Assembly: GCA_002686885.1 (NCBI GenBank)
Contig: NYYT01000017.1
Span: 41,063 to 87,276, forward strand
Direction of reading: 5' to 3'
Source of the DNA: Pedosphaera sp.
Lineage (GTDB): Bacteria > Verrucomicrobiota > Verrucomicrobiia > Limisphaerales > AAA164-E04
DNA: 46,214 nt
Below, piece after piece: positions 1-46,214 of this stretch (the first letter of the stretch is position 1; every line of letters begins with the position of its first letter). The position numbers and the translations under genes are program-made. The notes below the pieces were generated by a model. It was not told the origin of the DNA. It saw nothing but the letters and a program-made list of their open reading frames with translations, and did not search any database.

Positions 1-624
1 ACCAAACGACAGGGCCAAGTCCTTGGGTTCATTATTGATTATCAACGGGAACATGGCAGTTCTCCCAGTCAGCGGGAAATAGCTGCATTTTTTGGGTTTC
101 GGAGCATCACCGCCGTCGCCGATCATCTCAAGGCGTTGCGTCGAAAGGGGTATCTTGAGGGTGGGGCGCACCGGGCCCGGTCCCTTCGTGTGATGGGTTC
201 TCCATCCACCTTGTATCCGGTATCTCGTTCCAAGGTGGTGGATATTCCCATTCTGGGGGCGATTCCAGCAGGGTTTGCGGATCAACGTGAGGAAGCCGAG
301 GTCGAGGGGTGTGTTTCGGTCGATATCGACACTTTGGGGGTGAAGCCCTCGGCTCGCACCTTTGCGCTGGAGGTCAGGGGAGATTCCATGATCGGGCGTC
401 ACATCCTGCACGGCGATTATGCCATTCTGGAGCATGGAATGGAGCCTAGAGGAGGAGAAGTGGTTGCCGCATTGATCGACAATGAATCCACCCTCAAGAC
501 GTTTGTGAAGCAGAAAGGCAAACCTTTTCTCAAAGCCGAAAACCCCAGGTATCCTGACTTGATTCCGGCTGACGAACTGGTGATTCAGGGCGTCATGGTC
601 GCCCTGATTCGACAGTATCGCTAG
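1..624 (+). CDS. lexA: LexA repressor (5'-truncated by window edge)
   Basis: The frame stays open from base 1 (TKRQGQVLGFIIDYQREHGSSPSQREIAAFFGFRSITAVADHLKALRRKGYLEGG, LexA winged HTH). It continues into an S24 domain with an Ala-Gly cleavage site (IPILGAIPAGF), a catalytic Ser (RGDSMIGRHILHGDYAI) and a Lys (ESTLKTFVKQ). Confidence 0.95.
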   Translation, partial: TKRQGQVLGFIIDYQREHGSSPSQREIAAFFGFRSITAVADHLKALRRKGYLEGGAHRARSLRVMGSPSTLYPVSRSKVVDIPILGAIPAGFADQREEAEVEGCVSVDIDTLGVKPSARTFALEVRGDSMIGRHILHGDYAILEHGMEPRGGEVVAALIDNESTLKTFVKQKGKPFLKAENPRYPDLIPADELVIQGVMVALIRQYR

Positions 625-660
625 GAGTTTGGGCGATCGGATATCCTCACGAAAGATTCC

Positions 661-1842
661 GTGATGCGTGAAGGACGTATGCAGCGCAAGGTGGTTCATC
701 TGGACGCCGATGCCTTTTTTGCTTCGGTTGAGCAGGCTTCGGATACACGTCTGAGAGGTAAACCTGTAGCTGTGGGGGGGGAGAAGCGAGGCGTGATTGC
801 CGCGGCATCCTATGAAGCAAGACGCTTTGGTATCCGTGCGGCCATGCCGACCCTTCAGGCGCGAAAGTTGTGTCCGCATTTGATCCTTCTTCCTGGGGAT
901 TATGAGAAATATGAGCGGTTTTCCCGCTGGATGTTTTCCTATGCCTACGATTTCACTCCCGACGTTGAAATCACGTCGATTGATGAAGGTTACTTTGATC
1001 TGACAGGTGTGAGGTGTGACGCTCCGGAGGTAGCCCGTCGCATTCATCGCGCCATCGGGCAATCCCTCAAAATATCCGTAAGCGAAGGAATGGGCCCCAA
1101 CAAGCTGATCAGTCAAATTGCTTCCAAACTACACAAGCCTGCCGCGTTTCAGTCGGTGGAGGCAGGTTATGAAGAAGCGTTTCTTCATCCGCTTGCCAAT
1201 CACTGGTTGCCCGGTATTGGCCCCAAAACTTCGGCCCGACTGTGTGCGGCAGGCTTGGCCCGTATCGGGCAGCTTGCCGGGACCCGCACGGATCTGCTGC
1301 ATCTCCTCTTGGGACGTATGGCACCTCAGATTCGGGCCTTTGCAGCAGGGGAGGATGATCGTCCCATTGTGCCGGTATCCGCTCCTGCCAAGTCTTATGG
1401 AAAGCAGAAAACGTTTTCCAAGGATCAGACCGATGAGGATCTCATGGTGGCAACCCTCAAACAGATGGCCGATACTCTGATGGTTCGAGTGCGCGGCGAT
1501 GGCAAATCCATTCGTACACTCTCCGTCAAGGTGCGTTACAACGACATGGAAGAGGATCAGTGTTCGGAGAGTCTGGATGAGCCCACCGATCTGGAAAACG
1601 AGGTGTATGATCACGTATCACGGATGCTTCGCAAGGCATGGCGTCGAAGGGTGAGTCTGCGCCTGGTGGCTTTGAAATTTTCCAATGTTCATGCATGTGC
1701 CTATCGAGATGAATTGCTTCTGGATCGGGCAGCAGAGCGCAGGGTTGAGCAAGCACGATTGGTTCGTGTGATGGACAGCCTTCGACGGCGTTGCGGTCAT
1801 CATGTGGTGATGCGAGGGCATGACTGGATACTCAGAGATCAG
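661..1842 (+). other. Y-family polymerase module of the fusion
   Basis: Palm, fingers, thumb and little-finger motifs in order. Catalytic acids at D15 (nt 703-705) and D108/E109 (nt 982-987), numbered from the 661 start. Confidence 0.9.
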
Positions 1843-4800
1843 TCAGGGGAAGGGAAGGCATCAATGTCTTCTCGGTCACCAGGTGGCAATGGCGGTGCAT
1901 GTCACAAGTATCGATCATCCGGCCATGGGGTTGACGTGCCATCCACTCCAGGCAAAGGAGGGGCGGTGAGGGGGCAGACTTCATCCGGTCGTTCCATGAA
2001 ATGGGTCGCGAAGCGACAGCGATATGATTCGGGGTATCCGGTTTGTCTGAATGTAAAGAGCCATTACAGTTTTTTGAACTCCGTGCTCTCAGTCAAACAG
2101 GTGGTGGATTTGGCCGTGCAACAAGGCCATTCGGCGGTGGCCTTGATGGATGAGGGGAATCTCCATGGCTCGGTGGCTTTCCATCAATATGCCACGCAGC
2201 GAGGCATCCAACCTCTGATCGGGGCGCAAATTCGAGTCGGCCGCACCCCTTTATTGCTCTACGTTCAAACCCAACAGGGCTACCAAAATCTATGTCAGAT
2301 TCTTTCCACAAGGGCTGAGAAACCGGCTCCTATGTTGGAATCCCCTCTTTGCGAAAAACCCACCCATCGCGTGAGTCGCTACAGGTCCAATTGGACCTTG
2401 AAACAATTGCAATCGCTACCTACTGATGGCCTGTTGGCGGTTGGGGGCGATCCCTCCATAGAGCCTCTTTTCAGTCGTCGATTTTATCTGGGGGTGGATC
2501 CTTTTACCGGTTCCCAAAGTTCTCGATGGCAGGACATCCCCCTTCCCAAGGTCGTGGTGCCAGCCATACATTACGCCACACCCGAGGATCGATGGAAACT
2601 TCAGGTGGTTCAGTCGATTCGTACACGCACATTGCTCAAGCAAGCACACCCCGATAAAAGCCCTTTGTCCCAAGCCTGGTTTCCAACCTCGGGATCGTGG
2701 GATCGTGTGTGGGAGACCTGTGCGCCCTGGATGCCTTACCAACAAGAAATTGTAGAGCGCTGTCGTGACTTTCGCATGCCGTTGGGCTCACCTCATTTTC
2801 CAGAGTATCACCCCCCTGACGGGGCGACCCCCCGTGAATTTCTGTATCGGCTGGTGATGCGTGGTCTGAAGGAACGCTATCCATCTGCGAAAAGGCAGCG
2901 GGTGATGCAGCAGGTGGAAGAAGAGCTGGAGACCATTCGCGAAGTGGGCTACGAGGCTTATTTTCTGATGGTTTGGGATTTGCTTCAGGCATGTCGTAGA
3001 GAAGGTATTTCATGGATCACTCGAGGGAGTGCTGCAGATTCATTGGTATGTTACTGCCTCAGGATCAGTGATGTGTGTCCCAAGCGGTTTGAACTTTATT
3101 TCCGTCGATTTCTCAATCGCGACCGTATGGCACTTAACAAACTTCCAGATATCGATGTGGATTTCCCCCATGACCGCAAGGATGATGTCGTTCGATTGGT
3201 GTTTCAGAAGTATGGGCAAAAGCACGCAGCGGTGGTTGGAGGTTTTTCCACTTACCATTCTCGGGGAGCGATGGGGGATGTTGCCAAGGTGCTGGGTGTT
3301 TCTGAACAGCAAATACGTCGTTTGACCAAGCGCTTTCCTTATGCGCGTGCCCGTGACATGCGTACGTTTCTCTTAAGTCAGAAGGAGTGTCGGGATTTGC
3401 CGTTGAATGAAGAACCCTACGCCAGTGCCTTGACAATGGCCGAATCTCTGGACGGGGCTCCCCGCTATGCCAAGATGCATCCTTGTGGATTGGTGCTCTC
3501 GGGTCGACCCATCCATGATCTGACACCCACATTCCTTTCAGAAAAAGGATATCCGACAACGCATTTGGATATGGATGCGGTGGAGGCCATGGGGTTGGTG
3601 AAGATGGATATTCTGGCTCAGGGAGGTTTGTCGGTCATGCGTGATGTGAGCCGGATGCTTGCACAACGAGGGGTGACTATCGAAATCGATCCCGGACGTG
3701 GTTGTCGTGTGTTGAACGATGATGACGTGCCAGGAAACGGCTCTCTGAAATTACCGGAAAACCCATGGGAAGATTCCCGTGTGTGGGACATGATTTCTGC
3801 AGGAGGGGCTCGAGCGGTCCATCATATCGAAAGCCCAGCCATGGTCAATCTGTGTCGCATGTGTCAGGTGAGGGATATTGACGGATTGGTGGCCATTGTT
3901 TCGGTCATTCGCCCAGGGGCGGCCAATGAACAGAAAAAGCTGCGTTTTACCCGGAGGTATCAAAAGCTTGAACCGACCGTCTATCCCCATCCAAGCCTCG
4001 AGTCCTGTCTGAGGAGTACTTTCGGTCTGGTGGTTTATGAAGAACACATTCTCCAGATCTGCGAGTCTTTTGCGGGGCTTTCACCGGGGCGTTCGGATGT
4101 GTTGCGTCGAGCGCTGAACAAGGGGAAGGAGGAAACGATCGAAGCCATTCGGTGTGAGTTTTTCGAACAGGCCAGAGGCCTGGGGCGGTCGCATGAAAGT
4201 ATTCGCGATGTATGGACCCTGGTCCGGGGCTTCAATGGGTACGCTTTTTGCAAGGCACATAGCACTGCCTATGGTGTCGAAGCCTACCAGTCTGCCTGGT
4301 TGAAGTGTTATTTTCCAATGGAGTTCATGGCGGCTGTGTTGACCCACGGCAAGGGGTTTTATCATCCATTGGTTTATGTGCTTGAGTGTGACCGAATGGG
4401 AATTGACCTTTTGCCTCCGTCGATTCAAGCACCTGGGCCGGGTTATCAGGCAGTCCATGAGAGTGAAGAGGGTCCTTCGAAAACAGGTGGCATTCGTGTC
4501 CCCATCAGCGCGATCAAGGGGCTGAGCCAACAAACGCTGGACCGATTGATGGAGCAATGGGACCGATCCAATTTTGTTTCATTATCCGATTTTTACCATC
4601 GTGTCTGGCCTCAGGAATACGAACTCGAATTACTGATGCGTGTGGGTGCTCTGGATGGTTTTGGACTTTCCCGGACGGCCCAGTTCTGGCAAATGAAACA
4701 ACTTTCTCATGCGTTTTCAGGTCACAGCATCAACGGTCAAGGGTGGTTGCTGCCTCCACAAGACAAACACCGTCTGCCCTCCGTGCCTCTTGAAGAACCG

Positions 4801-5211
4801 CCACTTCTTCAGCGCCTGGATTGGGAACAGGAATTGATCGGGTTTCCTGTTTCGGCTCATCCATTGGATCGATATCCGGAAATTGCCTGGGAAACCTATT
4901 GCCCGGTCAATCGATTGGGGGATTACATCGGGAAAGAAGTCACGACTTGTGGCCTGGTGATCGAACAACGATTACACCACCAAGTCACGGGTGAGCCCAT
5001 GAAATTTCTGACATTGGCCGATCGCAGTGGTTTGGTGGAGACGGAGCTTTTTGCCACCACTTACCGTAGCTATGGGTTGGCGACCGTTCGTTATCCAGTG
5101 TTGGAGGTGACGGCACGTGTCGAGCCTTTCGAAAATAATCGCGGTTTTTCATTAAGGGTTTTGCGTGCTGGCAAACCGAGAGCCAAAAAGGCGATGGCGT
5201 CGGTATCGTGA
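661..5211 (+). CDS. Fusion of Y-family DNA polymerase (DinB/Pol IV-like) and C-family DNA polymerase III alpha subunit (DnaE/DnaE2-like)
   Basis: Single 1516-aa ORF. N-terminal part: VVHLDADAFFASVEQ, KRGVIAAASYEARRFGIRAAMPTLQARKLCPHL, TSIDEGYFDLTG, LPGIGPKTSARL and the little-finger KSYGKQKTFSKDQ. C-terminal part: PHP-like SHYSFLNSVLSVKQVVDLAVQQGHSAVALMDEGNLHGSV, ITRGSAADSLVCYCL, LPDIDVDFPHDRKDDVV, GLVKMDILAQGG, WEQELIGFPVSAHPLDRYP and an OB-fold-like C-terminus. Start could be GTG 661, ATG 664 or ATG 679. Confidence 0.93.
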   Translation: MMREGRMQRKVVHLDADAFFASVEQASDTRLRGKPVAVGGEKRGVIAAASYEARRFGIRAAMPTLQARKLCPHLILLPGDYEKYERFSRWMFSYAYDFTPDVEITSIDEGYFDLTGVRCDAPEVARRIHRAIGQSLKISVSEGMGPNKLISQIASKLHKPAAFQSVEAGYEEAFLHPLANHWLPGIGPKTSARLCAAGLARIGQLAGTRTDLLHLLLGRMAPQIRAFAAGEDDRPIVPVSAPAKSYGKQKTFSKDQTDEDLMVATLKQMADTLMVRVRGDGKSIRTLSVKVRYNDMEEDQCSESLDEPTDLENEVYDHVSRMLRKAWRRRVSLRLVALKFSNVHACAYRDELLLDRAAERRVEQARLVRVMDSLRRRCGHHVVMRGHDWILRDQSGEGKASMSSRSPGGNGGACHKYRSSGHGVDVPSTPGKGGAVRGQTSSGRSMKWVAKRQRYDSGYPVCLNVKSHYSFLNSVLSVKQVVDLAVQQGHSAVALMDEGNLHGSVAFHQYATQRGIQPLIGAQIRVGRTPLLLYVQTQQGYQNLCQILSTRAEKPAPMLESPLCEKPTHRVSRYRSNWTLKQLQSLPTDGLLAVGGDPSIEPLFSRRFYLGVDPFTGSQSSRWQDIPLPKVVVPAIHYATPEDRWKLQVVQSIRTRTLLKQAHPDKSPLSQAWFPTSGSWDRVWETCAPWMPYQQEIVERCRDFRMPLGSPHFPEYHPPDGATPREFLYRLVMRGLKERYPSAKRQRVMQQVEEELETIREVGYEAYFLMVWDLLQACRREGISWITRGSAADSLVCYCLRISDVCPKRFELYFRRFLNRDRMALNKLPDIDVDFPHDRKDDVVRLVFQKYGQKHAAVVGGFSTYHSRGAMGDVAKVLGVSEQQIRRLTKRFPYARARDMRTFLLSQKECRDLPLNEEPYASALTMAESLDGAPRYAKMHPCGLVLSGRPIHDLTPTFLSEKGYPTTHLDMDAVEAMGLVKMDILAQGGLSVMRDVSRMLAQRGVTIEIDPGRGCRVLNDDDVPGNGSLKLPENPWEDSRVWDMISAGGARAVHHIESPAMVNLCRMCQVRDIDGLVAIVSVIRPGAANEQKKLRFTRRYQKLEPTVYPHPSLESCLRSTFGLVVYEEHILQICESFAGLSPGRSDVLRRALNKGKEETIEAIRCEFFEQARGLGRSHESIRDVWTLVRGFNGYAFCKAHSTAYGVEAYQSAWLKCYFPMEFMAAVLTHGKGFYHPLVYVLECDRMGIDLLPPSIQAPGPGYQAVHESEEGPSKTGGIRVPISAIKGLSQQTLDRLMEQWDRSNFVSLSDFYHRVWPQEYELELLMRVGALDGFGLSRTAQFWQMKQLSHAFSGHSINGQGWLLPPQDKHRLPSVPLEEPPLLQRLDWEQELIGFPVSAHPLDRYPEIAWETYCPVNRLGDYIGKEVTTCGLVIEQRLHHQVTGEPMKFLTLADRSGLVETELFATTYRSYGLATVRYPVLEVTARVEPFENNRGFSLRVLRAGKPRAKKAMASVS
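2035..5211 (+). other. C-family (DnaE-type) polymerase module of the fusion
   Basis: PDIDVDF (D830/D832, nt 3148-3156) and VKMD (D983, nt 3607-3609) match the three catalytic Asp positions of DnaE. About 1055 aa, which fits DnaE2 length. Confidence 0.9.
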
Positions 5212-5229
5212 ACGAGCCGACTGGAATCG

Positions 5230-6783
5230 TTAGAGATCCTGATCGCTTAAAATCACGAACCCACGATTTCCCTGTCCATCGAGGTATTGAATCATCATCC
5301 CGCGTGATAGGTCGGCCTCACGATAGATGCGGGCAAAATCAAAGGTTTCCCTGACAGGTTGATAATTGACGGCCGTGATGATGATGCCAGGTTCGAGAGT
5401 GTTACCTGCCATCCGTTCGGCTAGGCTGCCATCTTCGATTTCCCAGATCATGAGACCTTCGGCAATGGAGACGCCAAACTGCTTGGCACCTGTTTCGTCT
5501 GCTTTTCTGAGCTTGAGACCCAGCGGTCGATGGACGACGGGACGAGTTTCGTTGGCAGTGATGGTGGCGACTTCGGGGCGAACCCACTCTTTTGGGCTGA
5601 TCTCAACTTGTAACCGTTCTTGATGGCGTACGACATCGAGGATGACTGGCTGGCCGATTGTCTGCGACCGCACTTGGTTTTTGAGTTGTTGAGAGGTGGC
5701 CACCGGATGCCCAGCAACGGCAATGATGATGTCGCCGGGTTGAAGCAGGGAGTCTGCGGCCGCGCTGCCGACTTGAATGGAAGAGACCACTACGCCTTGT
5801 GAAACGGACTCAAGCATTTGGTTGAGGAGATAATTTTCGCTTAAGCTCTGAATGCCGATTCCAAGCAGAGCCCGCTTGAAGGTTCCTGTTTCGATAAGCT
5901 GATTGCCGATTTCCATGGCCATGTTGATGGGGATGGCAAAACCAATGCCGGTGTTGAGGCCGCGAATCATGGTGTTGACCCCGATGACCTCTCCTTGAAT
6001 GTTGACAAGGGGTCCACCGGAATTACCTGGGTTGATGTCGGCATCGGTTTGGATGAAATCGTGATCCAGGTTGCGGGAAAGGGTGACGGCCGATCTGCCT
6101 TTGGCACTGATATGACCATAAGTCACCGAATACTCCAGTTCGAAGGGGGCTCCGATGGCAATGGCGAATTCCCCGACACGTGCTTTATCTGAATCACCCA
6201 AAGCTATGGGAGTCAAGATCTCGGCAGGAGCCTCAATGAGCTGGATGATGGCGACATCGGATTGGGAATCATATCCCCGAACATGCGCCTGGAAAATTTT
6301 GCCATTCTGCAGGCGAACCCGAATCCGGCTGGCCGCTTCGATGACGTGATAGTTGGTTAGGATATGACCTTCATTGTCCAGAATCATTCCGGAGCCCTTG
6401 CCATCAAAGCGATCTTCTGGTCGTTCGGTATCTTCGGGAGAAGGAGAGGGCTCAGAACCCCCTTCAGGTTGCTGCTGCTTGAAGAATTCTTCCATCTGAC
6501 GGCGGAGATCCTCGGGTAGATTCTCCAAGTTGGGATGATTCTGAAGATCCAGTGAATCTGCGGCCGATACGACGGGATGTGCGACTTCGATGACCACCAC
6601 CGAAGGTGCCACTCGGTCCGCCACCTCGACGAAGGCTTCGTTCAGGCGCTGAGCCCACAGAACGGCTTCAGACGGCTCGTCGGCAACGACTTGGAGAGAG
6701 GAACTCAGGAAGGGGTGAAAACCTCCCATGAGCAGGGCAGTTAGCATGGCCAGCCGCAAACGAATCAAGTCTCGCATGTTCAT
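5230..6783 (-). CDS. HtrA/DegP-type trypsin-like serine protease with PDZ domains
   Basis: ILTNYHVIEA (His), SDVAIIQL (Asp), INPGNSGGPLVN (Ser). PDZ-like LLQPGDIIIAVAGHPVATSQQL and a second C-terminal PDZ-like segment. Signal-like N-terminus MNMRDLIRLRLAMLTALLMGGFHPFLSSS, so I prefer the 6783 start over 6828. Confidence 0.88.
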   Translation of the reverse strand: MNMRDLIRLRLAMLTALLMGGFHPFLSSSLQVVADEPSEAVLWAQRLNEAFVEVADRVAPSVVVIEVAHPVVSAADSLDLQNHPNLENLPEDLRRQMEEFFKQQQPEGGSEPSPSPEDTERPEDRFDGKGSGMILDNEGHILTNYHVIEAASRIRVRLQNGKIFQAHVRGYDSQSDVAIIQLIEAPAEILTPIALGDSDKARVGEFAIAIGAPFELEYSVTYGHISAKGRSAVTLSRNLDHDFIQTDADINPGNSGGPLVNIQGEVIGVNTMIRGLNTGIGFAIPINMAMEIGNQLIETGTFKRALLGIGIQSLSENYLLNQMLESVSQGVVVSSIQVGSAAADSLLQPGDIIIAVAGHPVATSQQLKNQVRSQTIGQPVILDVVRHQERLQVEISPKEWVRPEVATITANETRPVVHRPLGLKLRKADETGAKQFGVSIAEGLMIWEIEDGSLAERMAGNTLEPGIIITAVNYQPVRETFDFARIYREADLSRGMMIQYLDGQGNRGFVILSDQDL

Positions 6784-6884
6784 ATTGTTACCGCATGCTG
6801 GCGGCGAAAGCAACTGCCGCTGCAGCATGCCGAAAGGAAGCGAGGATTGATCTCACATCACAGGTAGGATAGAGTGAAAAAATC

Positions 6885-8366
6885 ATGGCGGTACGACCTC
6901 ACCTCGATGTCTCTCGTCGTCACTTTCTCTGGCAAGCTGGAGGGGGGCTGGGCGGTATGGCGCTTTCCTACATGCTGGGGCGCCAGGGTTTACTGGGTGG
7001 GGCAGGCACAAACATGGGTTTTTCGGGAGGATTGCATCATCCGCCCAAGGCAAAAAGGGTGATCCAGCTGTTTATGGCGGGTGCTGCCAGTCATGTGGAT
7101 CTTTTTGACCATAAGCCTCAGCTGGAAAAGTTGGATGGTCAACCATGGGATCCGGGTGAAAGTGTGGAGCTCTTTCAGAGTAGCCCAGGGAACGTGTTTG
7201 CTTCCCCATGGTCCTGGAAAGCCCATGGTCAATGCGGTAAACGACTGTCCGAAATCGTCTCTCCTTTGGGCCAATGTGTGGATGACATGGCCTTTGTCCA
7301 TAATCTGGTTGGGAAGACAGGAGTCCACAGTCAGGCGACCTTTCTTCAAGCCACCGGTTTTCAGCGTCCGGGATTTCCCGGGATGGGGGCTTGGATTAGT
7401 TACGGGTTGGGGAGCCTGAATGAGAATCTCCCGACGTTCGTGGTCATGCCAGACCATCGCGGCTATGCCTCCAATGGCCCCAAGAACTGGGGCGCTGCTT
7501 TTCTGCCAACCCATCATCAGGCTACAGAGATTTACCCCAATCGGGAAAAAGCCATTCACGATTTACATGCCCCATCCGATGCCTTTGTGACCCCAGAGAG
7601 CGAAACCGACGGCCTCCGCTTGTTGAAAGAAGCCAATCAGGAACATCGCTCACTGAGAGAAGGGGACCAACGGCTGGAGGCAAGAATCCGGTCCTACGAA
7701 CTGGCCGCACGGATGCAACTCAGTGCTCCCGATGCCATTGATCTTCGAAACGAGCCCCAGCACATCCTGAAATTGTATGGATTGGATCACGGGCAAACCT
7801 CCTTTCCGGAGCAAATCAATGAATTGGAGGAAACCGATTACTTCGGAAGAAAATGTCTGGTTGCCCGGCGGCTGCTGGAGCGCGGGGTTCGGTTTGTCCA
7901 AATTTGGTCGGGCAATGACAATGGGTTTCCGCGGCGAAACTGGGATTCCCACGAAGACATCCATCGGGATCATGGCCCATTGGCTCTGGGGATGGCGCGG
8001 GGAACAGCTGCTCTGGTGGCTGATCTGAAGCAGCGAGGGATGCTTGAGGACACGCTCATTCTATGGACGACTGAATTTGGCAGAATGCCTTGTGCGCAGG
8101 GAGGCAAGGGGAGAGATCACAATCCCTTCTGCTTCACCAACTGGCTTTGTGGGGCGGGCATTCGTGGGGGTGTGACGCATGGGTTGAGCGATGAATGGGG
8201 CTTCAAGCCACAGGATCGTGATCACCCAACCACGGTCTACGACATCCACGCGACCATTCTTCACTTGCTTGGGATTCGACACGATAGGCTGACTTTCCGG
8301 CACAACGGCATTGATCGGCGTCTTACAGACGTGCATGGCCATGTGATTGAGCCGCTCCTGGCATAG
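6885..8366 (+). CDS. DUF1501 family protein with Tat-type signal
   Basis: N-terminal SRRHFLWQAGGGLGGMALSYMLG. KAKRVIQLFMAGAASHVDLFDHKPQLEKLDGQ and LWTTEFGRMPCAQGGKGRDHNPFCFTNWLCGAGIRGG are typical DUF1501 motifs. Confidence 0.88.
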   Translation: MAVRPHLDVSRRHFLWQAGGGLGGMALSYMLGRQGLLGGAGTNMGFSGGLHHPPKAKRVIQLFMAGAASHVDLFDHKPQLEKLDGQPWDPGESVELFQSSPGNVFASPWSWKAHGQCGKRLSEIVSPLGQCVDDMAFVHNLVGKTGVHSQATFLQATGFQRPGFPGMGAWISYGLGSLNENLPTFVVMPDHRGYASNGPKNWGAAFLPTHHQATEIYPNREKAIHDLHAPSDAFVTPESETDGLRLLKEANQEHRSLREGDQRLEARIRSYELAARMQLSAPDAIDLRNEPQHILKLYGLDHGQTSFPEQINELEETDYFGRKCLVARRLLERGVRFVQIWSGNDNGFPRRNWDSHEDIHRDHGPLALGMARGTAALVADLKQRGMLEDTLILWTTEFGRMPCAQGGKGRDHNPFCFTNWLCGAGIRGGVTHGLSDEWGFKPQDRDHPTTVYDIHATILHLLGIRHDRLTFRHNGIDRRLTDVHGHVIEPLLA

Positions 8367-8498
8367 GTCCACCAGAGCGATTCAATAATTCTTTCAAAAT
8401 TCGTTTTCTTTGAGCTTATTCAGGGTCATATTAAGTCGGGTTTGACGCCACCAGGCATGCTGTAACACCCGATCTCAGGACACTATTGGACGCCATAC

Positions 8499-9731
8499 AT
8501 GGAATCGACCGCTCATCAAATGAACAGTTTGGATTGGAATCAACCTGACGCTCAGGGCCATTTTGGCCCGTTTGGAGGTCGCTATGTTCCAGAAACACTC
8601 ATGCACCCCCTCAAGGAGCTTGAGCAAGAGTATTTCACGGCCCAAGTGGATCCTGCCTTTCAGCAAGAACTCAGTTATTACCTCAAGGAGTTTGTCGGGC
8701 GACCCACCCCTCTCTACTTTGCTGAACGCCTGACACGACATCTGGGAGGTGCAAAAATCTATCTCAAGCGCGAAGATCTGTTGCACACCGGTGCGCACAA
8801 GATCAACAACTCGATGGGCCAGATATTATTGGCCAAGCGCATGGGCAAAAAGCGCATTATCGCGGAAACAGGAGCCGGACAGCATGGAGTGGCCACCGCT
8901 ACGGTGGCGGCGATGTTTGGGATGGAGTGCGTCATCTACATGGGTGAAGTCGATTGCCAGCGACAGGCGCTCAACGTTTTTCGGATGAAAATGCTGGGTG
9001 CGGAAGTGCGGCCCGTTTCAGCCGGTCAACGCACACTGAAAGAGGCTGTGAATGAAGCCATGCGTGATTGGGTGACGCATGTGCGTGACACCCATTACAT
9101 TCTGGGTACGGCCTATGGAGCCCATCCGTATCCAGTCATGGTGCGCAATTTTCAGCGCGTGATCGGTGACGAGGCCAGAGAACAGATCTTGGAAAAAGAA
9201 TCGAAACTTCCCGATTTGCTAGTGGCCTGTGTGGGGGGGGGCAGTAATTCGATCGGTCTGTTCTATCCCTTCCTTCAAGATGCCTCTGTGGAGATGCTTG
9301 GCATTGAAGCAGGGGGCGAGGGGATTGAACCCGAGAGGCATGCAGCTCGTTTTCAGGGAGGTTCCTTGGGTGTTCTGCAAGGCACTCGATCCTACATTTT
9401 GCAGGACGATCACGGCCAAATTCAACTCACCCACAGTGTTTCAGCGGGTTTGGATTACGCGGCCGTAGGACCTGAGCATGCATGGCTCAATGACCATGGC
9501 CGAGTGTCCTATGGTTACGCCACCGATGAAAAGGCCCTCGAAGCATTCATGAGTCTCGCCAGAATGGAGGGGATCATTCCTGCCCTGGAATCAAGCCATG
9601 CCATTGCGGCAGTCATGGAGAGGGCTCCTCAGATGAGGTCTGATCAAATCATTGTGGTCAATCTTTCTGGAAGAGGGGACAAGGACGTGCAACAGGTTGC
9701 AGATCGATTGAAAATGGAAATGCCCACATGA
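8499..9731 (+). CDS. trpB: Tryptophan synthase beta chain
   Basis: [33 protein letters not shown] (PLP Lys), [39 protein letters not shown]. Confidence 0.97.
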
Positions 9732-9759
9732 GGATCCTTCTTCGCAATCCTTGTCATTG

Positions 9760-11157
9760 ATGAGTTCTTCCATTGATTTCGCCCAACTTCAGGCCAGCCA
9801 CATGATGCAATGCTGGTCTAGCCAGCAAGGATATGCTCCCATTGCCGTGGACCATGTGGAGGGGTGTTGGATTCACACTTCGGATGGACGCAAAATTTTC
9901 GATCTGCGTAGCGCTCACGAATGCATCAATCTGGGATTCAATCACCCCAAGGTGATTGCGGCCCTCAAATCGCAGTTGGACAAAGTGGCCTATGTAACGG
10001 ACGACTTTGCCACGGAGCCCACGGGATTGTTGGCTCGAAAACTCGCGGAACTGACCCCGGGATCGCCCAACAAGCGAGTTTACTTTGCTCAAAGTGGAGC
10101 GGCTGCGGTGGAAGCTGCGATCAAGGGAGCTCGTCTCCATCAATACAACCGCATGTTTCATGATGGAGGTCTCCATCAGGCGGATGCTCCTTCACAATAT
10201 CCCTACCCCTATAAAATCATCTCTCGCTACAAGTCATGGCATGGGGCCACCAGTGGGGCTGCATCGGTCAGCGGAGATCCCCGAAGATGGTTTCAGGAGC
10301 CATTGACTGTCCCAGGGGTGGTGTTTGCGCCGGAAGCCAATGCTTATCGACCTCCTTTTGGATCTGGAGATTCCATGGTGGATGAGAATCTTCGTTATCT
10401 GGAATACATCATTGAAAACGAAGGTGGCTCCAACAAAGTGGCAGCAGTGCTTGTCGAGCCGGTGGTTGGAAGTAATGGCATCATTCCCGCACCACCGCGC
10501 TATTTGGAAGGCGTTCGCCGACTTTGCGATCAATGGGGTCTCCTGATGATCGTCGACGAAACCATGACTGGCATGGGGCGGACAGGGCGACTTTTTGCCA
10601 TCCAACATTCAGGTGTGGAGCCCGATATCCTGATCATGGGAAAAGCTCTGGGAGCCTACTGTCCGCTGACTGCGACGGTTTTTTCAGAGAAGGTGTCACG
10701 ATCTTTCGACGATCATCTTTTCGGTCATGGCCAAAGCTATTCAGGGCATGCCCTCGGGTGTGCCGGAGCACTGGCTGCCTTGGAGGTCTTATTAGAGGAT
10801 GGTGTCCTGGAAGCGGTAGATGAAAAGGGAAGCTATTTGGAAGAACGCCTCCAAAATCTCGCGGCAAAACATCCATGTGTGGGGGATGTGCGTGGGCTGG
10901 GTCTGTTTTATACCATGGAATTGGTTGCCGACCCTCAAACCAGGCAGCCACTCAGGAAGTCTACGGAAAAGTACAGCCCGACCGTCATCGCCGAAGTCTC
11001 TCGCTTCCTTTTTGAAGAGCGAAATATTTATGTTCCTTCAGATAAATTTGGTGTTTGGGTGGTACCACCTCTTGTTGTGACGCATTCTGAGATCGATTGG
11101 ATCACAGAGGCCATTGACGAGGCTCTTCTCCGAGTGGATCAACAACTCGGCCTCTAG
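9760..11157 (+). CDS. Class III PLP-dependent aminotransferase
   Basis: FAQSGAAAVEAAIKGAR, SWHGATSGAASVSGDPRRW, VDETMTGMGRTGRLFAIQHSGVEPDILIMGKAL (PLP Lys), GHGQSYSGHALGCAGALAALEV. Start ambiguous between 9751 and 9760. Confidence 0.9.
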   Translation: MSSSIDFAQLQASHMMQCWSSQQGYAPIAVDHVEGCWIHTSDGRKIFDLRSAHECINLGFNHPKVIAALKSQLDKVAYVTDDFATEPTGLLARKLAELTPGSPNKRVYFAQSGAAAVEAAIKGARLHQYNRMFHDGGLHQADAPSQYPYPYKIISRYKSWHGATSGAASVSGDPRRWFQEPLTVPGVVFAPEANAYRPPFGSGDSMVDENLRYLEYIIENEGGSNKVAAVLVEPVVGSNGIIPAPPRYLEGVRRLCDQWGLLMIVDETMTGMGRTGRLFAIQHSGVEPDILIMGKALGAYCPLTATVFSEKVSRSFDDHLFGHGQSYSGHALGCAGALAALEVLLEDGVLEAVDEKGSYLEERLQNLAAKHPCVGDVRGLGLFYTMELVADPQTRQPLRKSTEKYSPTVIAEVSRFLFEERNIYVPSDKFGVWVVPPLVVTHSEIDWITEAIDEALLRVDQQLGL

Positions 11158-11233
11158 CCCTGCCGGGTGGTTCGATCACCGGTGTGAGATCATTACCTTT
11201 TTGTCATCTTGAGGTAAGGTTCTTGTCAAGGTG

Positions 11234-12790
11234 ATGTGTTTTGTTGGTTTCATGATGGATTCACATAGAACATCCTCGCGCGTTTCGGTGAAACAGACCA
11301 TTTCTCTCGTCTGTTCCAAGGTCAGACTCGGCATTCTTGCCGGTCTCCTGCTGGCACTCAGTGTTTCGGCTGTCAATGATTGGGTGAAGGGAGGCACACT
11401 TCGCCCGAACCGGCCTGCACCGTCCCTTGCCATCGACTCCAGTCCATTGGAAAGGGAGGGGACTTCGGTCGTTAGCTTTGCTCCGGTGGTTCAGCAAGCT
11501 GCTCCCAGTGTGGTGAAGGTCTACACCAGCGCCACCTCGTCCAGGGAATCCACCCGATGGCAGCAAAACCCCATGGAGCGGTTTTTCGGGTTCCCGGGAT
11601 GGGATGCACCCAATCCACCGCAAACTCCCCAGACCCGCGAAGGACTGGGCTCAGGTGTCATTGTTTCCCCAGAGGGCTACATTCTCACCAACTATCATGT
11701 GATCAAGGGGGCCGATGAGGTGAAGGTGGTGATCAGTCCTGATGAGGTGACTCATGTAGCTGAGGTCGTTGGCGGCGACCCCAAGAGCGATGTGGCTGTT
11801 CTCAAAATTGACGCAGAGGGTCTGCGCCCCATGGACCTGGGAGATAGCGACCAAATCCTCGTCGGAGACCTGGTGCTGGCCATCGGGAATCCTTTTGGTG
11901 TCGGCCAGACAGTGACCATGGGGATGGTGAGTGCCAAAGGAAGGGCTGACATGGGCCTCGAATATGAAGATTTCATTCAGACCGATGCCGCCATCAATCC
12001 CGGTAATTCCGGGGGGGCACTGGTGGATGCCAAAGGCCGGTTAATGGGGATCAATACAGCCATTCTCAGCCGTTCAGGGGGCAATATGGGCATAGGTTTT
12101 GCGATTCCCATCAATTTGGCCAAGAGTGTCATGGAAAGTCTGATTGCAAACGGTGAAGTCATTCGAGGGTATTTGGGGATCAATATTCAGGACCTCCGTC
12201 CGGAAATGGCTTCCTATTTCAATCTGGATGAAAAACAAGGAGCGCTTGTGGCGGATGTGGTTCCCGACAGTCCGGCCCAGGTCTCTGGTCTCCAGCCCGG
12301 AGATGTCGTCATGGTCTTCGATGGCAAACCCGTGCTGGGGAGTCGAGAGCTCAAGCTGATGGTGGGCTCCAGTCAGCCTGGAGTGGTCTATGAGGTCAAA
12401 GTGCTTCGCCAAGGAAAGGAGCTACTGCTGGGTGTGGAATTGGGTCAGCTGGGAGAACCTTTTCTCCAAAAAGCCAGTCACTCGAGCCAGGGAAATGAGC
12501 AAGTGTGGCTGAAGGATTTAGAGCTGGAACCCCTGAACAGGGCACTCAAGAGCCAGTATGGCGTGCCGCAGAGCGTTGATGGATTGGTGATCGTGGCGGT
12601 TCGTCAGGGTAGTCTCGCCTGGAATGCAGGTCTGCGCCCAGGAAATGTGGTCAGAGAAATCAATCGAACGGCCGTGATGGAGATGGCTGACCTTCGCCAG
12701 TTAGATTTCGACGGCCCTTCGGTGCTTCTCAGACTTTGGGTGGATGGGGCTCATGTTTTTCGAGTCATCACTCTGAATGAACAGGGTTGA
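11234..12790 (+). CDS. HtrA/DegQ-type serine protease with PDZ domains
   Basis: GSGVIVSPEGYILTNYHVIKGADEVKVV, SDVAVLKID, FIQTDAAINPGNSGGALVDAKG; PDZ-like SGLQPGDVVMVFDGKPV and AGLRPGNVVREINRTAV. Confidence 0.92.
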   Translation: MCFVGFMMDSHRTSSRVSVKQTISLVCSKVRLGILAGLLLALSVSAVNDWVKGGTLRPNRPAPSLAIDSSPLEREGTSVVSFAPVVQQAAPSVVKVYTSATSSRESTRWQQNPMERFFGFPGWDAPNPPQTPQTREGLGSGVIVSPEGYILTNYHVIKGADEVKVVISPDEVTHVAEVVGGDPKSDVAVLKIDAEGLRPMDLGDSDQILVGDLVLAIGNPFGVGQTVTMGMVSAKGRADMGLEYEDFIQTDAAINPGNSGGALVDAKGRLMGINTAILSRSGGNMGIGFAIPINLAKSVMESLIANGEVIRGYLGINIQDLRPEMASYFNLDEKQGALVADVVPDSPAQVSGLQPGDVVMVFDGKPVLGSRELKLMVGSSQPGVVYEVKVLRQGKELLLGVELGQLGEPFLQKASHSSQGNEQVWLKDLELEPLNRALKSQYGVPQSVDGLVIVAVRQGSLAWNAGLRPGNVVREINRTAVMEMADLRQLDFDGPSVLLRLWVDGAHVFRVITLNEQG

Positions 12791-12812
12791 CCTGGGTTCC
12801 TGACGGTTGCTC

Positions 12813-12844
12813 GCAAGCCCTCCCATGGCTATGGGGGGGCTTGC
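12813..12844 (+). terminator. Terminator-like or attenuator-like hairpin between htrA-like gene and two-component system
   Basis: Inverted repeat GCAAGCCCTCCCAT-ggct-ATGGGGGGGCTTGC (14-nt arms, one T.G position, 4-nt loop), followed by T-rich TTCTGTTTCTGTTCC. Confidence 0.6.
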
Positions 12845-12942
12845 TTCTGTTTCTGTTCCAATACGTGGCATCCATTCGCAACGTTGCACTTCCACAAGGC
12901 ATCCTTTATTTTCTTGAGTCATTGAAGCAACGCCAGACCTCT

Positions 12943-13611
12943 ATGCGTGTTCTCGTTCTAGAAGATGATCCCAAAATAGCTTCCTTTCTTGAAAAGGGAT
13001 TGACCCAAAGTGGTTTTTCAGTGGATGTCTGTGAAGACGGAGAGGAGGGCCTCGTTCGGGTGACTTCGACGGACTACGATGCAGCGATCATGGATCGCAT
13101 GCTTCCCGGCATGGATGGCCTGGAAATCATCCGGCGCATGCGTCACAATGATGTTCAGACACCTGTGCTGATCCTCAGTGCCAAGGCGAGTGTCGACGAT
13201 CGGATTGAAGGTCTTCAGGCTGGGGGAGATGATTATCTGACCAAACCCTTTTCTTTCAGTGAGCTTCTGGCAAGGGTTCACGCATTGATTCGGCGCTATA
13301 GCCAGGCCAAGGAGCCGACGCGGCTCGAGTGGCAGGATATTCAGATGGACTTGCTGACTCGGGAGGTTTCAGTAGGGGCACAAAAAATCGATTTGCAGCC
13401 CAAAGAGTTTGCCCTGCTGGAGTATCTCATTCGCCAAAAAGAGCGTGTCGTGACCAAAACCATGATCCTGGAACATATCTGGAATTATCATTTTGACCCT
13501 CAGACCAATGTGGTCGACGTGCTTGTTTCCCGGTTGCGCAACAAAGTGGATGTCGATCGGACACGCATTCATACCATCCGAGGTGTTGGATATGCTCTTC
13601 GCAGGCCTTAG
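12943..13611 (+). CDS. OmpR-family response regulator
   Basis: [79 protein letters not shown], winged-helix DNA-binding domain to the C-terminus. ATG 12943 is preferred over the longer ORF. Confidence 0.95.
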
Positions 13612-15025
13612 GAACGCATTCAAATCTTTCGCCTTCCGTCTCAACCTTTGGTACGGGGTGATCTTTAGCGTTACTGCCGCCATTTTGTTCGCCTTTGTCT
13701 ACTGGATGCTTGCACAGGCTGTCTTGCAGAAAGACCTGCAAGCCTTGCAGGCTCAAATGGGTGATTACTCACGCATTTATCGCGATGGGGGCTCATTGGC
13801 TCTTCAGCGCTGGCTTGCCGAGCGAAAAAGTACCGGGGAATTGCAATCTTTCTTCGTTCGGATCACGACTGCGGACGAACGAGAAGTTTTTTTGGATGCT
13901 TCAGAGAATTGGCTCAAGTTCGATGCGTTTCAATGGGGCCCGCTCGTGGTCAAGGGGAGAGATCATCTCCGAATTCCCGAAAGTGAGGAAAAAGATCTTT
14001 TGCTGATGACCTCTCAGCTCTGGAATGGTCAGTGGCTCATGGTGGGCAGGCGGACGGACAATCGCGAAAATTGGCTCAAACCTTTTCGACAAATTTTTCT
14101 TGGAGGCATGATTCTGGTCATCCTCATCGGATTTCTGGGAGGTGGATTTCTGGTCAGGAGGAGTCTGGATCCACTCAGGCGCATCAGTCACACCGTTCAA
14201 ACCATCATCGATACCGGAAAACTCGATCGTCGCGTGGAACTCCCCAGAACGGAGGGTGAACTGACTCAACTGGCAAGGCAGTTCAATCGCATGCTGGAGC
14301 AGAACCAGCAATTGATTACCTCCATGAGGGAATCCTTGGACAATGTAGCTCACGATCTTCGTACGCCGTTGACGCGCCTGCGCAATGCCGCAGAGTCGGC
14401 GCTGCAGGATGCGCGCGTTTCAGAACCGCATGCGGCAGAGGCTCTCGCTGACTGCATAGAAGAATCCGAGAAATTGCTCATCATGCTTCAGACCTTGATG
14501 TCTATTGCCGAAGCCGAGGCAGGTGTCATGAAATTGAATCGCGTTCCGACCGATTTGGGCGAGTTGATGAAAGAGGCAGCGGATCTTTACGAACAGGTCG
14601 CAGATGAAAAAGCCATCAGGTTGCGGCTCGAAATGCGTCCATCCTCCATTGCCATGGTGGACGGGCATCATATTCGCCTGGTTCTTGCCAACTTACTCGA
14701 TAATGCCATCAAGTACAGTGACTCAGGCAGCGAGGTGACGATGAGGAGCTACCGCAAGGGGAATGAAATGGTGGTCAGCGTTCAAGATCAAGGAGTCGGG
14801 ATACTGGATGGTGATAAGGACAAGATCTGGGACCGACTTTACCGAGCAGATAAAAGCCGTACACAGCGTGGGCTTGGACTGGGTCTGAGCCTGGTCAAAG
14901 CCGTCGTCGAAGCCCATCAGGGGCGCGTGGAAGTCGAGAGTCAACCGGGAAAAGGGTCCAACTTTTTACTTTTTCTCCCGGTGGATATGCCACCTCGCTT
15001 CTCACATCCTTCAGCTAGGGATTGA
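13592..15025 (+). CDS. HAMP-domain sensor histidine kinase
   Basis: Overlaps the response regulator end. Two TM segments, [20 protein letters not shown] (H box), [12 protein letters not shown] (N box), [18 protein letters not shown] (G box). Confidence 0.94.
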
Positions 15026-15983
15026 CGATATGCTGCAACTGGCCACTGAGGTAGCCTTGGACATTGTCAATGGCAGTCTGCATGAGCCGCTTTCGTGCGG
15101 CGGAAGTGGCCCATGCGATGTGGGGTGTGATGAAGCAGTTGGGAGCCTGGTAGAGCAAACTTTCGCTTCTGGGGGGCTCCAATTCAACCACATCGATCCC
15201 CGCCCCAGCTATTTTGCCATCCATCAGGGCATCGGCCAGGGCCCGCTCATCGATCAGCGGTCCGCGACTGGTATTGAGTAAAAAGGCCGATGGCTTCATT
15301 CGAGCAAGTTCTCCCTCACTGATGAGGAATTGCGTTTCCGGTGTCAGGGGGCAATGCAGACTGATGACATCGGAAGTTGCGATCAGTTCATGGAAATCAA
15401 CGCGCTTGACCTCAGGGTGATCATCGGGCAGCCATGAGTCTCGAGCAATGGTTTGAATGTTCATGCCAAAGGATCGGGCCATTTCAGCCACAGCCTGGCC
15501 AATGCGTCCGTAACCAACGATACCCATGGTCAAGCCTTCCAGTTCCACCAGAGGGTGATGCCAGTAACAAAAATCAGGGCATCGCATCCAGTCTCCCCGC
15601 ATGACGGATTCCGAATGGACTCCGACCCGTTGTGTCAGCTCAAGGAGGAGTGCCATGGTCATCTGAGCCACCGATCGAGTGCCGTAGGCGGGAATGTTCG
15701 TGACAGGAATGGATCGAGCCTTGGCTGCTTCGACATCGACGATATTGTAACCCGTAGCCAAGACACCGATGTATTTCAAACGTGGGCAGTGGACCATGGT
15801 CTCGACGCTGATGGGCGTCTTGTTGGTCAGGATCATCTCCGCATCGTGCGCCCGGTCGACAATGTCCTCCAAGGCGGTGCGTTCGTGAATCGTACAGGAA
15901 TCGACCATGGAGATTAGAGGAGACCAATCCAGATCGCCGGGATTCAAGGTATAACCATCCAAGATGACCAATGAGCGTTTCAT
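15015..15983 (-). CDS. D-2-hydroxyacid dehydrogenase (hydroxypyruvate/glycerate dehydrogenase-like)
   Basis: [85 protein letters not shown]. Confidence 0.93.
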
Positions 15984-16044
15984 AGGAGAGGAACTTAGGT
16001 GATCGGTTGATGACTGACAATGCCTGGGGCTTTCGCAGGTGCTT

Positions 16045-17220
16045 CTACCAGTTCAAAATGTCAGGCAGGTGATTGAGGTTCAGGCAATCTTCGGCTTGAA
16101 CAAGGACCATGTCTTCACTGCGCACGCCGCCGGATTGCAGGTTGTAGAGTCCCGGCTCGATAGTGAGAGCTTCATGTTGCTTGAGCGCCGGGCCCTTGAA
16201 ATCGAGGAGAGGCGGCTCGTGGACTTCCAGCCCAATGCCATGACCGGTTCCGTGGACCATGACCCATTGATCGTTATGGGCTTTTTGGTAATCCAGACCT
16301 GAATGGTAGCCGAGTTCCTCCAATGCCTTGAGCGTGGCTTCATGCACCTGTTGCCCAGTCACGCCCTCCCGGGTGCAGTCCATTGCAGCCTTTTTGGCAG
16401 CAACAACGGCTCCATAGGCTGCGTTGACTTCGTCTGGGATGATCCCGTGGACCGCTGTTCGAGTGCAATCTCCGTTGTAAAGGCTTTCTTTGCTGCGGGG
16501 GAAAATATCGACAATGACCGGTTGTTCGGTGTGCAGTGGGCCTTTCCCCATGGCGTGGCAATCGGCACCTTGTTGGCCACAAGCCACGATGCTCCCTGGA
16601 TTGGAAAACCCGTCCTTCAATAGCCAATAGTCGATCATGGCCCTGAGTCGCTCAGAGCTGAGGATTTCTCCTTCATGCCACAGCACACCGTTGGAGTCTG
16701 CCGAGGCGCGACAAATGGTCTGACATGCCTTGAGCATGGTAGACTCGGTTATCTTCTGTGCGTGAGCCAGGGAGTCCATGGCTTCCTGAGATTTGATGCG
16801 ACGGTCCATGACCCCCATTTGAGGATCATAGTGGACTCGTATGGAGGCCTGCTGCAGTGCTTCGTGGAAGATCAGGGGAAGTGAACGATCCGAATACACC
16901 TCATGTATCTTGTGCTGATTCAGGCACTCTGCCAGCGCCTGGGCTGTGGCCGTCTCACGATCACCACTCAAACCTTCTGGTGGAGCATATTGAGCGGGGC
17001 AGGCAACATGAGTGGCACGAGCCTGTTTGCTTGCTCTTTCCATTTCAATATCCCGAAGCAGGAAGAGGGACTCACAGGCGACTTCGTTGGCTTGCCATTC
17101 GACCCATACGGCTGGGTCCCCCACCAGAAACTGGCAACGATCGAAGAGGTTCATGTTGCCTGCCGGAATGCCAGCCAGAACACGAACGCGCCTGGCATCG
17201 CTTAAAGAAGGGATATTCAT
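16045..17220 (-). CDS. M24 family metallopeptidase (Xaa-Pro aminopeptidase-like)
   Basis: VIVDIFPRSKESLYNGDCTRTAVHG, HGTGHGIGLEVHEPP, ALTIEPGLYNLQSGGVRSEDMVLV: metal ligands in the M24 pattern. Confidence 0.9.
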   Translation of the reverse strand: MNIPSLSDARRVRVLAGIPAGNMNLFDRCQFLVGDPAVWVEWQANEVACESLFLLRDIEMERASKQARATHVACPAQYAPPEGLSGDRETATAQALAECLNQHKIHEVYSDRSLPLIFHEALQQASIRVHYDPQMGVMDRRIKSQEAMDSLAHAQKITESTMLKACQTICRASADSNGVLWHEGEILSSERLRAMIDYWLLKDGFSNPGSIVACGQQGADCHAMGKGPLHTEQPVIVDIFPRSKESLYNGDCTRTAVHGIIPDEVNAAYGAVVAAKKAAMDCTREGVTGQQVHEATLKALEELGYHSGLDYQKAHNDQWVMVHGTGHGIGLEVHEPPLLDFKGPALKQHEALTIEPGLYNLQSGGVRSEDMVLVQAEDCLNLNHLPDILNW

Positions 17221-18695
17221 GTTTGATGGGGTGGCTGCCTAGCGTTTTGGCGCTGAGCATGCGAAAGGATGTCTACGGGGCGAGTGTTGTAAAGGGCCTG
17301 TCTCCAGCCAGCTGCTTTGTCCTCTGTTTCCTGGAATTCGGCTTCTGGATCCGAATCTGCGACGATTCCCGAACCTACGTGAAGGATGAGCTCCTCATCG
17401 GTGCGAATGGCCGTACGAATGAGAATGTTCCATTGACTCATTTGATTGAACCCCATGTAACCCATGCTGCCGGTATAGGGACCTCGGGTGTGGGGCTCGA
17501 GTTGTTCGATGATTTCCATGGCCCTGAATTTTGGAGCCCCTGTAATGCTGCCACCTGGAAAACATTGCATCAATGCACTCAGGTGGGTTCTGTCGGCTTT
17601 GAGCATGCCTTCAACCGTAGAAACCAGATGCTGTACCTGGGCATAACGTTCCAATTTCATGATCTCCGGAGTGATCACACTTCCAAATTCGCACACCTTT
17701 CCCAAGTCATTTCGCAGGAGGTCCGTGATCATGAGGAGTTCGGCGCGTTCCTTTTCACTGGATTGTAACTGAAATGCCAATGTGGCGTCCGATTGAGCGT
17801 CATGTCCTCTTGGTCGTGTTCCCTTGATAGGTCGGGAGCGAATGTGCCTTCCATCCAATTTGAGAAAGGATTCCGGTGAACTGCAGAGGAGTTGATAGTG
17901 TCCTCCTTGGAAAAAGCCGCCATGAGGGGCCGGGGACACTTGCTGAATACGTCGGTAGAGCTCAAGCGCAGGGCCTGGCTTGGGAACGCTCAAAGCCCTG
18001 GCGAGATTCAATTGATAAATGTCTCCTTGTTGAATGAACCTTTGAGCAGTTTGCACGGATCGGAGGTAAGGTTCTTTCCGGGGAAAGGAATCCCAGTTCG
18101 GCAAGGGAAAGGCCTCGAGGTTTGACCTGGCAGGTTCTTTCGACACCATGGCCCTTTCCAGGGTGTGCTTCCAATCATCTATTTGTGCCTGGCACGCGCT
18201 TGCCGACCACGAGCCGTCAGGGCCAAACCCGGTGGCAATGATCCATTGGCTTTGCTGTAGGTGATCGGTCACTAAAAGACTTGGGTAAAGGCCTAGCTGG
18301 GCGTCAGGACAGGGGCTGTGATGCATCGCCCGCCTTTCCAGTCTGGGCTCTACAAAATGCTTGAGATCATATCCCCAGAAACCAAAACATCCCCCCAAAG
18401 GGAAAGGGGAATCCAGTTCATGGAGCCATTCGAAAGGGCGCATCAAGTCCTCCATGATGTGCCAGGGATTACCGAATCGGGTGGAACACTCTTTCCTGGG
18501 AGCGCAATGGATATGGCAAGACGATCCCTGGCTGGTCAACGTCAGCATGGGGTGGGTGACCAGGAAACTGAATCGAGCATCCGGATGTCCTGTATGGGAA
18601 GAATCCAACAACATGGTGCCGGGGATGGGTGCAAGCAGCTCGAGCAAGGCATCCATGGCCACCGGATGAGAAACTTCTTCAATGCGGCTTTTCAT
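17217..18695 (-). CDS. pabB: Aminodeoxychorismate synthase component I (PabB-like)
   Basis: Chorismate-binding domain: GDIYQLNLARAL, SSPESFLKLDGRHIRSRPIKGTRPRG, LRNDLGKVCEFGSV, GGSITGAPKFRAMEIIEQLEP, GSMGYMGFN. Lys in PIKGT favours PabB over TrpE (PIAGT). Confidence 0.87.
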   Translation of the reverse strand: MKSRIEEVSHPVAMDALLELLAPIPGTMLLDSSHTGHPDARFSFLVTHPMLTLTSQGSSCHIHCAPRKECSTRFGNPWHIMEDLMRPFEWLHELDSPFPLGGCFGFWGYDLKHFVEPRLERRAMHHSPCPDAQLGLYPSLLVTDHLQQSQWIIATGFGPDGSWSASACQAQIDDWKHTLERAMVSKEPARSNLEAFPLPNWDSFPRKEPYLRSVQTAQRFIQQGDIYQLNLARALSVPKPGPALELYRRIQQVSPAPHGGFFQGGHYQLLCSSPESFLKLDGRHIRSRPIKGTRPRGHDAQSDATLAFQLQSSEKERAELLMITDLLRNDLGKVCEFGSVITPEIMKLERYAQVQHLVSTVEGMLKADRTHLSALMQCFPGGSITGAPKFRAMEIIEQLEPHTRGPYTGSMGYMGFNQMSQWNILIRTAIRTDEELILHVGSGIVADSDPEAEFQETEDKAAGWRQALYNTRPVDILSHAQRQNARQPPHQT

Positions 18696-18713
18696 GATTC
18701 AGGGGGCTGCCGT

Positions 18714-20147
18714 TCACGCAAGGATGTGATGCATGACGTGTCCGAAGTCCTGCTCGAGGCGTTTGTGTTGGGGCACTTCCATTCGATGAGGGTCCAGGCC
18801 CAACTGATGCAGCAAGGTCGCATGAACATCGGTGACGTAATGGGGATGTTCCACGGCATGAAAGCCAATTTCATCGGTTTGTCCGTGGGTCCTACCACCC
18901 TGAATGCCCCCACCTGCCATCCAGATGGAAAAACCGTAAGGGTGATGATCCCGTCCATCGTTATTCTGTGAGCCCGGAGTCCGGCCGAACTCGGTGGCGA
19001 AGACCACCAGGGTTTCTGAAAGCATTCCTCGCTGCTTGAGATCTTTGAGCAAACCCGCAATGGGCAAGTCTACCTGGGCAGCGAGTTTTTCATGGTTTGC
19101 CTTGAGGCCACTGTGCGCATCCCATGCGCCAGCCGCACCATCCCCGTGCATGATCTGAATGAATCGGACGCCCTTTTCCACCATGCGTCGAGCGGCAAGC
19201 AATTGTCTGCCGAAAGGCCGCGTGATGTCGTTTTCCAGTCCGTAAAGATTGCGAATGGATGACGTTTCCTGCTCAAGATCCAACAAGGTTGGAACCGAGC
19301 GTTGCATGCGAAAGGCGAGTTCGTAGGATTGAATGCGTGCTTCGAGCCGATCATCTTGAGGGAAAGCGCCCCTGCGAAATTGATTGAGGCGATGGGTGAG
19401 GCGAAATTCATCCCGCTGACGAGTGGAGGAGAGAGAATGCTCGGGTTGCGCGTAATCCAGAGGTTGGTCGCGGTCCAGGTTCAAAGGGACCGCATCGTAG
19501 GCCGGTCCGAGATAGTGCCCATCCTTCGTATCAAAAAATCTCGGCCCCATGGTGACAAATTGAGGTAAATTCTCATTGAGGGAACCCAGCCCGTAGGTGA
19601 TCCAGGCTCCAATGGTGGGGTGGCGTCCATCGAGCATGTGCCGGCCTGAATGGAATTGAACCTGAGCGCCGTGATTGTCATCGGTCGTCCACATCGAGCG
19701 AATCACTGCCAGATCATCGGCACAGGAGCCCACGTGGGGGAACCAATCGCTGACTTCCAGTCCGGACTGGCCGTAACGTTTGAAAGCGACCTGGAGAGGA
19801 TAGAGTTTGTTGCGCTGCTGCCCGTTGGCATCATTCACCACCACGACCCGCACGTTCTTCAGGCGATCCGGAGATTGGACATTGCTAAAAGGCGTCTCCC
19901 CAATGGTTTTGCCGGCAAAACGGTTGAGGGAAGGTTTTGGATCAAAACTTTCCATGTGACTGACCCCTCCACGCATGAACAGCCAAATCACATTCTTTGC
20001 TTTTGCCGGTCGGTCGGCATGACCGAAACCAGGTCCCGGCTTGGCCTGCATGTCAGAGGATAGAAGGGATTGCAGAGCGATGGACCCAAGCCCCATGGTG
20101 CTATGACTCAGAAAGGCGCGGCGATGGAGCATGCTCGGTGGTTTCAT
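18714..20147 (-). CDS. DUF1501 family protein with Tat-like signal
   Basis: [93 protein letters not shown]. Confidence 0.9.
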
Positions 20148-20150
20148 GAA

Positions 20151-22769
20151 TCAGCGAATGGTGATGAAATCATTGTGGTTCATCAGCGAGTGGATCAGGC
20201 TGACGCCTGCATTGGGTTGCCCGTTCTGCGGAGGATCCTCTTTCCACGCCTTGAGGGAAGCCCGGCAAAGATTGCGCTCCTCCTCCTCAGGCTCCCACCC
20301 TAGCAGAGTTTGAAACGCCCTTTCAATAAATCGCTCTTCCGATGCGGGCGTGTTTTTTTCTTCCCAGCCCAGATGATGGGCGATACCCATGGCTGCATCC
20401 ATGGAGAGCTGGCTGTTGGAAAGAGCCAGAGCTTGCTGGGGAATGATGCTCTCCGAACGGCGGTAGCATTCCAGAATGGACGCATCGTCGAACAGACCCA
20501 GAAAACGTTCCTGATCATCTCTTGAATGGCGGAAATAGAGACTTCGACGGGGATGCGGTTTGTCGGCCTCGAGACTGGGGCCTCCCATGCGCTCATCCAG
20601 TAGCCCCGCCGATTTCAACAGACTATCGCGAATCACTTGTGACTCCATGCGCTTGGTGTGTTGTTTCCAGAGAAGCTGGTTCTCAGGATCCTTGAGGAGA
20701 TTCTGCGGGTGGGCGCCATGCGAGGCACTCGAGCGTTTGTAGGCAGTACTGGTCACGATCAGGCGATGAATGGGCTTCATGTGCCATTGGTGTTTCACGA
20801 GCGTGACCGCCAGATGATCCAGAATGGATTGAAGAATGGGAGCAGGGGTGCGTCTGCCAAAATCGCTGACCGGATCTACCAGGGGTATCCCAAAATGGCG
20901 TGACCACATATGGTTCACGGCGACCCTCGCAGTGAGTGGGTTTTCTGGATGAATCAGCCATCGAGCCAAGGCAGAACGCCTGCCAGTACTTGTGTCAGGA
21001 TAGGGTGTTCGACGCTCCTCCTCGGTCTCGGCTGGCGACTCGAGCGCCTTGATGGAGGCTTTCAAGGCCACGTATTTGAGGGGATGTTCCTGAAAGGAAA
21101 GGTTCCGGTTGTGAAGGTCTTTCTTGAGCGCCTCGATTTGTTTGAGCACGCCCGGTTGATCCTTTGCCTCCGTTTTCTCAAGTTCCCATTGCTTTGATGC
21201 CAGTTTCCAGTTCAACAATGCACTGTCATAATCCCAGGTGGTTTGCGCAGCGAGGCGGTCGAGTGTTTCCAAATCGGATCCATCGGTATGCGCGGAACGG
21301 TAAACCATCGCATCGTGAACCGCCTTGAGGGATGGAATCTTTTTTTGAGCCGCTTCCCATTCCAGATCCAGCAGGCGAATGGCTTCGGCGCGGTTGTCCT
21401 CCTGCGTTTGAGTGGAGGCGGTTTCTCGGCGGTTGTGGATGTCGCGCAAGGCTACTCTGGCTTTTTGCAGCAGCGATGCCAGAACATGGTCTTTGAGTGC
21501 CGGCAAATGAGCGCTGGGAGGGAGTGAAACCGGCTGTATGGTGAACGGTATGTGGCCAAGGAAGGCGGGAGGAGAGGGAGACATGGGCTGGCTTTGATCC
21601 AGGTTTTTCTCGTCTCCTTTGACATGAATGAATGTGGCAGCATCGGGATGCATGTCAAAAGCCCTGGGAAGCCCATTCTTCTCCAGATCGATTTCGCCGG
21701 GTAAGGCATCGGTACGAATTTGATGGGGTTCGAGGATGGCTCGAAAGCGATAGTAATCTTCAGCCGTAATCGGGTCGTATTTGTGGTCGTGGCACTTGCT
21801 GCACTGGAGGGTCAATCCAACGAAAGCCCTCGCGGTGTGCTCAATGGTTTTGTCCAGCCAAGTGGTCCGATTGAAAAGAAAGTAGTTGCGGGCCAGGAAG
21901 CCGGTCGCTCTGAGTCGTTCCTCGTCCAGGGGAAAAAGCTCATCGGCTGCGAGCATTTCCAGAATCATTTGATCATAGCCCTTGTCTTCATTGAGTGATT
22001 CCACAATCCAATCGCGCCAGTGCCAGATGTGTTTTTGGCTGTATCGGAGCTGTTCACCCAGTCCAAACCAGTCACTGTAACGCCAGATGTCCATCCAGTG
22101 CCGCCCCCATCGTTCACCGTAGTGGGGGGATGCTAGCAGTCCGTCGACGATCTTTTCATAGTGTTGGTCTGTGGGTTCCTTGACGTACTCCGCAATCTGC
22201 TCTGGCTCGGGGAGGGTACCCACCAGATCCAGGAAGAGCCGACGCATGAGCAGCAGGGGAGGGGAAATGGCCTGAGGCTCCACCTCATGCTCCTTATGTA
22301 TGGGCTGGAGAAGGGCGTCGATTGGATGCGTGCCACGGGTGGTGATGGTGGCCTCGACAGGAGGGTGGAAGGACCAATGGTCGGATGGATCGCTTTCCTC
22401 TTCTTCCAGTGAAGGTCCCGGGGCACCCGCAGCGATCCATGCCTCGATGCGTTCAAGGATGGCAGGGTCCACCGCCTTCCCCTCAGGTGGCATGCGTTCT
22501 TCCATGTCGGAGGTCCGAAGGCGTTGCAAGAGGATGCTCTGATCCGGATGTTTCAGATCGATGAGAGGCTCCTGGGCGCCGCGCTCCCTGATGTGCATGG
22601 CCGTGTCGAGCCGAAGGCCTCCCTTTTGTTTCAAACTTCCATGGCAGGCAAAACAACGTTCCTTGAGCATGGGTTTGATATGCTCCTCATAACTTTGGAG
22701 CGCGTCTGAATGAGCTGGGATGGAGTATCCCAGAAGACTCATCAGCATCATGGTTAACCTGAGACTCAT
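20151..22769 (-). CDS. DUF1549/DUF1553 protein with N-terminal planctomycete-type cytochrome c domain
   Basis: HIKPMLKERCFACHGSLKQKGGLRLDT (CxxCH), DUF1549 GERWGRHWMDIWRYSDWFG, DUF1553 SALARWLIHPENPLTARVAVNHMWSRHFG. Start taken at MSLRLTMMLMSLLGYSIPAHS. Confidence 0.9.
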   Translation of the reverse strand: MSLRLTMMLMSLLGYSIPAHSDALQSYEEHIKPMLKERCFACHGSLKQKGGLRLDTAMHIRERGAQEPLIDLKHPDQSILLQRLRTSDMEERMPPEGKAVDPAILERIEAWIAAGAPGPSLEEEESDPSDHWSFHPPVEATITTRGTHPIDALLQPIHKEHEVEPQAISPPLLLMRRLFLDLVGTLPEPEQIAEYVKEPTDQHYEKIVDGLLASPHYGERWGRHWMDIWRYSDWFGLGEQLRYSQKHIWHWRDWIVESLNEDKGYDQMILEMLAADELFPLDEERLRATGFLARNYFLFNRTTWLDKTIEHTARAFVGLTLQCSKCHDHKYDPITAEDYYRFRAILEPHQIRTDALPGEIDLEKNGLPRAFDMHPDAATFIHVKGDEKNLDQSQPMSPSPPAFLGHIPFTIQPVSLPPSAHLPALKDHVLASLLQKARVALRDIHNRRETASTQTQEDNRAEAIRLLDLEWEAAQKKIPSLKAVHDAMVYRSAHTDGSDLETLDRLAAQTTWDYDSALLNWKLASKQWELEKTEAKDQPGVLKQIEALKKDLHNRNLSFQEHPLKYVALKASIKALESPAETEEERRTPYPDTSTGRRSALARWLIHPENPLTARVAVNHMWSRHFGIPLVDPVSDFGRRTPAPILQSILDHLAVTLVKHQWHMKPIHRLIVTSTAYKRSSASHGAHPQNLLKDPENQLLWKQHTKRMESQVIRDSLLKSAGLLDERMGGPSLEADKPHPRRSLYFRHSRDDQERFLGLFDDASILECYRRSESIIPQQALALSNSQLSMDAAMGIAHHLGWEEKNTPASEERFIERAFQTLLGWEPEEEERNLCRASLKAWKEDPPQNGQPNAGVSLIHSLMNHNDFITIR

Positions 22770-22833
22770 GCTCTGGGATGAGTTTAAGGTCGATGGCTCC
22801 CGGGCTCCAGCCTTATTGAGAGGCGGCATGTGT

Positions 22834-23553
22834 TCATGGCAATGGCTTGCCAAGCGATGGAAGCCATTGCATGCCATGGGGGGATACCTTTGCTTTTCGA
22901 TCCTCAAAATTCCAGTAGTCGAAATTGTTTCGATGATCCACTGACGCATCCAAAAAGAGGAAGTTGGAACCTTTGGAATGCAGGTTGGTATGCACTTGGT
23001 TCCACCCGCCTAAAGCGGCCAACCCTCCATTGTCAAACATCCAGATGGTTTGGTTGGGTGAAACGATGCCAGATAACTTGACTCGGTTACCCGCCCCGGT
23101 TCCATTGATGTGTCGGTTGGCTGCATAGTGGAAAAGGTTTTTGCCGTTGCTTCGCCGCCGGTTGGATGGGCAAATCCAAATATTTTGTGAGGGAGGACGC
23201 ACCAAGTGATTGGTTCGCCAGGGCTCTTGGTGATAGGGAGTCACTCCGAGAGACCTGGGGAGGCTGATATACCAGCCCTGATGTTTGGAATGCCCGTTAG
23301 GTGACCCATCCATCGGTAACCAGTCGTCATGATCGGATGCAAACAGGATGGTGGCTAGCCCCCATTGTCTCAAGTGGCTCGTACAGGTCATCCTGTGGAT
23401 TTGGCCTTTGATCTTTCCAAGGTTTGCGATGCTGAGACTGCCAAGCCAGATCACCAGCGCAAGGGTGATCACAAGTTCCAACAAGGAATACCCATGCCTT
23501 TGATGAGGATTCGAAACTCGAGGGTTTCGATCGCTGTGCTGCATCCATGTCAC
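22834..23553 (-). CDS. Prepilin-type N-terminal cleavage/methylation domain protein (pseudopilin-like)
   Basis: RHGYSLLELVITLALVIWLGSLSIANLGKIKGQ, CTSHLRQWGLATILFASDHDDWLP, and C-terminal HSKGSNFLFLDASVDH resembling H-X9-DG proteins. Confidence 0.8.
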   Translation of the reverse strand: MTWMQHSDRNPRVSNPHQRHGYSLLELVITLALVIWLGSLSIANLGKIKGQIHRMTCTSHLRQWGLATILFASDHDDWLPMDGSPNGHSKHQGWYISLPRSLGVTPYHQEPWRTNHLVRPPSQNIWICPSNRRRSNGKNLFHYAANRHINGTGAGNRVKLSGIVSPNQTIWMFDNGGLAALGGWNQVHTNLHSKGSNFLFLDASVDHRNNFDYWNFEDRKAKVSPHGMQWLPSLGKPLP

Positions 23554-23636
23554 TCATGGCTAGTGTGTGTGTTTCAAAAGCTCTCGCCCAAAAGAACCCA
23601 CCAAATTTTCCTTTGGAAGGGTGATGCCATGACGCA

Positions 23637-23672
23637 AAAAAAAAGGCAGCGGTAAGTTCCGCTGCCTTTTTC
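23637..23672 (-). terminator. Rho-independent terminator
   Basis: AAAAAGGCAGCGG-taagtt-CCGCTGCCTTTTT. The A-run on the plus strand gives a long U-tract on the minus-strand transcript, immediately downstream of the 23689-25023 gene. Confidence 0.88.
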
Positions 23673-23688
23673 GTGAGATAAAAGGTGT

Positions 23689-25023
23689 TTAAACCACCAC
23701 CGTTTTGCCCGGAACGGCTGTCGCGTACATCCCATCAGGGCCTGGGAGCGATTTGGGCATAGCATCCCATGCGAAGGCCTCTGGCAGGGTGCTGATTTGG
23801 GAGTTGATGGCATCTTTCCATTCAACGACCTTGCCAGAGTAAGTTGCCATACGCCCGAGGATGGAAGTCATCGAACTCTTGGCACCATACTCAGCTTCAT
23901 TGTAGGCAACATTGTTGCGGATCGCGTGGAAGAGGTCATCGTGCTCCTGCTGATAGGGGTTCTTTCCCTTACCCCCAAACCTCCAGCTGTTCTCACCTCG
24001 AATGATGTACCGGTTGATTTCGGCGCTGCCCTTGCTGCCATGAGCATGCTCCGAGACGCTGTTCCAGCAACCCACCTGATGACGACACTGGCTGTACATT
24101 CGGGAGCCATCAGCATATTCGAATTCCACCGTGTGGTGGTCAAAAATTTCCCCGTAGTCGATACCCACGCGGACCTCTGCACCGCCCATGCCATTGGCGC
24201 GGACAGGGAAGTCATTTTTCAGCCAGTTGATGACATCCAGATTATGAATGTGTTGCTCGGTGATATGGTCTCCGCAGATCCAGACGAAGTAATACCAGTT
24301 GCGCATCTGGTATTCCATTTCGGTCAATTTGCGTCCGTATTGCTTTTCCAGGTCGGCACGCTTGCGAACCCATGGGGTGTTGCCGTTCCAGTAGGCGCGA
24401 GTCGTAATAATATCACCTATGGCACCGTCTTGAAGCCGCTTGATGGTTTCGATGTAGCCCGCTTGATGGTGGCGCTGCAATCCCACTCCAACTTTAAGGT
24501 TTTTCTTCTTGGCCTCTTCAGCTGCTGCCAAGACCTTTCGCACCCCGGGAGCATCGGTCGCCACCGGTTTTTCCATGAAGACGTGCTTGCCCTGTTTCAC
24601 CGCTTCTTCGAAATGGATGGGCCTGAATCCTGGAGGTGTGGCCAGAATGACGACGTCGGCCAGTGCGATGGCCTTCTTGTAACCCTCAAAACCGTAGAAG
24701 CGTCTGTCCTCAGGGACATCCACACGATCGCCATGCTTGCGGGCGAGGTTGTTCAAGCTGCCCTCCAGACGATCTTCGAAGGCATCGGCCATCGCAACCA
24801 ATTTGATGGGGCCCTGATCGTGGGTGTTCAACGCTTGGTCGGCAGCACCTGAACCGCGCCCACCGCAACCAATGAGAGCAATTTTGAGTTCATCATTTTG
24901 GGCGGCAAAAACACCATGATTGAGCGCCATGGATCCCAGCACACTGGTACCTATGACGCCAGAGGATTGTCCCAGGAAGGTTCTGCGATTGACCGCATCC
25001 TGCATTTGATCATTTTTTTTCAT
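23689..25023 (-). CDS. Gfo/Idh/MocA-family oxidoreductase with Tat signal
   Basis: NRRTFLGQSSGVIGTSVLG; LKIALIGCGGRGSGAADQAL; DVVILATPPGFRPIHFEEAVKQGKHVFMEKPVATD. Confidence 0.93.
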   Translation of the reverse strand: MKKNDQMQDAVNRRTFLGQSSGVIGTSVLGSMALNHGVFAAQNDELKIALIGCGGRGSGAADQALNTHDQGPIKLVAMADAFEDRLEGSLNNLARKHGDRVDVPEDRRFYGFEGYKKAIALADVVILATPPGFRPIHFEEAVKQGKHVFMEKPVATDAPGVRKVLAAAEEAKKKNLKVGVGLQRHHQAGYIETIKRLQDGAIGDIITTRAYWNGNTPWVRKRADLEKQYGRKLTEMEYQMRNWYYFVWICGDHITEQHIHNLDVINWLKNDFPVRANGMGGAEVRVGIDYGEIFDHHTVEFEYADGSRMYSQCRHQVGCWNSVSEHAHGSKGSAEINRYIIRGENSWRFGGKGKNPYQQEHDDLFHAIRNNVAYNEAEYGAKSSMTSILGRMATYSGKVVEWKDAINSQISTLPEAFAWDAMPKSLPGPDGMYATAVPGKTVVV

Positions 25024-25121
25024 AGACTGACAATTTGGGGCCTTTGAGGGCTTTCTGAATGATTAATGATTGTGAAGTGAGATTCTTTCCTATCCTAGGC
25101 AATGAGCTGTTTTTGGCGAGA

Positions 25122-26849
25122 TTAATCTCTCTCATTGAGGTTGTTCCAGTAACGCGCAATGGTTTCGGCGCTGGGTGTTTCCAATGGCCTGACCACGCGG
25201 ATTCCCAAAAATTGGGCATCGGTCAGATACCAGATGCTCTTGGGTAGCTGCGGATCCTGCATTTTCCATTGGGCGTCCGAGGCTCTGCGTGCTGCGCTCC
25301 GCATGGCTTCCGGGTAGTCATCCCAGGATCCTCCGCGGACGGTTCGGGGATAGAGTTTGTCTGAAAAACGAAAAGGATTGGCGCGGTCTCCGTTTTCCAA
25401 TGATTGGTAACCCGCCGCGTCATAGGCATCAATGACCCATTCAGCGACATTTCCATGCATGTCATAGAGGCCCCAAGGATTGGGTTTTTTGGTGCCCACC
25501 TTCTGATACTTGAAATCGGCATTGTCCGCATACCACTCGTAGTCCCCGATTTTTTCGCCATCATCGCCAAACCAGAAAGCGGTTGTGGTGCCAGCCCTGC
25601 AGGCATATTCCCACTCTGCCTCTGTGGGTAGGCGATAGAAGTGGCCGGTCTTGGCGCTGAGCCACTGACAATACTTGCTGGCTGCATGCTGGGTCATACT
25701 GATGGCTGGATAACCATCCTTGCCCATACCAAAACTCATCTCGACATAGGGTTTGGTGGGCTTGCTGACCGCATCGGCCAATGGGTCGTGATAGTCGTCA
25801 CCGGCATTGAGTAGCCGCGCCATTTCTTCGGGATACATGAAAAGCTCGTATTCATTCCAGGTGACCTCATGTTTGCCGATCCAGAAAGGGGACAAGGTGA
25901 TGTCTACCTGTGGGCCTTCATCTTCCCGACGACCGGATTCGCTTTCTGGGCTGCCCATTTTGAAGACACCCCCCTGGATGGCGACCATATCGAAAGTGAC
26001 AGAGGTTCCGGCTAAAGTCTCGGTGTAGTCCGTCATCTTTGACGCATCGGTCACGTCGGCTTTTTCCAGGATGCGCTGGTGCATGGCGTTGACCAGTTCC
26101 ATGTTGGCACCGCTTGGGCCGGTTTCAGCCTTGCGCGGGACCAGAGTGATCCCATCGGGCCACTGAGCGCCCTGATCGATCCAAAAGCGCAGGATATCGC
26201 TTTTGTCCTTGGCCATGGGACCATCCTTCTTGGCAGGAGGCATCAAGTCCTCATGATCTTCCGGCAAAATGGTAAAGGTATAAAGGCTGCTGAGTCCCGA
26301 GCGACCTGGGATGATGGCCTTGCCGGACTTGCCTCCTTCAAAAGCCAACTTTCTCTGGTCAAGGCGCAAATTCCCATCCGCGTGACCTTCGCGGTGACAA
26401 CCCACGCAATTCTGCTCCAGCACCGGCTGAACATCCTGGACGAAGTCCACCCGCATCGCAGGCTTCAACTCGACTTCCTCCGGCCAATCAGCTCCTTGCT
26501 CGATCCAGACCTTCAACAAATCCGTTTGTTCCTTGCTCAAGGGGTCTCCCTTGGGAGGCATGATGTCGTCATCGTCCGGATCCAGGATGGTCAGGGTGTA
26601 AAGCGAGCTTTCATCCGGATCTCCCGGAACCAGAGCGGTCCCGTATTCACCTCCCTTGATGACATTGGCACGAGTGTTCATCAACAACTCACCTTTGATG
26701 TTGTCGGGATTGTGGCAACTCAGGCACGTGCTCTCCAAAATGGGTTTGATGTGCCGTAAAAAGTCGACTTTTTCCTGAGCCTGAGCAGGCACCAGCAGAC
26801 TCATGACCAACGAGCCCGCGCCTATGTACTGAAGGGTTTTGGATTTCAT
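25122..26849 (-). CDS. Two tandem planctomycete-type cytochrome c domains fused to an FGE/SUMF1-like domain
   Basis: CLSCHNPDNIKGELLMNTR...IMPPKGDPLSKEQTDLLKVWIEQGADWP and CVGCHREGHADGNLRLDQR...LMPPAKKDGPMAKDKSDILRFWIDQGAQWP. Then FKMGSPESESGRREDEGPQVDITLSPFWIGKHEVTWNEY, YRLPTEAEWEYACRAGTTTAFWFGDD and GNVAEWV. Start at MKSKTLQYIGAGSLVMSLLVPAQA. Confidence 0.88.
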   Translation of the reverse strand: MKSKTLQYIGAGSLVMSLLVPAQAQEKVDFLRHIKPILESTCLSCHNPDNIKGELLMNTRANVIKGGEYGTALVPGDPDESSLYTLTILDPDDDDIMPPKGDPLSKEQTDLLKVWIEQGADWPEEVELKPAMRVDFVQDVQPVLEQNCVGCHREGHADGNLRLDQRKLAFEGGKSGKAIIPGRSGLSSLYTFTILPEDHEDLMPPAKKDGPMAKDKSDILRFWIDQGAQWPDGITLVPRKAETGPSGANMELVNAMHQRILEKADVTDASKMTDYTETLAGTSVTFDMVAIQGGVFKMGSPESESGRREDEGPQVDITLSPFWIGKHEVTWNEYELFMYPEEMARLLNAGDDYHDPLADAVSKPTKPYVEMSFGMGKDGYPAISMTQHAASKYCQWLSAKTGHFYRLPTEAEWEYACRAGTTTAFWFGDDGEKIGDYEWYADNADFKYQKVGTKKPNPWGLYDMHGNVAEWVIDAYDAAGYQSLENGDRANPFRFSDKLYPRTVRGGSWDDYPEAMRSAARRASDAQWKMQDPQLPKSIWYLTDAQFLGIRVVRPLETPSAETIARYWNNLNERD

Positions 26850-27036
26850 GGATGAACGAATGATTTCAATGTGAAGATTGCGTCCTGGGTTGTCAACCAT
26901 CGGCTGGAGGATCCGAAGACATGCCTTTGCTTTCTTGCCTTTCACACATACTTGGACTCTTGGCTGTCCGATTTGATTCATAAAAAAGGGGCAAAAACCA
27001 TGCAATTGTGCTAAATTAGTCTTTGTCTTTGCCTCC

Positions 27037-27507
27037 ATGATGCAATCTCCCTGGCAACAAAATCAGTGGCCTCTGGAACGCTGGATCCGGCAAGAGCTCT
27101 CCACTATGTTGCGCAGCCTTCGGCCGGGAAACGGACCCGCAAATCATTTCCTGGCTGCCTATCGGCTGCATGCTCTTTTTTTTCAAACGGCTCGGCTTCA
27201 TGCTGAGACATGGAGTATTCGGCGAGACTTCTACCTCAAGGCCTGTCTACAGTTGCTTTCGTTGTGGCGTGATTTTGACCAACAGGGTCGAGGTTGGCAT
27301 TTGCAGACCTCTGGATCGGTGTCGACTCAATCGTTACCCGTGGATGCTTCCGGCCATCTCATGGTGGAGGACCCTGTTAAAGTGGGGCTTTGGGCGATGG
27401 TGTCCCTTTTTGGAATGGCGCAGGTGGAGGTCGCTGAGATTCTTGGGTGGACAGAGTCCTCCGTGCAACGCGCTTTGAGCGAATTCCAACCCACGTGGAG
27501 CTCTTGA
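27037..27507 (+). CDS. Short ECF-sigma-like protein with a region-4-like HTH
   Basis: N-terminal NHFLAAYRLHALFFQTARLHAETWSIRRDF resembles PF07638-type ECF sigma proteins. C-terminal LFGMAQVEVAEILGWTESSVQRALSEF resembles sigma region 4. Confidence 0.5.
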   Translation: MMQSPWQQNQWPLERWIRQELSTMLRSLRPGNGPANHFLAAYRLHALFFQTARLHAETWSIRRDFYLKACLQLLSLWRDFDQQGRGWHLQTSGSVSTQSLPVDASGHLMVEDPVKVGLWAMVSLFGMAQVEVAEILGWTESSVQRALSEFQPTWSS

Positions 27508-27548
27508 TTCCGGCTCTATTCGAAAGAAAATCTTCATCTCCGTCCACT

Positions 27549-28709
27549 ATGAAAGCCCCTTATAGTAAAACTGTCCATTGCTTGCCGTTAATGATCTCCT
27601 GCATGGCTTTCTTTTTTGTGCAAAGGGCCTTAGCGGCAGAAAAACCTGTAAAGGTATTCATTCTGGCGGGACAATCCAATATGGAGGGAAAGGGCTTTCC
27701 TCGACCTCTTGCCTGGCAGGTTTCACAGCCTGCCTACCGGGAACGTTACCAGCACTTGATCCAGGACAGCGATTGCGATGCCTTCGTGGCGGCCTTGGAA
27801 CGATCCTTGAGCGAGGATCCCAAGGCACCCCTTTATCGCTGGAGTTCGCGTTCGGATGTATGGGTGGATTTTCATGATCGTCATGGAGACCTTTCGGTGG
27901 GATATAGCCCTAACAAGGATTGTTTTGGACCCGAGCTGAACATGGGGCATGTGTTGGGGGATTCTTTTGACGAACCCGTATGTCTCATCAAAACAGCCTG
28001 GGGAGGGAAGGCCTTAGGGCGAGGCTTCCTCCCGCCAAGCATGAGGGCCACTCCTGAAGACTGGGAGCGGATCGCGGCCGATGAGGGAAAAACAACGGAG
28101 GAAGTCAAGATGACCCATGGGGTTTTCTATGATCGAATGCTTGAGGAGATCCAGCAGGCCTTCAAGCATCTGTCCAAAAGGCATCCTGCCTATCAGAATC
28201 AAGGATATGTCGTCGAAGGCTTTGTCTGGTTTCAAGGTTGGAACGATCAATTCAAGGATAGCTACAGAGACCGCTACCAGCTCCATCTCGCCGCTTTGAT
28301 TCAGGACATCAGGCGAGACCTTGGGCATCCGCAGTTGCCGATGATTATCGGCCAATTAGGTCACGACGGGGATAAAAAAGGCATGTATCCACGCGATGCC
28401 CAAGGACAATTCACCGCTCAGGCAGTGATTCGCAAGGCCCAGTGGGACGTAGCCCATCAAGAGGATGGCATCTCAGGGGTGGCCTGCGTCCGAACCGCTC
28501 CCTTTTGGGACATGGAGGCTGATGGCATCTACTACGGGCCAGGGGGATGGCAAAAAGATGTGGAACGCTGGCGCCAGTTTGGTGACGACCGGCCCTACCA
28601 TTATCTCGGCAGTCCCTGGTTTTTTGCCCAAGTCGGCACCTCTTTCGGAAAAGCCATGCTTGAGATGCTTTCCGACTCGACTTCCAAGTTGATTCCGAAC
28701 TCGAACTGA
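27549..28709 (+). CDS. Sialate O-acetylesterase/carbohydrate esterase (SGNH-like) with signal peptide
   Basis: KPVKVFILAGQSNMEGKGFPRPLAW (GQSNM block), GPELNMGHVLGD, IKTAWGGKALGRGFLPPS, VEGFVWFQGWNDQ; N-terminal hydrophobic signal. Confidence 0.87.
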   Translation: MKAPYSKTVHCLPLMISCMAFFFVQRALAAEKPVKVFILAGQSNMEGKGFPRPLAWQVSQPAYRERYQHLIQDSDCDAFVAALERSLSEDPKAPLYRWSSRSDVWVDFHDRHGDLSVGYSPNKDCFGPELNMGHVLGDSFDEPVCLIKTAWGGKALGRGFLPPSMRATPEDWERIAADEGKTTEEVKMTHGVFYDRMLEEIQQAFKHLSKRHPAYQNQGYVVEGFVWFQGWNDQFKDSYRDRYQLHLAALIQDIRRDLGHPQLPMIIGQLGHDGDKKGMYPRDAQGQFTAQAVIRKAQWDVAHQEDGISGVACVRTAPFWDMEADGIYYGPGGWQKDVERWRQFGDDRPYHYLGSPWFFAQVGTSFGKAMLEMLSDSTSKLIPNSN

Positions 28710-28757
28710 GTCCAGTCCAACAGCCTTTGACTGCAGAGGCGTGGGTGCTTTTTTTGG

Positions 28758-28776
28758 CCCGTTCTAGCGGGTTTTT
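28758..28776 (+). terminator. Possible weak terminator
   Basis: CCCG-ttctag-CGGG-TTTTT downstream of the esterase gene. Short stem that overlaps the end of the convergent gene. Confidence 0.35.
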
Positions 28777-29603
28777 CCTGGCTTGAGAGCAGAAGTGCGC
28801 TGCGACATCCAGAGAACATCCGGGTTGTTAGGCGAAGCCACATTCAGAGGAATCGTCTGGCCGTAATTCGGAGCCTCTACCGTTCGGTTGTCGACCCATT
28901 TCTTGATTTCGGAATGGCCGTCGGCAAAGGAGAAACCACAGGCACCATTGTGGTAACTGGCAGGGAAGTCGATGATGCGAGCCTGGCTCATGGTGTGCGG
29001 ATGCTGGATCTGCACCGCAAAGGCTGCGTCGTTGATGCTACCCGGGTGCTCATCCACCAGAATCCATGTCATGGATGGACCTGGGTCGATGAGATCGGAT
29101 TCCTTGTTGAAGGTTCTGTAGGTGGAGCCCGGCAGCCATCCGCCATGATCAAAGGCCTGACTCATGGAATTGCTGCGGACCCGCGGCAGGGATTCACCTC
29201 GAACTTTGACCATCGCTTTGTCGGATGGGCACTTGAAGATGGTGTGACTTCCGCCGGTGTAATCCCAAAGCGGACTCGTTTCAATGTGCAGGGTTCTATC
29301 CCAATTGGCACGGTTACCCCCATCGTAGTTGAGAGTGCCGTCGATCCATTCGGGGCGACCGTTGTGGAGATTGAGTGAGGATACCAGCCACCCGTTGTTG
29401 TCATCTGCGTAATAGCGCCAAGCCAGCATGAGTTGCTTGAGGTTGTTCATGCAGCTGATGCCTTGGGCCTTTGCCTTTGCCTTGCCCAATGCTGGAAGAA
29501 GCATGCCGGCAAGGATGGCGATAATGGCAATGACCACCAGAAGTTCGATCAGCGTAAAGCCTTTCAGAGACTGGGTGCGATAGGTGGGAGTGAGTTTTTT
29601 CAT
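28764..29603 (-). CDS. Prepilin-type N-terminal cleavage/methylation domain, H-X9-DG type pseudopilin-like protein
   Basis: [80 protein letters not shown]. Confidence 0.93.
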
Positions 29604-29875
29604 GACCTTGGGAATGATTGAATCCTAAACACATGGCCCAATCTGTCAACAGCTTGCTTGGCATCTTTCAAGGATTCCAAGGGAATAAGGGAAGGCAAGC
29701 CGTTGGATGCATCCTTGGACCTGTATGCCAGATCGCTATCCAAGTTCAGTGGGGCCTGAGCGCTTCTGAGCCGTTCAGAAAACCCAAGACCTGCAGCAGT
29801 GACCTTTTTGGAATTTCAGGTTGCGAAGTTGTTTCTGAAACGTTCAAATGTCCGCACCTCAAAAACGCCTGAAAT

Positions 29876-32752
29876 ATGAAGTATCACATCTCACCTATCT
29901 TCCACTCACTGAGCGCCTGCCTATTGGCTGCCTTCGTTTCCATGACTCCTCAGGGGCAGTGTCAGCTTCAAATCAAAGACGGAGATCGCATCGCTCTCAT
30001 CGGGAATTCATTGGCTAGTCGCATGCAATACAGCGGGTGGCTGGAGTCCATGCTCCAAAGCCAATCGGAAGGGAAACATCTGGTGGTAAGGAATTTAGGT
30101 TTTCCGGGCGACCAGGTCGGAAAACGGCCGCGCAATAAAGGTTTCATGACGCCCGAGGAGTATCTCACCCATTGCGAGGCTGATATCATCTTTGCCATGT
30201 TTGGCTACAACGAATCCTTCGCGGGTGAAGCGGGATTGGAAGCTTTCTCCAAGTCGACGGTCGACATGATCGACCGTTACCGCGATCTCAAACCCAATGG
30301 TGAGTCCGAACCCGTCATCATTCTCTTTTCTCCCATCGCGCACGAGGATCTGGGGGACCGAAACATGCCTGATGGGGTAGAAAACAACGCGCGTCTTGCG
30401 CTCTACACCGCTGCCTTGAGACAGGTGGCCGTTGAAAAAAATGTGACCTTTGTCGATCTTTTTGCTGCCAGTCAGGCGCTCTATCAGGCCTCGGATAAAC
30501 CGCTCACTTTGAATGGTATCCACTTGAACGACGAGGGGAACCGTCTGGTGGGGCAGTTTATCGCCTCCACCTTGCTCAATACCACTTTCTCAGCCACTTC
30601 CCAACTGGAGGCTCTGAGACAACTGGTGCTCGACAAAAATGTGCACTGGTTCAACCGGTATCGTGCAACCGATGGCAATGACGTGTGGGGTGGACGATCC
30701 ACCCTGAAATTTGTCAACGAGCAAACCAATCGGGAGGTGCTCATGCACGAATTGATTCAATTGGACATCATGACAGCCAATCGTGATCTGCGTATCTGGA
30801 TGCATCTGGATGGTCGCAGCAAACCAGTGGATGACAGCAATGTGCCTCCTTCGGTGGCGGTGATTTCCAACGTGGGTGGGGGAAGCCCCAGCTCCAGCGC
30901 CCAGAAGGAGGGTAATTTGAAGTATTTGAGCGGGGAAGCTGGCCTCGAAAAGATGACGGTCCCCGAGGGCTTTGAGGTTGGTTTATTTGCGGACGAAGCG
31001 CGGTTTCCTGAGTTGGTGAACCCCGTGCAACTTGCAGTGGATCCTCAGGGCCGACTGTGGGCCGCTGCCTGGAAAACGTATCCCAAATGGGAGCCGCTGA
31101 AGGAAATGGATGATCGCCTGCTCATCTTGCCGGATGATAATCGGGATGGGGTCGCCGATCGTGCGATTACCTTTGCCAAAGTGCACAATCCAACAGGGTT
31201 TGAATTTTGGAATGGGGGCGTGCTGGTTGCTTCCCAGCCGGATATCCTATTTCTCAAGGATAATGATGGCGATGATGTGGCGGACGAGCGAGTGGTTTAT
31301 CTGGAGGGTATTGGCTCGGCAGATACCCATCATGCCGCCAATGCCTTTGTGTATGGCCCGGATGGTGGCATTTACTGGCAGAGTGGCATCTTTTTGGTCA
31401 ACAACATCGAACACCCCTGGAGTCCTTCGCTCAATACGGGTTCCTCCGGGATGTTCCGATTCGATCCTCGACGCTACCACATCAGTTACCATGCCGATAA
31501 CAGCCCCAATCCTCATGGTGTCAGTTTTGATAAATGGGGCTACCATTACGCGACCGATGGTACGGGGGGGCGAGCCTATCAGGTGGTGCCCGCAGAAAAG
31601 GGGTTCAAGATGCAAAAGCTTCTCGAAATGCAGGTGCGTCCCGTGCCCGCCAATGGGGTGATTTCAAGCCAACAGTTTCCGGAGGACTACCAGGGAAGGT
31701 TCATGATTGCCAACACCATCGGATTCCTAGGGATCAAACAGTATGCATTAGAACGCGATGGTGATAGCGGTAAGGTCTGGGGTGAACCTCTGGGAGATCT
31801 CCTTTCTTCGAGTGATAAAAATTTCCGACCCAGCGACATTGAGTTTGGATCCGACGGGGCCCTCTACATCTCTGACTGGCACAACGTCATTATCGGGCAC
31901 ATGCAGCACAACGTGCGCGACCCGAATCGTGATCATGACTACGGGCGCGTTTATCGTATGACCTACAAAGGCCGGCCCCTTCAATCGCCTGTCGCCATCG
32001 CAGGAGCTTCCCTGGATGCTTTGATGAAAAATCTGGAGCATCCCGTGGATGGCGTGCGTTACCGCACGCGCATCGAACTCAGTGGTCGGCCGACTGCGGA
32101 GGTGGTTCAGGCAGCGCAGCGCTGGATAGGGCAGTGGGATCCAAAGAATGCTGACCATGCTCACCACCTGCTGGAGGGGCTTTGGTTGCATCAGCAACAC
32201 AACGTACGCAACACCGAATTGTTGACCCAACTTCTCCAATCACCGGTGGATCATGTGCGCAATGCCGCACGTACCGTTCAGCATCATTGGTTTGGGTCTG
32301 ATCAAGCCCCACCCACTCTGGAAGCCGAGGACATCCTGGTCACCACGGTTGCCCCAGGGGTGACTTCCCGCACCGATCAATTGGTGGAGGTAACCATCGG
32401 TACGGTTCCTGAAAAAATGAGCTACGATCTCAAGGATTTCGAAGTCAAGGCCGGGGCCACCGTCAAGGTTCGCTTCATCAACCATGATTTCATGCCTCAC
32501 AATATTGTCTTTGGCCGCCCAGGCTCAGCCAATGACATCGGCATGGCGGCCATCGCACTGGGGGCGGATGGTTTTGCCAAGGCCTTCATTCCTGACAATG
32601 ACAAGATCCTCAAGGCCTCCAAATTACTTCAAAGCAAGGAGGAAGAGGTGGTCACATTCAAGGCTCCATCCGAAGCAGGGGACTATGACTATCTATGCAC
32701 CTTTCCTGGACACCATCTGTTGATGCGTGGGGTCATGAAAGTGGTTCCTTGA
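29876..32752 (+). CDS. Multidomain secreted protein: SGNH/GDSL-like domain, PVC-type beta-propeller dehydrogenase-like domain, C-terminal azurin-like cupredoxin
   Basis: IKDGDRIALIGNSLASRMQYSGWLESML...LGFPGDQVGKRP (SGNH-like); NPVQLAVDPQGRLWAAAWKTYPKWEPLKEMDDRLLILPDDNRDGVAD (propeller); FINHDFMPHNIVFG...YLCTFPGHHLLMRGVMKVV (type 1 Cu site). Confidence 0.88.
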   Translation: MKYHISPIFHSLSACLLAAFVSMTPQGQCQLQIKDGDRIALIGNSLASRMQYSGWLESMLQSQSEGKHLVVRNLGFPGDQVGKRPRNKGFMTPEEYLTHCEADIIFAMFGYNESFAGEAGLEAFSKSTVDMIDRYRDLKPNGESEPVIILFSPIAHEDLGDRNMPDGVENNARLALYTAALRQVAVEKNVTFVDLFAASQALYQASDKPLTLNGIHLNDEGNRLVGQFIASTLLNTTFSATSQLEALRQLVLDKNVHWFNRYRATDGNDVWGGRSTLKFVNEQTNREVLMHELIQLDIMTANRDLRIWMHLDGRSKPVDDSNVPPSVAVISNVGGGSPSSSAQKEGNLKYLSGEAGLEKMTVPEGFEVGLFADEARFPELVNPVQLAVDPQGRLWAAAWKTYPKWEPLKEMDDRLLILPDDNRDGVADRAITFAKVHNPTGFEFWNGGVLVASQPDILFLKDNDGDDVADERVVYLEGIGSADTHHAANAFVYGPDGGIYWQSGIFLVNNIEHPWSPSLNTGSSGMFRFDPRRYHISYHADNSPNPHGVSFDKWGYHYATDGTGGRAYQVVPAEKGFKMQKLLEMQVRPVPANGVISSQQFPEDYQGRFMIANTIGFLGIKQYALERDGDSGKVWGEPLGDLLSSSDKNFRPSDIEFGSDGALYISDWHNVIIGHMQHNVRDPNRDHDYGRVYRMTYKGRPLQSPVAIAGASLDALMKNLEHPVDGVRYRTRIELSGRPTAEVVQAAQRWIGQWDPKNADHAHHLLEGLWLHQQHNVRNTELLTQLLQSPVDHVRNAARTVQHHWFGSDQAPPTLEAEDILVTTVAPGVTSRTDQLVEVTIGTVPEKMSYDLKDFEVKAGATVKVRFINHDFMPHNIVFGRPGSANDIGMAAIALGADGFAKAFIPDNDKILKASKLLQSKEEEVVTFKAPSEAGDYDYLCTFPGHHLLMRGVMKVVP

Positions 32753-32826
32753 TCGTGATATCGGGCTTCCCCCCGAGTGTGAGGATCCTCCCACTCGGAA
32801 GACATGAACCCTGCCTTTCAAAAAGT

Positions 32827-32872
32827 AAAAGCGCGTGATCGGAGCAACCCCTTGCTGATCACGCGCTTTTTT
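32827..32872 (+). terminator. Rho-independent terminator, potentially bidirectional
   Basis: AAAAGCGCGTGATC...GATCACGCGCTTTTTT, perfect 14-nt arms, between convergent genes. Confidence 0.9.
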
Positions 32873-32906
32873 CAAACCGAGAAGATCTGCTTTTGGTAGA
32901 TCCTTC

Positions 32907-34262
32907 TCAAATCATCCAGCCGGGACGATATTCCCGTTGGATGAGGTCTGATATATCCATGTTGCGAGCTCTCAAGCGGGTGCTGTCCCACTCGATTTTT
33001 CCATCGACCTTGAGGGCGGCATTGCCTAACAGAATGGCTTCCGTCATCTGGGAGGCGTAATCAAAGCTGGACATGGCATTGCCGCCGCCCTTCATGGCAT
33101 CGACCCACTCGTTTTTCATGGCCTGGTCGCCACCACCGATACGTGGGATCCATGGTTCTGGTGCTTCGAAGTCCTTGAAACTGCCCCCGGGGAGAAGCTT
33201 CCAATCAGAACCGTAATCGTTGGGGGAATAGAGAACCCCCTTGTCACCGACCAAGAGGGAACCACTGTTGGTAGGCTTTTCTCCGTGGAACAAATCCATG
33301 GGCGGCAGGTTTTTCTTTCCATCGGGGAATTTGCCCTCGTACCAGAAGTAGGAAACCGGCGGCATGATGCCCCTGGCTCCGAATTCAGTGCGCGTCGTTG
33401 CCCAAGCTGGGAAGGTTTCCTGATTGATGGGGCCATGATCCAAGGCTTCAATACTCAACGGATGACCCAGCTTGAGTGCCATGAATGCCAGGTTCGCCGT
33501 ATGACAGCTCATGTCACCAATGGCTCCCGTGCCGAAATCCCACCAACCACGCCATTTGAAGGGGTGGTAGGCGTTGTGGTAAGGACGATCGGGTGCTGGG
33601 CCGAGAAAAAGATACCAATCCACATGGTTTGGAACAGCCATGGCTTCCGGGGGTCTTGCCGTGATGGAAGGCGCCTGAGGCCAGACCGGTCGGTTGGTCC
33701 AAACGTGCACTTCTCTCACGGGACCAATAGCTCCTGATTGGATCACTTCCACTCCTTTTCTCAGGCCGTCTGATGCTGTCCCTTGATTCCCCATTTGGGT
33801 GGTGACATTGTATTGCCGAGCTGCTTGACCCATACGGCGGGCCTCGTAGACGGAATGAGTCAAAGGTTTTTGACAGTAGACGTGTTTGCCCAGGCTCATG
33901 GCCATCAAACCAGCGGGAGCATGGGTGTGATCGGGCGTGCTGATGGTGACCGCATCAATTTCCGTATGCATTTCTTCAAGCATTTTGCGGAAATCTTTGT
34001 ATTTTTTTGCTTTTGGAAACTTTTGGGCCTTGGCGTCGAGGTGACCGAGATCAATGTCACAAATCGCAACGACATCCCCGAGATTGCCTGCTTGATCAAT
34101 ATCACCAGAGCCCTTGCCGCCGACGCCAATGCCGGCAAAGGCGATACGTTCATTGGCCCCAAAAACGCTTTTCGGGAAAAAATTAAAGGCAAAAGCCGAG
34201 GCCGAGGCAGTGCCCAGGAAGGATCTCCTGGAAACGTAGGTTTTGGAGTAAGTCTTTTTCAT
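32907..34262 (-). CDS. Gfo/Idh/MocA-family oxidoreductase with Tat signal
   Basis: SRRSFLGTASASAFAFNFFPKSVFG; RIAFAGIGVGGKGSGDIDQAG; DAVTISTPDHTHAPAGLMAMSLGKHVYCQKPLTHSVYEAR. Confidence 0.94.
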   Translation of the reverse strand: MKKTYSKTYVSRRSFLGTASASAFAFNFFPKSVFGANERIAFAGIGVGGKGSGDIDQAGNLGDVVAICDIDLGHLDAKAQKFPKAKKYKDFRKMLEEMHTEIDAVTISTPDHTHAPAGLMAMSLGKHVYCQKPLTHSVYEARRMGQAARQYNVTTQMGNQGTASDGLRKGVEVIQSGAIGPVREVHVWTNRPVWPQAPSITARPPEAMAVPNHVDWYLFLGPAPDRPYHNAYHPFKWRGWWDFGTGAIGDMSCHTANLAFMALKLGHPLSIEALDHGPINQETFPAWATTRTEFGARGIMPPVSYFWYEGKFPDGKKNLPPMDLFHGEKPTNSGSLLVGDKGVLYSPNDYGSDWKLLPGGSFKDFEAPEPWIPRIGGGDQAMKNEWVDAMKGGGNAMSSFDYASQMTEAILLGNAALKVDGKIEWDSTRLRARNMDISDLIQREYRPGWMI

Positions 34263-34454
34263 GGCTTATTTAGGTTTGGGATAAGCCTTTACTAAACGCC
34301 CTACGGCGACTGGAAGCAAGTTCTGAAAATGGGAAACCTGCTTCGGTGGTCGAACCAAGGCGATTGACCTGATGACATTTGGGTTTGCATGCTGTCAGAT
34401 TTGTTTAAGAATGTGGCGCTATTAGATCAAACCCAGGTCTTTGATTTTCAGTCT

Positions 34455-35189
34455 ATGAAACGTTCACTTGGTCGCGGATTGGAGGAACTCATGAAAACCT
34501 CCCGAGCAACTTCCAAAGCGGAGGGAAGCTCACAAGAAGTGTCCGACAGTCGTTTGGGGGAGGGCCCTCCAGAGGATCGTTGTGCATCCCAAGGGGGCAT
34601 TTCCAGGCTGATGAGAGGCCGCGCTTCTCATGTGGATGACGCCTCATCCGAAGGTTCAGCCCGTTTTGGCCCGGAAAGGGTCGCATCTTCAGCTGAAAGC
34701 GTTGGTTCGATCGAGCCCATGGGCTTCGCGCCCAGTTGGGTTTTTTACCTTGCTGATGCCATGGTCATGTTACTCGTATTATGGCATTGGATTCAGTCTC
34801 TCTCAGAGGGAAGGGATCCCTCCTGGGTTCTTTCCTTGGGTGCCACGCTGACCGCAGCTGGATTAGGTGTCTATCCTTGGCTGCGGAACCTTAAATACCT
34901 CGAAGGAGCGTCTACGCTAGTGCATCTTCCACGATGGAGTTGGATTCGCGAAAGCAACCTTGATGGGGAGAAAAAGGATTTTGTAGTGCATTTGCAGTAT
35001 CCTCCGGCTGCCGTTGAAATGCTCCAAACCAGCTGGGGTGAAATTCAACCTCGACCTGTCTGGTTTGCGGGTGTCCCCGATCTCACCCCTGATCAGTTGC
35101 AAACATTCCTCCGAGAGGCGCAATCGTTTTTTCAGGAGCAGTGCGAGGACTCTTCTTCGAAAGCCTCCTCATGTATTTCCGCCGCTTGA
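34455..35189 (+). CDS. Hypothetical two-TM protein with ParB-like N-terminal peptide
   Basis: MKRSLGRGLEELMKTS at the N-terminus, a low-complexity linker, two hydrophobic segments (WVFYLADAMVMLLVLWHWI; WVLSLGATLTAAGLGVYPWL), then a soluble C-terminal region. Internal ATG chosen over 34389. Confidence 0.6.
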   Translation: MKRSLGRGLEELMKTSRATSKAEGSSQEVSDSRLGEGPPEDRCASQGGISRLMRGRASHVDDASSEGSARFGPERVASSAESVGSIEPMGFAPSWVFYLADAMVMLLVLWHWIQSLSEGRDPSWVLSLGATLTAAGLGVYPWLRNLKYLEGASTLVHLPRWSWIRESNLDGEKKDFVVHLQYPPAAVEMLQTSWGEIQPRPVWFAGVPDLTPDQLQTFLREAQSFFQEQCEDSSSKASSCISAA

Positions 35190-35495
35190 AGTGGTCGGTC
35201 TTGAAAAAAAGTTTTCACCCAAAGGGCGGCATGGAGTCATGGTTCTTTAGGGTTTGTTTGTTAACATGCCGAGGCTTTCGCTAACGCCTGGAGTCTGTCT
35301 GATTGGAGAAAAATTACATTTCAGTTGTAAGCAATTGAAATTCAATAATTAAAGTTTAGCGTTTTGTCTTTAGGCAGTTTTTTCAAAGCGTTTACCTCTA
35401 GCGCCGATTTGCGACATTTCCCCTGGACAATAACAAAAGATTTTTAACGCGTTTTGTCGTAAATTTGGGCAGCAAACCGATTGCGAAATAAGCTG

Positions 35496-35524
35496 TTGAC
35501 AATTCGTTTTGATGTTTGATTGAT
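35496..35524 (+). promoter_or_regulatory. Possible sigma-70-like promoter upstream of the di-heme peroxidase gene
   Basis: TTGACA (35496-35501), 17-nt spacer, ATTGAT (35519-35524), in a locally AT-rich intergenic region. The -10 match is weak. Confidence 0.3.
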
Positions 35525-35593
35525 GCTCCTATTAAACGTCCATCTCGTCTTAACCTAACATGAAGTGGTCGTTTTTTAAAATAATTTATAGCC

Positions 35594-37524
35594 ATGAAAC
35601 AAAGCGTAAGTTTTCTCCTTCTTTTCTCGCTTCCTTCATCGTTTTTCAACCAAGCGGTCTCACGGAGACGCTTCTCGACAACACGACTCAGCTCCAAGCG
35701 AAACCAACGCCCGGCTCCTTTGCTCTCAAGGGGCACCACGGTCGTGTCCTCGGCTTCACCACCGGTCAGGATGCCTACCGGATTGATTCCTTCAGTGTGC
35801 TGGTTGATCAGAACGATACGGCCAAAAATGCGACGGCGGATCTGGGGGTCACGGTCGCTCTTTTTCGCATGGTGGAAGATGCGGGTCAAAAACGGGTTCC
35901 ATTCGGTCCGGCATTGGTCACTCAGACCTTCACGCTTATGGGGGTTCCCCACCAGTCAAAGACACCTGCCTTTTATACTTTTGAGTTGAATGGCTTCGAA
36001 ATCGGAGCTGGACAATCTTACGCGATCGGCCTGGTGGGTGTGACGGGGTTGAAGACGAACCCAGGTTCCTTACGGTGGAGAATGTGTGGTGGAGATAATC
36101 CTGTCATGGACAGTCCATCCGGCTGGTCTTACGAATCCTGGTTCACCAGCAACAGTGGTGGAAGCTCATGGGGCAATCGCAACAGCAAAGACACGGCTGT
36201 TTTCATGGAAGGCACGCGTCTCGAAGAGCCCGTGCTCCCATTGCCGCTTCCCCTTGAAGATGCTGATTACCACGATGAAGGGCAACCCAACCTTGCCAAG
36301 GTTGAGCTCGGCAAGTTGCTCTTCTTTGATAAATTGCTCAGTGGCAACAAAAACATCGCATGTGCGACCTGTCATCACCCCTTGACTGGCACAACCGATT
36401 CCCTCTCCCTTTCAGTCGGCGAAGGTGGGCGGTCTCTCGGCATGAGCAGAGTGGAGTCGGACATCATTCACGAGCGTGTGCCACGCAACTCGCCCGCCTT
36501 GTTCAACCTGGGTGCCAAGGAATTCAAAACTTTCTTCCATGATGGTCGGGTGCTCGAAAATCCCTATGCAGAGCCAGGTGACTTTATCTCTCCTGCAGGG
36601 TCCGATTTGCCCGAGGGTTTTGACAATGCCCTCGCGGTGCAGGCCATGTTTCCTGTCACATCGCCCACCGAAATGGCAGGTCAATATGATGGTGGCACTG
36701 ATGTCTCGGAAAACGATATTGCAAGTAGGGCTGCTGCGGGAGACCTGCCAGGGATCTGGAGCCTTCTTACTGAGCGTCTTCAAGGTGTGGATGAGTATGT
36801 TGTACTCTTTAAAAGTGTCTACCCTGATGAAGTGAAAGAGGCGAGCGATATCACCTTTGTGCATGCTGCCAATGCTATTGCTGCCTTCGAAGCAAGCCAG
36901 TGGCGAGCCGATCAGTCGCCCTTTGATCAGTATTTGCAGGGATCGGAAGATGCTTTGAATGCGTCACAATTGAGGGGTATGAAGCTTTTTTATGGTAAGG
37001 CGGAGTGTGCGGATTGCCATTCCGGCCAATTGTTGACCGATCAAAGTTTTCACGCCATTGGCATGCCGCAGCTCGGTCCCGGCAAGGGAGATGGCGTCGA
37101 TGGTTACGAGGATTTCGGGCGCGAACGTGTGGCGGGTGAGTCTCGCGATCGTTACAAGTTCCGCACTCCGGCTCTGCGAAACGTTGCTCTCACAGGGCCT
37201 TGGGGGCATGCCGGGTCTTACCGACGTCTCAAGGATGTGGTGATGCATCACCTTCAGCCTGAGAGCAGTCTCAGGCAATACGATCGTTGTCAGGCCATCC
37301 TCCCTTCGGTGCCGGCTGCGGATGTCACGGATTGGGCGTGCATGGAGGATGATCAAGCGGTTCAGGCCATCGCGGATCGCGTCGAAATCATGCCGCTCGA
37401 ATTGAATGCCAACGAAATAAACGATCTGGTCTCCTTTCTCCAAGCATTGACCGATGCCTCTTCCCTCAACGTTCTCAGCCAGATCCCCCTCTCGGTTCCC
37501 AGCGGCTTGCCGGTCGGTGATTAA
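35594..37524 (+). CDS. Di-heme cytochrome c peroxidase/MauG-like protein with N-terminal anchor-like domain; apparent frameshift near 35641-35647
   Basis: CATCHHPLTG and CADCHSG heme motifs; NSPALFNLGAKEFKTFFHDGRVLENP; RTPALRNVALTGPWGHAGSYRRLKDVVMHH. The main frame opens at 35560, but a better signal peptide starts at 35594 in another frame. Confidence 0.8.
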
Positions 37525-37545
37525 GGGTTTCCTCACTTCCCATGG

Positions 37546-40500
37546 CTACAACGCATGAATCATGGTGGTGATGGCTTTGAGTTGGGCCGTGGCCTTCTTG
37601 GTTTCAAGACGAGGAAATTTTCCCTGAACCATCATCCACTCATCGTTGCGCTTCAGCTTTAATCTAAGCTTGGAGGTCTCCATCTCGGAGATGCCCTTCC
37701 TGAAGGCTTGCCACTTCAAATCGGCCAAGAGCAAGAGTCTCTCGACCATTTCGGGCAAAGGGCCGTAGCGATCCCTCAGTTCGCTTTTCAGCGACTGGCT
37801 TCCATCGGTATCGTGGATTTGTGCGATTTTGCGATAGATTTCGATACGTTGCTGCGGCTCCTGCACGTAGGAATGCGGTAGGTAGCAGGCCTCTTTGACT
37901 AGCACAGCTTCCGGCTGGATGGTCTCCATCATGCCATCACTGCTTTCCACCATGGTGGCCGTCTCCCGAGGAATCTGGATGTGCTCAGCCTTGGTTTTCC
38001 GGGGATGTTGTTGTTTTTTTGGGGAGGAATTTTTTTGTGGGGTCACTTCCTCAGGGCTCATGGCGAGAAAATCCAGATGGACGCGAATGTCAATGCGTGG
38101 AGCGCTAGTTTCGCCCTGGAGGGATTGAATGCTTTGTTTGAGCAGCTGACAGTAAAGGTCAAACCCGATGGCGGTGATGTGTCCGCTTTGTTGGGCTCCC
38201 AGCAAATTGCCTGCACCTCGAATCTCCAGATCCCGCATCGCAATCTTGAATCCGCTTCCAAGTTTGGAATATTGTTTCATCGCACTCAGCCGCTTGCGCG
38301 CATCGGTCAGCAGCCCTGCGTGCCGTGGCAGAAGCAGGTAGGCGTATGCCTGGTGTTTGTAGCGCCCCACTCGCCCCCTGAGCTGGTAGAGCTCGCTCAA
38401 TCCGAATCGATCTGCTCGATCGATCATGATGGTATTGGCGTTTGGGATATCAATGCCACTTTCGATAATGGTCGTGGAAACCAGAATGTCTGCCTCTCCG
38501 TTGATGAATTGCCTCATGACCCCTTCAAGTATCTTGGCCTCCATTTGACCATGGCCAATCACGATGCGGGCTTCTGGTACGAGGGCCTGAATGCGTGAGG
38601 CAACCGCTTCGATGGTGCTGACCCGATTGTGCAGGAAATAAACCTGCCCTTGTCGCTGGAGCTCTCTTCGGAGGGCATTCTGTATGACTTCTTCGTCGAA
38701 CGGAATCACGATGGTTTCCACAGGAAGGCGGTCCTGCGGTGGAGTTTCGATGGTGCTCATGTCACGGGCCCCCATGAGTGCCAGGTGCAGGGTTCTCGGG
38801 ATCGGGGTAGCACTCAAGGTAAGGACGTCCACGAGCTTGCGCATTTGCTTGAAGGACTCTTTCTGAGCCACTCCAAAACGCTGTTCTTCATCGATGATGA
38901 CCAGGCCAAGATTTTTGAAGGCGACGCTCTTTTGGATCAGCTTGTGCGTGCCAATGACGATGTCGACCGATCCGGTAGCCAGTTGTTGAATGACGGCCTT
39001 TGCCTGTGAAGGTTTTTGAAAACGAGAGAGCCATTCCACTCGAATGGGGTAGGGGGCCATTCGGTCGGCAAAGGTGTTGTAGTGTTGTTGTGCCAACACT
39101 GTGGTCGGAACCAACACCGCCACCTGACGACCTCCCATGACGGCCTTGAATGCTGCGCGTATGGCGACCTCGGTTTTACCGAAGCCCACGTCTCCGCACA
39201 CCAATCGATCCATCGCCTTGGGCCTCTCCATGTCTTTCTTGGTGGCGTCAATCGCATCCCACTGGTCTTGCGTTTCCTCATGCGGAAAGGCACTTTCAAA
39301 TTCCCGCTGCCAGGCTCCATCGGTTTCAAAAGCAAAACCCGATTCGGCATCGCGCATGGCCTGGATTTTCAGCAAGTCTCCAGCCAGGTCTCTGACCGCT
39401 TTTTCGGCCTGGTTTTTCGTGGTCTGCCAACGTTTGCTTCCCAAAGTGTTCAGAGGCGGCCGAGACTTACCTCCACCGATATACTTGCTGACAAGATGTG
39501 CTTCACTGACGGGGACATAGAGCTTGGGAGGGCTCTCACTCCAGCCTTTGGAGGCATATTCAATGACCAGGTATTCGGCCCCTTGCTCCGAAGTTTCCTG
39601 CCCGGGTTTGGATGCCATGGCGGGCAGTCGTCTGAGCCCCTGGAAGCGACCAATACCGTGCTGGAGATGCACCACATAATCTCCTTCTTCCAGATCTGAA
39701 AAATCTATCTGCATGATGGAGCGAGTGGCAACGGCATGGGCACTTTTCAGTCGGCGAGGTCGCTGGATCTTGTATCGACCGAATATTTCAGCATCCGTCA
39801 CCACGACCCATTGGAGGGCTTCGGCAATCATCCCTTCCCTCAGGGTGCCGATGAGCACTTGGGGCTGAGAGCTCCCATCCTTATCCAGGCGATGCTCCGC
39901 CCAGATTTCGCTGAAACGGTGGGCCTCTGCTTCGTGATGGCATACCACGACGACGGTAAAACCCTGCCTGAGCCATCGGTGCATCTGTTCCATGAAGTCC
40001 TTCCGCTGCGCTTCCATGACAGGCATTTCGGGGCGAATAGTGCCCATCGGACGATAATGGCTCATGGATTCCATCTGGGGGTCGAACAGGCTCCAACCCT
40101 TTTCCTCGGAGAAACCGAGTGCATGAGGATCCCCGGGCAAAGGACTGGTGGGTTCCAGAGAGTGGTTGACGAATGACGTCCCCAGGGCTTTTTGGAGGAC
40201 TTGGTCCCAGTCAAGGTAGTAAGGGTCTTCTTCCGGAACTTCGATCAAATAGTCCTCTGCCGATTCCTGGATGGATCCAGGATCACACCACACCAAGCAA
40301 GTCCCGGTGGGAAGGAAATTAAACAGAGAGGCAAAGGCCATAGAGTCACGATTTGCTTCCACGGCTTTTTTGAGAAGCCCTAACTCCCCGCCTGGCGAAA
40401 AGGTCAGATGCTCCATCGTCTCTCGGCTTTTTTGGGTGTTGGGGTCAAAGCTGCGTATGGAGGTGATTTCATCTCCGAAAAATTCGATGCGCGTCGGCCA

Positions 40501-41157
40501 TGGGTGGGTCATCACAAACACATCCAGGATGCCGCCTCTCAGGGAAATCTCTCCTTTTTGAGTCACCTTTGCCTCGGGCTCATAAGCCTGTTCCTCCAAC
40601 CATTCGACGAGATCGAGCGGGTCCATCTGATCGCCTACCCGGATGCTTTTCATGCTTGCGGTCAGCACCTCAGGTGCCAGCGTTCGCTGCATCAGGGCTT
40701 GAATGGAGGTCACCACGACGGGGGCGAGCGATGTGGGTTCAGACTCGGAATCTCGCCACGAAAGCAATTGGCACAGGGTATCGAGTCGTTCGGTGATGAT
40801 ATCGGCGTGAGGCAGTTTGTCTTCATGGGGCAGGTGCTCCCATGCCGGATAAAACAGAGGGCGCCGGGCGGTTGAGGGCTTTTCATCTCGCGTTCCAGCC
40901 CATTGAAGCCACGTCTCCGCATCTTGCTGCAATAATTCCTGTGACTTGAGGCCGTCCGCGATGATCAACACCGGTTGATGGGGCAGAAGGGCAGCTCGTT
41001 GGACGGCCATGAAGGCCCAGCAAGCCGATGGGATGCCACCCCATCGGGCATGACTCTGCTGGATGTTGGCAGCCAAAGAAGACCATCCATGGCTGGATTC
41101 CCACTGCCATGATGGTTGTCGTGCTACATGTCGTTCCTGGCGCCCAGCCTTACTCAC
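37546..41157 (-). CDS. mfd: Transcription-repair coupling factor Mfd
   Basis: [17 protein letters not shown] (RID), [119 protein letters not shown]. 1203 aa. Confidence 0.98.
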
Positions 41158-41271
41158 GTCCGTTCATTGATTCGAAGGAGATTACCATTCGTCAAGCTTT
41201 CAGGTTTTTTGTCTGCTGATGGTCCCTCCATACTTGTCATGCACGATCATTGACCTAAACTTCTCTTCTGT

Positions 41272-41907
41272 TTGAAGAAACGCAAGCAACATTACGGGTT
41301 GATCGGTCTCATGCTTTTGGTCTTTGCTCTCTCGCGCTGGCCTGGGTTGATGCCGATGAATTTCAGTGCCGCCTATGCTCTGGCCTTTTGCGCCGGTCTT
41401 TATTTCTCTCCGAGGATGGCATGGCTGGCCCCGATGGGGGCCATGCTTCTCACGGATTTGCTGCTCAATGCTTACTATGACATGGCCTTCCAATGGTATC
41501 AGCTGGGCAACTACTTGGGTTATGCCCTCTTGATCGGCCTTGGGCGGTGGATGCATCGCAGTGCCCATTGGTCACGCTTGTTAAGCGCGGGCATTCTTGG
41601 AGCCCTTTGTTTTTATCTGATTACCAATACCCTTTCGTGGTGGTTCAATCCATTTGAAGAAGAAGGTTACACACGTGACATGACCGGATGGCTTCTGGCG
41701 CTCACCAAAGGGACCGGTGGCTTTCCCCCCACGTGGATGTTTCTCCGCAACACCCTTGCCAGCGGGGCTCTTTTTACTGGATTGTTTGTAGGTGCGGCCA
41801 AGTGGGTAGAAGCCACTCAGGAGTCGGCTGAGCAGGCCGAAACCGACGTTGAAAGTGAAACAGATTCCCATCCTGTGCCCGAAGAATCTGAGGAAGTGCC
41901 TGCCTGA
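41272..41907 (+). CDS. Predicted integral membrane protein (DUF6580-like)
   Basis: ALSRWPGLMPMNFSAAYALAFCAGLYFSPRMAWLAPMGAMLLTDLLLNAYYDMAFQWYQLGNYLGYALLIGLG; several TM segments and an acidic C-terminus. The initiation codon at 41272 is uncertain. Confidence 0.75.
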   Translation: MKKRKQHYGLIGLMLLVFALSRWPGLMPMNFSAAYALAFCAGLYFSPRMAWLAPMGAMLLTDLLLNAYYDMAFQWYQLGNYLGYALLIGLGRWMHRSAHWSRLLSAGILGALCFYLITNTLSWWFNPFEEEGYTRDMTGWLLALTKGTGGFPPTWMFLRNTLASGALFTGLFVGAAKWVEATQESAEQAETDVESETDSHPVPEESEEVPA

Positions 41908-41942
41908 GGTCGGCGCTTGCTGATGAAGTCGAATTTTGTTGG

Positions 41943-42413
41943 ATGGAGCTCATAGGCCTAATTTCAGATACCCATGATTACTTGGACCCCAAGGTTCCAT
42001 CTTTTTTTCGTGGTGTCTCTCATATCATCCATGCCGGGGACGTTGGGCGCCCCCGCATTCTCCTGGAGTTGGAGCAAATGGCTCCTGTCACAGCCGTTCT
42101 GGGGAATACCGACTATGATCTTGAGTTGAAGGAGCGTGAATGGGTGGAGGTGGGAACCCGACGCATTCTGGTGCACCATATCGTAGATTTGCCTGTGCCA
42201 GAGGAGTCGCTGGCCACCTGTATCCGGCGTCAACGCCCTGATGCCGTTGTTTTCGGTCATACCCACAAGGCCATGCGGCAAACGCTTGGTGGGGTCCTGT
42301 ATATCAATCCCGGTTATGCGGGTAGACGGCGGGCTGGGCTGGACCGTTCAGTGGCCCTCCTCGAGTGCCATGCGAGTGAATGGAAGGTTCGTTTCCTTCC
42401 GCTGGATGGGTGA
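41943..42413 (+). CDS. YfcE/MJ0936-type metallophosphoesterase
   Basis: MELIGLISDTHDY, IIHAGDVGRPRILLELEQMAPVTAVLGNTDYD, VVFGHTHKAMRQTLGGVLYINPG. Confidence 0.93.
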   Translation: MELIGLISDTHDYLDPKVPSFFRGVSHIIHAGDVGRPRILLELEQMAPVTAVLGNTDYDLELKEREWVEVGTRRILVHHIVDLPVPEESLATCIRRQRPDAVVFGHTHKAMRQTLGGVLYINPGYAGRRRAGLDRSVALLECHASEWKVRFLPLDG

Positions 42414-42420
42414 GGGGTGA

Positions 42421-43296
42421 CTAATGCGTCAGGGCGTAATAAACAATGTTGATCCCCATGGGGTAAGAAAGTGCCTCTGAGAAGCGGGAGAAAAACCATT
42501 CGCTCTTGCCCTCTTCTTCCCATCCATCGCTCAAGTCCGTGTTATGACATAACAGGGCCATAATGCGATCTTCATCATCCAGATAGGCAAGGTAATCGGC
42601 AGGAGCTGGTCCCTCATAGCGAATTTCATCTTCCCAAGTTTCATAGACTCCTCGCCCTTTGTTGCGTTCTGCGGAGTCTTCACTGGGCACTTGTGGTTTC
42701 AGTGTCAGAGGAAAGACGGCATTGAAAATCGGGTGACTGAGTTCGAGTGAAACCGGTTTTCGATCAGGAAAAACTTTTTCCATTTCACTGAGAAAATGAG
42801 TCTTCATCGATTCTCCCCAGAAATCATCGACCATCAGGAAACCTCCATTGAGGAGGTAGCGGCTCAAGGCCTTGGCCTCCGGGTCCATGAAGACAAGCCT
42901 TCTGGGGTCGATAATGAAAATGAAAGGGTAGTCAAAAAGCGTGTCATCAGTCAGTTCAAGAGTGCCTCCATCGGGATGCACCTTCATAGAGGTGAGCTGT
43001 TCCAGCCGGTAGGAAAAATTCAGGTCGGCGTTGGGGTAGTCGACACGCCAACCTCCACCTCCGCGCCCCCCCCAACCGCCGCCTCCGGTCGAATACATAA
43101 TCCGCACAAAGGTAAAGATATCCTGGCTGAAGGATTGATCCACGCCCCAATCTGGCACGCCTGCTCTGGAAGCAGGGCCAGGTTCGTTAATCAGGCGCTC
43201 AGAGCCTCTGGATCCGACGCCCTGAGCCCACAGGTCGTGGCATGCCAGCCACAGCCCCAGGCACACTCCAAGGTGAGGGAGAAACTGGGTTTTCAT
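42421..43296 (-). CDS. DUF4159 domain-containing secreted protein
   Basis: FTFVRIMYSTGGGGWGGRGGGGWRVDYPNADLNFSYRLEQLTSMKV, LFDYPFIFIIDPRRLVFMDPEAKALSRYLLNGGFLMVDDFWG. Start at MKTQFLPHLGVCLGLWLACHDLWA. Confidence 0.85.
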   Translation of the reverse strand: MKTQFLPHLGVCLGLWLACHDLWAQGVGSRGSERLINEPGPASRAGVPDWGVDQSFSQDIFTFVRIMYSTGGGGWGGRGGGGWRVDYPNADLNFSYRLEQLTSMKVHPDGGTLELTDDTLFDYPFIFIIDPRRLVFMDPEAKALSRYLLNGGFLMVDDFWGESMKTHFLSEMEKVFPDRKPVSLELSHPIFNAVFPLTLKPQVPSEDSAERNKGRGVYETWEDEIRYEGPAPADYLAYLDDEDRIMALLCHNTDLSDGWEEEGKSEWFFSRFSEALSYPMGINIVYYALTH

Positions 43297-43492
43297 TGAA
43301 ACCGCTATTGCTTTGAGATGATTCAAGAGACGATTGCACCGAAGTGCCTTTCAAAAGTGCTTGAGCCGCATGGACCTGTCAATTGGCAATTCGCTGGGCC
43401 CGGAAGGTCGCAGCTGATGACGCCGATGTCCTCTGGGATTCTTGATTTGTCTTTTCAATTCCCTATGCTTCCCATGTCGAAGGTCCTTTGTG

Positions 43493-44641
43493 ATGGAATT
43501 GCCCTCTGAAGAAATCACGCGCTACGCACGTCACCTCAGCTTGCCCGAGGTGGGGCTCGATGGGCAACTCAAGCTCAAGCAAGCTTCGGTGCTTTGCATT
43601 GGAGCTGGGGGGCTGGGTTCTCCTCTTGCCATGTATCTGGCAGCTGCTGGAGTCGGGCGACTGGGGTTGGTGGATTTTGACGTGGTGGATCTCTCCAACC
43701 TGCAACGGCAAATCATGCATGGTCAGCAGGATATTGGGCGGCCCAAGGTGGACTCAGCACGGGAGACGCTCACCGGCATCAACCCTCATGTGGATCTGGA
43801 GATGCATGCCCATCCGCTGACGCGAGACAATGCCATGGGGCTTTTGCAGGGCTATGATGTGATTGTGGATGGCACGGATAATTTTGCCACCCGCTATTTG
43901 ACCAATGACGCGTGCTTCTTTCTCAACAAGCCCAATGTTTACGGAAGCATCTTTCGATTTGAGGGACAACTGAGTGTGTTTGCACCGCATCTGGGAGGTC
44001 CTTGCTACCGGTGCCTGTATCCCGAACCGCCCCCTCCTGGGATGGTTCCCAGCTGCGCAGAAGGAGGCGTTTTAGGGATTTTGCCAGGAGTCGTTGGCTG
44101 CTTGCAGGCCACCGAAGTCATCAAGCTTTTGCTGGGGCAGGGGGCTTCGATGATCGGTCGGCTCTTGACTTATCATGCCATGGACATGAAATTTCGTGAG
44201 CTCAAGTTACGGCGAGACCCCGAGTGCCCATTGTGTGGGGAGCAACCCAGCATTCGTGATCTCATCAATTATGAGGATTTTTGTGGTGTTACTGCCCGTC
44301 ACGACCCAAACGACATGCATCCAGACGAAGTCACTGTTCAAGAAATGAAGCGCGCCCTGGACGACCCTCAATCGGGGATACAGGTGATCGATGTCAGAGA
44401 AGAAGACGAATGGCGCATCGCCAAGGTGGAAGGAACCACTCTACTGCCTCTGAGTCAGTTGGCCGAGCGGTATACTGAGCTGGATCCCAATCAATCCTAC
44501 TACCTGCACTGCAAGGCAGGTGTGCGATCGCTCAAGGCTTTGGAATTCCTCAGGCAACAGGGTTTTGGGGAGCTCAAGAGTGTTCAGGGAGGCATTTCTG
44601 CCTGGTCGGGTCAAATCGATCCCAGCGTGCCCGCTTACTAA
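43493..44641 (+). CDS. moeB: ThiF/MoeB-family adenylyltransferase with C-terminal rhodanese domain
   Basis: RYARHLSLPEVGLDGQLKLKQASVLCIGAGGLGSPLAMYLAAAGVGRLGLVDFDVVDLSNLQRQ; zinc ligands CYRCLYP and CPLCG; rhodanese loop HCKAGVRSLKALEFL. Confidence 0.93.
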   Translation: MELPSEEITRYARHLSLPEVGLDGQLKLKQASVLCIGAGGLGSPLAMYLAAAGVGRLGLVDFDVVDLSNLQRQIMHGQQDIGRPKVDSARETLTGINPHVDLEMHAHPLTRDNAMGLLQGYDVIVDGTDNFATRYLTNDACFFLNKPNVYGSIFRFEGQLSVFAPHLGGPCYRCLYPEPPPPGMVPSCAEGGVLGILPGVVGCLQATEVIKLLLGQGASMIGRLLTYHAMDMKFRELKLRRDPECPLCGEQPSIRDLINYEDFCGVTARHDPNDMHPDEVTVQEMKRALDDPQSGIQVIDVREEDEWRIAKVEGTTLLPLSQLAERYTELDPNQSYYLHCKAGVRSLKALEFLRQQGFGELKSVQGGISAWSGQIDPSVPAY

Positions 44642-44700
44642 TTCCGAAAAAGTGGCCCTGCCTCGGCCCAAGGACTTCAATCAACCAATCTACCAGAGCG

Positions 44701-45234
44701 ATGGGATTACGCCGAGAAGCCAGAGAAAGAGCCGTCCAGTTTTTGTTTCAGCACGACATGAATCCGGTCGTGACTGAAGACCTGCCTCATCACTTGAATC
44801 ATTTCTGGGAAACGCACCAGCTTTCGGAATCCGGATATGAAAAAGGAAAGGCTACCTGGGGGCGTCAAATCGAGTTACCGCCGCCCACTACCAGAGATCT
44901 TTCTTTGCGGGTGTTTGCTGAAAGCCTGATTCAAGGAGTGTTGGACAACAAGGAGGAACTGGATCAGAGGCTCCAAAAGTACGTCCAAAATTGGGATTTG
45001 AGCCGCATGGCCGTGGTGGATCGCAACGTTCTGCGACTGGCCATTTATGAATTGTTTCATCGTGAGGACATTCCCCCTGTGGTCAGCCTCAACGAAGCCA
45101 TTGAAATTGCCAAACGCTTTTCCACCAAGGAAAGTGGAAAATTTGTCAATGGCATTCTGGACCGTATTCGACAGGACGTGCTAAGGCCTGCTCGCAAGGC
45201 GATCGAACGTTCCAACGGGCGCCATGATCGGTGA
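44701..45234 (+). CDS. nusB: Transcription antitermination factor NusB
   Basis: RREARERAVQFLFQHDMN; DRNVLRLAIYELFHREDIPPVVSLNEAIEIAKRFSTKESGKFVNGILDRI. Confidence 0.95.
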   Translation: MGLRREARERAVQFLFQHDMNPVVTEDLPHHLNHFWETHQLSESGYEKGKATWGRQIELPPPTTRDLSLRVFAESLIQGVLDNKEELDQRLQKYVQNWDLSRMAVVDRNVLRLAIYELFHREDIPPVVSLNEAIEIAKRFSTKESGKFVNGILDRIRQDVLRPARKAIERSNGRHDR

Positions 45235-46039
45235 TCTTCACCTGCACAGCCATCATTCTGATGGTCTTCTCGGGCCAAGCGAAGTCGTCCAGAGAGCCTC
45301 ATCCATAGGGTTGAAGGTTCTTTCACTCACGGATCATGACAGTCGGGAGGGCTGGCAGGAGATGTCCGATCATTGTCAGGCTGCCGGGGTGAGGTGGGTT
45401 CCTGGGATTGAACTCTCCACCACGCATGCTGATCAGGAAATCCATCTGCTGGGTTATTTTCCCTCTGATTCTGGGACGCCCGTTCTCAATGAACATTTGA
45501 CTCGTTTCCAGCAGCGGCGGCGCAAGCGGGTTGAAGACATTCTGAGACAATTGGAGGAAAACGGCATTCCGTGGGATGCTCAGCAAGTCCTCAAAGGCAT
45601 CACTTGCCGGTCACCAGGTCGACCTCACGTGGCAAGAGCTCTGGTCGAACACTCATTGGCCTCCAACGTGGGACAGGCCTTTCGCCGATTTCTCAAAAAA
45701 GGGGCTCAAGGATGGGTGCCCTCGACCTATCCTGCCACCATGGAAATGATTCGCCTGATCCACGCGGAAAGGGGGTTGGCCGTCATGGCTCACCCCGGCC
45801 TTGGGATTCCCAATGAGGTTTTGGTAGATCTGGCAAGCCAGGGCTTGGATGGGGTTGAAGCCTTTCACTCTTCGCACAAACCGAGTCTGGTCAAAAAATA
45901 CCTTCATCTGGCTGATCAGCTTGGATTGATGGTCACTGGCGGTTCTGACTGTCATGGTCCGATGCCTGGAGGGATGCGTATGGGGAAGACGCGGCTTGAG
46001 TCGCCTTTCTTGGAGCGTTTCCTGGAAAGGTTGACATAA
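45224..46039 (+). CDS. PHP-domain phosphoesterase (RNase AM/TrpH-like)
   Basis: MIGDLHLHSHHSDGLLGPSEVVQRASSIGLKVLSLTDHDSREGWQE; GIELSTTHADQEIHLLGYF; MVTGGSDCHGPMPG. Confidence 0.93.
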   Translation: MIGDLHLHSHHSDGLLGPSEVVQRASSIGLKVLSLTDHDSREGWQEMSDHCQAAGVRWVPGIELSTTHADQEIHLLGYFPSDSGTPVLNEHLTRFQQRRRKRVEDILRQLEENGIPWDAQQVLKGITCRSPGRPHVARALVEHSLASNVGQAFRRFLKKGAQGWVPSTYPATMEMIRLIHAERGLAVMAHPGLGIPNEVLVDLASQGLDGVEAFHSSHKPSLVKKYLHLADQLGLMVTGGSDCHGPMPGGMRMGKTRLESPFLERFLERLT

Positions 46040-46104
46040 AATGGGCATCGACAAACGTTGATGGCATGGATTACCTATGAATTTCTTAACGTTGCTGATT
46101 TAGC

Positions 46105-46214
46105 ATGGGATTCTTTCAAAAGCTCAAGGAGCGTCTAGGACGCACGCAAGACAGACTTGTTCATGAAATCCGCCGCATTGTCTCCCGCTCACCTCGGTTG
46201 ACTGCACAGAGCGC
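46105..46214 (+). CDS. ftsY: Signal recognition particle receptor FtsY, 5' fragment
   Basis: ATG 46105 gives MGFFQKLKERLGRTQDRLVHEIRRIVSRSPRLTAQS, open to the window edge; resembles the FtsY N/G-domain start. Confidence 0.72.
   Translation, partial: MGFFQKLKERLGRTQDRLVHEIRRIVSRSPRLTAQS

Follow-up and report, generated by a model that had tools for sequence, protein, structure and literature searches.

The open reading frame at positions 34455–35189 of the window (the whole 46,214-nucleotide stretch of DNA that was analysed) encodes a protein that we read as a membrane-anchored partner of the chromosomal ParA, which would capture and activate nucleoid-bound ParA through one active and one arginine-less peptide; from its sequence and that of its relatives, the probability of this reading is put at roughly 0.6. 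The tip of the protein resembles the ParA-binding peptide of ParB, and relatives across the order suggest an undescribed membrane-bound ParA partner.

The translated protein begins MKRSLGRGLEELM. An alternative ATG lies upstream at 34389; however, the orthologues begin at the same M-K, and 34455 is thus the likely start codon. AlphaFold2 (eight orthologues) gives a disordered N terminus (residues 1–93), two helices (95–118 and 124–151), and then a domain of four strands and a helix. Confidence in the model of the whole protein is low (pLDDT 58), whereas the C-terminal domain modelled alone reaches a mean pLDDT of 83. No signal peptide is apparent. A Pfam search of the protein returned no match and no ParB domain, and neither Pfam nor the AlphaFold2 layout places a ParB_N CTPase domain, a helix-turn-helix (HTH), or a C-terminal dimerisation domain anywhere in it; because these three elements are missing, the protein is not a ParB. 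The sequence-only reading had described a linker and two transmembrane (TM) helices where a ParB domain would be expected, and the modelled helices and the empty Pfam search agree with it. A Pur-alpha-like topology was considered for the C-terminal beta4-alpha domain (E = 0.2) and rejected, as the isolated domain has no significant fold match; a comparison of this domain with PDB sequences likewise gave no match, and the domain is left unassigned. The features are collected in Table 1.

Table 1. Features of the window protein and of its gene (positions in the window).
Feature	Position	Strand	Basis and remarks
Whole coding sequence	34455..35189	+	244 aa; open frame, orthologues begin at the same Met-Lys
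Copy 1, putative ParA-binding peptide, residues 5–13 (LGRGLEELM)	34467..34493	+	Conserved in orthologues; equivalent to ParB N termini of the order and to M. xanthus motif residues 11–19 (PMC12462528)
Linker A, disordered, Ser/Gly-rich, residues 14–44	34494..34586	+	pLDDT < 50, unconserved
Copy 2, degenerate, without Arg, residues 45–55 (SQGGISRLMRG)	34587..34619	+	Family-linker scan; conserved in orthologues
Linker B, disordered, residues 56–94	34620..34736	+	Low pLDDT up to residue 88, unconserved
TM helix 1, residues 95–118, with invariant Asp101	34737..34808	+	AF2 helix; D101 identical in 42 members
TM helix 2 and extension, residues 124–151	34824..34907	+	AF2 helix; conserved across family
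C-terminal beta4-alpha domain, residues 159–236	34929..35162	+	AF2 of domain alone; missing from most family members

The N-terminal ParA-binding motif of ParB has been defined as (L/F/I)G[KR]G(L/F/I) (PMC12704722), and LGRGL at residues 5–9 of the window protein has this form. In Myxococcus xanthus, the motif was delimited experimentally as ParB residues 11–19 (PMC12462528); the window protein shares its hydrophobic spacing (i, i+4, i+7, i+8) and its central arginine, as seen in L11, R13, L15, L18, and I19 of the M. xanthus protein. ParB N termini in 30 genomes of the order read M[AS]KxxLGRGL[GS][AS]LL or near it, hardly varying within the order, and are of the same kind as the family peptide; that of the ParB from the same genome is MSNSPLGRGLGALLGG.

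Conservation is concentrated on the same residues. In an 11-sequence alignment, the commonest residue accounts on average for 0.79 of the sequences at residues 5–13, against 0.30–0.32 in the linkers (permutation p ~5e-5). Across 42 aligned family members, the nine positions read L-G-[RK]-G-L-x-x-L-[LM]; the first glycine and the third leucine are invariant, and an arginine or lysine occupies the arginine position in 42/42. This wide set was gathered with motif-containing profiles, and conservation of the motif within it is therefore partly a product of selection, whereas the close orthologues came from a full-length search. One orthologue from the same family (G007) has a damaged motif, SGRGIGELK. 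The sequence-only reading had proposed the ParB-like LGRGL peptide and had named a lack of conservation in orthologues as one outcome that would refute the proposal. This outcome did not arise: few parts of the family are as well conserved as the peptide, and the translation, this conservation, and the agreement with the ParB peptide encoded in the same genomes together uphold the resemblance.

Pattern searches, from which all motif counts derive, indicate how specific the peptide is. A relaxed motif searched in six frames through the 4.27-Mb genome of the organism gave 20 matches, of which ParB and the window ORF were the only two at a plausible protein N terminus. A stricter N-terminal pattern was run over 78 genomes, with counts taken from the 58 (G000–G057) with known ParB positions; ParB was detected in 52 of these 58. 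The 54 matches comprised 40 ParB proteins, 7 members of this family, and 7 others, such that ~87% (47/54) belong to ParB or to the peptide-hairpin family. A reversed-pattern control returned 6 matches in the same 58 genomes, which is about the rate of the 7 other matches.

A degenerate second copy of the peptide lies further along the disordered tail. Relatives' sequences aligned to residues 45–55 include VGRGVGSLLQG, IGRGLGTLIKG, IGQGLSSLLQG, and VSPGVGRLLHG, and the best match to the consensus ParB peptide falls at exactly this aligned place in 38 of the 42 family linkers. The summed score stands 16 standard deviations above shuffled linkers (z = 16), a value that overstates independence, as the sequences are related; in the window protein alone, copy 2 is not significant (p = 0.43). 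The region is conserved in the close orthologues (11-sequence alignment), and it follows copy 1 at a spacing of 21–44 residues across the family. Its arginine position holds an arginine in only 6/42 members and a lysine in 1/42.

A full-length search detected an orthologue in nine of the ten further genomes available for this family, together with one weak match elsewhere; G009, also of the family, gave no match. Profile searches found short relatives in many families of the order (Limisphaerales/Pedosphaera-type Verrucomicrobiota), and the public records of the closest relatives are Verrucomicrobia metagenome-assembled genomes and one single-cell genome, with Pedosphaera sp. and a Limisphaerales bacterium among them. 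Homologues with the same peptide-TM layout, for which the sequence-only reading had advised a search, thus occur across the order. The layout common to the 42 members is an N-terminal peptide of the ParA-binding type, the degenerate second copy, and the TM hairpin. Most members are ~115–185 aa in length, consisting of peptide, linker, hairpin, and a short end; the C-terminal domain is confined to the window protein's own family and a few others. In a class-wide sample, the peptide-plus-hairpin form appears in at least 31 genomes of the same order among the matches listed, and the listed matches outside the order all begin well past the peptide and span the hairpin region. Neither Pfam nor NCBIfam gave a significant match in any of the 42 members, and the family is without a covering model in either collection.

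The hairpin itself has a wider distribution. The window protein carries the signature P-x-W-x-F-x-x-A/G-D-x-x-L-L ... G-A ... P-[FW]-L, common to GrpE-domain and coiled-coil proteins of the class, and profile matches to these proteins (~300 aa and ~500 aa, respectively) are restricted to the hairpin part. The GrpE-domain proteins were rejected as family members, given that they share the hairpin only and the motif is missing in those inspected. In these proteins—at L126:6001-6855, at L128:1566-2474, and as ~300-aa frames in many genomes of the order—the same TM hairpin precedes a coiled coil and then a GrpE domain (E = 5e-12 for Pfam GrpE), which reads as a membrane-anchored GrpE-like protein. 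The hairpin also opens coiled-coil proteins of ~480–570 aa in other orders of the class (L221–L223), which end in a conserved C-terminal segment, TAYIGIGNxLFIRGxGPGLSW.

Family searches of the organism's own genome found one chromosomal ParA (C83), and this is the sole positioning-type ATPase found there. No MinD was found by the same searches, in an assembly ~93% complete in which absence is not proof, and the other ATPase-family matches look by sequence like Mrp, two BY-kinases (tyrosine-kinase-like), FtsY, and PyrG. The ParA could be aligned along its length with the ParA structure 8ray, which, judging from the substitution and the length, is probably the M. xanthus D60A construct. Y81, D110, and E117 of the M. 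xanthus R13 pocket are retained, as are the hydrophobic residues at 116, 150, 152, and 155, all of which belong to the ParB pocket in M. xanthus ParA (PMC12462528); the alignment used shows no conservation at pocket positions 82, 187, and 192, of which 187 and 192 lie near gaps.

Gene order adds little. At the relatives' loci, neither parA, parB, nor a constant neighbour lies beside the gene, and neighbourhood was set aside as evidence: the neighbours vary between families and also between genera, with a divergent Gfo/Idh gene in some and a downstream gene of aconitase-like sequence appearance in others. Within the order, the search for parA next to parB was likewise negative in 31 ParB loci (including L149–L178 and the organism's own ParB at L049, with its own ParA at L050) examined over flanks of up to ~1.5 kb; the lack of linkage to parA is therefore weaker counter-evidence than usual. 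Set against the class of ParA/MinD ATPase-activating proteins, the window protein has a short disordered peptide, of a type suited to the ParA pocket, and a cognate ParA in the genome with most pocket residues retained, but not adjacency to the ATPase gene, which is usual for the class although not strictly defining. It might act on its ATPase as ParB-type activators do.

In the mechanism proposed, the TM hairpin would anchor the protein in the inner membrane, leaving the disordered N-terminal tail in the cytoplasm, with LGRGLEELM at its tip mimicking the ParA-binding peptide of ParB. L5, L9, L12, and M13 would insert into the pocket at the interface of the ParA-ATP dimer, with R7 triggering ATP hydrolysis by ParA; in the M. 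xanthus ParB peptide, the hydrophobic residues are required for binding, whereas R13 serves activation more than binding (PMC12462528). Copy 2, ~40 residues on, retains the G-h-x-x-L-h half and, because its arginine is usually lost, would bind the second, symmetric ParA pocket with little or no activation, thereby contributing avidity. The M. xanthus ParA dimer does have two pockets, and linked peptides gain avidity (PMC12462528). The result would be short-lived links between the membrane and nucleoid-bound ParA, ended by hydrolysis, through which ParA might be cleared near the membrane, the membrane tethered to the nucleoid, or the membrane protein placed relative to the nucleoid. We infer ParA binding, activation, bivalency, topology, and cellular role alike. 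The 'positioning or segregation adaptor' of the sequence-only reading is one of several possible outcomes; that interpretation stands as regards the conserved peptide and a likely target ParA with much of the ParB pocket, and it had missed both the second copy and the C-terminal domain. The broader picture, to which we would give slightly less than an even chance, is that the chromosomal ParA of the order is served by two activators—ParB at the chromosome and a membrane protein with an active/Arg-less tandem—so that one and the same peptide code drives its cycling between nucleoid and membrane.

The tail might instead act as a decoy or brake that competes with ParB for the ParA pockets and, by sequestering ParA at the membrane or discharging it there, limits ParB-driven movement in space or time, rather than serving as a cargo adaptor. 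The peptide is the same as that of ParB, and the mostly Arg-less copy 2 would bind with little activation, as the R13A data suggest (PMC12462528); a pure decoy, however, would have no need of the basic residue that every member keeps in copy 1, and this account appears rather unlikely. Less probable still is that the peptide binds another Walker-type ATPase or a different cytoplasmic partner, its likeness to ParB reflecting a common docking mode and not a common target. Characterised ParA/MinD partners do generally use short positively charged peptides (PMC13170346), yet the peptide here is of the ParB type (LGRGL), more than merely basic, and ParA has no rival positioning ATPase among those found in the genome. 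Chance resemblance, or a membrane-targeting sequence with no role in ParA biology, would suit a short basic peptide that adjoins the start codon of a gene unlinked to parA or parB, but it fits poorly with position-specific conservation in 42 divergent members, with the existence of a second copy, and with a variable linker that parts the peptide from the TM region, which a signal-like sequence would adjoin; we regard it as very improbable. A reversed topology, with a periplasmic N terminus and the motif used otherwise, is hardly credible, for although positive-inside charge counts do not clearly fix the topology, no signal peptide is seen and several short members end shortly after TM2 in K/R-rich tails, which favour the C terminus, and hence the N terminus, lying inside.

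Returning to the membrane-anchored ParA partner, several known systems offer comparisons. Chromosomal ParB of ParABS has, in the same genomes, a disordered N-terminal tail with the same peptide near its start; unlike ParB, the window protein has a membrane hairpin in place of the CTPase fold, HTH, and dimerisation domain, and two peptide copies per chain, the second mostly lacking the arginine. HubP and TipN are polar landmarks linked to ParA and are large scaffolds. Neither is known to have an LGRGL peptide. HubP is membrane-bound (PMC8789113), and the likeness lies in a membrane protein acting on ParA, an action that is proposed for the window protein. PadC of M. xanthus, encoded next to bacNOP, is an adaptor whose ParB-like domain binds ParA and so brings it to bactofilins (PMC5703909, PMC12704722). 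The window protein resembles it as a predicted second ParA-binding protein besides ParB that would tie ParA to a fixed cellular structure; it has, however, just the peptide and TM helices and no linked gene. PomX and PomY likewise provide two activating elements for one ParA/MinD ATPase, PomZ; that of PomY lacks the positive residue and, in a model, occupies a site that overlaps with the ParB pocket (PMC13170346), a precedent for an element of this sort. These are two separate proteins acting on a different ATPase, whereas the window protein carries both elements, with copy 1 of the ParB type, on one membrane protein. Noc, a ParB-like nucleoid occlusion protein, also joins the ParB world to the membrane, but binds DNA and membrane by a CTP switch and is without the ParA-binding motif (PMC8429893, PMC12704722). 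Literature searches on LGRGL with ParA found nothing relevant, and no family of this sort turned up in the open literature when the motif and membrane proteins that bind ParA were searched for; PadC and PomX/PomY come nearest in idea.

Two other genes of the window were recorded. At 661–5211 (+), a single ORF of 1516 aa begins as a Y-family polymerase (IMS, IMS_C) and continues as a Pol III alpha of the DnaE type (PHP, alpha, finger, HHH); several genomes of the order have the fusion in one long frame (57–73% identity), besides separate DnaE and DinB-like genes, and it looks like a fused translesion mutasome. At 29876–32752 (+), an SGNH/GDSL hydrolase domain, DUF7133, and a copper domain of the plastocyanin type are combined in a single 958-aa ORF.

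The usual picture of ParA gives it a single activator, ParB. If the reading is true, ParA would gain a second address through a membrane protein that bears the ParB peptide and is conserved across a verrucomicrobial order, and LGRGL would be a portable ParA-docking motif for which proteins other than ParB can be screened. The tandem of an active and an Arg-less peptide would offer a natural test that binding and activation are separable, and the family as a whole would hint at how Limisphaerales tie chromosome segregation to the envelope.
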